NCBI RefSeq assembly: GCF_003971255.1
Contig: NZ_CP034660.1
Span: forward strand, 2,294,001-2,358,000
Reading direction: 5' to 3'
Length of the DNA: 64,000 nt
Source of the DNA: Colwellia sp. Arc7-635
Lineage (GTDB): Bacteria; Pseudomonadota; Gammaproteobacteria; Enterobacterales; Alteromonadaceae
The first letter of the stretch is position 1. Each line of letters begins with the position of its first letter. The position numbers and the translations under genes are program-made. This document shows positions 1 to 64,000 of the stretch, one piece after another. The notes under the pieces are model-generated. The model was not told the origin of the DNA. It searched no databases and saw nothing but the letters and a program-made list of their open reading frames with translations.

Positions 1-268
1 CTTACATTTCAAATCAATAAAATCACGTTTTTCACCACATTAAGCATTGTTTTTGTTTACACTAGTCTATGATTACTTTATAAAAAGGTATTAGTGACCG
101 TAAACAATATTTTGATGAATAAATATTGTTTTTAAGAGCTAACTTAAGTGATGCACCAAAATTCACCTTGTTCACTCAACTCTTATCTAAAAAACTGGTT
201 ATATTATTCTTAGCTTTACTATCAAATAAGATTGCCTTCATTGCGCTTATCTTATTGTCGGAGAAAAC

Positions 269-2140
269 ATGAAATTTGTACACAAAATAGCAGCAGCGTC
301 ATCCGCTTTACTGCTTGTTACTGTTGGTCTGCTTAACACCACCCAATACTTGAATGTAAAGTCTGAATTAAATAATACGATTGAAGAAAGTATCACTGAT
401 ATTGTCCAAGGTGTCGCTAATACCGTTTCCTCTGAGCTCGATGGCAAAAAAACGATGGTGGGCTATATCGCCTCAGTGGTTAGTGATAATCCAGATAAAG
501 ATTACATCACTCAAATTATTAGCCAAAAAGATGCGAAAGATGCCTTTTTACTAATAGGTGGTGGTTTTGATGCCACGGGAGTGAGCTTTAAAAATGATCC
601 TAATTGGGATCCAGGCGCAAACTGGGATCCAAGACAACGTCCATGGTACAAAGAAAGCAAAGCACAAAATGACCTTATTATTACTGAACCTTATGCCGAC
701 GCCGCTAGTGGAAAAATTTTAGTCTCAATTGCTACACCTATCATGAAAGACAGGCAATTCTTTGGCTCAATATTCTTCGATGTTAGTTTGTCGAACCTCT
801 CTGATCTGGTTAATAGTGTGAACTTGTTTGATGCAGGTTATCTTTTTATTGTCACAGAGAATGGAGTGGTCATTGCGCATCCTGAGTCAAAGTATAATGG
901 TAAGGGCATGAACACCTTTTTACCGAACTCTCGTATTGACCCAAATACCATGACCAATGTCACGTTAGATAACATTGAATACAACCTTCGCTTTACAAAG
1001 GTACCATCACAAGATTGGTATGTTGCGGTTTTAATTGATGAAAAAATTGCTTATCAGTCAATCTATAATATGCGTGACAATGCCATTATCTACAGTATTG
1101 TCGCATTGATTATCAGCATATTAACGCTGTTATTTTTAATGCGTAGATTGCTTGTTCCGTTAGATGAACTTAACAATGCAATACAGGACGTTGCTTCAGG
1201 CAACGGCGATTTAACCAAACGACTTAATACCAAAACAGATCAAGAGTTTGCTGAACTGGCAACGGGTTTTAATACCTTTACGGCTAATTTACAAAACCAA
1301 GTCAAACAGCTGAAAACATATGGTGTTGAAATATTAAATGGTGCGGTAGTGATGAGCAGTAGTTCGGTGCAATCAGCTGAAGCGATGGATGTACAGTTAC
1401 AAGAAATTGAATTGTTAGCCACCGCAATGAATGAAATGGCTACAACGGCGGCAGATGTTGCCTCTAATGCTCAAAATGCCGCGACAGCAGCACAAGAAGC
1501 AGAAGATGCTACTACGCTAGGCTCAGAAGTGGTTCATACCACAACCACATCAATTGATGTTTTATCGACACGTATTGAAACAGCAGTTAAAGACGTTGTT
1601 GTGCTAGAAGAAGCAACCAGTAATATTGCAACGGTCCTGCAAGTGATTAACGATATTGCCGATCAAACCAACTTACTGGCACTAAATGCGGCAATTGAAG
1701 CCGCAAGAGCAGGCGAGCAAGGCCGCGGTTTTGCGGTTGTGGCTGATGAAGTGAGAACTTTAGCACTTCGCACGCAAGAGTCTACGACCGAAATACGTAC
1801 CTTGATTGATAAGTTGCAATCAGGTGCGACAGCTGTTTCTTTGGCAATGAATGCCAGCCAAGAAGCGGCACAAGGTACTGTAGAACAAGCGAAGAAAACC
1901 GGTAATGCATTAGACCAAATTTATGATGCGATTAAACGTATCAATGATATGAATATTCAAATTGCATCAGCCGCAGAAGAACAAAGCCTTGTTGCTGAAG
2001 AAATTAATTCTAATACGGTGAAAATCAAAGATTTATCTGTGCAAGTTTCAGAGGCAGCACAAGAAACCAATAGAGCCACTGAAGAGCAAACACGTAGCGT
2101 CAGAGATCAAAACGTAATTTTAGATAAGTTTATCGTTTAA
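269..2140 (+). CDS. Methyl-accepting chemotaxis protein with periplasmic Cache domain
   Basis: Transmembrane chemoreceptor of 623 residues that would pass ligand binding in the periplasm to CheA/CheW. Seen in order: N-terminal membrane segment (about residues 8-28), a periplasmic double-Cache-like domain (about 35-270) with the WDPRQRPWY motif usual in dCache_1 receptors, a second membrane segment (about 274-291), a HAMP domain, and a long coiled-coil signalling domain whose hairpin tip carries [20 protein letters not shown]. There is no C-terminal NWETF-type pentapeptide, so CheR/CheB tethering is not expected. GGAG lies just before the ATG. It stands alone and ends at a strong terminator. 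The ligand is unknown; dCache receptors of this type often sense amino acids or organic acids. Confidence 0.95.
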
Positions 2141-2208
2141 TCACATTTTATTAGGCATGTTTCATTAATCATGTTTTGTTAATAAGGTTATTTAAGGTTA
2201 TTGATAAT

Positions 2209-2242
2209 AAAAGGGGCCATTACACAAGTAATGGCCCCTTTT
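2209..2242 (+). terminator. Rho-independent terminator after the chemoreceptor
   Basis: Perfect 14-bp inverted repeat (AAAAGGGGCCATTA and its complement) around a 6-nt loop, 68 bases after the chemoreceptor stop, ending in TTTT. The A-rich left arm makes it usable in both directions. Confidence 0.9.
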
Positions 2243-2374
2243 ATATGTGCACAATGCCTACTTTCCATATCTATAATGGAATAATGATGACTTTAACTGT
2301 CGAGAGCTAGCTGTCGAAAACTACCTGTCGATAACTATTTATCGAGAGTTGCCTGCGAGTGCCACTTATTGGGA

Positions 2375-2416
2375 ACTACTTATTGAGTACTACTTATTGA
2401 GTACTACTTATTGAAT
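2375..2416. repeat. Three tandem copies of a 14-bp unit in an intergenic gap
   Basis: ACTACTTATTGAGT is repeated three times head to tail with only the last copy altered. More degenerate relatives of the unit (CTGTCGA..CTAC..) precede it from about 2295. The 2243-2472 gap holds nothing else that I can see. It looks like replication-slippage expansion in a gap between convergent genes. Confidence 0.75.
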
Positions 2417-2472
2417 GCTACCTAGTAAGAGCAACATACCAAGAGTTCATCCTAATAATTACCAACAGATAG

Positions 2473-3213
2473 TTATGGTTGCGGTTGATCATGCTCTGCG
2501 ATAATTTTTTTCATTTCAGTGCCCGACAACAATAAAAACAGCACGGCAGAAAGTATTGATGAAGCAAAAATCATACACATCACAATCACTTGATAGCGGG
2601 CAGCAATTAAAGGCGAAACGCCTGAGAGTATTTGTCCTGTCATCATGCCGGGTAATGACACCAAACCGACAGCAAATAAAGAATTAATCACCGGTATAGT
2701 GGCAGCATTAAGCGCCATTTTTCGTGCTAATGGATAGGGCGTTTTATTGTTAATCTCAGCAAATATACGCTCTGCAGATAAACTAATGCTGTTCATCGCG
2801 GTCGCAAATATCATACCTGCCAATGGAATAATAACTTGTGGTTGGTACCAAGGTGTAACAGACATGGCCCCTTGGCTGATCACCAATAAAGTGAAACCGC
2901 CACCACCTAAGGTCGCGATAAAACCATACTTGAACAGCACTAAACGATATTGAGGTAAAGTACGTAATGCTATCCAACATGACATAGCGATCATGGCTAA
3001 GAGAATACAGCTGATTAACCAAACGTTGTCAGAATAAAAAATATAACTGAGCACGTAACCAATGAGTAATAGCTGAATCAACATGCGCGATAATGCATAG
3101 CCTGCTTGTTTTACATTTAACGACCATAGATATAAAAATCCAAGTGCGATGATCACCGGAATAAAAGCAATAGAAAGATCAGTTAAACTGATAACGGGCA
3201 GGGTATTGTTCAT
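2473..3213 (-). CDS. fetB: FetB-type (UPF0014) membrane permease, without its ATPase
   Basis: Polytopic inner-membrane protein of 246 residues with about seven hydrophobic segments. It matches the UPF0014/FetB family, whose E. coli member works with the ATPase FetA in iron export and oxidative-stress resistance. Family features seen are the ARKMALNAATIPVINSL stretch followed by VGLVSLPGMMTGQILSG. In E. coli fetA and fetB are adjacent; here the flanks are a chemoreceptor gene on one side and 525 noncoding bases on the other, so no FetA partner is present locally. Family assignment is firm; iron as substrate is by homology only. Confidence 0.85.
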   Translation of the reverse strand: MNNTLPVISLTDLSIAFIPVIIALGFLYLWSLNVKQAGYALSRMLIQLLLIGYVLSYIFYSDNVWLISCILLAMIAMSCWIALRTLPQYRLVLFKYGFIATLGGGGFTLLVISQGAMSVTPWYQPQVIIPLAGMIFATAMNSISLSAERIFAEINNKTPYPLARKMALNAATIPVINSLFAVGLVSLPGMMTGQILSGVSPLIAARYQVIVMCMIFASSILSAVLFLLLSGTEMKKIIAEHDQPQP

Positions 3214-3738
3214 AAGTTTTGTTAATAATCATGCGATAGTGTCATTTAGATGTAGCCATTATTTATTATTTTTGTCGATGGGTATACCTCATTAAACAGT
3301 GAATATAGCTATTGGTTTAATATTCTCGCGCTGTTGTTCGGTTGTTTTACTTATATTTGGTGTTTAGATTCACTTTTACTGCCTTTTCGAGCCTGCATAG
3401 TGTAAAACTGTCTGATAAAATCAGTTCAGTCGTTTATTAGGCATAGGGTAGAATCGATATAGCATAGCGCAAACTGTGTAAGCTTTATTAACATCGAATT
3501 TAACACCAAAATTGGCATCGAATTTATCTATACCAAAAATTACTAAACCAGTATTAGACAGTATTAGACAGTATTAGGCGGCATTAGAGTTTTTCATGGT
3601 GTAATAAAACCATGAAAAAATCTGAACGCTATTAAAAATGACAACTAGCGACAACTATTGATGGATAACAATTGATGAATAACAATTAATAAATAGCAAT
3701 AACTAGCAGGCTATAACCATTAACAACAAGGATATTTA
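3214..3738. other. Noncoding gap with short tandem repeats
   Basis: 525 bases between divergent fetB and the HupE-like gene. No convincing reading frame. It contains a near-tandem decamer (AGTATTAGAC and variants, about 3551-3585), a hairpin at 3590-3619, and a string of ACAATTGATGAATA-like near repeats leading up to the next start codon. Confidence 0.6.
3590..3619 (+). terminator. Bidirectional hairpin, possible end of an untranslated transcript
   Basis: TTTTTCATGGT and its exact complement (11-bp arms, 8-nt loop) with flanking T and A runs, typical of a terminator. No gene lies within 370 bases upstream on the plus strand, so it is either an orphan or ends a small RNA starting near the fetB promoter. 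Confidence 0.5.
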
Positions 3739-4485
3739 GTGAGTAAAACAGTTAACAAGTCACTTAACAAAGCACATAACAAAGTACTTAACAAAACAAG
3801 TAACACAACAATACTTTTTCTGCTCATCATGGCTTTATTCACATCATTTTCAAGCATTGCGCATGGAATAGACGATGCTACAAAACAGTTTTTAGAATCC
3901 ATTGAAGGTGCGGCAATATTACCGTTCATTTATATTGGCGCGAAGCACATGTTAACGGGATACGACCACTTATTGTTTTTACTTGGTGTGGTATTCTTTT
4001 TGTTTCGAGGCAAAGATGTACTCTTATACGTTAGCTTGTTTACGCTCGGTCATAGCTTAACCTTACTTTATGGCGTGTTTAGCAATATCGACGTGAACCC
4101 TTATATTATTGATGCCATCATTGGATTGTCAGTTGTTTATAAAGGCTTTGATAATTTAGGCGGCTTTCAACGGCTATTTAATTGCCAACCTAACACTAAG
4201 GTTGCTGTCACCATTTTTGGCTTATTCCATGGTTTTGGTTTAGCCACTAAAATACAAGAATTTCAATTACCGAGTAACGGTTTAGTGACCAATATTATTT
4301 CGTTTAATGTTGGTGTTGAAATAGGTCAGTTTTTAGCACTAGCCATGGTATTAATTGTGCTAAATTTTTGGCGTAAACACCGCAGCTATTTAGCTTTTGC
4401 GACATTAACCAATACCGCAATAATGAGTGCGGGTTTTATGTTAATCGGTTGGCAATTAACGGGATATTTTATTGCTGCCTCATAA
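3739..4485 (+). CDS. HupE/UreJ-family membrane protein
   Basis: Membrane protein of 248 residues of the HupE/UreJ_2 type, a family linked to nickel/cobalt or other metal uptake but mostly untested. GTG start chosen because AGGA sits 6 bases upstream. Signal-peptide-like segment about residues 28-44 (ILFLLIMALFTSFSSIAHG), then the family's hallmark HMLTGYDHLLFLLGVVFFLF and LFTLGHSLTLL with conserved His residues, followed by further membrane spans. The first 20 codons encode a repetitive, Lys/Asn-rich extension (KSLNKAHNKVLNK) produced by near-tandem DNA repeats. Likely co-transcribed with the following anchored protein; the same pairing is common in marine gammaproteobacteria. Confidence 0.8.
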   Translation: MSKTVNKSLNKAHNKVLNKTSNTTILFLLIMALFTSFSSIAHGIDDATKQFLESIEGAAILPFIYIGAKHMLTGYDHLLFLLGVVFFLFRGKDVLLYVSLFTLGHSLTLLYGVFSNIDVNPYIIDAIIGLSVVYKGFDNLGGFQRLFNCQPNTKVAVTIFGLFHGFGLATKIQEFQLPSNGLVTNIISFNVGVEIGQFLALAMVLIVLNFWRKHRSYLAFATLTNTAIMSAGFMLIGWQLTGYFIAAS

Positions 4486-4679
4486 CTTATAACAAGTGAA
4501 TAAACACTACTCATATAATGAAGTACAAACAATCGACGGTCGATACACTCACCGTTGATAAAGTACCTTTAAGAATACGTGAACGAAATGTTTTAAGTGC
4601 TAACACTGCGACTAACAGTACTAATATTAATAACACGCAAGTATTTTATAGCAAATATACAGATAATATAGGATCTAAT

Positions 4680-5216
4680 ATGAATGAATTTACCGTACCT
4701 GTTCACTCAACTCGTACCTTGGTTAAAGCAGGGTTTATTGCGCTATTAGTTGCGATATTACTGCTTGTAACCTGCATTTTACCAGCAGAGTATAATATTG
4801 ACCCGACAGGCATCGGTGAAAAACTTGGGCTAACAGCCATTGCCCAAGCATCAGAAAAATCACCAACTTTGGTGATTAACCGCGGTCAACAAACTGATGT
4901 TTTTCGAAGTGATAGCGTTGAAATCGTCATTCCAGCGGGAAAAGGACTAGAATATAAACTGTACATGGAAAAATACGCCCATGTTGCTTATGAATGGCAA
5001 ACCGATGGTGAGGCACTGTATTTTGATTTTCATGGTGAACCGGCGGGCGATACTACTGGATATTTCGAAAGTTTTGCAATAACCACCTCAAATAATATGA
5101 AAGGCTCACTAACCGCTCCGTTTAAAGGCGCTCATGGTTGGTACTGGAAAAATCAAGGTCAAAAAGCGATTACCGTTACGCTCACTATGCAGGGTTATTA
5201 CACCATAAAAGGTTAA
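4680..5216 (+). CDS. Membrane-anchored periplasmic protein paired with the HupE-like gene
   Basis: About 178 residues from the ATG at 4680, chosen over an upstream in-frame ATG at 4518 because AGGA lies 6 bases before it and the longer N-terminus is low-complexity Asn/Thr-rich. One membrane anchor (about residues 14-32, AGFIALLVAILLLVTCI) followed by a compact domain rich in aromatic residues (VEIVIPAGKGLEYKLYM, HVAYEWQTDGE, GAHGWYWKNQG) that looks beta-sandwich-like. It belongs to an uncharacterised group of transmembrane anchor proteins found next to HupE/UreJ genes. A role in stabilising or loading the metal transporter is inference from this linkage. Confidence 0.7.
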   Translation: MNEFTVPVHSTRTLVKAGFIALLVAILLLVTCILPAEYNIDPTGIGEKLGLTAIAQASEKSPTLVINRGQQTDVFRSDSVEIVIPAGKGLEYKLYMEKYAHVAYEWQTDGEALYFDFHGEPAGDTTGYFESFAITTSNNMKGSLTAPFKGAHGWYWKNQGQKAITVTLTMQGYYTIKG

Positions 5217-5381
5217 ATATTTGCTCCGTTTACCATGAGTTAAATATGCGCTAAATTTTCGTGAAATATCATGAATAAATTTCCTGCAAAATGATATTGT
5301 CAATTTTGAAAAAAGGTTTACTATCTCCGCTTTATTTAGCCTGGTTATTATTAGTTAAGAGCCTTTACAAAGGAAACCATT

Positions 5382-7202
5382 TTGTTGTCACGTGTATATA
5401 ATTTTATGCCTGGGTTGAGCACTTTATTCAACTACGAGCGTAAATGGTTTGCTGATGATGCAAAAGCCGCATTATCAGTTGCAGCAGTCGCTTTACCCGT
5501 TGCTATCGCTTATGCACAGCTGACCGGCGTCAATGCCGTTGTCGGCTTATATTCTTGTGTTCTACCAATGATAATTTACGCGCTATTTGGCACCTCAAAG
5601 CAATTAATTGTTGGGCCCGATGCTGCAACGTGTGCGGTTATTGCGGCGGTTGTTACACCGTTAGCGGCAGGCGACATAGTGAAGCATTGGCAATTGGTGA
5701 TCACCATGACCGCCATGACCGGTTTTTGGTGCATTATTGCTAGCCGCTTTAAACTCGGGGTACTCGCTGACTTTTTATCTAAACCTATTCTAATGGGGCT
5801 ATTAAATGGCGTCGCCATTACCATTATTGTTGGCCAGTTTTCAAAAGTATTTGGCTTCACCTTTGACGAAAGACACCTGCTTGAGCGCTTAGGTGGCGTA
5901 CCTGAATACCTATCACAAGCTCATATTCCAACATTACTTATGGCTGTGTTTACTGTCAGCATTTATTTTGTCATTAAGCGTATCAGACCTACTTGGCCAG
6001 CATCTATGTTTGCCATTGCACTTGGCGCAACTTTAGTTTGGTATTTTAAATTAGAGCAATTCAATATTAAAACTATTGGTATTGTTGATGGTGGCTTACC
6101 TTTATTTAAAGCACCTGTATTTAACGTTGGTATTATCCGTGAACTTGTTATGCCAGCACTTAACCTTGCCGTAGTCAGCTTTGTAAGCATGATGCTAACC
6201 GCACGTAGCTTTGCCGCCAAAAATGGTTATGATATTGACGCAGACAAAGAATTTATGGCTTTGGGCATGGCAAACTTTGCCTCTGCATTATCACAAGGTT
6301 TCGCTGTTAGTGGCGCAGACTCACGCACCGCGGTAAATGACGCTAATGGCGGTCAAACTCAACTGGTTTCGATTATTGCCGCAATTATAATTGCAATTAT
6401 TGCCATATTTTTAACTGCACCACTTGAGTTTATTCCAAGTGCAGCGCTGGGTGTTGTGTTGATCATTGCTTCAATTCACCTGATAGATTTAAAAGCGGTT
6501 TGGAAATTAAGACTAAAAGACCGACAAGCTTTTTACCTCACGTTGACCACATTGTTTGCAGTATTGTTTATTGGTGTTATTCCAGGTATTACCTTGTCAG
6601 TATTATTGGGCTTATTTCAATTTATTCGCACCGTAATGCGCCCAACAGACCATATATTGGGAGTCGATATAAATGGCGTAGTGAGAAGTTTAGACACTAG
6701 CGATAAAGCAAAAGCAGTAGACGGTATCTTCATTTACCGCTTTAATTCGCCGTTAACTTACTTCAATTCGAGCTTTTTCAAACGTAGATTATTAGAGCAA
6801 TACGCACGACAAAAAGATGACATTCAATGTGTCATTATCGATGCAGTACCGTGCTTTACGCATTTAGATTTGAGTGTTATGGCAATGCTAGATGACTTGA
6901 ATACCATTTTTACAAAACGTGGTGTTCGCTTAGAGTTAGCGGGCAGAAAACGTCAAATGCTAGCATGGTTTGAAAAATCTGATATTAAATCAGGTATCGA
7001 CGGCATCTATGTTCATTCAGATTTGTATTTAGCTTTGCGTATCAATCAAAGTAAGCAATTAGCGGCACAACAAAGCGCAGAAGATACAGACAACGTGACC
7101 TCTGAAGATGAAAGTAAAAATACTGAAGAAACTAGCAGTGAAAGCAGTAACGAAAAAGTGGTGACAAACACTGGGTTAAATAAAGAATTAAAGCCGAGTT
7201 AA
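5382..7202 (+). CDS. SulP-family anion transporter with STAS domain
   Basis: 606-residue SLC26/SulP-type inner-membrane transporter (sulfate, bicarbonate or other anions). The transmembrane domain fills about residues 20-410, with the N-terminal signature AVALPVAIAYAQLTGVNAVVGLY, and is followed by a cytoplasmic STAS domain at about 440-560 (VDGIFIYRFNSPLTYFNSS..IDAVPCFTHLDLS). An acidic, Ser/Glu-rich tail closes the protein. Start taken as TTG at 5382, 7 bases after AGGA; an in-frame ATG lies at 5406. Single gene, with a hairpin 118 bases downstream. The substrate cannot be told from sequence. Confidence 0.9.
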   Translation: MLSRVYNFMPGLSTLFNYERKWFADDAKAALSVAAVALPVAIAYAQLTGVNAVVGLYSCVLPMIIYALFGTSKQLIVGPDAATCAVIAAVVTPLAAGDIVKHWQLVITMTAMTGFWCIIASRFKLGVLADFLSKPILMGLLNGVAITIIVGQFSKVFGFTFDERHLLERLGGVPEYLSQAHIPTLLMAVFTVSIYFVIKRIRPTWPASMFAIALGATLVWYFKLEQFNIKTIGIVDGGLPLFKAPVFNVGIIRELVMPALNLAVVSFVSMMLTARSFAAKNGYDIDADKEFMALGMANFASALSQGFAVSGADSRTAVNDANGGQTQLVSIIAAIIIAIIAIFLTAPLEFIPSAALGVVLIIASIHLIDLKAVWKLRLKDRQAFYLTLTTLFAVLFIGVIPGITLSVLLGLFQFIRTVMRPTDHILGVDINGVVRSLDTSDKAKAVDGIFIYRFNSPLTYFNSSFFKRRLLEQYARQKDDIQCVIIDAVPCFTHLDLSVMAMLDDLNTIFTKRGVRLELAGRKRQMLAWFEKSDIKSGIDGIYVHSDLYLALRINQSKQLAAQQSAEDTDNVTSEDESKNTEETSSESSNEKVVTNTGLNKELKPS

Positions 7203-7320
7203 CCACGCTATTAAACTTGAACGTTATTGCTAAAACAGCGCAGTATTTAGCTATAAGTCATAGACATAGTTGAATGGATTTAACGGCAAACACCGCCGAA
7301 ATGGAAACTGAAAGCACAGT

Positions 7321-7365
7321 ATAAAGTTCGAGGATAAATTCAATCATAAACGCCTCGAACTTTAT
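7321..7365 (+). terminator. Hairpin downstream of the SulP gene
   Basis: Perfect 13-bp arms (ATAAAGTTCGAGG and complement) with a 19-nt loop, followed by TGATAATTTTT. Probable end of the SulP transcript. The rest of the 7203-7553 gap between the convergent SulP and MATE genes shows only degenerate AT-rich near repeats. Confidence 0.65.
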
Positions 7366-7553
7366 TGATAATTTTTACTGCTGGCCTTCAATAATGACTC
7401 TCTGATCTACTTCTCGTCATAAGTATTAGTCATAAGTGTTGGAAAAAAATCTTAGCCGTAAGTTTTAGTAATAACTATTAAATACTAGATACTAAACATT
7501 AACAGTACATAGTAGTGATGAATAAATAAGGCCGCTGATACTCTTCTAAATAA

Positions 7554-9020
7554 TTACTTAGGCGCGGCTAATGACTGCTTTTCTGCAGATTCGTGATCGA
7601 AAACATCATGGCAATCATTCGCTTCTTGGCTATCCACACATTCATTGAGAGTAGGGTGCTGCAAAGGCACTTCATCAGCATACACCCCTTTGGTTCGCCA
7701 TTTACCGGTATTCCAACGTTTAAGCGCAATAATACCGCGGATACATTCATCTAAACTCGTTGCTAACCAAATACCGACCAAGCCATAAGCAAAATGAAGA
7801 CCTAAAAGCCAAGCTAAAGGCAGGGCGACAAACCACATCAGTACAAAACCAACCACTGAAACATAACGAGCATCACCTGAAGCGCGCAGCGACGAGCCAA
7901 CAATCAAATTAAAACTGCGGCCAAACTCACCAATAATTGCCACCCACAGTATAAGTTTACCCAAAGCCCAAATTTCGACATTATCAGTGAAAATAGCAAA
8001 TAACGGCTCAGACAGGGTTAATAAAGTAAAAACGAAGAACATTGCGCCAGCAACACCCAGTTTCAAACCTAATATAAGCTGCTTATGCGCGTCATCAAAA
8101 CGTTTAGCACCGATAAAGTGCGAAACCTTAATTTGCACACCAGAGCTAATAGCAAAGCCATAAAGAATGGCCGTAAAAAGTAAATTAAAAGTATAAATGC
8201 GTGTCGCTAATGCTAACTCTCCCATCGTTACAATCATCACGGTCATAAATATTTGCGTGAACTGCCATGACATAGGGTCTAACACCGACGGCAAAGCAAT
8301 TTTTAAAATAGGCGCGCTATCTTTTTTAAATAAGGTCCAATTACTGGGTAGGGTAATTTGTATACGTAGGTGCTTAATAATAATGAAAAGCGTAAAACAA
8401 AGACTGGTTATCCAAGCAATAACAGATGCACAAGCAACACCTTGCACGCCTAACGCAGGAAAACCAAACTTACCGTCAATAAGTAGGTAATTAAAAACGA
8501 TATTAACAATGGTCATGACGAATGTTGACCACATGTTCCAATGGGTTTTACCTTGCGATGTTAATACGGAAGCTGCAGCAAAACGCAAAGCCAATACCCA
8601 CGTTCCCATACCAATAGTATTTAGGTAAATACTCGACATAGCAGCCATATCATCAGTTAACCCCATCCATTGAGTAAATGTAGATGAGAACGACATCATG
8701 ATCACGGTTAAGAAAATACCGCTGAGTAAGAAAATAACAAAAATTACACCGTAAGTTGTCGCGAGCTTTTTATGATCGCCTGCACCTATTCGTTGTGATG
8801 CAATACTGCTTCCACCTTGATGCAAGGTACTATATAAAGCGAAGGCAATACCAAGAATGGGCATAATAGCGCCAATTGAAGCGGCAGCCGCATCAGATAT
8901 ACGACTTAAAAACCAGGCATCGGTAACATTAATCATAAAAATGAAAAATAAATCGATAAAAATTGGCCAAGTTAAGCTTAAAAGGCTTCGCTCAGCAACA
9001 GATTGGTTAGATTTAGGCAC
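7554..9020 (-). CDS. MATE-family multidrug/sodium antiporter
   Basis: Twelve-segment MATE exporter of about 488 residues, moving cationic drugs or metabolites out in exchange for H+ or Na+. The family pattern is visible as two homologous halves, with SLTWPIFIDLFFIFM at the start, GGSSIASQRIGAG in the first half and GVQIKVSHFIGA in the second. The frame is open to 9182, but the extension is a hydrophobic run not seen in MATE proteins; the GTG at 9020 has GGAG 6 bases upstream and gives the normal length. Monocistronic. Confidence 0.9.
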   Translation of the reverse strand: MPKSNQSVAERSLLSLTWPIFIDLFFIFMINVTDAWFLSRISDAAAASIGAIMPILGIAFALYSTLHQGGSSIASQRIGAGDHKKLATTYGVIFVIFLLSGIFLTVIMMSFSSTFTQWMGLTDDMAAMSSIYLNTIGMGTWVLALRFAAASVLTSQGKTHWNMWSTFVMTIVNIVFNYLLIDGKFGFPALGVQGVACASVIAWITSLCFTLFIIIKHLRIQITLPSNWTLFKKDSAPILKIALPSVLDPMSWQFTQIFMTVMIVTMGELALATRIYTFNLLFTAILYGFAISSGVQIKVSHFIGAKRFDDAHKQLILGLKLGVAGAMFFVFTLLTLSEPLFAIFTDNVEIWALGKLILWVAIIGEFGRSFNLIVGSSLRASGDARYVSVVGFVLMWFVALPLAWLLGLHFAYGLVGIWLATSLDECIRGIIALKRWNTGKWRTKGVYADEVPLQHPTLNECVDSQEANDCHDVFDHESAEKQSLAAPK

Positions 9021-9294
9021 AAACGACTCCAATAAAAATGCAATAACATAGTATAACAGTCGAATAGTGAAACATAGATGTATCCACGTGTTACAAATCG
9101 TACTGATAAATATCAATAAAGTATGCCGAAAATATAAGCAAAGTTGGTGATAGTTAATGATATTTGATGGTTTATTCAGCACTTAGTGAAAAGAATGCAA
9201 AAAAATGACAAATAAGCGAAATTAGCACTTTACAAAGCAGCGCAAGGTATTTATTATTCGCCTCGTTCTGAAGCAGCAATGCTTTATAACTTCA

Positions 9295-9385
9295 GGTGAG
9301 ATGGCTGAGTGGTCGAAAGCACCGGTCTTGAAAACCGGCAAGGGTTTGTAGCCCTTCTAGAGTTCAAATCTCTATCTCACCGCCA
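9295..9385 (+). tRNA. tRNA-Ser (anticodon UGA)
   Basis: Acceptor stem GGTGAGA pairs with TCTCACC; discriminator G and encoded CCA at 9383-9385. Anticodon stem CCGGT/ACCGG closes the loop CTTGAAA, giving TGA at 9329-9331. A long variable arm (GGGTTTGTAGCCC) follows, as expected for a class II serine tRNA, then a T-arm with GTTCAAATC. Length 91 nt with CCA. The tRNA 3' end faces the accessory region and is partly duplicated 70 bases downstream. Confidence 0.97.
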
Positions 9386-9391
9386 CATTCT

Positions 9392-9423
9392 AAAAAACCG
9401 CTAATTTATTAGCGGTTTTTTTT
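9392..9423 (+). terminator. tRNA-Ser terminator
   Basis: Stem AACCGCTA/TAGCGGTT with a short AT loop and an 8-T run, seven bases after the tRNA CCA end. Confidence 0.92.
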
Positions 9424-9451
9424 CGTCTGTAATTTATGAAATATTAACCAT

Positions 9452-9508
9452 AGGGTTTGTAGCGCTAAACCTTCGAGTAGAGTTAAATATCTATTTCACC
9501 GCCACATT
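9452..9508 (+). repeat. Decayed duplicate of the tRNA-Ser 3' half (att-like scar)
   Basis: The stretch reads AGGGTTTGTAGC, then a diverged variable region, then GAGTTAAATATCTATTTCAC and CGCCACATT. This tracks the tRNA-Ser variable arm, T-arm, acceptor 3' strand and CCA, plus four bases beyond it, with several substitutions and a small insertion. It cannot fold as a tRNA because the 5' half is missing. Such 3'-end copies arise when tyrosine-recombinase islands integrate into tRNA genes. No integrase of that kind is present nearby. Confidence 0.75.
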
Positions 9509-9764
9509 GATATGAATCTGGCACTCCATTAGGAGGTCCAACTTTATTGTTTAAAACGTTCGCTAGTAATTGTAAGTTACCACCTTTTAGTTCCAAACTT
9601 TCCTCATATACCTTTATTTCTTTAACCGTTGCCATTATCTGTGCTTTAGTCGCTTCAATGTTTACGCCCAGCAATACTTTTTCACAAGCAGATACGAAGT
9701 GATCAATATGATGTTTTCCAAAATGCATTAATGGTAAAGTCGATTTCATATTTATCGCTTGCAT
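9483..9764 (-). CDS. Small protein of unknown function
   Basis: 93-residue frame, ATG start at 9764 with only a weak purine run upstream. Predicted soluble and mostly helical, with N-terminal HFGKHHIDHFVSACEKVLLG and a Lys/Glu-rich middle. Its last codons run into the tRNA-like scar, so the original C-terminus is probably lost. I do not recognise a family. It may be an island leftover rather than a working gene. Confidence 0.4.
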   Translation of the reverse strand: MQAINMKSTLPLMHFGKHHIDHFVSACEKVLLGVNIEATKAQIMATVKEIKVYEESLELKGGNLQLLANVLNNKVGPPNGVPDSYQCGGEIDI

Positions 9765-9939
9765 ATCTTTTTCAATCGAAGCTAATTTCTATCAGATAAT
9801 TCGTTATTAGGTATGATTTCAGTGCCGATGTTGTACAAGTTATCTTTATATAGTGGGTTATTGGGCGCAGCAGTTTATTATGGAATTTATTTAAAAAATA
9901 AAAGCTTAAAAATACAAGCAGAGATGTCATAAAGGAAAG

Positions 9940-10625
9940 ATGAAAATATTAACGTTTAGTATATTAATTACTTGTTTGTATTCCAACGCTATTTTAGCAG
10001 AAGAAAGTACATGCTACGGTACAACCTCAAATGGACGTTTGGAAAAAGGGGTAGAACTACCAAGCTCTGGTGATAATTTTGTCGCTTACAGCAATGTTGC
10101 AAGGTTAGCAGGGAGAGCTTACGTCCATTCCCAAGTAGAAAGCATCATAGTAAACGCCTATAAATCTTTAGAAACAGAACAACCAGACAAAGTTTTTAAG
10201 TATGCTGAAACAGGATTCGAAGAAGGTGGACAGTTCAAACCCATAAAACTCATCGTAATGGTTTATCGGTAGACTTTATGACACCCGTATTAGACAAGTT
10301 GGGTCAATCAGTGCATCTGCCAACTCACCCTTTAAACAAGTTTGGCTACGACATTGAATTTGATAGTAAAGGGCAATATGAAGAATATTCTATCGACTAT
10401 GTTGCTTTGGCTGCTCATATTGTTACCTTGCACAAAGAGGCTGTAGCTCAAGGTGTAGATTTATGGCGTGTTATATTTGATCCTAAATTACAACCTGAGC
10501 TTTTCAAAACACCTTACGGTACATATCTTAAAAAGCATATTCAGTTTTCTAAAAAGCGTTCATGGGTAAGACATAATGAACACTACCATGTTGATTTTTC
10601 AGTTCCATGTAAGGAAATTAAGTAA
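9940..10625 (+). pseudogene. Secreted LAS-type murein endopeptidase (MepA/M15-M74-like), frameshifted
   Basis: Two adjoining frames form one gene. The first (9940-10272) has a signal peptide (MKILTFSILITCLYSNAILA) and the segment GRAYVHSQVESIIVNAY..YAETGFEEGGQFKP. The second frame then continues as HKTHRNGLSVDFMTPV and ends with EHYHVDF. Together they supply the HxxxxxxD and HxH zinc-ligand pattern of LAS metallopeptidases such as penicillin-insensitive murein endopeptidase. The break is at about 10242, where CCC stands where CCCC is needed: one missing C restores one frame of about 229 codons. Either a recent mutation or a homopolymer sequencing error. The next gene starts immediately after the stop. 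Two further decayed relatives lie near 21.1 and 23.4 kb. Confidence 0.75.
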
Positions 10626-11551
10626 GTGGATTCATCATTCTATTACTACAGCCTATATGATTTAGCATGGTATTTAGTACCGTTTATTATATTTATTTAC
10701 ATCTTAAATTCTTCATGGTTAAAGAGTGTTATAGGAGATAAGAAAGCTAATCAATTAAATAAGATCAAAACACCATTGGTTGTTGCGTTGGTTTGTTGTG
10801 CTGCTTATTTGTTTTTAAGAGATGATGAACTAAACCCTGAAATTGTTACGTTATTAGAAGAGTATTCAAGTAAAATATCAAAAAACAACAATGGTAGCGT
10901 TTATCACATGGGGATGTGGTCAAGCTTAGAGTCATCGCCTTATGAAGTTGGGTTATGGCGGATCGAGCAGTATGAAAAGTCTCTATCTAATACTGAGCTG
11001 CCATCAACTTCTGTTGAATTTGACGATTACCCAGAGGAAAACTGGATAGAAGAAATATTCCCGAAGATGAAAAACCTAAATGGCTATGTGATTATGATGA
11101 AATTGGTTGTTTAGAATCAATATATAACCAGTCAGAGCAAGCAATATTTCTTGGTGATGCTTTCGCAAAGCACATAGAAAGGTATAACGGAGTATTCAAC
11201 TATACAGATTTTGGCTTATACCAACAGCCGTCTATATATGGACCAATGATGATGTTCGGTCCTGGTATTGATGTATTAAAAATCAAGCTTATATTAAACC
11301 TGCATAATTTCAAATTTGGCAAAAGGGAAGCCGTTGTTGAAGAATTAATTCAATTACTAAATCATCATAAGTCTGTACTAGGACAAACGCCTTATACAGT
11401 TTCTAAAGTAGTTAGTGTTGTTGAATTACAGCTTATATATAAAGCCTCAGCCTTTTTGATATCCAAAAAAAATGATGAGCACTTATCAATATGGAAACCT
11501 TATATTGATTTAATTAACAGGGACACTCACTCTAGATTACATACAATTTAA
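10626..11551 (+). pseudogene. Membrane-anchored protein of unknown function, frameshifted and 3'-truncated
   Basis: Begins with GTG directly after the endopeptidase stop, implying translational coupling. Two membrane segments (YDLAWYLVPFIIFIYIL and TPLVVALVCCAAYLFL) precede a soluble domain. The frame ends at 11114, but a shift at about 11060, again CCC where CCCC would be needed, joins it to a frame running PEDEKPKWLCDYDEIGCLES on to 11551, about 308 codons in all. The last residues (NRDTHSRLHTI) come from the inserted REP-like repeat, so the true 3' end is missing. Family not recognised. A membrane protein coupled to a secreted wall hydrolase could be an immunity protein, but that is conjecture. 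Confidence 0.55.
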
Positions 11552-11562
11552 AGTGAGTGTCC
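11513..11562. repeat. REP-like palindromic repeat, left end of the integron block
   Basis: ATTAACAGGGACACTCACTC begins a palindrome whose arms (11521-11538 and 11545-11562) both carry GGACACTCACT and its complement. Upstream it is fused in frame to the preceding gene; downstream it abuts the broken 3' end of the integrase remnant. A second copy of the same motif lies at 17974-18000, at the other end of the block. It resembles the REP-type palindromes dispersed by RAYT transposases, but no such gene is present here. Confidence 0.65.
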
Positions 11563-11571
11563 TTTTAACTC

Positions 11572-11661
11572 TCAATATAAATAAGTTTCAATAGTGCGTT
11601 TAGCATATCGGCGAGTGATCATAAATTCATTTATTCTATTTAAGAATAAAGATTTAGACAT
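11572..11661 (-). pseudogene. intI: Remnant of an integron integrase (IntI N-terminus)
   Basis: Reading leftwards from the ATG at 11661, 29 codons encode MSKSLFLNRINEFMITRRYA then KRTIETYLY and a stop. This matches the start of the N-terminal SAM-like core-binding domain of chromosomal IntI integrases (Vibrio/Shewanella type, which continue with W and a basic region). An AGG ribosome site precedes it, and it points away from the cassette array, as intI genes do. The gene is cut off by the REP-like repeat at 11513-11562; the whole catalytic domain (RHRY residues) is gone. Frame, orientation, position next to the first cassette and the LexA box upstream all support the call. Confidence 0.85.
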
Positions 11662-11669
11662 AAAAATAC

Positions 11670-11685
11670 CTGTTATTATATACAG
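11670..11685 (-). promoter_or_regulatory. LexA (SOS) box in the integrase promoter
   Basis: On the minus strand it reads CTGTATATAATAACAG, an exact CTG-N10-CAG with the AT-rich centre of the gammaproteobacterial LexA consensus. It ends 8 bases before the intI ATG and overlaps TATAAT. SOS control of integron integrases through such a box is established for class 1 and Vibrio integrons. Here the control site outlived the gene it controlled. Confidence 0.85.
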
Positions 11686-11853
11686 TTCAGTCGAAATTAT
11701 AAATGTGTCCTTGCTAGACGGAATAATTCCGTAATGCACGCAATGTTAAAATTAATAAAATATTATTAAAGCCTTTGATTTTTATGATGAAAGGGAGTAC
11801 TTTAATAATAATTAAAAAGCATAATAGACGGAATAATTCCGTCTATTATGCTG
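11686..11853 (+). other. Putative attI region and leader of the cassette array
   Basis: 168 bases between the intI promoter and the first cassette junction (G at 11853, followed by TTAGGC). This is where attI and a cassette promoter would lie. It contains an identical 18-mer at 11715-11732 and 11825-11842 (TAGACGGAATAATTCCGT), the second inside a long palindrome. The cassette promoter was not identified with confidence; TTTAATAAT near 11801 could be a -10-like element. Confidence 0.6.
11818..11852. repeat. Perfect 17-bp-arm palindrome touching the cassette junction
   Basis: AGCATAATAGACGGAAT, one central A, then its exact complement. It ends one base before the G of the first recombination junction GTTAGGC. 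An 18-bp part is repeated at 11715-11732. Such a hairpin next to the recombination point could mimic a folded attC or act as a terminator or leader structure; neither is shown. Confidence 0.85.
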
Positions 11854-11875
11854 TTAGGCGTCTTAAGGACTATCG

Positions 11876-12337
11876 ATGTCAATTCAAAGTATTCAAGTTG
11901 AAAGAGGTATAAGCTTGCCTCAGGAATATCTGAAATTACTTACATCTCTGCATGAGGCTGATGAATACTGTTTCAATGAATATCCTGAAGAAGATCCCGA
12001 TTTTGAAGGTCGTTGTTGGTGTTTCCTAAATGAGGATGATCTCATCGAAGAAATTGACATGAGAGGCGTAGGGAAATCCGCTGTTCATAAGCAACTTGAG
12101 TTATATATCAAATGTTTCAGTGAATTTAGTGATAGTCAGTTTCTAACTTCCCCTGATGGACAAACCCCAATTCAAAGAGTCCTTAATGGTTTTGTTGTAG
12201 CTGAAGACAATGGAGATCTATTATATTTAGATCCACTTGATGACTTTTCTGTTTGGATATTCCATCATGACGGCAGTGATGTAATGAAAGTTACAGGATC
12301 AATCGGTGAATGGCTGTCTCGTGCAGTCGTCGCCTAA
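11876..12337 (+). CDS. Cassette 1: SMI1/KNR4 (SUKH)-like protein
   Basis: 153 residues, acidic, no signal peptide. The N-terminal helix (GISLPQEYLKLLTSLHEADE) and the late segment VWIFHHDGSDVMKVTGSIGE followed by W fit the SMI1/KNR4 or SUKH fold. Bacterial members are mostly immunity proteins against polymorphic toxins; a few act in other roles. The start ATG lies 22 bases after the junction and the stop overlaps the R'' box of attC1, the usual tight packing of integron cassettes. No toxin partner is encoded in the cassette, consistent with an orphan immunity or defence cargo gene. Family call moderate, function inferred. Confidence 0.65.
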   Translation: MSIQSIQVERGISLPQEYLKLLTSLHEADEYCFNEYPEEDPDFEGRCWCFLNEDDLIEEIDMRGVGKSAVHKQLELYIKCFSEFSDSQFLTSPDGQTPIQRVLNGFVVAEDNGDLLYLDPLDDFSVWIFHHDGSDVMKVTGSIGEWLSRAVVA

Positions 12338-12429
12338 CAAGCTAATAAATAAGGACAAAAAACAGTTGGCTGTTTTCGTTCCTCAACATTTTAGCCAACA
12401 ATTTTTTGCCCATTATTAGGGCGTTATGT
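12332..12429 (+). other. attC site 1
   Basis: R'' box GCCTAAC (12332) and R' box GTTATGT (12423). In between are complementary arms GGACAAAAAACAGTTGGCT and AGCCAACAATTTTTTGCC around a CCTCAACATTTT-containing loop. 98 bp. GCCTAAC complements TTAGGC at the start of cassette 1. Confidence 0.9.
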
Positions 12430-12443
12430 GATCTGGAGTGTCC

Positions 12444-13025
12444 ATGGACGAATTGAGCCCGTTTATTTCTTTTACGGAGAAAGCCGACAAATTAATAAAT
12501 AGTACTTTTTCAAAGGAGATGATTGGAAAAACTGGCGTATATCTGACGTGGGAAGAAAATATACAAAAAGTAGTTCATATAAGTCCAAATGAAGAGTTTA
12601 TTGATGCTTTCGTTTTAACCTTTAGATTTTTCATTCAGAATAACGATTCAATCTCTATCAAAAACATGTCCGCTAACTTTAACTCTGGAATAGTGAATAA
12701 GGACATTAAAAAGAAATTTATTGATGTAAAAACAAAGCTTAACGATTACTTGGATACTGATACTATGTTTGATATTGGTGGCGTAATTTCGAGACGAAAT
12801 ATTCTTGAAATTTTTGTTTATGGGGAACTTTCACATATGAATCCCTCTAAAAAAGAGATCTACGATACATGGATGAAAAATGAGTTTATGGCTCCTTTAT
12901 TGCAGTTTGAGTTTAAACTAGTTTTACACAATGCTCTAAAATTTATTAAATATGTCAGTGATCTTTCAACGCAGGTAGTTCTTAATGCGCAAAAATCACA
13001 TAACAAGCCAATCAAGCAGGATTAA
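12444..13025 (+). CDS. Cassette 2: hypothetical cytoplasmic protein
   Basis: About 193 residues from the ATG at 12444; a GTG two codons earlier (12438) is also possible. No signal peptide or membrane span. Mixed alpha/beta with Lys/Asn-rich helices (KKFIDVKTKLNDYLDTD) and a C-terminal helical part (FEFKLVLHNALKFIKYVSD). The reading frame runs through the R'' box into attC2 before stopping, as cassette genes often do. No family recognised. Other candidates: a nuclease-associated or immunity-type cargo protein. Confidence 0.75.
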   Translation: MDELSPFISFTEKADKLINSTFSKEMIGKTGVYLTWEENIQKVVHISPNEEFIDAFVLTFRFFIQNNDSISIKNMSANFNSGIVNKDIKKKFIDVKTKLNDYLDTDTMFDIGGVISRRNILEIFVYGELSHMNPSKKEIYDTWMKNEFMAPLLQFEFKLVLHNALKFIKYVSDLSTQVVLNAQKSHNKPIKQD

Positions 13026-13094
13026 AAACAGTTTGCTGTTTCGTTCCTCAACATTTTAGCAAACAATTTTTAGCCCCTTATTGGGGCGTTAGGT
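12998..13094 (+). other. attC site 2
   Basis: R'' ACATAAC (12998), R' GTTAGGT (13088). Arms TAAAAACAGTTTGCT / AGCAAACAATTTTTAG. ACATAAC is the exact complement of the start of cassette 2 (GTTATGT), which authenticates the cassette. Confidence 0.9.
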
Positions 13095-13096
13095 GA

Positions 13097-13773
13097 ATGG
13101 AGCAATCGGTGGCCAAGTACACATCAGAGCAATTGTCAGTATTGGCAGAATTATCTTTTAAACTATATATAGCGAAATATAAAGCATCTGATAATTTACA
13201 ATATTCGATTACGCCTAAAGCTAATAAGAATAAAATACATGCAGTTGCTCATGAAGTTGAGATGAGTACCGGCACTGCGGAAATTTATTCTGAAAGGTTA
13301 TTCAATTTATTTAATGAATTAAATGGCTTCAATTTACACAATGGGCTCCCACCCTGCCAAGGTGAACTCAGGACTTGTGGATCAGCGTGTTTGATGAGAA
13401 GTACTTTGTAAAACACGCTATTTATAATAGCTCCTCGTATGACGATGAGTTAAACAAAAGAATCAAAGACTCAAAAAAGTTATTTCAAGAAGATAGGTTA
13501 AAACAGTTAGTCGCTTCGTCTAAAATACCAGAAAAGGTAGAAGTGACCACTCATCGATTTATCCGTAACGCTAACGTAATTGTTGAGGTATTAAATAGAG
13601 CTAACGGTATATGCGAAAATTGTAAGTCGGAAGCTCCTTTTTTGAGATCCAAAGACAAGACGCCTTATCTCGAAGTCCACCATATTAAGAAACTGGCAGA
13701 TGGTGGTGAAGATACAGTTGAGAATGCTTTAGCAGTATGTCCAAATTGTCATAGGCAGTTACATTTCGGGTAA
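13097..13773 (+). pseudogene. Cassette 3: HNH endonuclease, apparently frameshifted
   Basis: Two overlapping frames in one cassette. The first (13097-13411, 104 codons) gives a helical N-terminal part (LSFKLYIAKYKASDNLQYS). The second (open from 13366, ending 13773) gives LWISVFDEKYFVKHAIYNSS and then a complete HNH domain: CENCKSEAPF, LEVHHIKKLADGGEDTVENA and CPNCHRQLH, with the His-His pair and two zinc CxxC motifs. A TGA at 13363 separates the frames, so full-length protein needs a frameshift repair near 13340-13365. HNH proteins of this McrA-like type are common in restriction and defence islands. If the second frame starts alone (TTG 13375), an isolated nuclease domain could still be made. 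Confidence 0.65.
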
Positions 13774-13776
13774 TTC

Positions 13777-13877
13777 ACCTAACAAGTTGTTAAACAAGGA
13801 CAAAAAACAGTTGGTTTTTACTCCTTCGTCGCTAATTTTAACCAACTATTTTTTGCCTGTTAACAGGGCGTTAGCTA
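13777..13877 (+). other. attC site 3
   Basis: R'' ACCTAAC (13777), R' GTTAGCT (13871). Arms GGACAAAAAACAGTTGGTT / AACCAACTATTTTTTGCC with the loop CTCCTTCGTCGCTAATTTT. R'' complements the start of cassette 3 (TTAGGT). Confidence 0.9.
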
Positions 13878-13943
13878 TCAGTGTTACCCATAATTAGTGG
13901 ACACCTTCTATAGTTAGATTTATATCTAGCATTGAGGTGATAC

Positions 13944-14252
13944 ATGACTAAGAAACAAACCCAAGCTTATACCGAAGAATTCCGAAAAGAAGCGGTTCGA
14001 CGAGCCGAACAAAAAGGTAATACCGCTGCCTCAGTTGGTAGAGAGTTAGGTATCAGTGCTCAACAAATCTATAACTGGCGTCGCCAGTTCAATCGCCTTT
14101 CAGATAAACAATTCAACTCACTTCAGGGCGTCGATTACTCTAAAAAAGAGTCTGAAGAAATGCGTAAATTAAAGCGTAAGGTGCATAATCTAGAGGAAGA
14201 GAACGAGTTTCTAAAAAAGGCTACTGCGTACTTTGCGAAGCACCAAGAGTAA
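13944..14252 (+). CDS. IS3-family transposase OrfA
   Basis: 102 residues: helix-turn-helix of the HTH_Tnp_1 type (TEEFRKEAVRRAEQ..ASVGRELGISAQQIYNWRRQF) followed by a leucine-zipper coiled coil (KLKRKVHNLEEENEFLKKA). It binds the IS ends and, when fused to OrfB by frameshift, forms active transposase. ATG start with GAGGTG upstream. The slippery site is at codons encoding LKKA. Confidence 0.93.
   Translation: MTKKQTQAYTEEFRKEAVRRAEQKGNTAASVGRELGISAQQIYNWRRQFNRLSDKQFNSLQGVDYSKKESEEMRKLKRKVHNLEEENEFLKKATAYFAKHQE
14213..14219 (+). promoter_or_regulatory. Slippery heptamer A AAA AAG for -1 frameshifting
   Basis: Codon phase is CTA AAA AAG in orfA. Slippage by -1 enters the orfB frame, which is open across this point and up to 14261. 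This is the usual IS3-family arrangement for making the OrfAB transposase. Confidence 0.8.
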
Positions 14253-14260
14253 AGTACGCC

Positions 14261-15106
14261 TTGATTAATGAATTCAAACAACGCTTTACTGTGGTGTTGA
14301 TGTGCCGTGCATTGAAGGTTTCACGCTCAGGTTTTTATCGTTGGTTAAGCAGCCCGGATAGCCGCTGGAAGTTAAAACGTCGATTGATAACAGCCAATGT
14401 GCTTGATGTGTATGGTACGTTTAAAGCGCGTTATGGAGCTCCACGTATCACTAAAGAGCTCGTGGCTTTAGGTATTAATTGCTCAAAAAACTATGTTGCC
14501 AATATTATGCACAGCGAAGGAATACGGGCACGTAATGGTAAAGCGTTTAAGTACAGTCGCCATAGTCCAGCGATGATTAACGTAGCGAGGAATGTATTAA
14601 AGCGCCAGTTCGCTGTAGATAAACCTAATCAAAAGTGGGTGACGGATATCACTTATATTTGGGTGAAAGACAAATGGCTGTACTTGGCCACAGTTATGGA
14701 CTTGTACTCTCGCAGTATCATAGGTTGGTCGTTGGACTTAACGATGACCGAGCAATTGATTACAGATGCACTGAACATGGCCTTTGTTCGTCGGGAGATA
14801 GCACCAGGATTAATTATTCATTCAGATAGAGGCGTACAGTATCGTGCGATTAAGTATCAAGACTTAATCCGTAGTAAAGGTGGTGTAGTGAGTATGAGCC
14901 GACGTGGTAATTGTTGGGATAACGCGGTGATGGAATCTTTCTATAGTCGTTTGAAAGTAGAGCTAATTTACGCAGAGCAATACCGCTCGATTGAAGAAGC
15001 AAGATCGGGTATATTTGAATATATTGAGGTTTTTTATAACCGTTTACGTAGGCATTCAGCCTTGGGCTATGTGAGTCCTGCTGAATTTGAGCGCATTGGC
15101 GCATAA
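14261..15106 (+). CDS. IS3-family transposase OrfB (DDE integrase domain)
   Basis: 281 residues with the retroviral-integrase-type catalytic core: D in WVTDITYIWV, D in IIHSDRGVQY and E in WDNAVMESFYSRLK (DDE with the usual IS3 spacing), preceded by a helix-turn-helix-like N-terminal part (HTH_21). Starts at TTG in the -1 frame relative to orfA and is normally made as an OrfAB fusion. Complete, so the element may still move. Confidence 0.95.
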   Translation: MINEFKQRFTVVLMCRALKVSRSGFYRWLSSPDSRWKLKRRLITANVLDVYGTFKARYGAPRITKELVALGINCSKNYVANIMHSEGIRARNGKAFKYSRHSPAMINVARNVLKRQFAVDKPNQKWVTDITYIWVKDKWLYLATVMDLYSRSIIGWSLDLTMTEQLITDALNMAFVRREIAPGLIIHSDRGVQYRAIKYQDLIRSKGGVVSMSRRGNCWDNAVMESFYSRLKVELIYAEQYRSIEEARSGIFEYIEVFYNRLRRHSALGYVSPAEFERIGA

Positions 15107-15162
15107 CCAGTGTCTACTTTTTATGGGTAACACCAGTTTTCACTGAGCTTGGATGCAAATTT

Positions 15163-15447
15163 ATGAATGAAGATGAATTAAAAAAATATGAAGAGTATTT
15201 GTTAATTCAAAAAGAATGGGAAATGGATCGTTTTAATACCTTATTAAAAATTACCCCTCCATTGCCACCGTGGATCGCATATCCTGATATTGAGCCATCT
15301 GATATGTTTTTTAGAATGGGTGACGGTGAAAGCTTAATTACTGATATACATATCTATTTGAAATATACTTCGGAAAACGAAAGGCTTCAGTATTTAAATA
15401 GATATAAAGAACCAACAGATTGGTTTGGGTTATATCCAAAAACCTAA
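15163..15447 (+). CDS. Cassette 4: small hypothetical protein
   Basis: 94 residues, highly charged N-terminal helix (EDELKKYEEYLLIQKEWEMD) followed by a Pro/aromatic-rich part (PPLPPWIAYPDIEPSDMFF) and DWFGLYPKT at the end. No signal or membrane segment, no recognised family. The IS at 13883-15132 separates it from the junction at 13871 and from any leader. The stop codon overlaps the R'' box of attC4. Confidence 0.65.
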   Translation: MNEDELKKYEEYLLIQKEWEMDRFNTLLKITPPLPPWIAYPDIEPSDMFFRMGDGESLITDIHIYLKYTSENERLQYLNRYKEPTDWFGLYPKT

Positions 15448-15538
15448 CCAGTAAATCAACAGGACTAAAAACAGCTGGTTTTGCTCCTTCGTCGCTATTA
15501 TAACCAGCTATTTTTAGCCCGTTATTTGGGTGTTAGGT
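15442..15538 (+). other. attC site 4
   Basis: R'' ACCTAAC (15442), R' GTTAGGT (15532). Arms GGACTAAAAACAGCTGGTT / AACCAGCTATTTTTAGCCC, loop CTCCTTCGTCGCTATTA. Unlike most others its R'' does not exactly complement the start of its cassette (TTAGCT at 13872; one mismatch), hinting that the 5' end of cassette 4 was exchanged or mutated. Confidence 0.88.
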
Positions 15539-15542
15539 GATT

Positions 15543-15962
15543 ATGTCGGCATTTAATGCGCTGAAAGTTTTGATTCTATTTATAGTTTGCCTAGTGTTCG
15601 ATCAACTGATTATGATTTATGGGTATGCAACCTATTTGCCTCAATTTGGTTCAGATGTTAACGCGGAATACATTCGTACTATGTGGTTTCATTTTTCTAT
15701 TTTGGGCATAGCATGTGCTTTACTTACATTTTTCTTATCAAAAGCTTTTCTATTGTCATTTAAAGTATCACTGATAATATTTATACTCTCTGGAATAGTG
15801 TTTAACTTATATACTCCGGAAGGGAACCAATGGCATTGGAATAATGGTTTTATAGATCTTTCTTTTCTATATATGTTGTTTGGTTTACTTGTTTTGTTTG
15901 TACTAAATTATACAAAAAGTTCGGTGCAAAAATCACCTAACAAGAAAATCAACAAGGACTAA
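15543..15962 (+). CDS. Cassette 5: small integral membrane protein
   Basis: About 139 residues from the ATG at 15543 (a GTG in frame at 15537 sits on the junction). Four hydrophobic spans: about residues 6-27, 46-66, 73-91 and 106-125, with short loops and a Lys-rich C-terminus that reads into attC5. Topology resembles small DUF-type four-helix membrane proteins; no family named. Cassette-borne membrane proteins can be phage-defence or export proteins, but nothing here decides that. Confidence 0.7.
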   Translation: MSAFNALKVLILFIVCLVFDQLIMIYGYATYLPQFGSDVNAEYIRTMWFHFSILGIACALLTFFLSKAFLLSFKVSLIIFILSGIVFNLYTPEGNQWHWNNGFIDLSFLYMLFGLLVLFVLNYTKSSVQKSPNKKINKD

Positions 15963-16030
15963 AAACAGCGGGCTGTTCGCTTCGCTCCATTTTAGCCCAC
16001 TATTTTTAGCCTGTTATTTGGGCGTTAGGC
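15935..16030 (+). other. attC site 5
   Basis: R'' ACCTAAC (15935), R' GTTAGGC (16024). Arms GGACTAAAAACAGCGGGCT / AGCCCACTATTTTTAGCC. R'' complements the start of cassette 5 (TTAGGT). Confidence 0.9.
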
Positions 16031-16042
16031 CTCAAGGATAGT

Positions 16043-16540
16043 ATGCTGACTCCTGCTCAAAAATTAGAAACAATTAAAGCTTTCGGTTTGATTGCAATGA
16101 CAGTCGGTGGTGGTGAACTTAAAGTCAATTGGGCTATGAGTTTACTTGAACAGGGGATCGAAACCGAAAACCTTTGTGTTTTAGCGTCTTTGTTAAACCC
16201 ACTAAATGAATTTGAAGTTGATGAGTATTTTAATATTGTAATATCGGAGTTGGATCTAAAAGCTCCAAACTCTGAAGAAGCTGTTGAGGGTTACGCTAAA
16301 ATTTTAGCCCATGAAGTTATTAGAGGTATTATTTCTCCAGAAATCGGAGCTTCAAAAATATATGATGCTAATGTGTTTTTAGATTACCCCGAATCATTTG
16401 CAGAATATACTATCTATGAAGACGAATGGTATTGTGAACATATTAATGGTTGGTCTAAAGAAAAAAGGCGGGAAGAGATAATTAAAGCTTGTAAAGTTTC
16501 ATATGGCTTGCTCGAATACCCTAGTCTAAATAAGGCCTAA
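16043..16540 (+). CDS. Cassette 6: hypothetical protein
   Basis: 165 residues, acidic, no signal or membrane segment. The helical N-terminal part (MLTPAQKLETIKAFGLIAMT..WAMSLLEQGIETENL..LASLL) looks like the degradation- or immunity-type helical repeats seen in orphan cargo genes. The C-terminal part is rich in aromatic residues (EDEWYCEHINGWSKEKRREE). ATG 19 bases after the junction; the stop overlaps the R'' of attC6. No family identified. Confidence 0.72.
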   Translation: MLTPAQKLETIKAFGLIAMTVGGGELKVNWAMSLLEQGIETENLCVLASLLNPLNEFEVDEYFNIVISELDLKAPNSEEAVEGYAKILAHEVIRGIISPEIGASKIYDANVFLDYPESFAEYTIYEDEWYCEHINGWSKEKRREEIIKACKVSYGLLEYPSLNKA

Positions 16541-16636
16541 CAAGGGTTTTCAAGTCGGACAAATTACAGTTGGCTTTTTGTTCGTGCCTCACTTATTTTA
16601 GCCAACTGCAATTTGCCGCTTAAAACGGCGTTATTT
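16535..16636 (+). other. attC site 6
   Basis: R'' GCCTAAC (16535), R' GTTATTT (16630). Arms GGACAAATTACAGTTGGCT / AGCCAACTGCAATTTGCC. R'' complements TTAGGC at the start of cassette 6. Confidence 0.88.
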
Positions 16637-17017
16637 GGCACCACGAAATCAAGTTAAACTTTATTTGTAAAAGCGGTGTTTTAATATTGGTTTGGTGTGT
16701 GGTTCAAAAGTTTTCGCCTAAGCGGTTTGGTTATTACCGCTAATAGGCTTTACTATTTTTAAGACAATATTGCTGTAAAGCCATTAGCTAAATATCCTTT
16801 AGTGTTTGGCTCAAAGTTCAAGGTTAAGCTAGTCGTGGCGCTGGGCATTTTTTGCTTCTACAGTCGGGCCGCCAATACTACAAAAGTACTTGTTATCGTT
16901 AGTGTTCTCACGCTACCATCAACTAACAAGGTAATTCAATCTGACAAAAATAGCTTGTCTCGTTTTTTGCAAAAGGCGCAAAAACCAATCCAACTATTTT
17001 TGCAGTTTAATTAAGCG
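16631..17017 (+). other. Cassette 7: apparently gene-less cassette
   Basis: 387 bp between attC6 and attC7 junctions. The only frame of any length on the plus strand (16802-17014) runs through the attC and has no credible start; the minus strand offers nothing longer than about 15 codons from an ATG. The internal GTGGCGCTGGGCATTTTTTG recalls the noncoding tracts of Vibrio superintegron cassettes. It may carry a promoter, a small RNA or nothing. The ends match less well than in other cassettes (start TTATTT against R'' AACTAAC). Confidence 0.6.
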
Positions 17018-17023
17018 TTATGT
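16921..17023 (+). other. attC site 7
   Basis: R'' AACTAAC (16921), R' GTTATGT (17017). Arms CTGACAAAAATAGCTTG / CCAACTATTTTTGCAG. More diverged in sequence than the other attC sites but with the same fold. Confidence 0.82.
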
Positions 17024-17051
17024 TTTTCAATTAAGTTTAGAGTAAATTTCT

Positions 17052-17744
17052 ATGGATGATATCGGTGGTGGTTGGTCAAAAGTTACGATTTTAGAACCGG
17101 AGACTAAGGAGTTCTATAATAACTATTTTTTTAATGGTGAACTTACCCATAGAATAGTTATTGATACACCAAAAGCAGATGTATTATCAGCATACTCTCT
17201 GATTGAGAAAGGCTTAAGAAGCACTTTAATTTGGTTGGATAATATCAAAGAACTGTTAGCTGAAGATGAAGTGGGATATGACAAAGAAGAAGGAAATAGG
17301 AAGTCCACTTCTGATCGCTCTAAATACAATTTGATTAAAGGCCTTTTTGTCGCGGCTTTAACTTTTTATGGTAAAAGTTTTTCTACCTGTGAAGGGCGTA
17401 GGGTCAAACTTGAAAAATCCAATTTGGATGTTGCTTTTCATACTGACCATGATGATGCTATTGAAATGAGGCACAATTTCGCAGCTCACAGTGGAGCAAC
17501 AAAAGTAGAAAAGGTTCATGTCGTAATCGCATTGGATAAAAATCAGAAAAAACATACATCGCCTTATTTTGGTAGAGAGTTGGGGCAACCTGATTCATTT
17601 GTATCCGAAGATATTGATACTTTTATAAAGTTAGTTAAGCATGCGAAAGAGTTTGCGGATAATAAGATTAACACCTTAACAGAGAAGATATTCAAAGATG
17701 ATGTCGCTTCAAAGGGGCTTAAATATTGGTATGAAAAAACATAA
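17052..17744 (+). CDS. Cassette 8: HEPN-like protein
   Basis: 230 residues, cytoplasmic. Central region: long helix (DVLSAYSLIEKGLRSTLIWLDN), then FVAALTFYGKSF, then RHNFAAHSG at residues 140-148. The last gives R-x5-H with a polar residue after the Arg, the pattern of HEPN ribonucleases and HEPN-like four-helix proteins used in toxin-antitoxin and phage-defence systems. The C-terminal part is Lys/Glu-rich helix. ATG 34 bases after the junction; the stop lies in the R'' of the truncated attC8. The HEPN call rests on one motif in a helical context, so it is tentative. Confidence 0.7.
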   Translation: MDDIGGGWSKVTILEPETKEFYNNYFFNGELTHRIVIDTPKADVLSAYSLIEKGLRSTLIWLDNIKELLAEDEVGYDKEEGNRKSTSDRSKYNLIKGLFVAALTFYGKSFSTCEGRRVKLEKSNLDVAFHTDHDDAIEMRHNFAAHSGATKVEKVHVVIALDKNQKKHTSPYFGRELGQPDSFVSEDIDTFIKLVKHAKEFADNKINTLTEKIFKDDVASKGLKYWYEKT

Positions 17745-17764
17745 CAAGTCACTCAAAAGGACAA
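17739..17764 (+). other. Truncated attC site 8
   Basis: ACATAACAAGTCACTCAAAA and GGACA are the left part of an attC. ACATAAC exactly complements the start of cassette 8 (GTTATGT), but the site stops where an IS end begins (TGATCTTCCCCCGATAAAAC). The right half and R' box are missing, so this marks the broken end of the array. Confidence 0.8.
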
Positions 17765-17977
17765 TGATCTTCCCCCGATAAAACGGACACCAAAATCTAA
17801 CTAAAGATGAGGTGTTCTATGCCAAAGTACAACAATCCAAGACGAACTTGGAAGTATTCAAACGAATTTAAAGTCAACGCTATTCAATTAAGTTTTGCTG
17901 TTGGTATCACCATAAAATCAGTCGCTGAAAAACTCGACATTCACCCGTTTATGCTGTCACGATGGCGAAAAGAATTA
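17765..17977 (+). mobile_element. 5' fragment of a second IS3-type element
   Basis: Begins with an IS-like terminus (TGATCTTCCCCCGATAAAAC GGACACC) and the start of an OrfA-type transposase, and is cut at about 17975 by the REP-like repeat. It is a different element from the complete IS at 13883: protein sequence and ends both differ. Confidence 0.75.
17819..17977 (+). pseudogene. Transposase OrfA fragment
   Basis: From the ATG at 17819: MPKYNNPRRTWKYSNEFKVN then a helix-turn-helix (VAEKLDIHPFMLSRWRKE). The frame then runs by chance into the repeat (TGTPTLN, stop at 18001). Only the DNA-binding half of OrfA survives and no OrfB follows. Confidence 0.8.
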
Positions 17978-18000
17978 ACAGGGACACCCACTCTAAATTG
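17974..18000. repeat. REP-like repeat, right end of the integron block
   Basis: ATTAACAGGGACACCCACTC TAAATTG, nearly identical to the arm at 11513-11538. The 54 bases after it hold no gene; the YecM-like gene ends at 18055. Confidence 0.65.
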
Positions 18001-18054
18001 AATATTTTTATATGGCCAGCCACGCTTAATCGCATGTGTTCTCGACTATTTTAC

Positions 18055-18612
18055 CTACTCTTTTTCACTCGCGACCACGGCTTTAATGTCTGCGCTGTGC
18101 ACTTTAATACAGATATTATTCAACTTAAATGCAATGGTCGGGTTCGCTAGCTTTTCCCCCTCTGCATGCGGTGCAGAGCGTTTGACTTTAATCGAAGGGT
18201 TCGCAGCTAATACTGCTGCTATATTAGGGTTAATTGTATTTAGTGTCTGCTCTAATTCAGCCATCGTTACGGCATTACCTGGCAACACTAATTCAATATG
18301 TTCCCAACCTTGTTGTGGATAAGGTTTGCTAGGAAATGGCAGTTCAACGCATTCAATCTTCCAATCTCCGAGTTGTAAGGGCTCGTTCAGTGCAATAATG
18401 TAAATAGGGCGACCGTTAATAATACTGTCTGAGATAACGTATCCCTTTTCTTGCCACTGTGCTAACAACGCCTGAGCGGTCGTTAGATCATTCACCCGCA
18501 AAGCAGCATGATCACAAACTAGCGGTCCGTCTTTTAATCCTAACAGAGTGGCAAAATTGAGAATTGCTTGAGAGAAGTCTGGCCACTGAGCTTTAAGTTG
18601 TTGATATTGCAT
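18055..18612 (-). CDS. yecM: YecM-like VOC-superfamily protein
   Basis: 185 residues matching the YecM family, a glyoxalase/VOC-fold protein of unknown substrate. Seen: CDHAALRVNDLTTAQALLA (probable first metal-ligand His), GRPIYIIALNEPLQLGDW, IECVELPFPSKPYPQQGWEH with a Glu, and HIELVLPG. The length is typical. ATG at 18612 with TAAGGAATTGCT upstream (AGGA). Separated from the upstream radD gene by 80 bases on the same strand. First chromosomal gene beyond the integron block. Confidence 0.88.
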   Translation of the reverse strand: MQYQQLKAQWPDFSQAILNFATLLGLKDGPLVCDHAALRVNDLTTAQALLAQWQEKGYVISDSIINGRPIYIIALNEPLQLGDWKIECVELPFPSKPYPQQGWEHIELVLPGNAVTMAELEQTLNTINPNIAAVLAANPSIKVKRSAPHAEGEKLANPTIAFKLNNICIKVHSADIKAVVASEKE

Positions 18613-18692
18613 AGCAATTCCTTAGTGTTATTATTTGCAGATACTAGCACAACCAAACCGTCAAATATGTAATGGTAGTCACGCTATGATCT

Positions 18693-20693
18693 CTATTTAA
18701 GCTCATTGGCTTTTCGGTATTTACCTTGGTAGTCGAAAATTCGCTCTTTAATACGCCAGTAGAATTTTTGTTTTCTGGCAATAACAAAGTCAGGGCACGG
18801 CAGTATGTTAGCTAACTTTAATGCTTGTTCAAGCGTAGTTACTTCATACGACTGTGTAGAGCCTAGTTGTAGACTTATTTTAGCGCTGAGGCGTTTAGAA
18901 AAAATATCGTTGAAGGCTTTAACTTGATTTGGTTGAGCAAAATCAAACGATTCATTGAGCTGGGTGCCTTCCTCATCATGGTAAATAATTTTTAACTTAC
19001 CAGCTCCTTTATCGGCCCCTTTATAACTAATCTTGCCATCAACGCTGGTTAGGTTGAGGCCTGCGCAGCGGATAATTTTTGAATCCTTAAGTTTCAGTGC
19101 CTTTTTTAACATATCATCAGGGTCAACCAAGACCTCATGGCATTGTAAGCAGTTACGAGCCGCTATGTCATTTTCACCACCGCAGTGCGGACATTCTTTA
19201 AATACAAAGCGATAGTCACATTGACTCTGGCTTTCTACTCGACATGTTTGCTCTTCACTGACAGTATCGACAAGACCTTTGCATCGTCGACCGTAGTGTT
19301 CAACTAAATAACCGTCATCATCACAAATGCCCCAAAATACATTGGGAAACTCGCAACTTGGGCAAACAACTTGCACAGGCTGACTTTTACTATTTGGCTT
19401 TTTCTCACCCACTTCGGGATGATAAAGGTCAAAATCATTGCCGGTATAGTCAATTACCAAACAATCTTTTTTGTTCTTACTCAAACGCAAACCACGACCG
19501 ATAATTTGTTGATAAAGACTTACAGATTGTGTTGGGCGTAATATGGCAATCATGTCGACATGAGGAGCATCAAACCCTGTGGTTAATACAGAAACATTAA
19601 CCAGGTATTTAATCTCTTTGCGCTTGAAGGCTTTAATTAACTTGTCGCGTTCGGTGTTGTCAGTAGCGCCGGTAACTAACGCACTTAATTGCGAGGGTAA
19701 ATAACTAAAAACTTCCTTTGCATGTTCAACGGTGGCGGCAAATATCATAATACCTTGACGTTGTTCGCCTAACTCAATGACCTGCTCGACAATACTTTGA
19801 GTTACTCGGGGATTTTTGTTTAACAGATGATTCATATCCGCAGGACTATAATCGCCAGAGGCGTTTGCTCGCAGGCTACTAAAATCGTAGTGCTCTATGG
19901 TGGCATCAACTAGATTAGGCTCGGTTAAGTACTCGCGTTTAATCAAATAACGAAGTGGGAGTTCATAAATACAGTGCTCAAAAGGTCGCTTTTCTTCACT
20001 GCGCATGAAACCACGATAATGCTTTTTATAAATCCAGCCCATACCCAACCGATAAGGCGTGGCGGTTAGACCCAATAATTTTACATCCGGATTTACTTGC
20101 ATCAACTTTTCAATGATTTGTTGATACTGATTACTATTGGAGCCTTTGCTTACTTTATTTGCTGATTGTGCTTCGGGCTGTGCTTTATCTTCACTCTCAG
20201 TATTACTACTAAGCGCATCGTTAAATTTACTTTCAGCTTTGGTTTTATCTTGAGGCGGTTTATTGGATTGTGCGTTCAACGGTGCATTCGATTGTTCATC
20301 AGACAAGTCAGGGCTAGGTAAATTAACTCGATGACATTCGTCAATTATAATTAAAGAGTAGGGCTCATTAAAGTCGTCTAGATTGCGGGCTGCTGATTGT
20401 ATGCTGGCGAATGTGACTTGGTGTTGAGTTTCTTTAAGTTTTAAGCCTGCAGAATAAATACCGGCGGCAACACCGTAGCTTTCAAATTTTTGATGGTTTT
20501 GCTCGACCAATTCTTTTACATGGGTCAACACGAGTATTTTTCGTTTGGCAAGACGCGCAAGTTCAGCAATGACCAAACTTTTACCTGAGCCTGTCGGTAA
20601 AACAATTACAGCAGATTCGTTGGTTTTTCGAAAGTGTTTAAGCACCGAAGAAACTGCTTCTTGTTGATAATCTCTAAGTTGAAAAACTTCCAC
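18693..20693 (-). CDS. radD: RadD (YejH) DNA helicase-like repair protein
   Basis: Superfamily 2 ATPase involved in recombination-associated DNA repair with RecA. About 666 residues from the GTG at 20693, placed where the RadD N-terminus (FQLRDYQQEAVSSVLKHFR) begins; the frame stays open to 20849 but that part is hydrophobic and unlike RadD. Motifs: Walker A PTGSGKS, Walker B DECHRV, LLGLTATPYRLGMGW, IIGRGLRL. The zinc-binding C-terminal part has CPSCEFPN, CPHCGGENDIAARNCLQC and VDPDDMLKKALKLKD. Unlike the E. coli protein there is an insertion of about 60 polar residues (Ser/Asn/Gln/Lys-rich, about residues 125-188) just after Walker B. Confidence 0.95.
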   Translation of the reverse strand: MEVFQLRDYQQEAVSSVLKHFRKTNESAVIVLPTGSGKSLVIAELARLAKRKILVLTHVKELVEQNHQKFESYGVAAGIYSAGLKLKETQHQVTFASIQSAARNLDDFNEPYSLIIIDECHRVNLPSPDLSDEQSNAPLNAQSNKPPQDKTKAESKFNDALSSNTESEDKAQPEAQSANKVSKGSNSNQYQQIIEKLMQVNPDVKLLGLTATPYRLGMGWIYKKHYRGFMRSEEKRPFEHCIYELPLRYLIKREYLTEPNLVDATIEHYDFSSLRANASGDYSPADMNHLLNKNPRVTQSIVEQVIELGEQRQGIMIFAATVEHAKEVFSYLPSQLSALVTGATDNTERDKLIKAFKRKEIKYLVNVSVLTTGFDAPHVDMIAILRPTQSVSLYQQIIGRGLRLSKNKKDCLVIDYTGNDFDLYHPEVGEKKPNSKSQPVQVVCPSCEFPNVFWGICDDDGYLVEHYGRRCKGLVDTVSEEQTCRVESQSQCDYRFVFKECPHCGGENDIAARNCLQCHEVLVDPDDMLKKALKLKDSKIIRCAGLNLTSVDGKISYKGADKGAGKLKIIYHDEEGTQLNESFDFAQPNQVKAFNDIFSKRLSAKISLQLGSTQSYEVTTLEQALKLANILPCPDFVIARKQKFYWRIKERIFDYQGKYRKANELK

Positions 20694-21044
20694 GCAGTGC
20701 TGATACCTTAATAGGGAAAAGAAAAGCAGCCATAATAGCAAAATAGAGGGTAAGTCCAAAACTTTACATTTTACTAATGAACGTTTTGAGTCAAATAACT
20801 CGCGAATAGCACTAATAAAGGCGATTTGAAAAGTTAAACACTCAAGCATGGTATCGCGTTACTTTTATTTGGACGATAATTGTATTTAATACAATCATAT
20901 AGCACGCATGGTAGATATAGCTGTTGTTCATGCGCAGTAGAGGATTTTATCGTCATTAGCGATAAATATTTGAAAATTAGCTACCTAGCAAGGTGTTTTA
21001 GTATGTTGAAATCGTCTTTAAAACAGTTCGGGAATTCCACTTTT
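20694..21044. other. Noncoding gap upstream of radD
   Basis: 351 bases with no credible gene. It includes the palindrome ATTGTATTTAATACAAT at 20879-20895, which could be an operator for radD, and the first copy (20850-20866) of GGTATCGCGTTACTTTT, repeated at 23481-23497. Confidence 0.5.
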
Positions 21045-21240
21045 CTAAACTTATCGTATGATGTATTAGTCCACTTTATGACACCATTGATAGATAGAAC
21101 CGGCCAATTAGTGTGTCTGCCAACTCATCCGTTTTAACGAGTTTAGCTACAATATTGAAGTTGATCGTAAAGAACGCCATGAGGAATATGCTATTGAATA
21201 TATTACCGAGCATGTAACTGACTATATTGCTTTAGGTGAG
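21045..21240 (+). pseudogene. Internal fragment of a LAS-type murein endopeptidase gene
   Basis: Fragments LSYD..HFMTPLIDRTGQLVCLPTHP and, after a one-base insertion, NEFSYNIEVDRKERHEEYAI line up with LSVDFMTPVLDKLGQSVHLP and NKFGYDIEFDSKGQYEEYSI of the gene at 9940-10625. Start, catalytic His residues and C-terminus are missing, and there is a stop and a frameshift. A long-dead paralogue. Confidence 0.75.
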
Positions 21241-21451
21241 TGTTAGTTTCTTCTCACTTGTCGAATTAATGGATTGAATAATTATCAAATTGAAGGATGA
21301 GCATAAGAAGAAGGTTGATCTGAAACTGTTGATGTTAAATTGTCATGAACGATTAATATCGTCAGTGACAAATACCACTTATGCGATCGTTGAAATAGTC
21401 GCATAAGCAATATTTTTTGATGCGAACATCATGCAAGGCTAGTAGCAAATT

Positions 21452-21844
21452 TTAGCGCTTTGCAGAATTTGCCTGAGTCGTAGTGCCCTTTAGCGTTTTT
21501 TTCGATGGTTCAGCCGCTGCTTCAGACGAAAGAATACGCGCTTTAGTTTTTGCTTTTTTATTCTTTTTTGAATTTTTATTTGCTGAAACAACTGAATTAA
21601 TAAATTCCGCTGACTTTTTTTCGGGGTTATAAGCAAGCTTAATGGTTTTACCATCATGTTGGATGATATCGCCGTTGCGAACTTTCTTACGCTTTTGAAT
21701 GACAACTTCATTATTTACTAAAACCTTACCTTCACTGATCATGGTTTTAGCTTCGCCGCCACCGCCAACCATATTGGCAATTTTAAGTAATTTATAAAGT
21801 TCTATAGGTTCAACACAAATGTCGAAAGTTGAGTGTCCAGACAT
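21452..21844 (-). CDS. ybcJ: S4-domain RNA-binding protein, YbcJ-like, with basic tail
   Basis: 130 residues. The first 70 form an S4 RNA-binding domain (IELYKLLKIANMVGGGGEAK, MISEGKVLVNNEVVIQKRKK, GDIIQHDGKTIKL), matching YbcJ, which binds structured RNA. E. coli YbcJ is about 70 residues; here a Lys-rich, low-complexity tail of about 55 residues (NKNSKKNKKAKTKAR) is added, which should increase nonspecific RNA affinity. ATG start; the upstream purine run is weak. Monocistronic. Confidence 0.85.
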   Translation of the reverse strand: MSGHSTFDICVEPIELYKLLKIANMVGGGGEAKTMISEGKVLVNNEVVIQKRKKVRNGDIIQHDGKTIKLAYNPEKKSAEFINSVVSANKNSKKNKKAKTKARILSSEAAAEPSKKTLKGTTTQANSAKR

Positions 21845-22328
21845 GAAATACGCCTAATAATTTTAAATAGTAATATTGCTGAATTCTAACATATGTTAAA
21901 TAAAACTTATATTAACGATGCATTTATAATACTGAGCCAGCATAGACAGTTAATATGGCGTGTAGGATTATAAAAAATTTTAATTATGTCTCTTTGATCA
22001 GTAACTAGAGTCGGAATTAATGCTGCTCAAATATGTAAATTATTAGAACCTGTTGGTAAAAAAAAGGAGGCGTAACTCTGCTTGTTTTTGAGATATTTAT
22101 GCTTATTTAACATGTTCAATTAGTCGGTATTACCTTGGATAGTCTTATTTGAATAAACGCAATTTCATCACTGTTATGTATTCATGGGTATAGACACTAA
22201 CGCTTAAAACAAGAAAGTTTAGCACGCTAAGTTTTCGATAGTTAATAGTAAATATGGAAAACTGTTGAAATTAAAGATAATAAACCCAATAAAGTAATGA
22301 TAATGAGTAAACATTGAAGGAGCATAAG
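21845..22328. other. Noncoding gap
   Basis: 484 bases. One short open stretch near 22009-22075 would read SVTRVGINAAQICKLLEPVG KKKEA before a stop, without a start codon; it looks like a gene-end remnant but I cannot name it. Otherwise AT-rich with no clear signals. Confidence 0.4.
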
Positions 22329-22745
22329 TTGCAGCATTATATTTTAAATTTAATTTTGTTTATTAGCTCGGTTTTATTTACCAGTGCTTCTTTATCGACT
22401 CCTTTAGCTTCAGTTATTAACAGTGATACTCAACAAGTTGAGTATGTAGAAAATAAACAGACAACTATTTCTCTTAAATTTGAGGAAATATTACTTAAAG
22501 TATCGCCATATAAATCTGATACTTACAGTGTCTATCAACCATATATATATAAAAGTCACTTTTTAGATACCTTTCATTTATATAAAGATTCAATGTCACT
22601 CATTGTGACGCTCAATACCCAACACCAATATCGAAGACAAAAAACTATACTCCTCAAGATTGCACCTAAGCAATTACATCAGCAACACCTTCAATTTTTC
22701 AGCCGCACTGAAAGCAAACGTTCTGCGTATAAAAACTTCTGCTAA
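22329..22745 (+). CDS. Small secreted protein of unknown function
   Basis: 138 residues from a TTG at 22329, placed by AGGAG six bases upstream (a TTG at 22314 would put the ribosome site inside the gene). Signal peptide about residues 1-28 (YILNLILFISSVLFTSASLS), then a mature part with Tyr/Gln/His-rich beta-prone sequence. Cysteine only near the end. Not recognised. Confidence 0.6.
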   Translation: MQHYILNLILFISSVLFTSASLSTPLASVINSDTQQVEYVENKQTTISLKFEEILLKVSPYKSDTYSVYQPYIYKSHFLDTFHLYKDSMSLIVTLNTQHQYRRQKTILLKIAPKQLHQQHLQFFSRTESKRSAYKNFC

Positions 22746-22844
22746 TAAGAATATCGTTTAGTGCTTGTTCAACCGCTAAATAGCGGCAGGCTCTAGTCAT
22801 CTTCATGATTAATTTAGTTTTATAACGAAACGTTAGGTGTTTGT

Positions 22845-23135
22845 ATGGACAGTTTATTAACTTATAATTTTTATTTGGCGTTAGCGCCGTGGTTTGTTTT
22901 TGCCGGTTTGTCTTTTCTAGCTGTGATATTAATGGCGTTCGCTAAAAAGCGACGTGGTATTGCCATTGCTTTTGCAGTTTTAGTACAAATGTTTTCTCCT
23001 GATCCCTTTGTTGAAAAAACCATTGCGATGGTTACATCTGAAAAGCGAGCGATTAAAAAACAGCAAATAAAAGATGGTGGCAAGGATAAAAGCAAAGCAT
23101 CGATAATAAAGCCAGAAAATGCTGATCCGCAATGA
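22845..23135 (+). CDS. Small membrane protein
   Basis: 96 residues with two hydrophobic helices (about 9-34 and 40-53) and a Lys-rich cytoplasmic tail (EKRAIKKQQIKDGGKDKSKA). ATG with AGGTG upstream. The FSPDPFVEKTIAMV motif between the helices and tail is distinctive but I do not know the family. Confidence 0.65.
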   Translation: MDSLLTYNFYLALAPWFVFAGLSFLAVILMAFAKKRRGIAIAFAVLVQMFSPDPFVEKTIAMVTSEKRAIKKQQIKDGGKDKSKASIIKPENADPQ

Positions 23136-23820
23136 AAGTTGCTAAATTAACTGTAGCGTAAATTAGAATGGATTTATGACTTTAAAGTTAACGACTAATG
23201 TAAAAAAATTATCAAGACACTCATGATAACGATCATCAAGACTAATAACCGATTAAGCAGCGTGCTTTAAGTGATCCATAAATAAGCACTTAACTCGGTT
23301 GGTTCGAAAATAGTTTTTGAATGTAAGTTATTATGGGTGGCCTGAGAAGTTGCCTGAGAAGTTAAGTTGGATTATGAAGATATCTAAGCTGTTTTTTGGG
23401 ACTATTTGTGTTCTTTTTCATGCTGTTCTAGCGCAATAAAGTACGTGCCATGCATTACGCCATTTGAACAACCTTAAAGTGGTATCGCGTTACTTTTTTT
23501 TGGCGTTTATTATTTTGATTACACTGATGTAGCTGGCTTTTCGGCGAAGGGCTAGGTTGATACGTAAGTAGAAAGTATTACCATAAATAGCTATAAATCT
23601 TTACAAAATAACGAGCAAAAAAGATCTTTAAGTATTCTAATTTAAGGTCTTATTCACAACCAAATGAGACCTTAAATTAGCTAGCGCTTATCGGGCTAAT
23701 GACTCTGTTTCCATTTCCTGTTTTAACCATTGTTCAAATACCTTAGTACTAGCGACTCTTGCAGAGTCCGAGTTAAATACCAAATTAGCACTGGTCTTTA
23801 TGATTTTTTAATTACACTAT
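23136..23820. other. Long noncoding gap with gene remnants
   Basis: About 685 bases before the Zur-type operator. It contains the signal-peptide remnant at 23374-23436, the second copy of GGTATCGCGTTACTTTT at 23481-23497, and a doubled GCCTGAGAAGTT at about 23340-23363. No intact gene seen. Confidence 0.55.
23374..23436 (+). pseudogene. 5' remnant of an endopeptidase-like secreted protein gene
   Basis: ATG then MKISKLFFGTICVLFHAVLA Q and a stop, followed in the same frame by STCHA. The gene at 9940 reads MKILTFSILITCLYSNAILA EE STCYG at the same place, so this is probably the start of another dead copy, broken at codon 22. Confidence 0.5.
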
Positions 23821-23840
23821 TGTTATGTTGTATCATAACA
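23821..23840 (+). promoter_or_regulatory. Zur-type operator before the TonB receptor
   Basis: TGTTATGTTGTATCATAACA: 7-bp arms with a 6-bp centre. It matches the operator at 28892-28913 before the merC-like gene (shared pattern TGWTATGTTRYATCATAWCA) and resembles gammaproteobacterial Zur boxes (ATGTTATA..TATAACAT). It lies 40 bases before the receptor start. A zur gene is encoded 4 kb downstream. Confidence 0.7.
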
Positions 23841-23879
23841 TATATTATCTTGCGCAAACTAAGTCGTCAGAGAAAAAAT

Positions 23880-26012
23880 GTGTATAACAAAAAAATAAAA
23901 ATAGGCAAAACAGCGATTGCAACTGTGATATCAGCTTTGCTTGCACCACAAACATTTGCCCAAACTAATGAACTAGCTGAAGTAGAGAAAGTAGAGAAAG
24001 TAGAGGTCATGGGTTACAAGCAAGCATATCGAGGTAACGTGGCTATTAAAGATTTGCCACAAGCGGTTGCTGTGATATCCGCACAAGAGCTTAATAACAT
24101 GGGCATCTCAAACTTTCAAACGGCATTAAGTTTAGATAGCAGCTTGTCACGTCAAAACAATTTTGGCGGGCTTTGGGAAAGCTTTGCTATCCGCGGTTTT
24201 TCTGGTGATGAAAACCTGCCATCAGCTTATCTTATTAACGGATTTAGCGCCGGACGTGGCTTTAGTGGTTTAAGAGATACCTCTAATATTGAGTCTATTG
24301 AAGTATTGAAAGGTCCAGCTTCTGCACTTTATGGTCGTGGTGAGCCTGGAGGTACTGTAAATATCATGACTAAAAAGCCTCAGTTTGAGCAACAAGGTTA
24401 CATAAAGCTCTCTGCGGGTGATGATGCCTATCAGCGACTTGAAGGGGATTACACTAGCGGTATTACAGATGATGTCGCATTTCGAATTAATGGCTCACAT
24501 GAAGATTCAGAAAGCTTTAGAGACACCATTGAGAGTAAAAAAACTGCAATCACACCTTCTGTTTTTGCAAGGTTAGGTGATGCTACAACGTTAACCTATG
24601 AGTTTGAATATGTTGATCAAGAAATACCCTTTGATCGCGGTATTCCTGTTTTACCTGGCGTTAATATTGCGCGGGAAACCTTTTTAGGTGAACCAAGTGA
24701 CGGCCCAATGAAAGTAGAAGCAATTGGACATCAACTAACATTGCAACATCAAATAAATGCTGATTGGTTTGTATCATTTGGTGGTGGTTATAGAGATTCT
24801 TCCCTAGAAGGGTATTCATCAGAAATAGAATTGTCACCGGGCAGACAGCTGCTTTATGTTGATGGTGAAACCGTCAGCCGCCAAAGACGTTACCGTGATT
24901 ATGATGCAAAAGACGCATCACTTAGAGTCGAACTTAACGGCTCATTTGAGGCGCTAGGCACAAAACATAATATATTAATTGGCGCAGACGGTTACGATTA
25001 TGAGTTACATTCTAGACAAGAAAGGTGGCGAACAGCTTGGGGTAGCGGCGATACAACTTATTCAGTTAATGGTGACAACCCTGTGTATGGCCAAACATCA
25101 CCGGAGACATCACCAACTCAAGACAACCTCGAAGAGCAAAATGCCTACGGGATTTATCTGCAAGATCAAATGTTATTAAGTGAGCGAGTCAATCTGTTAA
25201 TAGGTGTTCGTTTTGATAAGTTTGAGCAAGACATTACTAATAATTTTGACGGAAATACCGTTAGCCAGTCAGCGTCTGAAGTAAACCCAAGAATTGGCCT
25301 TTCATACCAAGTTGATGATGGCATCACGCTATATTCAAATTATGCTGAAGGCTTCAGACCAAACTCTGGCGCAGATACAAATAACAACGCATTTGAAGCA
25401 GAAAAAAGTGAATCAGTTGAAGCTGGCATTAAATGGTCTTTATTTAATGATGTATTCAGTGGCACTGTGGCGTTATTTAAAACTGAAAAGTCCAATATAT
25501 TAACCGCAGACCCTATCAATTCTGGTTTTTCTGTAGCGCTAGGCAAAGCTGAAAGTTCAGGGGTAGAACTAGATTCTCGTTTTAACCTCACTGAAAACAC
25601 TGTATTGGATATTGGCTATACCTACATCGACGCACACACGGTAAATGAGATGACGAATCCTGACTGGGGAGTGAACATTGCTGCCAATAGCCAGCTTATC
25701 AATGTACCTAAACACACCCTAAATATGTCGCTTATTCATTACACCGAAATAGCAGATAAACTTTTACAGTTTGGCGCTCATACCTTAAGTGTTAGCGACC
25801 GTTTAGGTGAAACGATTGACCCAGATTATGAACTACCCAGTTACACCATTGTTAACGTGTTCGGTACATTAAACGTTAATGAACGCATAACAATACAAGC
25901 TAATATTGAGAACCTATTTGATGAAGCCTATTTTGCTAATTCATACTCTGCGCTATGGACAATGCCTGGGCAACCGAGACGAATTAAAGCAAGCATTAGC
26001 TACAACTTTTAA
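23880..26012 (+). CDS. TonB-dependent outer-membrane receptor, probably zinc-regulated
   Basis: About 711 residues from the GTG at 23880. The frame is open to 23730, but that would place the operator inside the gene and add a foreign membrane segment; from 23880 a normal signal peptide appears (KTAIATVISALLAPQTFAQ). Plug domain about residues 45-170 (DLPQAVAVISAQELNN, GPASALYGRGEPGGTVNIM) and a 22-strand barrel ending in Phe (ASISYNF). By sequence it belongs to the siderophore-receptor class. The Zur-type operator suggests the cargo is a zinc complex rather than ferric siderophore; that is inference. It is followed 46 bases later by a membrane acyltransferase-like gene, likely one operon. Confidence 0.92.
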   Translation: MYNKKIKIGKTAIATVISALLAPQTFAQTNELAEVEKVEKVEVMGYKQAYRGNVAIKDLPQAVAVISAQELNNMGISNFQTALSLDSSLSRQNNFGGLWESFAIRGFSGDENLPSAYLINGFSAGRGFSGLRDTSNIESIEVLKGPASALYGRGEPGGTVNIMTKKPQFEQQGYIKLSAGDDAYQRLEGDYTSGITDDVAFRINGSHEDSESFRDTIESKKTAITPSVFARLGDATTLTYEFEYVDQEIPFDRGIPVLPGVNIARETFLGEPSDGPMKVEAIGHQLTLQHQINADWFVSFGGGYRDSSLEGYSSEIELSPGRQLLYVDGETVSRQRRYRDYDAKDASLRVELNGSFEALGTKHNILIGADGYDYELHSRQERWRTAWGSGDTTYSVNGDNPVYGQTSPETSPTQDNLEEQNAYGIYLQDQMLLSERVNLLIGVRFDKFEQDITNNFDGNTVSQSASEVNPRIGLSYQVDDGITLYSNYAEGFRPNSGADTNNNAFEAEKSESVEAGIKWSLFNDVFSGTVALFKTEKSNILTADPINSGFSVALGKAESSGVELDSRFNLTENTVLDIGYTYIDAHTVNEMTNPDWGVNIAANSQLINVPKHTLNMSLIHYTEIADKLLQFGAHTLSVSDRLGETIDPDYELPSYTIVNVFGTLNVNERITIQANIENLFDEAYFANSYSALWTMPGQPRRIKASISYNF

Positions 26013-26058
26013 ATAACCTTAGTGAAAAGCGCTTCGAAAGAGGCGCTAATAACAACTT

Positions 26059-27219
26059 ATGACAGATATAAAACCTAGCCGAATTGCCTCTATCGATATT
26101 CTTAGAGGGTTCGTTATTTTACTGATGCTTGTTGACCATGTTAGAGAGCGATTCTATTTACACAAACAAGTACTCGATCCGATGGATATTAATAACACCG
26201 AGCCAGCATTATTTTTCACGCGTTTAAGTGCTCACTTGTGTGCGCCCATCTTTGTTTTTCTTACCGGGATATCAGCGTGGTTATATGCTAATCCTAGCAG
26301 TGGTATCAAGCGTTCAGCGCCAAGCTTTTTATTCAAACGCGGCCTTATTTTAATTCTGCTAGAAGTAACCTTAATCAATTTTTCTTGGTTTGGCGCTTAT
26401 AATACGCTTTATTTGCAAGTGATTTGGGCAATTGGCTTAAGCATGATTGTACTCGCGGGTGCTGCATACTTACCTCGACAATGGATAATTGCAATCGGGT
26501 TAACAATTGTTATCGGTCATAACTTGTTATCACCAATTCAGTTTAGTTCAGGCGAATTTGGCTATAGCGTTTGGACTGTATTACACGATCGCGGTTTTTT
26601 AATCAGTGACGCTTGGGTGAATGTAAAAGTTTCTTATCCTGTTTTACCGTGGATAGGTGTCATTATGCTTGGATACGCTGTTGGACCACTATTTTCTTCA
26701 AACGTAAGTTCTGCAAAACGTAAGTTAATCTTAATCAAAGCTGGCTTTAGCTTAATAGCGCTATTACTTATTCTACGTGGCTTTAACATTTATGGCGAAA
26801 CGCTCGAATGGACAAATCAAGTTACGGTATTAATGACCATTATGGCGTTTCTGAACTATACCAAGTATCCACCTTCGCTCGATTTTTTGCTATTTTCCAT
26901 CAGTATTGGGGCGTTAACCTTAGCGTGGTTAGAAACAGCTAAAGCAGGTTGGCTTAATAAAGTTAACATCTTAGGCTCAGCACCGATGTTTTTCTATATT
27001 TTACACCTCTATATTTTGCTTTTTTGTTACCTTATTGCTTATCAAGTTTGGGGGCCCAATACTTTTTATGGTGATGCTCAACAAGGATATCTTGCTTTTG
27101 ATCACATAGGGCAAGTTTGGCTTTTTTCTGCGGGGTTAATTTTTGTTTTATATTGGCCGAGTAAGAAATTTAGTCAGTTTAAACGTGCTACCCATATGCG
27201 ATGGGTAAAGTATTTTTAG
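26059..27219 (+). CDS. HGSNAT/DUF1624-type membrane protein
   Basis: 386 residues, about ten membrane spans, beginning with the family signature SRIASIDILRGFVILLMLVD, then HVRERF and LTGISAWLYA. The family (heparan-alpha-glucosaminide N-acetyltransferase catalytic-like, DUF1624) transfers acyl groups across membranes in the few studied members; bacterial roles are unknown. ATG start, 46 bases after the receptor gene and probably under the same Zur-type operator. A role in modifying or processing the receptor's ligand, or a surface polymer, under zinc limitation is a guess. Confidence 0.85.
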   Translation: MTDIKPSRIASIDILRGFVILLMLVDHVRERFYLHKQVLDPMDINNTEPALFFTRLSAHLCAPIFVFLTGISAWLYANPSSGIKRSAPSFLFKRGLILILLEVTLINFSWFGAYNTLYLQVIWAIGLSMIVLAGAAYLPRQWIIAIGLTIVIGHNLLSPIQFSSGEFGYSVWTVLHDRGFLISDAWVNVKVSYPVLPWIGVIMLGYAVGPLFSSNVSSAKRKLILIKAGFSLIALLLILRGFNIYGETLEWTNQVTVLMTIMAFLNYTKYPPSLDFLLFSISIGALTLAWLETAKAGWLNKVNILGSAPMFFYILHLYILLFCYLIAYQVWGPNTFYGDAQQGYLAFDHIGQVWLFSAGLIFVLYWPSKKFSQFKRATHMRWVKYF

Positions 27220-27265
27220 GTGATAAAGATGTTAACTAGTGGGGCGTAACACCGTTCTATTTTTA

Positions 27266-27307
27266 ATACTTAATGATGTTAGCTATGTTTGTTAGCTCAT
27301 TAAGTAT
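27266..27307 (+). terminator. Hairpin after the receptor/DUF1624 operon
   Basis: ATACTTAATGA and its complement TCATTAAGTAT (11-bp arms) with a 20-nt loop, 46 bases after the stop. T-run absent, so termination is likely but weak. Directly after it, CATCAAAG is repeated three times (about 27320-27343). The rest of the gap to 27558 is featureless. Confidence 0.5.
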
Positions 27308-27558
27308 CAACGTATCAATACATCAAAGCATCAAAGCATCAAAAAATTAGCCTTGATTAATATTCAATAATTCAAGGCAGTTGGCTGTGCTTTATAAGAT
27401 TTTTCACCTTGACTAAATAGCTGTAACACAGCTTCGCGCTGTTAGTGCTTTACAATAATTTGGTATCTTGTAAACCATTTAATTAGCTTGATGACAGTGC
27501 CTTATCAGATAACGCGATGCCATTCGATAGCACTACTTTAGACGAGAGTGATAGCTAT

Positions 27559-28026
27559 TTAATTCTTAATTTGTGAACATTTCTCGCATAAACATTGCAA
27601 CTCTAGTTGCGAATTAACAAGTTTATAACCGGCGTTTGCAACTTCTTGCTCTAACTCATCAGCAATACGTTTAGCAATGGCGATTTCTTTAACACTTTGG
27701 CATTTTCCACAGATAAGAAATTGTGGTATTTGGTGGGTATGACTGCAGGCAATATGTGAGCAAGCGACGTACTTATTAGTTGAACTAAGTTTATGAACTA
27801 GTTGTTCAGACTCTAGAAAATCAAGTATCCGATAAACCGACATTGCTGCCATAGAAGAGTCAGTGCTTTTATTATACTTATCAGTTACTTCATAGGCTGA
27901 TAAAGGGACATTGGAAAGCAACATTAACTCTAAAATCCCTTTGCGCTTACTTGTTAAACGGCCACCGGAATGATTACAAATGTCCTGTGCTTTATCTAAT
28001 ATTTTGTTTAGCTGTTGCTCTTTCAT
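27559..28026 (-). CDS. zur: Zur-like Fur-family transcriptional regulator
   Basis: 155 residues. N-terminal winged helix (LTSKRKGILELMLLSNVPLS, SVYRILDFLESEQLVHKL) and a dimerisation domain with the structural zinc site of Zur/Fur proteins: Cys106-x2-Cys109 and Cys145/147-x-Cys150 (CGKC and CLCEKC). A His/Cys-rich stretch (CSHIACSHTHQ) before it probably holds a sensing site. Overall closer to E. coli Zur than to Fur (for example CGKCQSVKEI). Expected to repress zinc-uptake genes when zinc-loaded. Two matching palindromes flank this locus, supporting local targets. Confidence 0.85.
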   Translation of the reverse strand: MKEQQLNKILDKAQDICNHSGGRLTSKRKGILELMLLSNVPLSAYEVTDKYNKSTDSSMAAMSVYRILDFLESEQLVHKLSSTNKYVACSHIACSHTHQIPQFLICGKCQSVKEIAIAKRIADELEQEVANAGYKLVNSQLELQCLCEKCSQIKN

Positions 28027-28146
28027 CGCACTATCTCCAATGTCGTATACTACTTATAAAACCCTCTAACATTTAATTTACTGTTGTTGAGTCACTGAAG
28101 GTTTAGTTTTTAGCGCGTAGCACGATCATCATCTAATTTACCTTAC

Positions 28147-28161
28147 TGATATATCATATCA
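28147..28161. promoter_or_regulatory. Possible weaker operator upstream of zur
   Basis: TGATATATCATATCA, 120 bases before the zur start, contains the CATATCA half-site of the merC operator but not the full spacing. Weak evidence of autoregulation. Confidence 0.3.
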
Positions 28162-28479
28162 TTGCTGTCTGTACAGTTCCTCTTTTTTAAATTTATGTTA
28201 TGTATCTAACCCTATTTATTAATTAAGTAAGGTAGTCTTTTATTGAGCTTAGACATGTTAATTAACAAAACTATGATTGGTCGATAAAGCATGGTCGATA
28301 AACTTATTATCTATTTGATAACCACTCTTATTTTGTTTTCTTAACGATATAAGAGTGGTGAGGCACAGTGAGTTTACTGTACCTCAAAATTGTACATAAA
28401 AACTGAACCTAAAAGTCTACTACCGTCGTTATATACATATTTGACAATCAACTAACTCGACCGCAATCATCTAAATTTA
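28162..28479. other. Noncoding gap between zur and the merC-like gene
   Basis: About 320 bases. It holds a hairpin at 28321-28359 (ACCACTCTTA/TAAGAGTGGT, 10-bp arms) and a second small hairpin at 28360-28385 (GAGGCACAGT/ACTGTACCTC), probably terminating the merC-like transcript. Confidence 0.5.
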
Positions 28480-28860
28480 TTATATGTTACGCCATTCAAT
28501 ATTATTTATAATGAGTAAATGACGATTGAACAAGTGTGCGCTAATAAAGCTGACACCAGAAGCCATTACCCAATAAAATTCATCACTTTCTGGTACTTTC
28601 GCAGCCATAATCATTAAGCCAACGCCAATAAGTGCCAGTAAACTTGGCCATGTCACTTTATGGGTTCGCCAACCATTAGGGAAGGTCCATATAGCCATTA
28701 ATATCATTAGCGTGTTTAACCAAAAATGTGTCGACTCACTAAAAAAATAAACCAGCCCTGTCGACGAAATACTTGCAGCAGCAAAAACTGGCAAGCTCAT
28801 GCAATGAAACATACAAAGCCCGGAGCAGGCAACGCCTAAAATATCTTTTTTACTTCTCAT
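28480..28860 (-). CDS. MerC-like four-helix membrane protein
   Basis: 126 residues, four membrane spans, with cysteines near the N-terminus (CSGLCMFHCMSLP) in and just before the first span, as in the MerC mercury/metal transport family. In marine bacteria MerC-like genes without a mer operon are often Zur-controlled. Here a 36-bp palindrome of the same type as the one before the TonB receptor lies 25 bases upstream. Probable role: zinc (or other soft metal) movement across the inner membrane; substrate inferred. No other mer genes are near. Confidence 0.8.
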   Translation of the reverse strand: MRSKKDILGVACSGLCMFHCMSLPVFAAASISSTGLVYFFSESTHFWLNTLMILMAIWTFPNGWRTHKVTWPSLLALIGVGLMIMAAKVPESDEFYWVMASGVSFISAHLFNRHLLIINNIEWRNI

Positions 28861-28884
28861 TCCTATTCACTTATATTTACAATA

Positions 28885-28920
28885 ACCGATAATGATATGT
28901 TACATCATATCATTATCGGT
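28885..28920 (-). promoter_or_regulatory. Zur-type operator before the merC-like gene
   Basis: Perfect 15-bp arms ACCGATAATGATATG / CATATCATTATCGGT around TTACAT. The core TGATATGTTACATCATATCA differs from the operator at 23821-23840 at only four symmetric or central positions. One of the longest perfect palindromes in the window. Confidence 0.78.
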
Positions 28921-29100
28921 ATCAACTAATGCTCATCAGTATTGGCTATGGGGCTACATTGAGTTTACACCTTAATTATGAGGTGCTTTTTAAGTATGGA
29001 ATTTGCTTTTATTGTTAACTATATCATTTAAAATAGCTTAATTTATGTACCAATCTATACTTTAAAAAACCTTCGCTTTTGATTAAAGGATCTAATCAAC

Positions 29101-29964
29101 ATGTTTGCATTCAAATCGGTTTGTATTGTCTTTGCTTTATTCATTGTTCATGGAGCACACGCAGTAGATCACATAAGAATGCACAGTCCTGCGGTAGGTG
29201 AAGATAAAAGAACAATGCACAAAGACGAGGTTTTACGGCGAGCGCTTGAGATATCAGAAAAAAATTTCGGCACATTTACTTTAGATTTTGTAAATATAGA
29301 ACTACCAACGGCTAGGGCCCTACGTGTTATCGAAACGGGTAAACTAATTAACGTATTTATCGCAGCAGCAAATGATGATTGGGACAACATTGCAACGCCG
29401 ATAAAAATTCCTGTTAGGTTTGGCCAACTAAGTTACCGGCTATTGTTAGTTAATAAAAATAACCTTGATAAATTTAAAGCCATTGATTCATTATCTGATT
29501 TAAAAAAGCTCACCGCAGGATCACAAAAGGGGTGGGCTCTCAATGAGGTATTAAAGGATACTGACATTGAAGTGGTTACGGGGAGTAACTTTGAAGGGCT
29601 TTTTTTAATGCTAAATAATCAACGTTTTGATTTTTTTCCTCGAGCCATATATGAAGCCTACAATGAACTAGAAAATAGAAAAAACATCCTAAATAATATA
29701 GTAGTTGAACCAACACTTGCGCTATATATTCCCACCGTATCGTATGTATACGTATCTCATGAAGTCCCACAAATTGCCCGAAGACTTGAATACGGCTTAG
29801 AACAAATGGTTAAAAATGGAGAGCTGAAAACATTATTTAATAAGTATTATAAAGAAGATATAATTCGTGCAAATTTGCAGAATCGAAAAATTATAAGAAT
29901 CGAAAACTCTTACTTCAGCAAGCAAGATGCTTTTGTTGATAGAAACCTATGGCTACAACCGTAA
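29101..29964 (+). CDS. Periplasmic solute-binding-like protein (SBP_bac_3 type)
   Basis: 287 residues, signal peptide about 1-22 (CIVFALFIVHGAHA). Two-lobed amino-acid-binding-protein fold suggested by ARALRVIETGKLINVFI, DSLSDLKKLTAGSQKGWALN, RFDFFPRAIYEAYNEL and the C-terminal GELKTLFNKYYKED. No permease or ATPase gene is adjacent, so it is an orphan; such proteins in marine gammaproteobacteria can feed sensors rather than transporters. Ligand unknown. ATG start with AAAGGATCT upstream. Confidence 0.78.
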   Translation: MFAFKSVCIVFALFIVHGAHAVDHIRMHSPAVGEDKRTMHKDEVLRRALEISEKNFGTFTLDFVNIELPTARALRVIETGKLINVFIAAANDDWDNIATPIKIPVRFGQLSYRLLLVNKNNLDKFKAIDSLSDLKKLTAGSQKGWALNEVLKDTDIEVVTGSNFEGLFLMLNNQRFDFFPRAIYEAYNELENRKNILNNIVVEPTLALYIPTVSYVYVSHEVPQIARRLEYGLEQMVKNGELKTLFNKYYKEDIIRANLQNRKIIRIENSYFSKQDAFVDRNLWLQP

Positions 29965-30161
29965 TAGGCCCCAATAGTATTCTTTTAAGCTCCCTTTAGT
30001 TATTTGCTGTATATAACGGCTACAGTAAGTCTTCTTTATTGCGTTTTAACTTAAAAATCGATAACAATAATTACTTTAACCGCATCGGTATCAGTGTTAA
30101 TTTCTAAGGCTAATTATTCAACGTGCAAGTTAAGTACAACTTATAGCTCGCGAGGTTTACC

Positions 30162-30554
30162 TTGTCATCAATTCAAATTGCTCGACTCATTATTTCATTT
30201 AGTTGGTTATATCATGGGATTTTCCCGAAACTTGTTCATGTTGCACCATTAGAAAAAGTAATCACCGCGAGCTTAGGTTTGTCAGATGAGCTCTCTTTTT
30301 TAGTCACAAAAGTGGCCGGTGTTGCAGAAGTGGTTTTTGGACTGGTATTTTTTGTTTTATATCGCAGTAAACTGATTGTGTTACTTAATATTGCAGCCTT
30401 AAGCGGGCTTTTATTGTTCGTCGTATTTTTACAACCTCAGATACTTATTGAAGCATTTAATCCCGTGACCACCAATATTGCTTTAATTGGTTTTAGTTTG
30501 ATATTGTTAAACGAGAACAGAGCTAACTTTACAGCGAGTATATCTACACTATAA
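30162..30554 (+). CDS. DoxX-like membrane protein
   Basis: 130 residues with four membrane spans; ARLIISFSWLYHGIFPKLVH at the start and GVAEVVFGLVFF in the second span match the DoxX-like group. TTG start placed by GAGG 7 bases upstream. Followed after 25 bases by a DCC thiol-disulfide protein, a frequent pairing, so probably an operon. Function not known; DoxX-like proteins have been tied to thiol and redox homeostasis. Confidence 0.8.
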   Translation: MSSIQIARLIISFSWLYHGIFPKLVHVAPLEKVITASLGLSDELSFLVTKVAGVAEVVFGLVFFVLYRSKLIVLLNIAALSGLLLFVVFLQPQILIEAFNPVTTNIALIGFSLILLNENRANFTASISTL

Positions 30555-30579
30555 GTCGCCTAAGCCATTTGTAGAGACC

Positions 30580-31044
30580 ATGACCATGAAAAGATATCCT
30601 CTTAATACGTCTGAAGAAACGCCTGGAAATTTGGCAGAAAACGACCGCGTTATCTTATTTGATGGCGTTTGTAAGCTGTGTAGTTTTTGGTGTCAGTTTA
30701 TTATTAAGGTCGATAACCAACAACATTTTAAACTTTGCAGTGTGCAATCAGACGAAGGGCAAAGCCTTCTTAAATATTTTAAGCGACCGACAGATAATTT
30801 TACTACCATGCTATATATCGAAGGTGCTCAGTGTTTTGATAAAAGCGATGCCTTTTTAAATATTATGAAAAAACTTAACTATCCTTGGCGATTGTTTTAT
30901 CTATTTAAAATACTCCCCAAAGGGCTGAGGAATTGGCTCTATGATCGTATTGCCTTAAACCGTTATGCCTTATTTGGCAAATACGACAGCTGCATGCTAC
31001 CGAGTAAAGCAACGGAAGATAGGTTTTTGAAAAATAACCGCTAG
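30580..31044 (+). CDS. DCC-family (DUF393) thiol-disulfide protein
   Basis: 154 residues with the DCC signature FDGVCKLCSFWCQFIIK near residues 27-43 (CxxC within DGVCxxC). The rest is typical thioredoxin-like DUF393 sequence (SVQSDEGQSLLKYF, KILPKGLRNWLYDRIALNRY, FGKYDSC). Presumed redox activity. Second gene of the DoxX operon. Confidence 0.9.
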   Translation: MTMKRYPLNTSEETPGNLAENDRVILFDGVCKLCSFWCQFIIKVDNQQHFKLCSVQSDEGQSLLKYFKRPTDNFTTMLYIEGAQCFDKSDAFLNIMKKLNYPWRLFYLFKILPKGLRNWLYDRIALNRYALFGKYDSCMLPSKATEDRFLKNNR

Positions 31045-31263
31045 TATTACTACTATACAGCAACGACTCAACAGCATTGTTTTTTTGGTCATGGTCGGCA
31101 TAGTAACTCGCTTACTAATTCGACTGATAAATGCATAAAACACTCGAAAGCTCAGAACAGCAGAAATATATTACCTTATGCTTTATTTGACTAATAAACA
31201 TCGGCTAATACCCTAAAACTTAAACGTTTATTTACGCTTATTATTTTAAAAAGGACTTTCCTC

Positions 31264-32790
31264 ATGAAACTACTACTTGGGCCTCTTTTAGGTCTAGAGT
31301 CAGATAACTTATATACCGTTTGTTTTGTCACGCCCACAGGCTGTGATGCCGCTGATGTGTATTTCTCAAATGGTAAAACCGTTAAAGCATTAGCGGTTAA
31401 AACATTACACTACGGTACTTTTTGGCGAGCAGAGGTAGAGATTGAAATACCACATCATGCCGAAGTTATTAGCTACTCTATAAAAATCAAAAAAGTTGTC
31501 ATAGCCGATCAAAATAAGTTAGATAACTGGTCGTTTTATGTTCCCCCTGAAGGCGAAGACCCGCAATTTATTTACACTTCATGTAACGGCTTTTCTAGCC
31601 CAGATCTGGTAAGTAAAACGACTGAGCCTTACCGTTTATGGAAACGAATCAAAAAGCAGCAAAACCAGCGTATTAATGAGCTTGAAAATGATGGCGAAAC
31701 AACTAAAGCTCCATATTCTATGATGCTGATGGGGGGAGATCAGTTATATGCCGACTCTATTTGGAACGATGTCCCAGAACTAAAGAAATGGGCCAATAAA
31801 AGCGAAAAAGAAAAAAGCCTTAAAAAAGAAAGTAAACTACTGAGCAGCCAAATATCTAAGTTTTATGAAGCCTTGTATTTTGAGCGTTGGAATCAACCTG
31901 AAACAGCCTTAATGCTAGCTTCTATTCCTTCAGTGATGATGTGGGATGACCATGATATTTTTGACGGGTGGGGCAGTTACCCTCAAGAAATGCAAAATTG
32001 GCCGGTATACAAAACAATATTTTCAGCCGCAAAAGAGTATTTTGAATTATTTCAAATTCGTTCGTTGAAAAACCAATGTTTGATTGGGGCAAATAATCAA
32101 CATTATTCGTTTGGTGTCACCTTTAGAAAAACGCATATCATTGCACTGGATAACCGTAGTCAGCGAACCTTAAAACATATTATGAGTGCTGCGCAATGGA
32201 TTGATATTATTAGCTATTTAAAAAACACCGTGCAGGAGGGTAATTTACTTGTGCTTTCAGCCGTGCCAGTGGTATATCGAGATTTTTCAGCAGCAGAAAG
32301 CTATGTTGATACGACACCTTGGGAAGAAGAACTTACTGATGATTTAAAAGATCACTGGCGTGCCAAAGAGCATCAAGGCGAAAGAATGAAGTTAATTATG
32401 CATTTACTTAGCAACGCTAAAAAAAGACAGACCAAAGCCGTTGCCAGTAAAACCGTGATACTTTCTGGCGATGTGCATGTTGGCTGCTTAGGCGTGATAA
32501 CCGATAAAACAGATGGCCATACTACAAAATTACATCAAGTAGTATCTTCGGGCATTGTTCATCCAGCGCCAAGTCGTTTAGCTTGGTTAGGCATAATAAC
32601 ATCGACTAATGATCGTGATGAATGTTTGAACGAAGACAACACTATTACCAGTAAAATACTGACCCCGATTCATTCTAATAAATATATTCGTTCAAGAAAT
32701 TACGCCACTATTTCAACCGGTACTGACCATAAGTTATGGATTAACTGGCAAACAGAAAACAAAGACAAACCAGCTTATCCTATTGATTAA
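31264..32790 (+). CDS. PhoD-like alkaline phosphatase/phosphodiesterase
   Basis: 508 residues of the PhoD-like metallophosphatase family. Metal-site motifs: GGDQLYADS (about residue 158), MWDDHDIFDGWGSYP (about 229), LSGDVHVGCLG (about 401). No signal peptide is evident (N-terminus MKLLLGPLLGLESDN), so it may be cytoplasmic, unlike secreted PhoD; this is the short-N-terminus group also seen in other gammaproteobacteria. AAAAGGAC precedes the ATG. Single gene. Substrate unknown. Confidence 0.88.
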   Translation: MKLLLGPLLGLESDNLYTVCFVTPTGCDAADVYFSNGKTVKALAVKTLHYGTFWRAEVEIEIPHHAEVISYSIKIKKVVIADQNKLDNWSFYVPPEGEDPQFIYTSCNGFSSPDLVSKTTEPYRLWKRIKKQQNQRINELENDGETTKAPYSMMLMGGDQLYADSIWNDVPELKKWANKSEKEKSLKKESKLLSSQISKFYEALYFERWNQPETALMLASIPSVMMWDDHDIFDGWGSYPQEMQNWPVYKTIFSAAKEYFELFQIRSLKNQCLIGANNQHYSFGVTFRKTHIIALDNRSQRTLKHIMSAAQWIDIISYLKNTVQEGNLLVLSAVPVVYRDFSAAESYVDTTPWEEELTDDLKDHWRAKEHQGERMKLIMHLLSNAKKRQTKAVASKTVILSGDVHVGCLGVITDKTDGHTTKLHQVVSSGIVHPAPSRLAWLGIITSTNDRDECLNEDNTITSKILTPIHSNKYIRSRNYATISTGTDHKLWINWQTENKDKPAYPID

Positions 32791-33253
32791 TTGGCTATTT
32801 ATAAGTTATTTTTAAGTTGTTTATATGTTTAAGGCTTGTGCTGGAAGTTGTATAAGGCGCAATAACTTTTTATGTTCGAGTATGAGTATGAATATAGAGC
32901 ATGCTCGTATTTGCTGTTAATTGGCGCTGAAAGTGTTATATCGCTGAACGTGTCTATTATTGAAGTTATTTTTCTATTTGTCTCTCCAATTAAGCTAAAG
33001 CCTGTTAATCATCAGATTAGTCGGCTTTTTACTTTCAACGTTTCAACGTAGTAAATGACGGCAAAAGATTTATGCACTATAAATTTATGATTTCTAATTG
33101 TCATAAGCTGACCTAATTTGAAGGTGAGATAAAAAAATAAATGTAAATTCAGCTAGAATTACTGCTTTAAATGGTAACGGCAATAGGAAATGTTTACTAT
33201 ATAGCAATCGGCATCTGCCACTCATCATTGATTATATATAACGTGGAATTTAC
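32791..33253. other. Noncoding gap
   Basis: 463 bases. AAAGCC..GGCTTTTT at about 32998-33031 may be a terminator for the preceding gene. Nothing else clear. Confidence 0.45.
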
Positions 33254-34234
33254 ATGAATTTAGAACAAGCTTTATTAGTGATAGCTAATGCACATGGCAA
33301 CGAACTGCCTGTTGAAGCAATTAAAGCACTTAAAACAAATTGGTCAATATTTTATCCTGACTTAGAGCGCCTAATAGACCAATTTGTCGCAGATGATACA
33401 TCACTAACCGATGAGCAAAATGCTATTTTATTTTTTGGCACCTTACTATGTGCAGAATTAAAATATTCTGATGCTTTATCAAAATGCTTACAGCTATTTT
33501 CACGAAGTGACACATTCTTAACGCCTATAGAAGCCGTGTTTGGTGATGCGTTAACCGAATTAACATCAACCTTATTTTATAATGTTGCCGATGGTGATAC
33601 ACAAGCCTTGTCTGACTACATTATTGATGGTCACGAAGCTATGTATTGTAAGGCCTCTGCGATGGAAGCTGTATTTGCCCAATACGAAGTAGGTACACTG
33701 GATAAAGCTGAATTAATTGAGCATGTTAACCGTTGGTTAGCCGCATTTTTAGCGATACCTGGCCCAATCAGTAGCTTTTTAATTAGCGCATTAGCTGATT
33801 CTTGTATCGATTATCAACTTGATGAATTAAAAAGTAAGTTCCTTGCGTTATGCGATAAATCATCATCTGATCAAAGCTTTTTTGATGAAGACCGATTTAC
33901 ACAAAAAGAAGTAAAAGCTTGGAACAAGCTTGATGCAATGACGGTACTTGAGTCGGGTATTCTTCAAACTGAGTTTGATCTCACTGAGACTTTACAATCT
34001 TGGGTTGATGAAGATGCCAACGAAGACGATAGCATACTAGATAATTTTTCCAGTGATAAGCTTGATGTGTTTGACTCATTAATGGGTGAGGGTGGTTTAC
34101 TGTCTGATATTTTGTATGACGAAAATACCATTTTAGAAAACAGCGTACCGGTAAGTTCATTACCAACCGTTGGCCGTAATGAGCCTTGCCCATGTGGTAG
34201 TGGCAAAAAGTACAAAAAGTGTTGTTTACAGTAA
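33254..34234 (+). CDS. YecA/UPF0149-like protein with C-terminal SEC-C zinc motif
   Basis: 326 residues. The N-terminal two thirds are helical, with a YecA/YgfB-like region (EAVFAQYEVGTLDKAELIEH, NRWLAAFLAIPG). The last 22 residues form a SEC-C metal-binding tail (GRNEPCPCGSGKKYKKCC), as in SecA and YecA. YecA-type proteins may bind ribosomes or SecB clients; the exact role is unknown. Acidic linker before the tail. Followed by a terminator at 34306. Confidence 0.82.
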   Translation: MNLEQALLVIANAHGNELPVEAIKALKTNWSIFYPDLERLIDQFVADDTSLTDEQNAILFFGTLLCAELKYSDALSKCLQLFSRSDTFLTPIEAVFGDALTELTSTLFYNVADGDTQALSDYIIDGHEAMYCKASAMEAVFAQYEVGTLDKAELIEHVNRWLAAFLAIPGPISSFLISALADSCIDYQLDELKSKFLALCDKSSSDQSFFDEDRFTQKEVKAWNKLDAMTVLESGILQTEFDLTETLQSWVDEDANEDDSILDNFSSDKLDVFDSLMGEGGLLSDILYDENTILENSVPVSSLPTVGRNEPCPCGSGKKYKKCCLQ

Positions 34235-34305
34235 AATAGTTAGCTGAAATAGCTGAACAGAATAACCAAAAAATAGCAGCAGTACGCTAAGTAATACCCG
34301 TAGTT

Positions 34306-34338
34306 AAAGCCCGTAGTCGAAAGATTAACGGGCTTTTT
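34306..34338 (+). terminator. Terminator after the SEC-C protein gene
   Basis: AAAGCCCGT/ACGGGCTTT stem with a 13-nt loop and TTTTT, 72 bases after the stop. Confidence 0.85.
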
Positions 34339-34373
34339 AATGAGACAAGTTTAAATTTGTAATACTTAGCGAA

Positions 34374-34650
34374 CGTTATATACCCAAGCCACTTGAATAT
34401 GCAGGATTCAGCAAGTCGAGAAAGGGTTAGCACCAAGGCATTGATTGAAGAAAATGGTTGTTCCATTGTCGAAATCAATAACGCCGGAGATGACCCTTTA
34501 TCGCCTTGCCCGAAGGGAGCTAAGCTAGAAAACCAGCTCCGCGTTGCAGCACTTGATAAGGGAATAACCATTGTCTTCGTGCTGCGCCTTGACCTGATTT
34601 CCTAGCTTAGCTCTGAAACTCCATCTTCAAGTGGTTTGGGTATATACCCG
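34374..34650. mobile_element. MITE-like palindromic element with TATACCC ends
   Basis: Terminal inverted repeats TATATACCCAAGCCACTTGA (left) and, on the other strand, TATATACCCAAACCACTTGA (right), one mismatch in 20. The interior also folds: GAGCTAAGCTAG and CTAGCTTAGCTC, and GCGTTGCAGCAC with GTGCTGCGCC, giving a long nested hairpin. No protein gene; the two opposing open frames are by-products of symmetry. A partial second copy (TATACCC..GCAGATTTCAGCAAGTCGA) follows at about 34645-34705. It resembles dispersed intergenic repeats of Alteromonadales. Confidence 0.75.
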
Positions 34651-34837
34651 CTCCAATTCTACATGCAGATTTCAGCAAGTCGATAACGGGTTAGCAGCTT
34701 GAGTAATAGCATTATCAAATTATGCTTGATAATGTTTCTATCATTACACTGTTTATGTAAAGTAAATCAAACGTTACTATATCGTCATTGAATATCAAGC
34801 TATTAACTACCGACATTAACTAAAGGAATAAATCACC

Positions 34838-35128
34838 ATGGCTAAATTAACAATTGTTGCGAACATTATCGCTAACCCAAACAAAATCGAATTGGTAAAA
34901 TCTGAGCTATTAAAGTTGATTGATGTTACTCGTGCTGAAGCTGGTTGTATTAACTACGACTTACATCAGGACAATGAAAACCCTGCACATTTTATGTTTT
35001 ATGAAAACTGGGAAACACGTGAACTTTGGCAAACACATATGGCTAATCAACACTTAGCTGATTACATGGCTGCAACTGAAGGTGCGGTTGAAGAATTTAT
35101 TTTAAATGAAATGACGATAATTTCTTAA
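34838..35128 (+). CDS. ABM-domain (YgiN-like) small monooxygenase
   Basis: 96 residues of the antibiotic-biosynthesis monooxygenase fold: TIVANIIANPNKIELVKSEL, EAGCINYDLHQDNENP, FMFYENWETRELWQTHM. Such proteins oxidise quinones or handle reactive aldehydes without cofactor. TAAAGGAATAA precedes the ATG. Probably linked with the nitroreductase gene downstream (170 bases, same strand). Confidence 0.88.
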   Translation: MAKLTIVANIIANPNKIELVKSELLKLIDVTRAEAGCINYDLHQDNENPAHFMFYENWETRELWQTHMANQHLADYMAATEGAVEEFILNEMTIIS

Positions 35129-35297
35129 GCTTTTTTATATCGCTACACCTTGTAATATTAATCGATGAACCATATTAAGAGTAACATAACTAACAAGCTC
35201 ACTTACGTGTCATCGATTTTCTTTGTACTCTATTGCGGTGCTATTAGTAACGAATGTGTTAACGCGTTTAGCACGATTAAAAATTAAAGAGAAACAT

Positions 35298-35954
35298 ATG
35301 ACACATCCAATTATTGCCGATTTAACAAAACGTTATACTACTAAGAAATACGACCCATCAAAGCGAATTTCTCAAGCAGATTTAGAGGTGATTTACGAAG
35401 CGATCAGACTTTCAGCTTCTTCAATAAACTCTCAACCTTGGAAATTTATTGTGATTGAAAGTGATGAAGCTAAACAGCGCATGCATGATACTTTTGCGAA
35501 TAAATTTCAGTTTAATCAACCGCATGTTAAAACAGCGTCACATATTATTTTATTTGCTCATAACCCTAAATATACTCGTGAAGATTATGCAAAAGTAGTC
35601 GATAAAGGAATTGATGACGAACGAACTAAACCAGAAGGTCGTGAAAGTGCCTTTGGTGGCTTTGCTTTTGTTGATTTAAATACCGATGAAAATGGTAATA
35701 ATGCAGCATGGACTAAATCGCAAACCTATTTGGCATTAGGCAATACATTACATACATTGGCACGACTTGGTATTGATTCAACGCCAATGGAAGGTGTTGA
35801 TAGCGAGCTTATTGGTGAAATTTTTGCCGAAGAACTAGAGGGTTATGTTTGTGAGGTAGCTTTAGTTATGGGTTATCGCGATTCTGAAACAGATTATAAC
35901 TTCCCTTTACCTAAATCACGTTTGGCAAAAGAAGCGGTTATTAAAGTTTTATAA
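35298..35954 (+). CDS. NfsB-like nitroreductase
   Basis: About 218 residues from the ATG at 35298 (AGAGAAACAT upstream); an upstream in-frame start at 35223 adds a non-homologous stretch. FMN-dependent NAD(P)H nitro/quinone reductase: N-terminal TKRYTTKKYDPSKRI, LSASSINSQPWKFIVIES (FMN contacts), and GIDSTPMEGVDSELI, typical of the NfsB/dihydropteridine reductase branch. Likely cytoplasmic homodimer. Confidence 0.92.
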   Translation: MTHPIIADLTKRYTTKKYDPSKRISQADLEVIYEAIRLSASSINSQPWKFIVIESDEAKQRMHDTFANKFQFNQPHVKTASHIILFAHNPKYTREDYAKVVDKGIDDERTKPEGRESAFGGFAFVDLNTDENGNNAAWTKSQTYLALGNTLHTLARLGIDSTPMEGVDSELIGEIFAEELEGYVCEVALVMGYRDSETDYNFPLPKSRLAKEAVIKVL

Positions 35955-36346
35955 TACCTCTGCTTAAATGATTTTTTATAGTGATTAATGTGTTTTTGCT
36001 ATCAATAATATTATTGTTCACTAAATTATAGCGCAGCGACAACAGCCAATATTTATCGCATGTTTAAATACTAATATCATCATTAGTCTCTTTTTTCATG
36101 CGATATATTCGCTAAAATCACGATGAAAGCCAACCGTACGAGTTTTATCGACATACATGTTTAATGTGCAGGTATACACGAATAGACAGGCTAATAAATT
36201 TATACCAATATCAATAAATACTAATACCTGTCCTATCCTTTGTAATTTCACCAGACCTAAATAAGATTTATGAATAATATAACCATTAACAGTATAATGG
36301 CGGCATTATCGTAAAAATATTTCATCAAAGGTAGTTAAAACCCAGT
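35955..36346. other. Noncoding gap
   Basis: 392 bases, AT-rich, no convincing gene, terminator or operator seen. Confidence 0.4.
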
Positions 36347-37990
36347 ATGGCAGAGCAAACATATCATTCCGATCTCAGCGTTACGCAAATTCCTCACATT
36401 GAAGCTGTTACTGCTGACGCTATAAAGCCAGATTCCAATATACTGAGTACAAAGGTGAGTCACGAAATAGATAAAACGGCACCTAAAATAGTGCTTGCGA
36501 CCCTTAACGCACGATACTTTCATACCAGTTTTGGTTTACGTTATCTTTACGCTAATTTAAAAGAGTTACAGCCGTTTTGTGAAATAAAAGAATTCATAAT
36601 TCAAACGCGTGCCATTGATATTGTTGAACAAATTCTTGCGTCAAAACCCGACATTGTTGGTTTTGGGGTTTATATTTGGAATATTGTTGAAACCACCGAT
36701 GTGGTGAGTTTATTAAAAGTGATCGCGCCTGAAATTAAGATCGTTTTAGGTGGCCCAGAAGTGAGCTATGAAACTGAGCAACAATCGATAGTTGCCAGTG
36801 CCGATTATGTGTTGACCGGACCTGCAGATTTAAGTTTTTATCAACTGTGTAAAGATATTATAAATGATACGCCACTAGACAGAAAAATTCTCAATTCAAA
36901 ACCGGTTGAATTAAATGAGTTAGCATCGCCTTATCAGTATTATACCGACGAAGACTTAACTCATCGTCTGCTGTATGTCGAAGCTTCGCGTGGTTGCCCT
37001 TTTAAATGTGAATTTTGTTTATCGTCCTTAGATAAAACCTCGGTGCCATTCGAGATCGTGTTATTTCTTGAGCAAATGGAAATTTTATATAACCGTGGCG
37101 CGCGTAACTTTAAATTTATCGATAGAACATTTAATTTAAACATTAATACCACCATGCAAATCATGCAGTTTTTCTTAGACCGAATGACTGACGATCTTTA
37201 TCTACATTTTGAAGTGGTGCCAGATCATCTGCCAAGAAAGTTAAAAGAGTTGTTAGCACAGTTCCCTGAGGGCAGCTTACAATTTGAAATTGGCATACAA
37301 ACCTTTAACACTCAAGTTCAAAAAAATATTAGTCGCAAACAAAATAACGCTAAATCGAAAGAGAATTTGATTTGGTTAAAAGATAATACCTCAGCGCATA
37401 TTCACGCCGATCTTATTTTTGGTTTACCTGGCGAAACGTTTGAAACTTTTAAAGATAGCTTCAACCAACTTTACCACTGCAGGCCGCATGAAATTCAAAT
37501 GGGGATATTAAAGCGTTTGAAAGGCAGTCCAATTATTCGCCATACAGAAGCGTTCGACTTACGATTTAATCCTTTACCGCCGTTTAATATATTAAGTACT
37601 GATAGAGTCAGCTTTGCCACCATGCAACGTATTAATCGTTTTGCTCGTTATTGGGATATGATTGGTAATTCAGGGCGTTTTAAATATTCTTTACCGCACA
37701 TATTATCCGATGAGCCGTTTGATGATTTTATGGCGATCACCGAATGGATATTTAACAAAACAGGGCAGATACATAAAATTAACCTTAAAAAATTATTTGA
37801 GCTAATTTCACAAGCCGTTGAAGCTTTGTACCCAGAAAAACATGAGATTGTACTTGAAAAAATAGAACAAGATTATGAAGCCGCCAAATTGAAAAGCTTG
37901 TTTAGTAGCTTAAGCCTTTATGCTGTGCCGCAAGCAGCAGCAACAGTGAAAAATAAATCATTGCAGCGCCAACAACGTCATATGAGTTAA
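36347..37990 (+). CDS. B12-binding radical SAM protein (DUF4080 type)
   Basis: 547 residues. Cobalamin-binding Rossmann-like domain about residues 45-185 (IVLATLNARYFHTSFGLRYL; VLGGPEVSYE), then the radical SAM core with the 4Fe-4S motif in EASRGCPFKCEFCLSS (CxxxCxxC) and downstream FKFIDRTFNLN, FEIGIQTFN, ADLIFGLPGET. The C-terminal DUF4080 part is HLQ-poor and helical. Substrate unknown; related proteins include hopanoid- and lipid-acting B12-radical SAM enzymes. ATG start, CAAAGGTAG upstream. Hairpin follows at 38051. Confidence 0.9.
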   Translation: MAEQTYHSDLSVTQIPHIEAVTADAIKPDSNILSTKVSHEIDKTAPKIVLATLNARYFHTSFGLRYLYANLKELQPFCEIKEFIIQTRAIDIVEQILASKPDIVGFGVYIWNIVETTDVVSLLKVIAPEIKIVLGGPEVSYETEQQSIVASADYVLTGPADLSFYQLCKDIINDTPLDRKILNSKPVELNELASPYQYYTDEDLTHRLLYVEASRGCPFKCEFCLSSLDKTSVPFEIVLFLEQMEILYNRGARNFKFIDRTFNLNINTTMQIMQFFLDRMTDDLYLHFEVVPDHLPRKLKELLAQFPEGSLQFEIGIQTFNTQVQKNISRKQNNAKSKENLIWLKDNTSAHIHADLIFGLPGETFETFKDSFNQLYHCRPHEIQMGILKRLKGSPIIRHTEAFDLRFNPLPPFNILSTDRVSFATMQRINRFARYWDMIGNSGRFKYSLPHILSDEPFDDFMAITEWIFNKTGQIHKINLKKLFELISQAVEALYPEKHEIVLEKIEQDYEAAKLKSLFSSLSLYAVPQAAATVKNKSLQRQQRHMS

Positions 37991-38050
37991 TGCAGGGGGA
38001 TATTTTCTTCATTTATAAGCGGCTAGGACAGGGTATAAATATCTGTAATA

Positions 38051-38079
38051 CCCGCAAATGAATTAAAATAGTTTGCGGG
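38051..38079. terminator. Hairpin between convergent genes
   Basis: CCCGCAAA/TTTGCGGG, 8-bp perfect arms with a 13-nt AT loop, between the radical SAM gene and the convergent lipoprotein gene. Poor T-run. Confidence 0.5.
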
Positions 38080-38104
38080 AATGTTGATAAACGAAAACAG
38101 CAAA

Positions 38105-38881
38105 CTATTTTTTACTCTGACTAAGCCTCTTATTCAGCAGATTTTCGTCAAACTTTATTTCCATATTTTTCATTAAATCATCCGTAAATTTTTGACTCTC
38201 TTCTTTACTAACATAACTATTTTTGCCTTGAATATTAGCAACTAGTTGGTTTGTAATTTCTCCGTAAACGTCTTCTAACCGCGTCTGTAATGCAACAAGT
38301 TGGTCAGTCGTCATTGCATTATGCAGTTTAAAGGGTTTATTTTTACTCATAGGTCCATAGTTTCCCTCCCAAAGCGCTTTACCCGCTTCAGACCTTAGCG
38401 TTGCTTTAAGCTGAGGGAGAAATAGTAAACCTTGTTCATTAGTAAAAATAATACACCAAGGCTCAAGCGTTATAACTTGTTGTTTGATATTGGCATTTAA
38501 GTGAATAGATTCGACTTCTGTTTTTAAATCTTGATTATTATTGAGTGAGTTGAGTAAAGTTTTAGCTAAATCAAAATTGTCTTTAAGCTCAACTTCTAAA
38601 TTACCCTGTAAATTTTTTTCATTTGATAAATCAGACGCAATAACACCGATAATTCCGAGGTACAGACCTGCATCATCTGCAGACCAATTGCTGACAACAA
38701 AGCCTGTGTCTTTAATTCTTCGATCACCGACGGCTAAACTAAGATCGCTCCAATCGATGTTGAGTACATCCAACTTTAATGTTTTATTTGACTCAATAGG
38801 TATTGAGCCTCCCTTTTTCGTTGATTGACAACCAGCGGATAAAAAGAGCATGACGATGATAATAAAGTATTTTAAATACAC
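38105..38881 (-). CDS. Lipoprotein of unknown function
   Basis: 258 residues with a lipobox (IIVMLFLSAGC, Cys at residue 18). The mature part is a beta-rich domain with TLKLDVLNIDWSDLSLAVGD and a charged helical C-terminus (EESQKFTDDLMKNMEIKFD). Second gene of a probable two-gene operon with the lipoprotein gene at 38918. Family not recognised. Confidence 0.75.
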   Translation of the reverse strand: MYLKYFIIIVMLFLSAGCQSTKKGGSIPIESNKTLKLDVLNIDWSDLSLAVGDRRIKDTGFVVSNWSADDAGLYLGIIGVIASDLSNEKNLQGNLEVELKDNFDLAKTLLNSLNNNQDLKTEVESIHLNANIKQQVITLEPWCIIFTNEQGLLFLPQLKATLRSEAGKALWEGNYGPMSKNKPFKLHNAMTTDQLVALQTRLEDVYGEITNQLVANIQGKNSYVSKEESQKFTDDLMKNMEIKFDENLLNKRLSQSKK

Positions 38882-38917
38882 TAGAAAAGTCCTTTTTTAC
38901 AAGTTGTTAGGTATGGA

Positions 38918-39358
38918 TTACATCGGGCAACTAACTTCAAGGCCCTTAACAGAGCTCTTGATTTTTTGAAAATTATCTTCCCAGAACACATTAAAAGCTA
39001 CAACATTTACAGATGTTGCACAGCTTTTATCATTTTCATCTATTTTAATATTGAGAAAATAGCCTTTTGAACTGCCCGAGGGGGAATATACACTATAGGT
39101 AGTTATATCACTGTTTTTAGTTTCCGCAATCCTATAGTTTAAGTTGTAGCCAGAGGTTGCTGAAACAGAGACAAAATCAGCCTTATAACAGTGAGCTAAG
39201 TATTCTTTTATCCGCGTTTCAACTAAATTTTTGTTTTCTGAGAAACACATTGGCTCACTTTTATTTCCATTAGTAAGCAGTGCGCTTTCAGTCTGTGGAA
39301 ATATGGCACAACCAGACAGTAAGGTAGTTGCGAGTATCCAAGGCATAAATTTACACAT
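38918..39358 (-). CDS. Small lipoprotein
   Basis: 146 residues, lipobox ILATTLLSGC (Cys at 17), then about 125 residues with several Cys (LAHCYKADF, CATSVNVV, EVSCPM) and beta-prone sequence. 36 bases upstream of the next lipoprotein gene on the same strand. Unknown family. Confidence 0.75.
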   Translation of the reverse strand: MCKFMPWILATTLLSGCAIFPQTESALLTNGNKSEPMCFSENKNLVETRIKEYLAHCYKADFVSVSATSGYNLNYRIAETKNSDITTYSVYSPSGSSKGYFLNIKIDENDKSCATSVNVVAFNVFWEDNFQKIKSSVKGLEVSCPM

Positions 39359-39601
39359 AATATTCCTTATACAAAAGCATTTATTAATTTAAACAAGAAT
39401 AATTTTTTTTATAGCATTTTTAATAACTTACCAGTAAGTTTGATAACGTTCAACTTCATCTATGATTTTATATAACTTGCCGTGAAATATTTGAGTCAAA
39501 ATATAAGGCGTTATGTATATATTTCGCAGAAAATAAAGTTGTTGATGTCCGCCATGTTCTCCCATCACTTTATGTTAACGACTTTACTGACAAACTTTAA
39601 A

Positions 39602-39617
39602 ATGACAATGTTGTCAT
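39602..39617 (+). promoter_or_regulatory. Palindromic operator before the response-regulator gene
   Basis: ATGACAATGTTGTCAT, 7-bp perfect arms, 63 bases before the regulator ATG. The same palindrome (ATGACAACATTGTCAT) occurs at 41851-41866 before the PEBP-MacAB genes. Confidence 0.7.
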
Positions 39618-39680
39618 ACTTGTTGCGATAGCGATGCCTCAGGTGAGATACTTTGATGAGTTGTTTAAGGATACAATTCA

Positions 39681-40364
39681 ATGAAGATATTACTTGTTGA
39701 AGACGAGCAAAAAATTGCTGACTTTATCTGTGAAGGCATGCAAACAAAAAATTTCACTGTTACCCATTGTGCAGATGGTAACCAGGGCTATGAGGTAGCG
39801 AGTAAAAACACTTTCGATATTATCATTCTCGATATTATGCTTCCGGGTCGTGATGGCTTAGATATTCTTCGCTCTATTCGTCAAATAGGTATCGATACGC
39901 CTGTTATTCTTCTGACCGCTCGTAATGAACTTGGTGATCGTGTTCAAGGCCTAGAAATGGGCGCTGACGATTACTTAGCAAAACCTTTTTATGTAGAAGA
40001 GCTCAATGCCCGTATTCAGGCATTACTGAGACGACATGCCGGCACACAACAACATGTCATTGAAGTAGGTTCGTTGCAACTTGATTGCATTAACCGCAGC
40101 ATCAATTATCAGGGGCAATCTGTCGAGCTCACTAGTCGTGAATTTAGTCTGTTGGAATACTTAATGCGCTCGCCAAATAAAGTCTTAACGCGCGGACAAT
40201 TATTGGAGCATGTTTGGGGCTATGATTTTGACCCCTGCACTAATGTTGTCGATGTGTGCATTAAACGGATTCGCCGTAAACTTACCTCACTGGAAAGTGC
40301 AGGGAAAATGGTTGGTGCCATTGAGTCAGTTCGTGGTACAGGTTACCGTTTAAGCCCACGTTAA
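39681..40364 (+). CDS. OmpR/PhoB-family response regulator
   Basis: 227 residues. Receiver domain with Asp in IIILDIMLPGRDG (about residue 51), Thr in VILLTARNE and Lys in DDYLAKPF. C-terminal winged-helix domain with VELTSREFSLLEYLMRSPN and VDVCIKRIRRKL. Nine bases separate its stop from the kinase ATG (operon). The paired operators at 39602 and 41851 suggest that it regulates itself and the MacAB-type exporter downstream. The CusR/QseB-like branch is closest by eye. Confidence 0.95.
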   Translation: MKILLVEDEQKIADFICEGMQTKNFTVTHCADGNQGYEVASKNTFDIIILDIMLPGRDGLDILRSIRQIGIDTPVILLTARNELGDRVQGLEMGADDYLAKPFYVEELNARIQALLRRHAGTQQHVIEVGSLQLDCINRSINYQGQSVELTSREFSLLEYLMRSPNKVLTRGQLLEHVWGYDFDPCTNVVDVCIKRIRRKLTSLESAGKMVGAIESVRGTGYRLSPR

Positions 40365-40373
40365 GGTGATAAA

Positions 40374-41816
40374 ATGAAGTTTCGTACGCGTATTTTTTCT
40401 ATATCTATCTTAACGGTAAGTGCTGTGCTCGCGGTTATTGTTAGCTTAAGTTGGTCACGTATTATGAAAGTGGAGCTTGAGCAACTTGATGCCCGCCTTT
40501 GTATGGAAGAAAAGCGCATAATGGACTTTTATTTGCGTAAAGAACGTCGTGGAAATAATCCGTTGAGCACCTTTCCCATGGCAAGTAACGCAGATAATGC
40601 TGATGACTGGCTTATTAATGATTTAACGCAGAAGTTGCGCATTAACTCTGCCAGTCAACTGATGTTATTCGTTGAATCGAATGAATCTGGTGTATTGACG
40701 CAATCTGATGGTGTAGACGTTCAAGCAGTAATAAGTACGTTAAACAGTGAGAGTGAAGAGCAATTTACCTCAGCGGATAGAAATGGGGCAACGGTGCTTT
40801 GTCATCTTGTTTTCTTTGAACATAATAAAAGCCAATGGCGAGCAAGTTTTTATCATACCGCACAAGCACAAAGCTTTATTGCTGTTGACGTTTCCGCAAC
40901 CACTAACCAACTAAAAAGTACCTTACGAGAGGCACTTATCGTTGTGATCCCTTTTTCTTTATTACTTTGTGTTCTTGGTGCATGGTTTATTACGAGTAAT
41001 ACTATACGACCGATAAACCGCTTACAAAAATCAATGAATATGGTGACAAAAAAAGACCTTAGCCACCGCTTGCCCGAGCATAAAGCAGATCAAGAGTTTA
41101 AAATATTAATTGCTGCATACAATACGATGTTAGAGCGACTTGAAGATAGTTTTCAACAAATTTCTCGCTTTACCGCTGATGCTGCTCATGAACTTAAAAC
41201 GCCATTGACGGTGCTAAGAGGCAAGCTTGAACAAGCCGTTATCAATGAAAATGTCGAGCAATTAGATCTCAATGCAATTCTTGATGAAGTGGGACACCTG
41301 TCGGCCATTACACGAAAGTTGCTACTGCTTTCGCAGGCGGATGCTGGATCGATGGCGCTGCATCTTGAAGCGATAAATATAACCGACTTATTAGATGAAT
41401 TAACTGCCGATATGGAGCTGTTGTCGGATGAATTGGTGCTGCATTGTGCGATTGAACAGGCCTTAATTATCCAAGGTGATGCTGTATTACTAAGACAGCT
41501 GCTAAATAATGTGCTGGTTAACGTGATGCGCTATAGCCTTCATGAGAAAGGAGTCACTATTCAAGCTAAACAAAACGGCGGTCAAATAGACGTGCTTATC
41601 AGTAACTTTTGTCTGCCTATGTCAGATGCCGTGAGAGTTAAATTATTCGAACGTTTTTATCGTGGCGAGCCTGAACACATGCAAGGACTGTCGGGCAGCG
41701 GCCTTGGCTTAAGTCTAGCGCGAGAAATTGCCCGTGCACATGATGGCGACCTCATTATTGAAGCGAGCGATCAAGAGCTATTTACTCTGCGATTGTCGTT
41801 GCCGATAGCTAAATAA
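40374..41816 (+). CDS. Sensor histidine kinase of the two-component system
   Basis: 480 residues. Membrane spans about 9-27 and 184-204 enclose a periplasmic sensor domain (about 150 residues). Then HAMP, a dimerisation/phosphoacceptor helix with DAAHELKTPLTVLRGKL (His is the phosphate site), and a HATPase with NVLVNVMRYS and GSGLGLSLAREIARAHDG. Partner of the regulator upstream. The signal is unknown; control of a MacAB-type exporter would fit membrane stress or toxic peptides or antibiotics. Confidence 0.95.
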   Translation: MKFRTRIFSISILTVSAVLAVIVSLSWSRIMKVELEQLDARLCMEEKRIMDFYLRKERRGNNPLSTFPMASNADNADDWLINDLTQKLRINSASQLMLFVESNESGVLTQSDGVDVQAVISTLNSESEEQFTSADRNGATVLCHLVFFEHNKSQWRASFYHTAQAQSFIAVDVSATTNQLKSTLREALIVVIPFSLLLCVLGAWFITSNTIRPINRLQKSMNMVTKKDLSHRLPEHKADQEFKILIAAYNTMLERLEDSFQQISRFTADAAHELKTPLTVLRGKLEQAVINENVEQLDLNAILDEVGHLSAITRKLLLLSQADAGSMALHLEAINITDLLDELTADMELLSDELVLHCAIEQALIIQGDAVLLRQLLNNVLVNVMRYSLHEKGVTIQAKQNGGQIDVLISNFCLPMSDAVRVKLFERFYRGEPEHMQGLSGSGLGLSLAREIARAHDGDLIIEASDQELFTLRLSLPIAK

Positions 41817-41826
41817 TAAGTTTGAA

Positions 41827-41866
41827 ATGACAAGTAAAATGACAAGTTAAATGACAACATTGTCAT
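41827..41866 (+). promoter_or_regulatory. Clustered operator half-sites before PEBP-macAB
   Basis: ATGACA occurs at 41827, 41839 and 41851, spaced exactly 12 bases, the last as part of the palindrome ATGACAACATTGTCAT. Repeated half-sites at about one helical turn are typical of OmpR-family regulators. Confidence 0.7.
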
Positions 41867-41939
41867 CCATAGCCAATGGCTAATCGTTAGAATTAGGGTA
41901 ACTCATAAATGGTTACCTTAATTGCTAAAGAGATTGGTC

Positions 41940-42746
41940 ATGAAAATCAAAAATATTGCTTCCCTTATTCCTGTTGTATCAATAACAAGCTTGATACTAC
42001 TAATGTCAACGGCAGTTAAAGCCGATACAACCGATGAAGCCCTTAAACTTTTCAGCCCTGCGTTTTTAGATAATCAAGTACTACCGGTTCAATTTACCTG
42101 TGAAGGTGACGGTATTTCGCCGCCATTGAATTGGCAAGGTGTACCTGATGATACGAAGTCTTTGGTGCTGATTATGGATCATATGCCTATGGAGCATAGA
42201 CCTAATAACAATCCACTTCCTTTGCTGCACAAAGAAGCTATAACCAAAAAACCTGAAGGGTTACGTTGGTATTGGAGTGTTTACAATATTCCAGCGAATG
42301 TCTCTGGTATTGCATCGGGTGCTAGCTCGGATGTTAGTTCTAACAAGGAAAACGAGCAGCCAGTCGGTACGTTTGGTAGCAATATTGTCAATGATAATAA
42401 TGAATATGCGCCACCTTGTTCAAAAGGCCCTGGCTTAAAAAACTACACATTTCATCTGTATGCACTTTCAAAAATGTTAGTGCTACCTGAGTCAAAACAT
42501 GTATCAGCAGAAACTTTACGAGCAAGTATGCATGGTTTTGTCTTGGCTTCTGACGCTTTAACCGTCAGTTTTGAGCGCAGTTGCCAATCGCGACCAAAAC
42601 CTCGCTTGGATCAAGGCAGTCAACAAGATAATCAGCAAGGTGATCACCAAGAAGCAAAAAGGCATCCACCGTCAACATTACCATTGTGTGAGCAAGCTAA
42701 AAGTACAACCGATGAAGACGCTTACTCTAGTACTTCTCAAAGGTAA
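41940..42746 (+). CDS. Secreted YbhB/PEBP-family protein
   Basis: About 268 residues from the ATG at 41940 (an in-frame TTG lies 18 bases upstream). Signal peptide about 1-27 (SLIPVVSITSLILLMSTAVK). PEBP/Raf-kinase-inhibitor-like fold: LPVQFTCEGDGISPPLNWQG, SLVLIMDHMP, WYWSVYNIPANV, FHLYALSKMLVLP. The C-terminal tail is Gln-rich (QDNQQGDHQEAKRH) and atypical. First gene of an apparent operon with macA and macB and behind the regulator half-sites. Function of bacterial PEBPs is unclear. Confidence 0.85.
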   Translation: MKIKNIASLIPVVSITSLILLMSTAVKADTTDEALKLFSPAFLDNQVLPVQFTCEGDGISPPLNWQGVPDDTKSLVLIMDHMPMEHRPNNNPLPLLHKEAITKKPEGLRWYWSVYNIPANVSGIASGASSDVSSNKENEQPVGTFGSNIVNDNNEYAPPCSKGPGLKNYTFHLYALSKMLVLPESKHVSAETLRASMHGFVLASDALTVSFERSCQSRPKPRLDQGSQQDNQQGDHQEAKRHPPSTLPLCEQAKSTTDEDAYSSTSQR

Positions 42747-42811
42747 GCTGCTTTGAAGCTCTAGTTAAGCACCGTTATAAAATATATCTGCACAGAAATT
42801 AAGAGAGTCCC

Positions 42812-44053
42812 ATGAAAAAAAACATTAAAAAGACCTTACTATTAGTCCTTTTTATCGCCGTTATCATCGCAGGTGCAGGCTACAAATACAGCTTGTCACA
42901 GCAGGTACAAACGGTATTTATCACCGATAGTGTTACGCGAGGCAATATTGAGAGTGTGGTACTCACAAACGGTGTGTTATATCCGTCTAAATTGGTCAGT
43001 GTTGGTGCTCAAATTTCAGGGCTGATTGAAAAAATTGGTGTTCAGTTGGGCGATGAAATTAAGCAAGGTGATTTTATTGCTCAAATCGATAATTTGACCC
43101 AAAAAAATGCTTTAAAAGAAGCCGAAGCTTTACTCAAGAGTATTGATGCTCAGTTACGGGCAAAACAAGCTCAAATTAAAGTGGCGACAGCTGAGTTTAC
43201 GCGAAGCAAAAAGATGGTGGCGACTAGCGCGAGTTCACAATCGGACTATGACACGGCTGAATCTGTACTGGCAGTTTATCGAGCAGAGCTAGATCAATTA
43301 AGTGCTGAGAAAGAGAAATCTATTATCAGTGTCGATAATGCTCAGGTTAATTTAGGTTACACCCTTATTGAGTCGCCTATCAACGGCACAGTCATCTATG
43401 TTTCGGTGGAAGAAGGACAGACGGTCAATAACAATCAAGGTACGCCGAGTATTATTGAACTAGCACAGCTTGATGTTATGACCATTAAGGCGCAGGTTTC
43501 TGAAGCCGATATTATAAACGTTAGTGCAGGGCAAAAAGTTTATTTCACTATTTTGGGTGCAACAGGCAAGAAATATTACGGTGTTTTACGCGCCATTGAG
43601 CCAGGCCCAACATTACTTAGCGGTGACGATAGCTCGTTGAAAATTGGTGACGATGAAGCGATTTATTACAATGCGCTGTTTGATGTTGAAAACCCAGATA
43701 AGTTATTGCGCTTTGGCATGACAACACAAGTTTCTATTATTCTTGAAAAAGCAGAAAACGCCTTACTGGTACCATCACAGGTGTTAGTTAAAAGATCTGG
43801 CCTAAAGGCTTCTTATCAGGTGCTAGTAAAAAATGGCGACCAAGCTGAATATCGAAATGTCGACGTTGGCATTAATAATAAAATATACGCACAGATATTA
43901 TCAGGGCTGAACGAAGGTGATGAGATAGTGATTAGTCAGTCTTCAGGTCTTGACGGAACGACTTCCTCTAACGGTATAGCCAGCTCAATGGCGGGATTAG
44001 CAGGTGGCAGTACGCGCGGACAAGGTGGACCGGGCGCAGGTAGGGGATTATAA
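42812..44053 (+). CDS. macA: MacA-type periplasmic adaptor of an ABC exporter
   Basis: 413 residues. Membrane anchor about 7-25, lipoyl/hairpin membrane-fusion domain (VSVGAQISGLIEKIGVQLGD, LINQ-type coiled coil through KEAEALLKSIDAQLRAKQAQ, LIESPINGTVIYVSVEEGQT), beta-barrel domain, and a Gly-rich tail (GGSTRGQGGPGAGRGL). Together with MacB and a TolC-like channel it should form a tripartite exporter of macrolides, lipopeptides or polypeptides. GAGAGTCCC upstream. Three bases separate it from macB. Confidence 0.93.
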   Translation: MKKNIKKTLLLVLFIAVIIAGAGYKYSLSQQVQTVFITDSVTRGNIESVVLTNGVLYPSKLVSVGAQISGLIEKIGVQLGDEIKQGDFIAQIDNLTQKNALKEAEALLKSIDAQLRAKQAQIKVATAEFTRSKKMVATSASSQSDYDTAESVLAVYRAELDQLSAEKEKSIISVDNAQVNLGYTLIESPINGTVIYVSVEEGQTVNNNQGTPSIIELAQLDVMTIKAQVSEADIINVSAGQKVYFTILGATGKKYYGVLRAIEPGPTLLSGDDSSLKIGDDEAIYYNALFDVENPDKLLRFGMTTQVSIILEKAENALLVPSQVLVKRSGLKASYQVLVKNGDQAEYRNVDVGINNKIYAQILSGLNEGDEIVISQSSGLDGTTSSNGIASSMAGLAGGSTRGQGGPGAGRGL

Positions 44054-44056
44054 ATT

Positions 44057-46060
44057 ATGACTAATGCACTGATAAAACTTGTCGATGTGAGCCGTAGTTT
44101 TACTGCGGGAGATAATGAACTTACGGTTTTAAAAGATATTAACTTGCAGATTAATCGCGGAGAAATGATCGCTATTATCGGCGCATCTGGCTCAGGAAAG
44201 TCGACACTAATGAACATTCTTGGCTGTCTGGATAAACCAAACAAAGGCAGTTATTTCATCAATGGAGAAGATACTTCCACTATGGGGGAAGATGAACTTG
44301 CTGCATTACGTCGTGAATACTTTGGTTTTATTTTTCAGCGTTATCATCTATTAAGTGATTTAAGTGCACTGGGCAATGTCGAAGTACCAGCATTGTATGC
44401 CAATGAAGATAAACACTCTCGACAAGAAAAAGCGAAGCAACTGCTTACACGCCTTGGCTTGGGCGATCGTTTAGATCATAAACCAAACCAACTGAGTGGT
44501 GGTCAGCAGCAACGTGTTAGTGTCGCCAGAGCTTTAGTTAATGGTGGCGACGTTATTCTTGCCGATGAACCAACTGGAGCATTAGATAGCACCAGTGGCG
44601 ATGAGATGATGAAGTTGCTTCATGAGCTGCATGGCGATGGTCATACCATTATTTTGGTAACACACGATCCTAATATCGCAGAGTTTGCTGATCGCGTTAT
44701 TGAGATAAAAGATGGAGAAATTATTAGCGATAAAGCTAAGGGCAATAACCCTAGCAACATTGAACAAGAAACTTATAGAGTCGCTAATGTAGGCAAAATA
44801 GTTGAAGGTAAAGTACCTGAAAGTGCTAATAAAAAAGCTAAGAACAAAGTTCGCGAGCGTATTAACTGGTCGCGTTATTTTGAAGCCTTGAAAATGGCTA
44901 TTATTGCCATGTCCAATAACCGTTTGCGTACATTCCTTACCATGCTGGGGATCATCATTGGTATTGCTTCAGTGGTGTCAGTAGTCGCACTAGGCGCCGG
45001 ATCGCAGCAAAAAATTATGGATAACATTGCCTCAATGGGGACCAATACCATAGAGATAAAACCTGGAACAGGTCGTGGAGACCGTCGCTCTGGTCGCGTG
45101 CATTCACTCACGGCTGAGGATGCCAAGGCGCTTAAAACATTATCATTTGTCGATAGCGTTACGCCAACAGTTAGGGCGAATGTCGCTATTCGTTATTCCA
45201 GTGAAACCGTTACCGGCTCGGTTCAGGGTGTTGGCACTGAGTATTTCCGTGTACGGGGTTATGACTTAGCAAAAGGACAATACTTTGGCGAAGACAGCAT
45301 CGATGCACTAGAACAAGTTGCGGTAATTGACGCGAATACCGAACAAGTACTTTTTGCCGATAGTAATGCACTTGGTAATGTCATTTTTCTAGGCCGACTT
45401 CCCGTACGCGTTATTGGCGTGACCAAGCCAATTGAAAGTATGTCTGGCAATAGTGATGAATTGAATGTTTGGTTACCTTATACCACCGTATCTGGTCGAA
45501 TATTCAGGCAAGATTATGTCAATGACATCACCGTAAGGGTTGACGCAAATGTATCAAGTGAGATGGCAGAACAAGGAATTATTAAATTATTGACCATGCG
45601 GCATGACACGGTGGATTTTTTCACTATTAACACTGACACCATACGAAAAAGTATAGAAAAAACATCTGAAACCATGACGTTACTCATTTCTGCTATTGCC
45701 TTCATTTCTTTGTTAGTTGGTGGGATTGGCGTCATGAATATCATGTTGGTTTCAGTAACTGAGCGCACGAAGGAAATAGGTATACGCATAGCCGTTGGCG
45801 CCAGGCAGATGGATATTTTACGTCAATTTTTGATTGAAGCCGTATTGGTCTGCTTCTGTGGTGGCGCACTAGGTATAGGGCTAGCTTATTTGGTCGGGGT
45901 GATTTTCACTTACACAGGTAGTGAATTTCAAATGATATATTCTAGTACATCTATCATTGCCGCTTTTGCTTGCTCGACACTCATAGGTATTCTATTTGGT
46001 TATCTTCCAGCCCGTAATGCAGCAAAACTTAACCCTATTGAAGCTCTGTCGAGGGATTAG
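44057..46060 (+). CDS. macB: MacB-type ABC exporter (ATPase-permease fusion)
   Basis: 667 residues. Nucleotide-binding domain about 1-230: Walker A GASGSGKST, signature LSGGQQQR, Walker B VILADEPTGAL. Permease: first span about 285-305 (FLTMLGIIIGIASVVSVVAL), a large periplasmic domain, then three C-terminal spans with FtsX-like VGGIGVMNIMLVSVTERTKE. Forms a dimer driving extrusion through MacA-TolC. Last gene of the operon. The TolC partner must be elsewhere. Confidence 0.95.
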   Translation: MTNALIKLVDVSRSFTAGDNELTVLKDINLQINRGEMIAIIGASGSGKSTLMNILGCLDKPNKGSYFINGEDTSTMGEDELAALRREYFGFIFQRYHLLSDLSALGNVEVPALYANEDKHSRQEKAKQLLTRLGLGDRLDHKPNQLSGGQQQRVSVARALVNGGDVILADEPTGALDSTSGDEMMKLLHELHGDGHTIILVTHDPNIAEFADRVIEIKDGEIISDKAKGNNPSNIEQETYRVANVGKIVEGKVPESANKKAKNKVRERINWSRYFEALKMAIIAMSNNRLRTFLTMLGIIIGIASVVSVVALGAGSQQKIMDNIASMGTNTIEIKPGTGRGDRRSGRVHSLTAEDAKALKTLSFVDSVTPTVRANVAIRYSSETVTGSVQGVGTEYFRVRGYDLAKGQYFGEDSIDALEQVAVIDANTEQVLFADSNALGNVIFLGRLPVRVIGVTKPIESMSGNSDELNVWLPYTTVSGRIFRQDYVNDITVRVDANVSSEMAEQGIIKLLTMRHDTVDFFTINTDTIRKSIEKTSETMTLLISAIAFISLLVGGIGVMNIMLVSVTERTKEIGIRIAVGARQMDILRQFLIEAVLVCFCGGALGIGLAYLVGVIFTYTGSEFQMIYSSTSIIAAFACSTLIGILFGYLPARNAAKLNPIEALSRD

Positions 46061-46472
46061 GTGAGTGCAAACGCTTCAGCGAGCCAAATGGGAAATATTA
46101 AATTTATCGCCGGTTATTAGAAAGGTGTTGAATCAAAGTAATAGGTTGCGGCACTGATGTTGTTACCGGGTCGACATAATCAATGACATTATGTCCTCAG
46201 TGGCTAAAGTGATTGTATCGATTAAATAGCTTCTGCGATCTTAATTTTTAATCATTAAAAATGATTAAAGGCTATATTGTTGTCGCCATTATCTGTCTGG
46301 ATAAATACAGCTATATGTATGTCTGTATGTACGACCTCATAAGTGCCGATTACTTTAGCTCATTACTGCCCCAAAATTAGGTTAATACGAGAAATCTAAA
46401 GGGCAGTATTGAGCTATGCTCAGCGATGAAACAGCATACTGAGTCAGTTTTTTATTAGGCTGAAGCCATTAA
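46061..46472. other. Noncoding gap after macB
   Basis: 412 bases between convergent genes. The hairpin TTAATCAT..ATGATTAA at about 46244-46268 may terminate macB. The rest shows no gene. Confidence 0.45.
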
Positions 46473-47357
46473 TCACTTTGTTTTTTTAGCTTGCGTAATA
46501 AAATCATTTAAATAGTCAACTTGCTGTTCGTCCTTTCGGATACCGATAAATATTTGCTTACTAATGCCTTGCTCTCCAAAACCTAAGCTCTTGATTGGCA
46601 TTGTTTTTGAGTATTCGTCGACTAACCAGCCCGGTAAGGCACAAACACCTCGACCAGCGGCTACCATCTGCAACATGATCTCAGTTGTTTCAATAATTTT
46701 ATGTTTTTTAACTGAACACTTTGCTGGATTAAGAAATTGGCTAAAAATATCGAGCCTCATTGGCTCAACAGGGTAACTAAATAACACTTCTTCGCTTAAT
46801 TGCTCGGGTAAGACAAAATCTTGCTTTGCTAGTTTGTGAGATGAAGACACAACAAGTCTATGTTCATAGTCAAAAACGGGGATGTAGGTTATTTTGGGTT
46901 TAAAGAGTGGATCAGGCGTAATAAGTACATCTATTTCATAACTCAATAATGCGCCTAAAGCGCCAAATTGAAACTCTTGCTTCACATCTATGTCAATGTC
47001 TGGCCACTGCACAAGATAAGGCTCTATTACTCGGAGTAACCACTGATAACAAGGGTGACATTCCATGCCTATTCGTAGCGATCCCAATTCACCTTTTGCA
47101 ATCTGGTTTAATAATAATTCTGTATGTAAAAACTGCGGTAATACTCTATTGGCAAGTGATTGAATACGCTCACCAGCAGCAGTAAGACGAAGATTTCGGC
47201 CATCTTTTTGCCATATCTGAGTATTAACTTGGCCTTCTAGTTTTTTAATACTGTGACTTAATGCAGATTGAGAAAGATGTAATGAATTAGCCGCTTTTGT
47301 TAGTGTTCCATGTTCTTTTATTGCCGTTAGTATTTCTAAATGAATCCTTTCTATCAT
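46473..47357 (-). CDS. metR: MetR, LysR-type regulator of methionine biosynthesis
   Basis: 294 residues. N-terminal LysR helix-turn-helix (HLEILTAIKEHGTLTKAANS, LSQSALSHSIKKLE) and a co-inducer domain matching MetR (GMECHPCYQWLLRVIEPYLV, QFGALGALLSYEIDVLITPD, AGRGVCALPGWLVDEY). MetR uses homocysteine as co-inducer and controls metE/metH/metA-type genes. Here it lies near the MesD/MesX methionine synthase genes and a TauE-like exporter. Upstream it has an exact MetR-box match at 47387. Confidence 0.9.
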   Translation of the reverse strand: MIERIHLEILTAIKEHGTLTKAANSLHLSQSALSHSIKKLEGQVNTQIWQKDGRNLRLTAAGERIQSLANRVLPQFLHTELLLNQIAKGELGSLRIGMECHPCYQWLLRVIEPYLVQWPDIDIDVKQEFQFGALGALLSYEIDVLITPDPLFKPKITYIPVFDYEHRLVVSSSHKLAKQDFVLPEQLSEEVLFSYPVEPMRLDIFSQFLNPAKCSVKKHKIIETTEIMLQMVAAGRGVCALPGWLVDEYSKTMPIKSLGFGEQGISKQIFIGIRKDEQQVDYLNDFITQAKKTK

Positions 47358-47386
47358 CAGATTACTCCTGTCTTTTGTTTTAATGA

Positions 47387-47399
47387 TGAATTATATTCA
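47387..47399. promoter_or_regulatory. MetR box in the metR-tauE intergenic region
   Basis: TGAATTATATTCA matches TGAA-N5-TTCA exactly, 30 bases before the metR start. Likely autoregulatory; it could also act on the divergent tauE-like gene. Confidence 0.6.
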
Positions 47400-47739
47400 T
47401 TGAATGATGAAGTTATATCATTTTTACTCATCGAACAAGTATTGATACAATTAGTTGAGATACCTAAATCTGTAAAAAATCATTAAAATTAAGCCATTAA
47501 AATTAAGTAATTAAAGTAATTAACGAATGGCTAAGTAGTATTGACGTTAGAAATTATTATTAGCTTTGTCGTATAGCAGTGAAACATTACCTCGAGTTTG
47601 TATTGTTTTTCACATCAAACAAGCTGTAGGAGCTTGCTATTGATACTGTTTGGCCTAAAGAGCTAGTATCAGGGTGGCAACTTATCAAAGAATAGCTGAC
47701 TAAGTTTTTGCCGATTATTAACAATAGAAGTAGTAGTGA
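47400..47739. other. Noncoding gap upstream of the TauE-like gene
   Basis: 340 bases, AT-rich, near repeats of AAAATTAAG at about 47478-47520. No gene seen. Confidence 0.4.
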
Positions 47740-48570
47740 ATGAATATCATTGAATTTATAACAAATAATATCCCTACCATTTTAACCTTGGTTACCACCG
47801 GAGTATTCGCAGGAGTTTTAGCTGGCTTATTGGGCGTAGGTGGCGGTATCGTAATCGTGCCTGTGCTGTTTTTCTTGTTTCAAAGCTTTGGTGTATCACC
47901 AGAATCGGCAATGTTGATTGCTACTGCAACGTCACTGGCTACCATAGTGCCAACCTCTATTAGCTCAATTCGTTCGCACCACCAAAAAGGTAATGTAGAT
48001 TTTAATCTGCTAAAACGTTGGGCTGTATTTATTCTGATGGGTGTATTAGCAGGAAGTTGGTTAGTCACACGTGTTGAAGGCACTGTGCTTACTCTGTTAT
48101 TTGGCGTAATAGCGACCTTATCTGCGCTAAATATGCTGCTTAGAACGGGTAAATCCGCTTTATTTCAACAACTGCCTGCGAAAGCAGGGCAAACGGTTAT
48201 GGGCACTTCAATTGGCTTTTTCAGTGCAATGGTTGGCATTGGCGGCGGCACTATTTCGGTTCCGTTACTCACGTTATACAACTATCCAGCCCACAAGGCG
48301 GTTGGTACTGCAGCTGCGATAGGACTAATTATTTCATTGCCGGGAGCATTGACAATGTTGCTCATGGGCAACACTCCAACCGATGCACCAGCAGGAACTT
48401 TTGGTTTAGTTAATCTAATTGGATTCATTTGTATTGTGCCACTCACGGTATTATTTGCGCCGGTAGGAGCATCGTTGGCAGCTAAATTAGACGCTGCAAA
48501 ACTTAAAAAGATTTTTGCTTTGGTTCTACTGCTAACCGGCTTACGTATGTTGGCACAAATTTTCTTATAG
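47740..48570 (+). CDS. TauE/SafE-family sulfite/anion exporter
   Basis: 276 residues, about eight spans in two repeated halves. The family hallmark is visible in each half: GVFAGVLAGLLGVGGGIVIVPVL near residue 21 and GFFSAMVGIGGGTISVPLL near 164. Exports sulfite, sulfonates or related anions in known members. Divergent from metR, so a sulfur role is plausible. Ends at a 14-bp-arm hairpin (48621-48659). Confidence 0.9.
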   Translation: MNIIEFITNNIPTILTLVTTGVFAGVLAGLLGVGGGIVIVPVLFFLFQSFGVSPESAMLIATATSLATIVPTSISSIRSHHQKGNVDFNLLKRWAVFILMGVLAGSWLVTRVEGTVLTLLFGVIATLSALNMLLRTGKSALFQQLPAKAGQTVMGTSIGFFSAMVGIGGGTISVPLLTLYNYPAHKAVGTAAAIGLIISLPGALTMLLMGNTPTDAPAGTFGLVNLIGFICIVPLTVLFAPVGASLAAKLDAAKLKKIFALVLLLTGLRMLAQIFL

Positions 48571-49094
48571 GTTGTCTTGTGTCATTAGTATCTGGCTTCA
48601 AAAGCTTACTCCTAGCAAAACAATGATACCGTGCTGTGATTAATGGCACGGTATCATTGTATTCAATTTCTTATTTTACTGATTATCCGAAAATTTTTTA
48701 GTAGTGTATTGAAGCTATTTATTTGGTTATTTATTTGGTTATTTATTCGGGAAGTTGTTGGATAATCTATTCAATTTGCTATTGAAGCGGATTGATTACA
48801 CTGCATCGATATAAGATAGTTAACGTAGACTCTAAAGTTTATTTTTCAATCAATGGAACTGAGGGAGCCTTATCATTTAATTAAACCACTGAATTAAATC
48901 ACATGATTCATTGATGCATACACACTTCATGATTTAGCGTTCATGCTTATGTAGATTGAGGTGAGACGTGAGGGCGACTTGTTCGGTGCTTATTCGATGC
49001 TTGTTCAATGCTAGCTCGGTATTAGATCGATAATGGACATTGAATACCATCAAAGCATAAAGTCACCCTACGCTATATTAAGTAAGGGGTAGTA
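48571..49094. other. Noncoding gap with hairpin and microrepeats
   Basis: 524 bases between convergent genes. It contains the hairpin at 48621-48659, TTATTTATTTGG in two and a half tandem copies (48715-48750), and near repeats of CGATGCTTGTTC at about 48984-49020. No gene. Confidence 0.5.
48621..48659. terminator. Strong hairpin after the TauE-like gene
   Basis: CAATGATACCGTGC and its complement, 14-bp perfect arms, 11-nt loop, 50 bases after the stop; only a short T-rich tail. Confidence 0.65.
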
Positions 49095-50153
49095 TTAAGC
49101 TAAAAGCTCTTTTCGAACGATTTCTGTGCCTGCAGTTAAAGCATTTAGCTTATCTCTTGCCACCTGATGAGGTAAGGGTGCCATACCGCAGTTAGTACAA
49201 GGGTAGAGCTTGTCAGCATCTACATACTTCAGCGCTTTTCGCAGAGTATTGGCCACTTCCTCTGGCGTTTCAATGGTATGGGATGCTACATCAATGGCAC
49301 CAACCATCACTTTTTTGCCGCGAATAAGTTCAAGTAGTTCAATAGGCACATGAGAGTTATGACATTCTAAGGAGATAATACCGATAGAAGACTTTTGCAG
49401 TTTGGGAAATGCTTCTTCATATTGTCGCCATTCAGAGCCTAAGGTTTTTTTCCAATCGGTATTTGCTTTAATGCCATAGCCATAGCAAATATGGACCGCC
49501 GTTTCGCATTTAAGTCCTTCGATGGCTCTTTCTAAACAAGCAATTCCCCAATCATTTACCTCATCGAAAAATACATTAAATGCAGGTTCATCAAATTGGA
49601 TAATGTCAACACCGGCCGCTTCTAATTCTTTGGCTTCTTGATTGAGAATTATAGCGAATTCCCAAGCTAGTTTTTCGCGACTTTTATAATGATCATCATA
49701 AAGCGTATCTATCATTGTCATGGGGCCTGGCAGCGCCCATTTTATCGGTTGTTTAGTTTGCTGACGTAGAAATTTTGCATCTTCAACAAAGACTGACTTT
49801 TGGCGACTAACGGGACCAACAACCGTAGGTACACTAGCATCATAGCGATCCCGAATTTTTACGGTTTTGCGTTTCTCAAAATCAACACCATTAAGATGCT
49901 CAATAAAGGTAGTAACAAAATGTTGGCGCGTTTGCTCGCCATCACTAACAATATCGATACCGGCAAGTTGTTGATCTTGTAATGACAAACGTAAAGCGTC
50001 TTGCTTGCCAAAAATTAATTCGTCACCTAGTAATTTCCAAGGTGACCAGAGTGTTTCGGGCTCTGCTAGCCAACTCGGTTTGGGTAAACTGCCCGCCGTT
50101 GAAGTGGGTAATATTCTTTTACTGTTAAGTGCTTTGTTAATAAGTGTTGTCAT
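49095..50153 (-). CDS. mesD: Folate-independent methionine synthase, MesD type
   Basis: 352 residues corresponding to the C-terminal catalytic half of cobalamin-independent methionine synthase. Visible: LPTSTAGSLPKPSWLAEPE, DGEQTRQHFVTTFIEHLNGV, QFDEPAF, the zinc ligands in AVHICYGYG and CTNCGMAPLP (His/Cys/Cys), and SLECHNSHVP. No N-terminal folate-supporting domain. It lies just downstream of a DUF1852 gene (110 bases), the diagnostic MesX-MesD pair, which makes methionine from homocysteine in an oxygen-dependent way with an unidentified methyl donor. Probably MetR-controlled. Confidence 0.82.
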   Translation of the reverse strand: MTTLINKALNSKRILPTSTAGSLPKPSWLAEPETLWSPWKLLGDELIFGKQDALRLSLQDQQLAGIDIVSDGEQTRQHFVTTFIEHLNGVDFEKRKTVKIRDRYDASVPTVVGPVSRQKSVFVEDAKFLRQQTKQPIKWALPGPMTMIDTLYDDHYKSREKLAWEFAIILNQEAKELEAAGVDIIQFDEPAFNVFFDEVNDWGIACLERAIEGLKCETAVHICYGYGIKANTDWKKTLGSEWRQYEEAFPKLQKSSIGIISLECHNSHVPIELLELIRGKKVMVGAIDVASHTIETPEEVANTLRKALKYVDADKLYPCTNCGMAPLPHQVARDKLNALTAGTEIVRKELLA

Positions 50154-50262
50154 AAAAAGTGATGCCGTATATGTAGAGTAATGATTTAACGTAACTGTTT
50201 AATGTAATGAACTAATGTAATGAGCTAATGTAACTATCTAATATAAAAATAAAATTTAGCTA

Positions 50263-51240
50263 CTAAACATAATTAGCAGACCATTGTTCAAGTACCGTTT
50301 GGTATGGTTTGATGAAGTTCTCCTCAGCAAACTTTCCTTGCTCGTTACCCAATTTACTTCGTTCTTCACGGTCATAAACGATTTGAGTTAATGAATGATC
50401 CTGATTCTTCAAATTTGGCTGATAAGATTTTCCTGCCGCAGCATTGGCATTATAAATCTCTGGTCGATAGATTTTTTGAAAGGTGCCCATCGTACTGATG
50501 GTACTTATCAGCTCAAGGCTTGTGTAGTCATTAAGTAAGTCACCAAAAAAATAAAAGGCTAATGGCGCAACACTGTTTGGCGGCATGAAATAACGCACCT
50601 GTAAGCCCATCTTTTTGAAATATTGCTCGGTCAAAGACGATTCATTTGGCTGATATTCAACACCCAAAACCGGATGCTGGTTTTCAATTCGATGGTAGGT
50701 TTTGTTATCTGAAACACTCAGGCAAATAACCGGTGTTTTACTAAAGTTTTCTTTATAAACCTGTGAATTGACAAAATACTGAAAAAGTTTGCCATGCAGT
50801 TCGCCAAAGTTATCTGGAATACTGAATGTCGACTGACCCTTATTATGATCTTGTAGCAGTACGCTAAAATCATAATCTCTCACATAAGATGAAAAATTAT
50901 TTCCTATAATGCCTTCAATACGTTTGTTCGTTTTACTATCCACAATATTAGTTTTAAGTACTTCAATCGATGGAAAGGTTTTACCACTGCTTTCAATATC
51001 GACATCAACAGAAACAATTTCAAGTTCAACAGAATAACGATCGCCTTTCGGGTTATCCCAATGCGCTAAGGCATTAAAGCTATTATCGATCATCTTTAAA
51101 GCATTACGTAAGTTCGCTTGGCGATAACTTCCTCTAGCCAAATTAGCAAAATTAGTCGATATACGTGTATTGTCTGACGGCTGATAATCTTCATCGAGAC
51201 AAATACTTTTAATGGTAAATGTAAAATCTTTGTTATTCAT
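50263..51240 (-). CDS. mesX: MesX (DUF1852), partner of MesD
   Basis: 325 residues matching DUF1852: FTIKSICLDEDYQPSDNTRI near the N-terminus, RNALKMIDNSFNALAHWDNP, LEIVSVDVDIESSGKTFPSI and the C-terminal YQTVLEQWSANYV. In published work MesX is required for MesD-type methionine synthases. First gene of a two-gene operon with mesD. Two imperfect MetR boxes lie 207-250 bases upstream. Confidence 0.82.
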   Translation of the reverse strand: MNNKDFTFTIKSICLDEDYQPSDNTRISTNFANLARGSYRQANLRNALKMIDNSFNALAHWDNPKGDRYSVELEIVSVDVDIESSGKTFPSIEVLKTNIVDSKTNKRIEGIIGNNFSSYVRDYDFSVLLQDHNKGQSTFSIPDNFGELHGKLFQYFVNSQVYKENFSKTPVICLSVSDNKTYHRIENQHPVLGVEYQPNESSLTEQYFKKMGLQVRYFMPPNSVAPLAFYFFGDLLNDYTSLELISTISTMGTFQKIYRPEIYNANAAAGKSYQPNLKNQDHSLTQIVYDREERSKLGNEQGKFAEENFIKPYQTVLEQWSANYV

Positions 51241-51819
51241 AGTGGTGATCCAATTTATTGTGATAAAACCAAAATGTATTTACATATATTTCATGGCTTT
51301 AAGATGTTTTTGCTGATATTCGTCATTTATAGTTTTTACAATTTCATTAGATTATTTATCTACTGTTCAACTAAGATTTAACGACAATATTGCCTAGTGT
51401 TAAAAGCACTGTGTATTTTATACTTGGTTTATATTATGAATAAAATTGATTTAATTTCATTGAATCATGAAATATTTGCATGTATTGCCTTTTTACATAT
51501 TTAAGGCTGTTTAGGCACAAATTTTTTTGCAGATCAGTCGGATAGAAAAAAGCTAAGTCATTCTCGCTTTACTGTCTGATTGTTTATAAAAATGGTCTAA
51601 ATTAAGAGATTAATTTTGAGTTGTTCAATGTGGCCTAACCGAATGCCTGCTTTATTCTATTTTAATGAGTAGCTAAATCTCACAGGATGATGAGCAGTTT
51701 TAAGTCTGCTGCGCATAAATGAGGGACAATAATAAGGACAGCGATAGCATGCACACTTGTTGAAGCAGGGAAGCGCTAGTTATTAACGCGTAGTGTTAGC
51801 ATTTAAGCGAGTAAAATTA
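51241..51819. other. Noncoding region upstream of mesX
   Basis: About 580 bases. Two one-mismatch MetR boxes (TGATTTAATTTCA at 51447 and TGAAATATTTGCA at 51478) are the only signals I can support. No riboswitch-like conserved core seen. Confidence 0.5.
51447..51490. promoter_or_regulatory. Two imperfect MetR boxes upstream of mesX
   Basis: TGATTTAATTTCA and TGAAATATTTGCA each differ at one position from TGAA-N5-TTCA and lie 31 bases apart, the paired arrangement usual for MetR targets. Confidence 0.45.
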
Positions 51820-51849
51820 AAAGGGGAATACCGTTAAGTATTCCCCTTT
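51820..51849 (-). terminator. Terminator of the Fur-controlled TonB receptor gene
   Basis: AAAGGGGAATAC/GTATTCCCCTTT, 12-bp perfect arms, 6-nt loop, followed on the minus strand by TTTTAATTTTA. 63 bases after the receptor stop. Confidence 0.88.
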
Positions 51850-51911
51850 AATATCGTCAATATTAGTCGTTAACTACGCTAATATCATCATCTTCTTAAA
51901 ACAGACGTGTG

Positions 51912-54071
51912 TTAAAAGTCATAAGTCATTTGTGCGATAATCGTTCGTGGGCTACCCGGAAAGTGGCCATTGCGTTCACTAAATCCGCTGACTGCGTATT
52001 CTTTGTCAAATAAGTTGTTCACATTTACGCTGAACAAAACATCATCTATACGAGATGTCCAACTCATATCAAAAACGGTAAAGGGTTTAACTTTTTGATC
52101 ACCCAAACTCATTTGTTCGCTTACATGGTTCAGGCCAAATGCGATTGACGAAGCAATGTCAGTGATATCATAACGTGTCCATAAGCCTGCTTGATGGCGT
52201 GGGGCATTAACAAAGCGGCTGCCATCACCAAATGAGTTGGTAATTGTGTCGCCAATAACACCGGTAATAACTTTTGTATCGTTATAAGCGTAGTTAGCCG
52301 TTATGGTCCAATTATCAGCTAAATCGCCAACTAAAGTGGTTTCAAAGCCATTGCTTTCAACTTCACCAATGTTTAAAAGCTCAACAACGTCATTGTCACC
52401 GGTGAAGTCAGGATTCGACATCACAACATTTTCTTTATTGATTCTATATATAGCAAATGTGCTTAACATTTTTCCGTCAAACCATTCTTTTTTCAAACCA
52501 ATTTCAACTTGTTTACCTGTTTCAGGTGTTAAACTACCTTCTTGTGCCACCGTTTCTTGATCTGATGAAGAAGTCGGATTAAAGCTTTCAGAGTAGTTAA
52601 CATATAAAGAGGTGGCTGAATTGGCTAAGTAGGTGACGGCTAAACGCGGTGTAACGCCGCTGTCTTGATAAGAATAATCACTTTCTTGGTTATATTCTTC
52701 AAAATTGTCATAACGTAAGCCGGCAATAACAGTCCATTTATCGTTAATTTTGACTACGTCTTGGACATAAATACCGTATCTATCTGAGTTTACGCCATCA
52801 CGGTTTTGATCTGTCAAAGCGTAAGTGCTGGGGTCTGTGATGCCATAATTTAAATCAAATATGTTCAGATTAGCAACGCCGTCAGCTTCGTAACGTGCTC
52901 TAAGGTAGTCATATTCGGTGTCTACGGTATGATAATCAGCACCAAATAAAAATTGATGTTCAAAATTACTCGTTTCAAATTCATAAACAAAATCAGAGGT
53001 TAAACTAATTTCTTCATTGGCTCGGTACTGTTTACGGTATTCTCGTTTAATGATTTGATCGTTAATATCGGCAACGCCGTCACCATTAGCGTCTACCCAT
53101 TCACGTGACTCATGATAAGCTTGATCTCGTTCATTATCTAAATAACGTAAGGTGGTATTTACTTTAAAGTTGTCGGTAAAGTAATGGCTTAACTCTGCCT
53201 GTACGACCAAAGCTTCCATATTTTGATAATCAACTTTTTCATTGGCATTGTATGAAGGATCAACAAGAAAATTACCGTTGTCATCTACAGGAACGCCACG
53301 TAAACGGTTGCCGCCTAAGTCTTGTTTAATATAATCAACCGTAGTCGTTAAGCTAGTGTCTTCTGAAAGGTTAAATAAAAGGCCTGTGGCCAGTTCTATA
53401 TTTTTTGCATCGGCATTGTTACGAAAACTATTTTGTTGTTCATAAAAGCCACCTAAACGGTAAGCGACATCTTCGGTTAGACCACCGGTCATATCAAGAG
53501 AAGCCCCTTGAGTAGCAAAATTACCTAAGGTAAATTTTAATTGTTTCTTTTCGTTAAAGCTCGGCTTTTTAGTGACATAATTAATCATGCCTCCAGGCTC
53601 TCCACCGCCATATAAAGCTGAAGCAGGGCCTTTTAAAACTTCAACTCTTTCAACATTGAATAGTTGCGGTACGCCAAAGCCAGAATAAGGGTCGCCTCTG
53701 ACACCATCATAAAAAACGTTGGCGTCATCACGAAAGCCCCTAAAGGTTACGCCTGAATAGCTGTACTCACTCACACCAGCAATTGAACGGTATAAGTCGG
53801 TAATATCTCTTGCTGCTTGGTCAATAATAAGTTGTTCAGTTAGCACTTGAGCAGATTGAGGTAATTCTAATAGTGATAGATTAACTTTGCTGCCGACCTT
53901 TGTTTCTTTTGCTAAATAAAATTGTTGAGCTCGGCCGATAACTTCAATGACTTCCATCGGCGTCTTATCTTTAACCACTGTGTTAGTCGATTGTTCATCT
54001 GCAAAAGAAAATTGTGAGCAACATAGGGTTGATAAAAGGATACTTTTAGATAAAAAATTAAGTTTAAACAT
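51912..54071 (-). CDS. TonB-dependent ferric-siderophore receptor
   Basis: 719 residues. Signal peptide (KSILLSTLCCSQFSFA), TonB-box region near PMEVIEVIG, plug domain with LPQSAQVLTEQLIIDQAARD and GPASALYGGGEPGG, 22-strand barrel ending MTYDF. A perfect 31-bp Fur-type palindrome lies 26 bases upstream. The PepSY-type membrane protein gene is directly upstream on the same strand. The siderophore cannot be named; the class is close to hydroxamate/FhuA-type receptors. Confidence 0.93.
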   Translation of the reverse strand: MFKLNFLSKSILLSTLCCSQFSFADEQSTNTVVKDKTPMEVIEVIGRAQQFYLAKETKVGSKVNLSLLELPQSAQVLTEQLIIDQAARDITDLYRSIAGVSEYSYSGVTFRGFRDDANVFYDGVRGDPYSGFGVPQLFNVERVEVLKGPASALYGGGEPGGMINYVTKKPSFNEKKQLKFTLGNFATQGASLDMTGGLTEDVAYRLGGFYEQQNSFRNNADAKNIELATGLLFNLSEDTSLTTTVDYIKQDLGGNRLRGVPVDDNGNFLVDPSYNANEKVDYQNMEALVVQAELSHYFTDNFKVNTTLRYLDNERDQAYHESREWVDANGDGVADINDQIIKREYRKQYRANEEISLTSDFVYEFETSNFEHQFLFGADYHTVDTEYDYLRARYEADGVANLNIFDLNYGITDPSTYALTDQNRDGVNSDRYGIYVQDVVKINDKWTVIAGLRYDNFEEYNQESDYSYQDSGVTPRLAVTYLANSATSLYVNYSESFNPTSSSDQETVAQEGSLTPETGKQVEIGLKKEWFDGKMLSTFAIYRINKENVVMSNPDFTGDNDVVELLNIGEVESNGFETTLVGDLADNWTITANYAYNDTKVITGVIGDTITNSFGDGSRFVNAPRHQAGLWTRYDITDIASSIAFGLNHVSEQMSLGDQKVKPFTVFDMSWTSRIDDVLFSVNVNNLFDKEYAVSGFSERNGHFPGSPRTIIAQMTYDF

Positions 54072-54096
54072 ACAATATAGCTAGTGAGATAGATTA

Positions 54097-54127
54097 GATG
54101 GTAATGATAACAGTTATCATTACCATC
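54097..54127 (-). promoter_or_regulatory. Fur box before the TonB receptor
   Basis: Perfect palindrome: GATGGTAATGATAAC, central A, then its complement. The core AATGATAACAGTTATCATT fits the Fur consensus (GATAATGATAATCATTATC) closely. Confidence 0.85.
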
Positions 54128-54303
54128 TTTAACAGTTAGTTCCTTAATATCGTGTAAAAGTTTGTAACCATAACCAATATTTTACCTATGATTCAAAGTA
54201 GAGCGAAAATTTTCGGTAGAGATAATGAGTAGGGGGCTGGAAATGTTGAAGAAAAGTCAGCAAAGCAACTGAGCAGAACCAAGTTTTAGTAGCTAGCGAT
54301 CTT

Positions 54304-55503
54304 TTAAATTAATGTCGAGTTTGAAAAAGTAAGTAAAGCAATGACTAGCGCAGTAGTAATGAGCCCTAAAGATAGCCATTTCGAACGGCCGATGCCAAAC
54401 CATGACGCTTGCCAGACTTTTTTAGCGATATTTAACTCGCCACGTTTTGACTTATATTGCCTTAAACCATAAAGGTAAGTTCCTGATATCGCTAATGCAC
54501 ACAAAATAGTACCAAATGAGAAGTATAAAATTTTAGTATAAATGCCACCAAAAACACCAAAATGTATTGGATCAGCAGCCTCAGAGATTCTGACATGCAA
54601 AGATTGTTTATCTGCTATTCGACGTGATAGATATTCACCATTTACGCCATTGAAAACAACATTATTTGCTCGATTTCTCACTAGCAGGGTCTCGTTTTGG
54701 CCCTCAACAATAATGGTTTGTGCTTTTGTACTGGGCAGCACAATACGTTTAATGGTTAAATCATGATATTGATCAACACTGTTTATCACTTTATCAAAGA
54801 CACTTGTTGTGGTGTTAACGACAAGTTTATTAGCCGTATTTTCAGCTACTTTTTGTTCAGGAAAGCTAGCTCTGCCACCCCAAACTTCAATTAAATACCA
54901 TATACCCGTTATGCATACGGTCAACAATAACCAACTAGACCATAAGCCAAAGAGCCGATGGCAATCATTCCAAAATGTTTTACTGTTATTTGTTCTCGGT
55001 TTTTTAAAAAATCCTTGCCACCATTTAGGAATGATAAAAAAGCCAGAGATCAGTGAAAAAAACAGTACGAGTCCAACAAGACAAACCAGGGTAATACCAT
55101 AAGTTGTTGGTAGCATTAAATGACGATGTGTCATTCTAAAAAATCGTTGCCAATTAAGCCATCGCCCATCACCTTGATAATTCGCAGTGACCGGGTGATA
55201 AAACTCGCGATATCGCTCGCCATTATTATCTAAACGTAAGACTTCAACCGCAAACCAATCATCAATTGGAGCATTAATATTTAGTATTTTCGTACTGTTT
55301 TGTGCTCTAGCGGAGAGGTAAACCTGAGACCAATTTATTTTTTCAGCAGAAACAGCAGGCAAAACACGTTGACTACTATTAGCAAGCCAGTCGATTTCGT
55401 GCGATATCACAGCCAAAGTGCCTGTTATTAGAATAAAACAGATTAATATTGCGAGTTTGATGCCTACAAGGCTATGCCAGGTATACCATTGCTTTTTATT
55501 CAT
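54304..55503 (-). CDS. PepSY-associated membrane protein (ferric reductase-like)
   Basis: 399 residues with four membrane spans (about 12-35, 145-170, 195-215, 335-360) and the PepSY_TM pattern: KKQWYTWHSLVGIKLAILIC, HRHLMLPTTYGI, FWNDCHRLFGLWSSWLLL, PIHFGVFGG. Conserved His residues suggest haem or metal handling; members next to siderophore receptors are thought to reduce ferric siderophores in the periplasm. 232 bases upstream of the receptor gene, same strand. Confidence 0.88.
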   Translation of the reverse strand: MNKKQWYTWHSLVGIKLAILICFILITGTLAVISHEIDWLANSSQRVLPAVSAEKINWSQVYLSARAQNSTKILNINAPIDDWFAVEVLRLDNNGERYREFYHPVTANYQGDGRWLNWQRFFRMTHRHLMLPTTYGITLVCLVGLVLFFSLISGFFIIPKWWQGFFKKPRTNNSKTFWNDCHRLFGLWSSWLLLTVCITGIWYLIEVWGGRASFPEQKVAENTANKLVVNTTTSVFDKVINSVDQYHDLTIKRIVLPSTKAQTIIVEGQNETLLVRNRANNVVFNGVNGEYLSRRIADKQSLHVRISEAADPIHFGVFGGIYTKILYFSFGTILCALAISGTYLYGLRQYKSKRGELNIAKKVWQASWFGIGRSKWLSLGLITTALVIALLTFSNSTLI

Positions 55504-55924
55504 AACGACTTTATAAAATGAATTTGAGGAAGAGAAAGTACCGATAAAAAATAGACTTAGTGATTAGCTAACCATTTGATTATTAATCTATAAACAATCA
55601 AAAACGTTATTTTTTACTGTAATCTAAATAATAGCTAATGCTTGTCTATCACTGGACAATTAATACTGGCTGTATGGCTTTATATTCATAAGGTTCACTG
55701 CTAACTTTCGCCTAATATGATAATTGAAAGCATGGTATTGCAAATGAAAACTATTTGCAATACTGCGATTTATAGTTTTCATACAATGTCGAATTATTGA
55801 TTGGGTGTCAAAGATTTTTGTTATTGATCTAGTGATATTGATCTGGTGATAATTACCTGAATTACCTGCTTATGAAATAGTAATTTGTGAAATGGTTAGA
55901 CGCTATGCAAGATCAGTATTAATG
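55504..55924. other. Noncoding gap with one hairpin
   Basis: 421 bases. Hairpin at 55735-55763 (GTATTGCAAAT/ATTTGCAATAC, 11-bp perfect arms, 7-nt loop). No Fur box found before the PepSY gene. No reading frame of note. Confidence 0.5.
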
Positions 55925-56869
55925 CTATTTGAGTTCAGCTAATTTTTTAATATGCGCAGGGGATACTCCACAACAACCACCAACAATGGATGCACCAGCG
56001 TTAATCCAAGTAGACACAAACTGACGGTACTTTTCAGGGGAAACATCATCTCGAATAATCGATATACCTTCATCGCTATTTGCTTCACGCAATTCACCAA
56101 TAGGTGGAAAATTATTCGCGTAAACACCTAGCTGAACCTTGTCTGCAAGTCCTTGGGCTAATAATGCTTGTTGGGCATTTTTCAGTGCGGCTTCCATCAC
56201 TTCTACTGCGCTGCAATTAAATAAAATAGCAGAAACATTGTCTCCCGCTATTTCGCTAACCGCATCAAAAACTGATTCTCCAGAGCGTAATTTTGACTCA
56301 GTGGTAATTTCGTCTTTTACAGTAAAAGCGATCCATGTTGTTTTATTGGTTAGTGCTGTACGGGTTTTGATCATCGCCGCTTCAGCGATAGAAGATATAG
56401 TTTCAGCCAACCAAAAGTCGACATCGCTTTGTTGATTACTGATTAAAGCATCAAGTAAAGGTTTAGCTTGTTGCAATGAAAATAAGTCGGGTCGGTAAGA
56501 GCCTAAAACGGGAGGAATACAACCAGCAACTAATACACTTGAGCTACGGTTTTTGTGCTGTTTATTGCTACTTTTAGCATTATCATCAACACAATCTCGT
56601 GCTAATTTAGCGGCTAGCTTAATGAGATCAGCACCTTGCTCGTTAAAGCGTTTTTCACCTAAATGAAACGGAACTAGCGCATAAGTATTGGTCGTAATAA
56701 TTTCAGCGCCAGCGTCGATAAAATTATGATGAACTTTCGAAACAAAGTGGGGAGCTTCAATCAGCGCATGTGCTGACCATTCTGGCTGTTGAAAAGGCGC
56801 ACCAATGCGCTCAAGCTCACGGCCCATGCCACCATCAAGGATTATCGGCAATATTGAGTGTTTTTTCAT
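55925..56869 (-). CDS. Homocysteine S-methyltransferase family protein
   Basis: About 314 residues from the ATG at 56869 (start of ILPIILDGGMGRELERIGAP); the frame extends upstream to a TTG at 56941 but that part is hydrophobic and unlike the family. Zinc-thiol motifs: NCSAVE (first Cys) and GGCCGVSP (paired Cys). Also HNFIDAGAEIITTNTYALVP. Transfers methyl from S-methylmethionine or SAM to homocysteine in known MmuM-type enzymes. Fits the methionine theme of this neighbourhood. Confidence 0.88.
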   Translation of the reverse strand: MKKHSILPIILDGGMGRELERIGAPFQQPEWSAHALIEAPHFVSKVHHNFIDAGAEIITTNTYALVPFHLGEKRFNEQGADLIKLAAKLARDCVDDNAKSSNKQHKNRSSSVLVAGCIPPVLGSYRPDLFSLQQAKPLLDALISNQQSDVDFWLAETISSIAEAAMIKTRTALTNKTTWIAFTVKDEITTESKLRSGESVFDAVSEIAGDNVSAILFNCSAVEVMEAALKNAQQALLAQGLADKVQLGVYANNFPPIGELREANSDEGISIIRDDVSPEKYRQFVSTWINAGASIVGGCCGVSPAHIKKLAELK

Positions 56870-57276
56870 ACGAGTATTATCAATTGTGACACTTAAAAAA
56901 GTCAGAATAACGATGTGCTTTATATAATGCAAGGAATGCAAGCGTAGTTAAAACAGTAATACTGCAAGTTTTGCCCCGCTTTGAGATAAGTCAGATGTTT
57001 AGGTGAAACTTAAGTGCTAGGCAAGGCTGAAACACAAGGCAATTTTTCGAATAACAATAGGGTTAGCTGATAACCATTATGAGATCTGAAATTTTACCTG
57101 AGAACTAATTAATAGTTTTTACCCACTTGAATTTAAACCACAGAAACCCATATTAATAAATATGCTAATCACGGCTTTATTTTTTATAAATAAGTTTTTA
57201 TAAATAAGTTTTTATAAATACGTTCTTATAAATAAGTATTCAAACTGACGCCACACGACTTTTACTGAGATTCAAT
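56870..57276. other. Noncoding gap with a 14-bp tandem repeat
   Basis: 407 bases between divergent genes. TTTTTATAAATAAG repeats four times at 57181-57236 (last two copies diverged) directly before trxC, so it sits in or next to the trxC promoter. Confidence 0.6.
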
Positions 57277-57723
57277 ATGACTGATTCACCTATCCAAATA
57301 GTTTGCGCAAGTTGCTGCACTAAAAATCGCTTAGCCAAAGTAAAACTCAATGATAAACCTGTTTGTGGCAAATGCGGAAAACCGTTATTGTCAACGAAAC
57401 CTATTGTCGGTAGTGATAATAACTTTAGCCGTTTTATTACGGACAATGGCTTACCTGTAGTCGTCGACTTTTGGGCTGAATGGTGCGGACCGTGTAAACA
57501 GTTTGCTCCTACCTTTGAACAAGTCGCCGGAGAAATGTTTGCACAGGCTTGTTTTGTGAAGTTAGATACTGAACATAATCAGCAAACTGCAGGTGGTTAT
57601 AATATTCGTTCAATTCCGACTTTAATGATATTTCATCACGACAAAGAAATAGCACGTATGTCAGGTGCTTTACCAAAAGCTCAATTCGAGCAATGGCTAG
57701 CTCAAAATTTACCTAAAGTTTAA
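57277..57723 (+). CDS. trxC: Thioredoxin 2 (TrxC)
   Basis: 148 residues. N-terminal zinc-binding domain with two CxxC pairs (CASC, CGKC) as in TrxC, then a thioredoxin fold with the active site WAEWCGPCKQ, the cis-Pro in IRSIPTLMIF and the C-terminal QFEQWLAQNL. Cytoplasmic disulfide reductase, oxidative-stress linked in E. coli (OxyR). ATG start; the ribosome site is weak (GAGATTCAAT). Confidence 0.95.
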   Translation: MTDSPIQIVCASCCTKNRLAKVKLNDKPVCGKCGKPLLSTKPIVGSDNNFSRFITDNGLPVVVDFWAEWCGPCKQFAPTFEQVAGEMFAQACFVKLDTEHNQQTAGGYNIRSIPTLMIFHHDKEIARMSGALPKAQFEQWLAQNLPKV

Positions 57724-57799
57724 AGGACTTAGTTTCGATTTATATGCCTTTCAGCAATAAATGTAGTCTTAAACTACAAAGCTAAATAGGAGCCTAAAT

Positions 57800-57833
57800 C
57801 CTTTTATAATAGTTTAATTTATATTATAAAAGG
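57800..57833. terminator. Hairpin between convergent trxC and oligopeptidase B
   Basis: CCTTTTATAATA/TATTATAAAAGG, 12-bp perfect arms, 10-nt loop. A second hairpin (GCTGCTATTC/GAATAACAGC) follows at about 57847-57880. Confidence 0.65.
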
Positions 57834-57908
57834 GTTTCATTAAAGGCTGCTATTCACTGGTCGTGACGAATAACAGCTTGATAAATTTTCGTTACTTTTG
57901 TTTGTTAA

Positions 57909-60023
57909 CTACTTAGTTAACAAGGAGATAAAAAAGCTCATTTCTAAAGCTTTTTCTCTTAAGCTTTTAAAACGACCCGATGCGCCGCCATGTCCTGCTT
58001 CCATATCGGTTTTAAAAAGCAATAAGTTATCATCTGTTTTTAACTCACGCAGTTTAGCGACCCATTTCATCGGTTCAAAGTATTGCACTTGTGAGTCGTG
58101 CAACCCGGTTGTTACCAATATATTTGGGTAGTGCTGGGCACTGATATTATCAATGGGCGAATAGGCTAAAATGGTTTGATATGCTTGTGCTTCGTTAGGG
58201 TTACCCCATTCGTCATATTCATTGGTGGTTAGTGGTATGGTTTCATCGAGCATAGTGGTTAACACGTCCAAAAATGGTACATGGGCGCCAATGCCTAAAT
58301 ACAACTCAGGTGCTTGATTGACCACAGCGCCCATTAATAAACCACCGGCACTGCCGCCAGAGGCAAATATCTTATCTTTCGCGCCATAACCTTGCGCGAC
58401 TAATGCTTTGGTAACATCAATAAAATCATTAAAGCTATTTTGCTTATGTGCCATTTTGCCATTTTCGTACCATTGGCGACCTAACATTTCTGAACCACGA
58501 ACATGCGCGATAACGTACACAAAACCTCTATCGAGTAAGCTTAAAGTCTGACTAGAAAAATTAGGGTCAATAGTAATACCATAGGCACCATAACCGTATT
58601 GCAGTAGAGGATTAGTACCATCTTTTTTAAAGCTGTCGGTGCGGTATACGATAGATACCGGTACTTGTGTGCCATCGCGAGCACTAATAAATAATCGTTC
58701 TGATTGATAATCAGCTTTGTTGAAATCGCCTAAGACTTTTTGTTGTTTCAGTAGCTTGCGCTCACCTGTGGCTAAGTCAAACTCAAATAATGAACCGGGC
58801 GTGGTTAGGCTTGAATAGTATATTCGGGCGATGGTGCTTTCTGGCTCGGGATTATCACCAATACATGCAAAATAACAAGGATCGTCGAACAATAATGGAT
58901 ATTGCTGGCCAGCATTTATTCCGCTAGTGGTGTGCACAATAAAGCGTATTTGACCATTTTCTCGTTCGGTGCTAACGATAAAATTATGAAATAATTCAAT
59001 ACCTTCAAGTAAGACATTGTCTCTGTGCGGAATAACTTCTTGCCAGTTATTAATATCATCAATTTGATCAACCGCAACTTTCATTAACTTAAAGTTTTTC
59101 GCTTGATGATTACTGACAATATAAAAATACTCGCCCATTTTGTCAGGGTGATATTCATGTTGCTCTTGATAAGGTACCAGATCAAGAAATTCACCATTCG
59201 CATCATCAGCACTTAACGCTAGATAATGTGTTGATTCAGTAGCGTGCAAACAAATATAAATTTGCGAATCATCTCTACTTTTATCTAAGCTCATATAGAA
59301 ACTGTGATCGTCTTCTTCATAAACGAGAACATCATCAGCTTGAGGCGTACCGAGCTTATGGCGATAAACTTGAGTACCTAATAAGGTATCGAGATCTTTT
59401 TTTACGTAAAATACGGTTTGGTTGTCGTTCGCCCAAACAATTTGACCTTCTGTTTCAATTAAAACATCAGTTAAGTAACGGTTGGTTGAGTCAGCTGCCT
59501 GATTTAAATCACTAAAATTAATAGTATAAATTCGACGACTGTCAGTATCTTCTGAAATTGACATGAGTTGATCATTAGGACTTATCGACACATCTCCTAA
59601 GTCGTAAAATTCATGATCTTGCGCGCGCGCATTGACATCTAAAAGTAGCGTTTTATTCTCACCAGCAAAGCTTGTCGAACGATAGTAGTTCGAAAACTCT
59701 TGTTCGCCGTTTATTTCACTGTGATACCAATACTTACCGTCTTTTGCTGGCACGGTATTGTCGTCTTTAACGATACGCGCTTTTAGCTCTTGAAAAAGTG
59801 CTTCTTGTAACGGTTCTTGCTCGGCCAACATGGCATCAGCATAATTATTTTCGGCGCTAAGGTGGGCTAGGATTTTTTCATCGCTTCGTTGGTCATCACG
59901 CATCCAATAATAATTATCCACACGTTGATGGTCATGCATTGTCATTTTATGAGGAATTTTTTTAGCAATGGGGGCTGTAATATTATTGTTTGGCGTATTT
60001 GACATGATTGAAGATGTAGGCAC
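57909..60023 (-). CDS. ptrB: Oligopeptidase B (S9A serine peptidase)
   Basis: 704 residues. N-terminal seven-bladed beta-propeller and C-terminal alpha/beta hydrolase with the catalytic triad: Ser in GGSAGGLLMG, Asp in GLHDSQVQYFEPMKW, His in EAGHGGASGRF. YYWMRDDQRSDEKILAHL near the N-terminus is typical. Cleaves short peptides after Arg/Lys in the cytoplasm. The GTG at 60023 is chosen because TAGGAG lies 6 bases upstream. Confidence 0.95.
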   Translation of the reverse strand: MPTSSIMSNTPNNNITAPIAKKIPHKMTMHDHQRVDNYYWMRDDQRSDEKILAHLSAENNYADAMLAEQEPLQEALFQELKARIVKDDNTVPAKDGKYWYHSEINGEQEFSNYYRSTSFAGENKTLLLDVNARAQDHEFYDLGDVSISPNDQLMSISEDTDSRRIYTINFSDLNQAADSTNRYLTDVLIETEGQIVWANDNQTVFYVKKDLDTLLGTQVYRHKLGTPQADDVLVYEEDDHSFYMSLDKSRDDSQIYICLHATESTHYLALSADDANGEFLDLVPYQEQHEYHPDKMGEYFYIVSNHQAKNFKLMKVAVDQIDDINNWQEVIPHRDNVLLEGIELFHNFIVSTERENGQIRFIVHTTSGINAGQQYPLLFDDPCYFACIGDNPEPESTIARIYYSSLTTPGSLFEFDLATGERKLLKQQKVLGDFNKADYQSERLFISARDGTQVPVSIVYRTDSFKKDGTNPLLQYGYGAYGITIDPNFSSQTLSLLDRGFVYVIAHVRGSEMLGRQWYENGKMAHKQNSFNDFIDVTKALVAQGYGAKDKIFASGGSAGGLLMGAVVNQAPELYLGIGAHVPFLDVLTTMLDETIPLTTNEYDEWGNPNEAQAYQTILAYSPIDNISAQHYPNILVTTGLHDSQVQYFEPMKWVAKLRELKTDDNLLLFKTDMEAGHGGASGRFKSLREKALEMSFFISLLTK

Positions 60024-60248
60024 TAAGTGCTCCTAGATAGTTGTTTTGCTAAGCTATGCCTAACGAGGATGTTACTAAAGCAGTAGCAACAAAATAGAAA
60101 TAATACACAAGTCTACCGAGCTTTGAGTTATTACGTTAGTTAATTGTTAGTAGATAGAGGCTAAAGTATCTATAAACACTTATAATAGATACCCATAGAT
60201 TAGTAACTTCTTACCCAAGGGCTATCGAAAGCTAGCGAGTAACTTCAT

Positions 60249-60995
60249 TTGCGTTATATTTTCACGATTATTATATTTATAGCTATGACAACCTGTGTTG
60301 TTGATGACACTTTTGCTGATGATAAAATTCATGTCGTCACAGAAAGTTGGTATCCTTATAATTATCTTGATAAAAAAGGTAATATCGTTGGTAAGTCAAC
60401 CAAGGTTGTTAAAGCGATATTAGATGATACTGACCTGGAATATGAAATTGAAATGAACCCATGGTCGAGAGCATTTAATCTCGTTACTTCCAAGCCGAAT
60501 GTGTTGATTTATTCTATTTTAAAAACCTCTGATCGTGAAGATTTGTTCTATTGGTATTGCCCTATAAGCACTATTGAGCGCCATACAGTATACAAACTCA
60601 CGACTCGTACCGATATTGTCGTTAATTCAGAACCAGATATTAAGAACTACACTACAGGCGTAACAGACAACACTTTTCTTCATAAATATATGTTAGGTTT
60701 AGACTTTATCGATGGTGAAAATTTACAAGTAAACTCAGATGATACGGTCTCCATAAAAATGTTTATTGCCGGTAGAATAGACTTACTCGTCAGTTTAGAA
60801 AGTTCGATGAAACGTAAGCTAAATCAAAAAGTGTTGGACCAATCGATAGTCACCCCTTTAATTACTTTACCTGCTAAGATTTATCCCCCTTATTGCATGG
60901 CTCTTAGTAAAGAAACCTCCGTTGAAGTGGTGAATAAAATACGTAAAGCCCATGAAAAATTTATATTTGAAGGTGGTGCTTTTTTCGACCTATAA
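60249..60995 (+). CDS. Orphan periplasmic solute-binding-like protein
   Basis: 248 residues, TTG start, N-terminal signal segment (YIFTIIIFIAMTTC) with a Cys at 16 that may be a weak lipobox. The SBP_bac_3 fold shows in ESWYPYNYLDKKGNIVGKST, NPWSRAFNLVTSKPNVLIYS and FIAGRIDLLVSLESS. No transporter gene adjacent. A related orphan lies at 29101. Ribosome site weak. Confidence 0.72.
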   Translation: MRYIFTIIIFIAMTTCVVDDTFADDKIHVVTESWYPYNYLDKKGNIVGKSTKVVKAILDDTDLEYEIEMNPWSRAFNLVTSKPNVLIYSILKTSDREDLFYWYCPISTIERHTVYKLTTRTDIVVNSEPDIKNYTTGVTDNTFLHKYMLGLDFIDGENLQVNSDDTVSIKMFIAGRIDLLVSLESSMKRKLNQKVLDQSIVTPLITLPAKIYPPYCMALSKETSVEVVNKIRKAHEKFIFEGGAFFDL

Positions 60996-61417
60996 CTTAC
61001 ATCTGATAGAATTATAAATTTAAATTTTTTTTAACCTTAGGCTTTATTACTCTACGTTATTAAACTAATGACTAAAAAATAAAATACAAAAATATTTATA
61101 CACTATAATACCTTATAGCTAATTGAGCTGAGTAGACTAGAATTGAGTTTATTAAATTTTCTCTATTAAATTACAATCGAGAGTCTAATTGTTGAAAATT
61201 AGTAAGGTCTTAAAAGGTTATTTTAAAATGCTGAACGTTGGCGTAATTGGCTTTGATAACGTACTGCATGAATTGAACTAACGATGGAGCAGTTACCGAT
61301 AATAACGTTCCATTGAATCGACGCCACTAAGTTGATTCAATTTAATCGAGTAAAAATAGTCATCAGTACCAAATCTCAGTATCAGATGTTATTAATAAAT
61401 AAGGATATCAATTTTTT
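60996..61417. other. Noncoding gap
   Basis: 422 bases, AT-rich. Complementary pieces (GTTGATTCAA/TTCAATTTAA region near 61330 and ACGTT..AACGT near 61240-61310) could fold, but no known RNA family was recognised. Confidence 0.4.
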
Positions 61418-62437
61418 ATGGTTAAAAACGCAATACTCTATGGTACGAGTGTTTTTTTCTTATTTTTTGCTTCTAACTCGCAAAGTTCTGAGGGCGCTGA
61501 TTCAGATTTCTTTGGTGCTAATAGTAGATGGTCTATAGATGCTGCAACTAGAGTCACCCATAATCAAGATAAAGATAGCAGTAGCTTTATGCATGTTATC
61601 GGTTTTGATCTTCATAAAATATTTAGTCATAAAACCTATGATATCGGTACGTTAACATTACAACCTTATCTTGTTAAATTAAGCAATGTTGCCAATCCCC
61701 CATTAAATTTTGATGATGGTAACGACACCCAACTGACCTGGAGAATTGCGAACTTTAATTACACGGGCTTATCACAAGGTAAGTTCAACATAAAAGCAGG
61801 TCACTTTGAAATCCCTTTTGGATTGGAATATCAATTAGATACAAATGGTACATTACGACAAATAACAAGTGATGATCGAGGAATAAAAGCAGATTGGGGA
61901 GTTTCCGTTAATGGTATTTTACCTAATGTAGAATATGAAATTTCATTAACGCGTGGCTCAGGCAGTGAAATAAAAAGTAGAGGTAACCCTCATGTTTTTG
62001 CTGGACGAATAGGGTCTTCTAGTCACAAAAATTTTGTGACTGGATTGTCTTGGTTTACCGGTGATGTGCTAGGAAAGCAAGGCGTGACAGAACATAATAA
62101 AGTCGCGCTTGATATTTCATATTATTATTATCAATGGCAATTTATGCTGGAGTCTTCAGCTGGGAAAGAGGCTGGTAACAGTACTACAAATAGTTTTGCT
62201 GAACTTATATGGAATAACGCCACTGAAAAATTTTCTACTTATTTACAGTTGGGTTATAACAACGCAGAGATAAACCATGAAGTAAATAACAAAAAATCGT
62301 CAACCAGTTATTGGCTAACAGGAGTGCAATGGTTAGGAGGTAATGGTTTCGATGTTAGCGCGCAATATAAACACAAACTTAATAACTCGCCAGTGATAGA
62401 CTCTATTTTAACTGTACAACTTCGATATAGAATGTAA
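61418..62437 (+). CDS. Outer-membrane beta-barrel (porin-like) protein
   Basis: 339 residues, signal peptide about 1-22 (ILYGTSVFFLFFASNSQSSE). Many alternating amphipathic strands (FNIKAGHFEIPFGLEYQLD, VALDISYYYYQWQFMLESSA, STSYWLTGVQWLGGNGFD) and a C-terminal strand SILTVQLRYRM. Length and pattern suggest a 14-16-strand porin. AAGGA lies about 11 bases upstream of the ATG. Twenty bases before the next gene; probably an operon with the secreted protein and diguanylate cyclase. Confidence 0.75.
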   Translation: MVKNAILYGTSVFFLFFASNSQSSEGADSDFFGANSRWSIDAATRVTHNQDKDSSSFMHVIGFDLHKIFSHKTYDIGTLTLQPYLVKLSNVANPPLNFDDGNDTQLTWRIANFNYTGLSQGKFNIKAGHFEIPFGLEYQLDTNGTLRQITSDDRGIKADWGVSVNGILPNVEYEISLTRGSGSEIKSRGNPHVFAGRIGSSSHKNFVTGLSWFTGDVLGKQGVTEHNKVALDISYYYYQWQFMLESSAGKEAGNSTTNSFAELIWNNATEKFSTYLQLGYNNAEINHEVNNKKSSTSYWLTGVQWLGGNGFDVSAQYKHKLNNSPVIDSILTVQLRYRM

Positions 62438-62456
62438 CGGTGACACCGGACTTACG

Positions 62457-63059
62457 ATGATTAAAAAATTTAATATTGTCATACTCTTGTTTTTAACAGA
62501 AATATTTACTGTAAAGATGGCTAACGCTGCTTTTTGTTCGTTAAGAGATCCCATTTCAGCTATTCAAATATTGTATGACGAGGGCTATGAATTTCGCTCT
62601 TTAGTTACAACAATCACCGAAGCAGACAGACTAATGGTTAAGCGCCAACTTCCTTTTACTATCCATCAAGGTGAGGTCGGAAAACATACATTGTATGTAC
62701 TGTATAAAGATAATAGGCACATTGGTTTTTTGCAGGCTCGTTCAGAATGGGCTAAGTGGGGATTAGTCGAAATAGCTTGGGCAATCAATGTAGATAGAAG
62801 CATAAAAGGCTTCTATTTTCAGCGCTGTCGTAGTCCGCAATGTAATGATACAACCAGTGAAGAAATCAATCTTGTTTTACAAAACAAAAACGTCTCACAA
62901 TTAAAAGCGTTGCTCAGTGAGGATGGAAAATCACTTTCACCAGAAGGGACTAAGTTATTTATTCATGCTCCATCGATTGCTTTGCTGGCTTTACGTTCTG
63001 CGCTAAAAACATTAGCAATTACGGATATAAGTTGGGCAAGGGATATAAAAAAATTATAG
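62457..63059 (+). CDS. Secreted protein of unknown function in the cyclase operon
   Basis: 200 residues with signal peptide about 1-24 (NIVILLFLTEIFTVKMANAA). The mature part has FCSLRDPISAIQILYDEGYE, LPFTIHQGEVGKHTLYVLYK and WGLVEIAWAINVDRSIKGFY; the last segments resemble FMN-binding or periplasmic redox domains, but without the SGAT flavinylation motif. Two mid-chain Cys (FQRCRSPQCND). Family uncertain. Sits between the porin-like gene and the cyclase gene (25-base gap). Confidence 0.65.
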   Translation: MIKKFNIVILLFLTEIFTVKMANAAFCSLRDPISAIQILYDEGYEFRSLVTTITEADRLMVKRQLPFTIHQGEVGKHTLYVLYKDNRHIGFLQARSEWAKWGLVEIAWAINVDRSIKGFYFQRCRSPQCNDTTSEEINLVLQNKNVSQLKALLSEDGKSLSPEGTKLFIHAPSIALLALRSALKTLAITDISWARDIKKL

Positions 63060-63084
63060 TCAATATAATAACAAGAGATTTTTA

Positions 63085-64000
63085 ATGAGAATAAGAAGCT
63101 ACCTAGCCTTACTTGTTTTTTCCTGCTTACTTGGTACATACACTCTTGAACAAGTGTTAACGCAGTATTTCAATCATGTGCAAACATTGGCTGAAACACA
63201 CAACAAACATTTATTATGGCAAAAAGACTTAGAAAGAATTGAAATGAGCACCTCTCAATTTCTAGTTTCATCAGATTTAGTTGTTGGCTCTGGTAACACT
63301 TACCTCATATTTGGAGCAATAAATATGGGGAGTTATCTCGATACTGAGTTATCTTCCTTGCGTGCAAGGAATCATTTTCCTGGACTAAATAATAAAATCA
63401 ACCGTGCTATTTTAAATACCAATAAAATCACAACCATCTTAAATATTGTTGGTAGCATTTCTCCGAGTAATTTAAAACAAAAGTTAAGTCGTTTACTAAA
63501 CCAATATGATCCCGTTAGTTTGGAGTTATCACAAGACCTACAATTTCTAACCATAGAGACCCAGCGAGCTATTAGGCAAGAAAAAAAGCGAATTGATGAT
63601 GACAAAATTATCATAACCAAAGTAACATGGCTTGCCAGAACTTTGTTTTTATTACTTATTATTGCTGTTTGGTGGTGGGCGAATCGTAAAATATGCCGTC
63701 CTCTCAATGAATTAATTTACTCTTCTCATCAAGCGTTAGCAGGCAACAGTTTTAAGTCGCAAACGAACGCACCCACTGAAATTGTTGAATTGAGTAACGA
63801 TTTTAAACATATAACTCAAACACTGTTTCACCAAGCCTCGCATGATCCACTGACAGAGTTGAAAAACCGCCGTGCTTTCGAACGTAGCTTAGCTGGAGCG
63901 ATAGCCGACAAAGAATTTAATTATGTCTTATGTTTTATTGACTTAGATTATTTCAAAACGATTAATGATACTTGTGGGCATGCCGCTGGAGACGAAATAT
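63085..64000 (+). CDS. Membrane diguanylate cyclase (partial, cut by window end)
   Basis: 305 codons visible from the ATG at 63085. N-terminal span (about 5-25), a periplasmic helical sensor domain of about 170 residues, second span (about 195-212, TLFLLLIIAVWWW), HAMP-like linker, then the start of a GGDEF domain (SHDPLTELKNRRAFERSL, FIDLDYFKTINDTCGHAAGD). The GG(D/E)EF active site itself lies beyond the window. Makes cyclic di-GMP if intact. Third gene of a run with a porin-like and a secreted protein, which may present the signal to its periplasmic domain. Confidence 0.88.
   Translation, partial: MRIRSYLALLVFSCLLGTYTLEQVLTQYFNHVQTLAETHNKHLLWQKDLERIEMSTSQFLVSSDLVVGSGNTYLIFGAINMGSYLDTELSSLRARNHFPGLNNKINRAILNTNKITTILNIVGSISPSNLKQKLSRLLNQYDPVSLELSQDLQFLTIETQRAIRQEKKRIDDDKIIITKVTWLARTLFLLLIIAVWWWANRKICRPLNELIYSSHQALAGNSFKSQTNAPTEIVELSNDFKHITQTLFHQASHDPLTELKNRRAFERSLAGAIADKEFNYVLCFIDLDYFKTINDTCGHAAGDEI

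Follow-up and report, generated by a model that had tools for sequence, protein, structure and literature searches.

An integron head with a truncated integrase gene and an exact LexA box in Colwellia sp. Arc7-635, one of about 18 attI-like heads probably served in trans by a single intact integrase

Results

The window, by which we mean the whole 64,000-nucleotide stretch of Colwellia sp. Arc7-635 DNA analyzed here, carries on its plus strand a cassette array with seven attC sites. The first cassette encodes a SUKH-1 protein (gene at 11876–12337) and is followed by attC 1 (12331–12428, 105.5 bits). Further along lie attC 2 (12997–13093, 99.7 bits), attC 3 (13776–13875), behind which an IS3-type element extends to about 15137, attC 4 (15441–15537, 92.9 bits), attC 5 (15934–16029, 93.7 bits), attC 6 (16534–16635), and a weaker attC 7 (16920–17022, 58 bits). 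The sixth cassette (16024–16543) is 98.8% identical to the first cassette at an attI elsewhere in the genome that lacks an integrase gene (intI), at locus L102, and attC 6 is 98% identical to one attC of the intact integron of the same genome (locus L005).

Several insertion elements border these arrays. The IS3-type element abuts an attC in five arrays (window 13796–15137, L057, L090, L091, and L097) at 96–99% identity, the L091 copy being partial, and this distribution suggests attC-directed insertion. Like the known IS1111-attC group, a 1.7-kb element encoding a 384-aa IS110/IS1111-type transposase (L086 3604–5314) sits at attC boundaries in seven arrays with 98–99% identity, the others being L090 (two copies), L096, L097, L098, L099, and L102. 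A truncated IS3 orfA at 17768–17980 of the window, whose left end reads GATCTTCCCCCGATAAAACGGACACC, interrupts the array's last attC at about 17768, and a single weak attC-like site (38044–38139, 31 bits) lies at a distance from the array.

The array starts at an attI-type head on the minus strand (11639–11856; 90.8 bits with model R2), comprising an attI core, a hairpin, and the intI promoter region. By alignment this head matches that of the intact integron and 12 others, with heads L057 (86%) and L058 (78%) as homologs, and the first-cassette junction lies at the expected attI point, predicted at about 11850–11856. The perfect 16-bp palindrome beside that point (11818–11852) has been shortened by a deletion relative to sister heads; one arm of the attI-side hairpin is lost, so that part of the hairpin present in L057 is missing.

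Behind the head, the minus strand of 11572–11661 holds 29 N-terminal codons of intI and a stop codon contributed by the junction sequence. Translation of 11661–11575 yields MSKSLFLNRINEFMITRRYAKRTIETYLY, followed by TGA at 11574–11572. In a search of 299 genomes of the family, the 29 residues aligned over their full length, at 83–86% identity, with the starts of long integron-integrase frames from other genera (in G218, G029, G076, and G110; E 1.5e-11 to 2.5e-10). Judged by these alignments, the resemblance to IntI is beyond chance, and the sequence-only reading, which had recognized an IntI N-terminus beside the first cassette and proposed translating 11661–11572 and searching it against IntI proteins, was correct on this point. 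It had also anticipated that integrase profile searches would overlook the stub: the N-terminal domain Pfam PF13495 scores it at 17.4 bits, under the cut-off of 27, and a TIGR02249 search of the whole genome returns the intact gene and three other tyrosine recombinases but not the window locus. The catalytic domain is absent, leaving no functional intI in cis, and a search for C-terminal intI pieces near the clusters of the genome found none except codons 45–69 in L057. With seven attC sites, where at least two are called for, and no complete intI adjoining them (29 codons, no TIGR02249 match), the locus classifies as a CALIN, an attC array without a neighboring complete intI.

Upstream of the remnant lies an exact LexA (SOS) box, CTGTATATAATAACAG (11670–11685, minus strand), at a position conserved in intI promoters of the family; it ends 8 nt ahead of the remnant ATG, just as the earlier reading had it. 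CTGTATATANNNACAG has a single match in the window, with 0.00 expected, whereas the looser CTGTN8ACAG occurs twice against 0.7 expected and is by itself unremarkable. In 25 of the 27 loci of relatives with a located intI start, a CTGTN8ACAG box begins 24–53 bp before intI, and the genome's own lexA has two such boxes upstream. The gap of 8 nt between box and ATG is unusually short compared with about 17–37 nt in relatives, and is 11 nt shorter than in sister head L057. A promoter-like site of the lost intI, TTTATA-17-TATAAT (11675–11703, minus strand), overlaps the box; promoter-like matches in the region are no more numerous than in shuffles, and the argument rests on the placement over the box. 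The combination that defines an SOS-type intI promoter, CTGTN8ACAG over a promoter in a host with a LexA of that specificity, is present at the sequence level, and from box and promoter together we infer that the window integron was probably SOS-inducible.

These features bear on two alternative accounts of the locus. The 29-codon frame has an intact start and stop codon, a LexA box, and a promoter-like site upstream, as a functional small protein would; but its stop derives from junction sequence, the 8-nt gap holds no clear ribosome-binding site, and the sister heads L057 and L058, with stops or other deletions, do not conserve the frame, making such a function scarcely credible. The second account, in which the intact IntI built the array by inserting cassettes off target (attG) and the remnant is there by coincidence, draws on the fact that CALINs can originate in this way (PMC8618304) and that four clusters of the genome (L088, L095, L099, and L101) have no recognized head. 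It is contradicted at the window locus, where the array is headed by an attI whose homology to other heads extends beyond 200 bp and which comes with a promoter, a LexA box, and the start of intI in register; we regard it as very improbable here, although it may hold for the headless clusters.

Every alignment to the intI genes of relatives stops at 11573, where a REP-like palindrome begins (TTAACAGGGACACTCACT...AGTGAGTGTCCTTTTAA; 11515–11572). This imperfect inverted repeat, of which the genome holds other copies, forms the junction between the truncated intI and a truncated gene to its left, the 54 bp between the two gene ends being the palindrome with TTAA at each end. The left neighbor (10626–11518, plus strand), convergent with the remnant, is a frameshifted and truncated homolog of a 471-aa gene of genome G006 (complete at L059 10309–11724), and the similarity, at 81% identity, stops at 11518. 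Since the intI alignments end at 11573 and the left-gene similarity ends at 11518, the 3' parts of both genes were removed by one event, or a series of events, ending at the repeat. The proposals that the frame stops at a REP-like repeat and that a rearrangement took away the catalytic part are both borne out by this arrangement of two convergent truncated genes.

The homolog of the left neighbor (window 10626–11551) has no Pfam match and is found within the genus only in G006. In the suggested comparison with sister loci, an intact intI at the same locus was sought across the genus; only G006 shared the left flank, and there the complete left gene gives way to 1.3 kb of different DNA and then an attC array, with neither an attI head nor an intI. 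The REP-like motif TTAACAGGGACACTCACTCTAAATT flanks the window array at both ends (11515–11572 and 17978–18005) and also clusters near several other arrays (L089, L097, and L100); REP-like motifs occur near the window, L089, L097, L098, L099, and L100 clusters but not near most clusters. The motif may mark deletion or transposition junctions, and REP elements might bound a mobile unit made up of head and array.

An intact intI lies 547 kb from the remnant on the same 4.74-Mb chromosome (C1:2853143–2854108, locus L005). It encodes 321 aa without stops, scores 448 bits against TIGR02249, and has its own LexA box, CTGTACAAACAAACAG, and its own array. The attCs of the window and of this integron belong to one family. 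Over its 29 residues, the remnant matches the intact IntI at only about 70% identity, and the two loci therefore stem from different IntI lineages; the idea that the window copy came from the intact integron by recent duplication was rejected, given that the same residues reach 83–86% in IntI of other genera.

With a covariance model built from 12 attCs and a threshold of 45 bits, the genome yields 90 attC-like sites, which fall into 19 clusters. For the heads, a sequence model spanning attI to the LexA box recovered 14 strong examples and a weaker one, L094. Three additional heads belong to another type without a LexA box or intI, characterized by TAACAGCTTATTATGGAGACTTCTCAGTAATGTCC and repeated TTACTGAGACTTCTCAGTAA palindromes, and precede arrays L093 (about 2780–3410), L096 (about 15250–15640), and L098 (about 2880–3250), the largest array of the genome among them. 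This brings the genome to about 18 attI-like heads, with a full intI only at L005; the others retain at most 29 codons of the intI start, except L057 with codons 45–69. Some heads occur in tandem: two stand 717 bp apart in L214 of G005 (1657 and 2374), and in L090 of the window's genome (6633 and 13631) an array lies within the 7 kb that separate the two.

The same state is common across the genus. Among 68 heads in 15 genomes, 13 have a full intI, 2 a large fragment, 8 a stub, and 45 none, meaning no intI detectable within 1,500 bp, so that 53 heads are intI-less or stubs; in G005, 13 heads were examined and 1 has an intI. Four heads of G016 (L241–L244), three with perfect LexA boxes, occur in a genome without an integron-integrase match at E 1e-8, and heads can thus persist in the absence of any integrase, for which this genome offers a natural control. 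Heads of this kind extend to other genera of the family, whose genomes often hold several.

Comparison of sister heads indicates use of intI-less heads after intI loss. L089 and its ortholog in another species (G014 L229) are 91% identical along 1,500 bp that take in the head and the intI-less flank, and G001 L224 and G014 L230 are 87% identical over 971 bp, with unrelated cassette sides in both pairs. The cassette sides are likewise unrelated among L090a, L090b, and L091, which are 95–97% alike in the head and the intI-less DNA, and between the members of the pairs L087/L102 and G005 L213/L215 (both 96%); the tandem pair in L214 also shares its intI-less DNA but not its cassette side. In these sister heads, the unrelated first cassettes are joined exactly at the attI point. 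Because the intI-less DNA beyond the box is shared, the common ancestor most likely already lacked intI, and because the cassette sides share nothing up to the attI point, first cassettes were inserted or excised after its loss, for which an integrase in trans is needed. We conclude from these alignments that several intI-less attI sites were used after intI loss, presumably by an integrase acting in trans. Cassettes also recur between arrays at 95–99.6% identity, the sixth cassette of the window among them. The heads compared include no sister with the window's junction, so that for the window head itself post-loss use is an extrapolation from the others.

Discussion

Our analysis of the window revealed an integron head whose intI is cut, in a genome with many such heads and one intact integrase gene. 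We propose the following model. A rearrangement cut the window's intI after codon 29, leaving a REP-like palindrome in place, and the attI, promoter region, and LexA box outlived the truncation. A single intact, SOS-controlled integrase most likely serves every attI and attC site in trans, so that intI-less heads would stay usable as landing pads and local intI copies would be dispensable. We put the probability that the window locus is one of about 18 heads served in trans by the single intact integrase at roughly three in four. The part played by this particular enzyme, and the continued usability of the window head, are deduced from the presence of an intact intI with similar attCs in the genome and from the post-loss exchange at other heads. 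The absence of part of the L057 hairpin from the window attI speaks against service in trans, and the fit of the intact IntI to this attI is uncertain given the different lineage of the remnant and its sequence identity of about 70%. Some of the cassette exchanges may also be the work of integrases that have since disappeared, and the heads of G016, where no integrase match is seen at E 1e-8, likewise count against the model.

The locus might instead be a plain relic, in which the integron died with the cut in intI, the attI, LexA box, and cassettes are merely uneroded, and nothing acts today. A simple deletion or rearrangement with a REP-like repeat at the junction, the shortened spacing between box and ATG, and the lost hairpin arm would fit this account, as would the full range of decay stages among sister heads (the boxes of L058 and L100 are broken). 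We nevertheless consider it unlikely, in view of the intact integrase with compatible attCs, the 98.8% copy of the window's sixth cassette at another attI, and the cassette changes at other intI-less heads after intI loss. The earlier description of a disabled integron holds for the window's own intI, but with a complete intI elsewhere in the genome the array is not necessarily disabled and could be served in trans.

Is the LexA box at intI-less heads kept by selection, with LexA gating the attI or transcription into or out of the array? Among the 53 intI-less or stub heads, 28 retain all eight core bases and 12 retain seven. The head model includes the box and is slightly biased toward boxed heads; strong heads score 90–144 bits, so that this bias cannot account for their box counts, although it may among weak hits. 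Full cores at 28 of 53 heads, and at three of the four heads of G016, with no integrase match at E 1e-8, would be expected under selection. Within the most numerous head type, with 21 heads of which 17 have no full intI, the core has undergone 0.25 changes per site compared with 2.0 in the spacer and 2.9–4.1 in the flanks (p 0.0009 across columns, p 0.20 for core versus spacer alone). Across all intI-less clades, however, the core (3.4 changes per site) is only slightly under the spacer (4.75) and the upstream flank (4.7), and exceeds the attI part (2.4). Type D heads have a degraded box in common, no box is present at L096, which heads the largest array, or at its two sisters, and SOS does not control the cassette promoter of V. 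cholerae even with the box about 125 bp off (PMC3948777). As the tests disagree between one head type and all heads, we make no claim of selection on the LexA core and hold such selection to be doubtful. On any role of the box without intI the evidence is divided, as one head type shows local conservation and other types have a decayed box or none. In our model, the box at the window would be mainly a passenger of the retained attI and promoter segment. A broader proposal, in which many pads share one SOS-induced integrase and LexA boxes at intI-less pads are selected since LexA gates their use or transcription, seems to us more doubtful still.

How does the locus relate to known systems? Like a CALIN, the window array lacks a neighboring complete intI. 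Deletion of intI is one proposed origin of CALINs (PMC8618304), and CALINs are mobilizable in trans (PMC12444791). The locus differs from known CALINs in keeping an attI, a promoter, a LexA box, and a readable intI stub, and in that its intI-less state recurs at most arrays of the genome. With sedentary chromosomal integrons it shares an attI, a cassette array with similar attCs, and a LexA-boxed intI promoter, but its intI is reduced to 29 codons and its genome holds many attI-headed arrays rather than one large array. Pseudogenes of intI are common, and they and pseudo-integrons (Nemergut 2008, PMC2426708; Xanthomonas) resemble the window locus in that an inactivated intI adjoins an array while the genome also encodes a functional intI from a different lineage. 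Those pseudogenes mostly carry frameshifts or stops and occur in one or two copies, whereas here nearly the whole gene is missing at most heads of the genus. An E. coli-like box in the intI promoter, as seen here, is known from LexA-controlled integrons (Cambray 2011, PMC3108266). In that survey, loss of LexA control correlated with intI inactivation (PMC3108266); here, by contrast, about half of the intI-less heads have kept the box beyond the loss of the gene. We view the window locus as a CALIN probably served in trans, in a genome with many attI heads and one integrase. Our literature search found no description of such a genome, which is no proof of absence.

Integron surveys detect their targets through intI profiles and attC models, while attI sites outside class 1 go unsearched, by IntegronFinder among others (PMC9024848), with the result that attI-headed arrays without an integrase are scored as orphan clusters. 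If one integrase maintains many pads, loss of intI need not kill an array, and marine gammaproteobacteria would have far more integron sites open to use, and far more expression positions, than is now believed. The retained LexA boxes allow a direct test of whether SOS control extends to the array, beyond the integrase alone.
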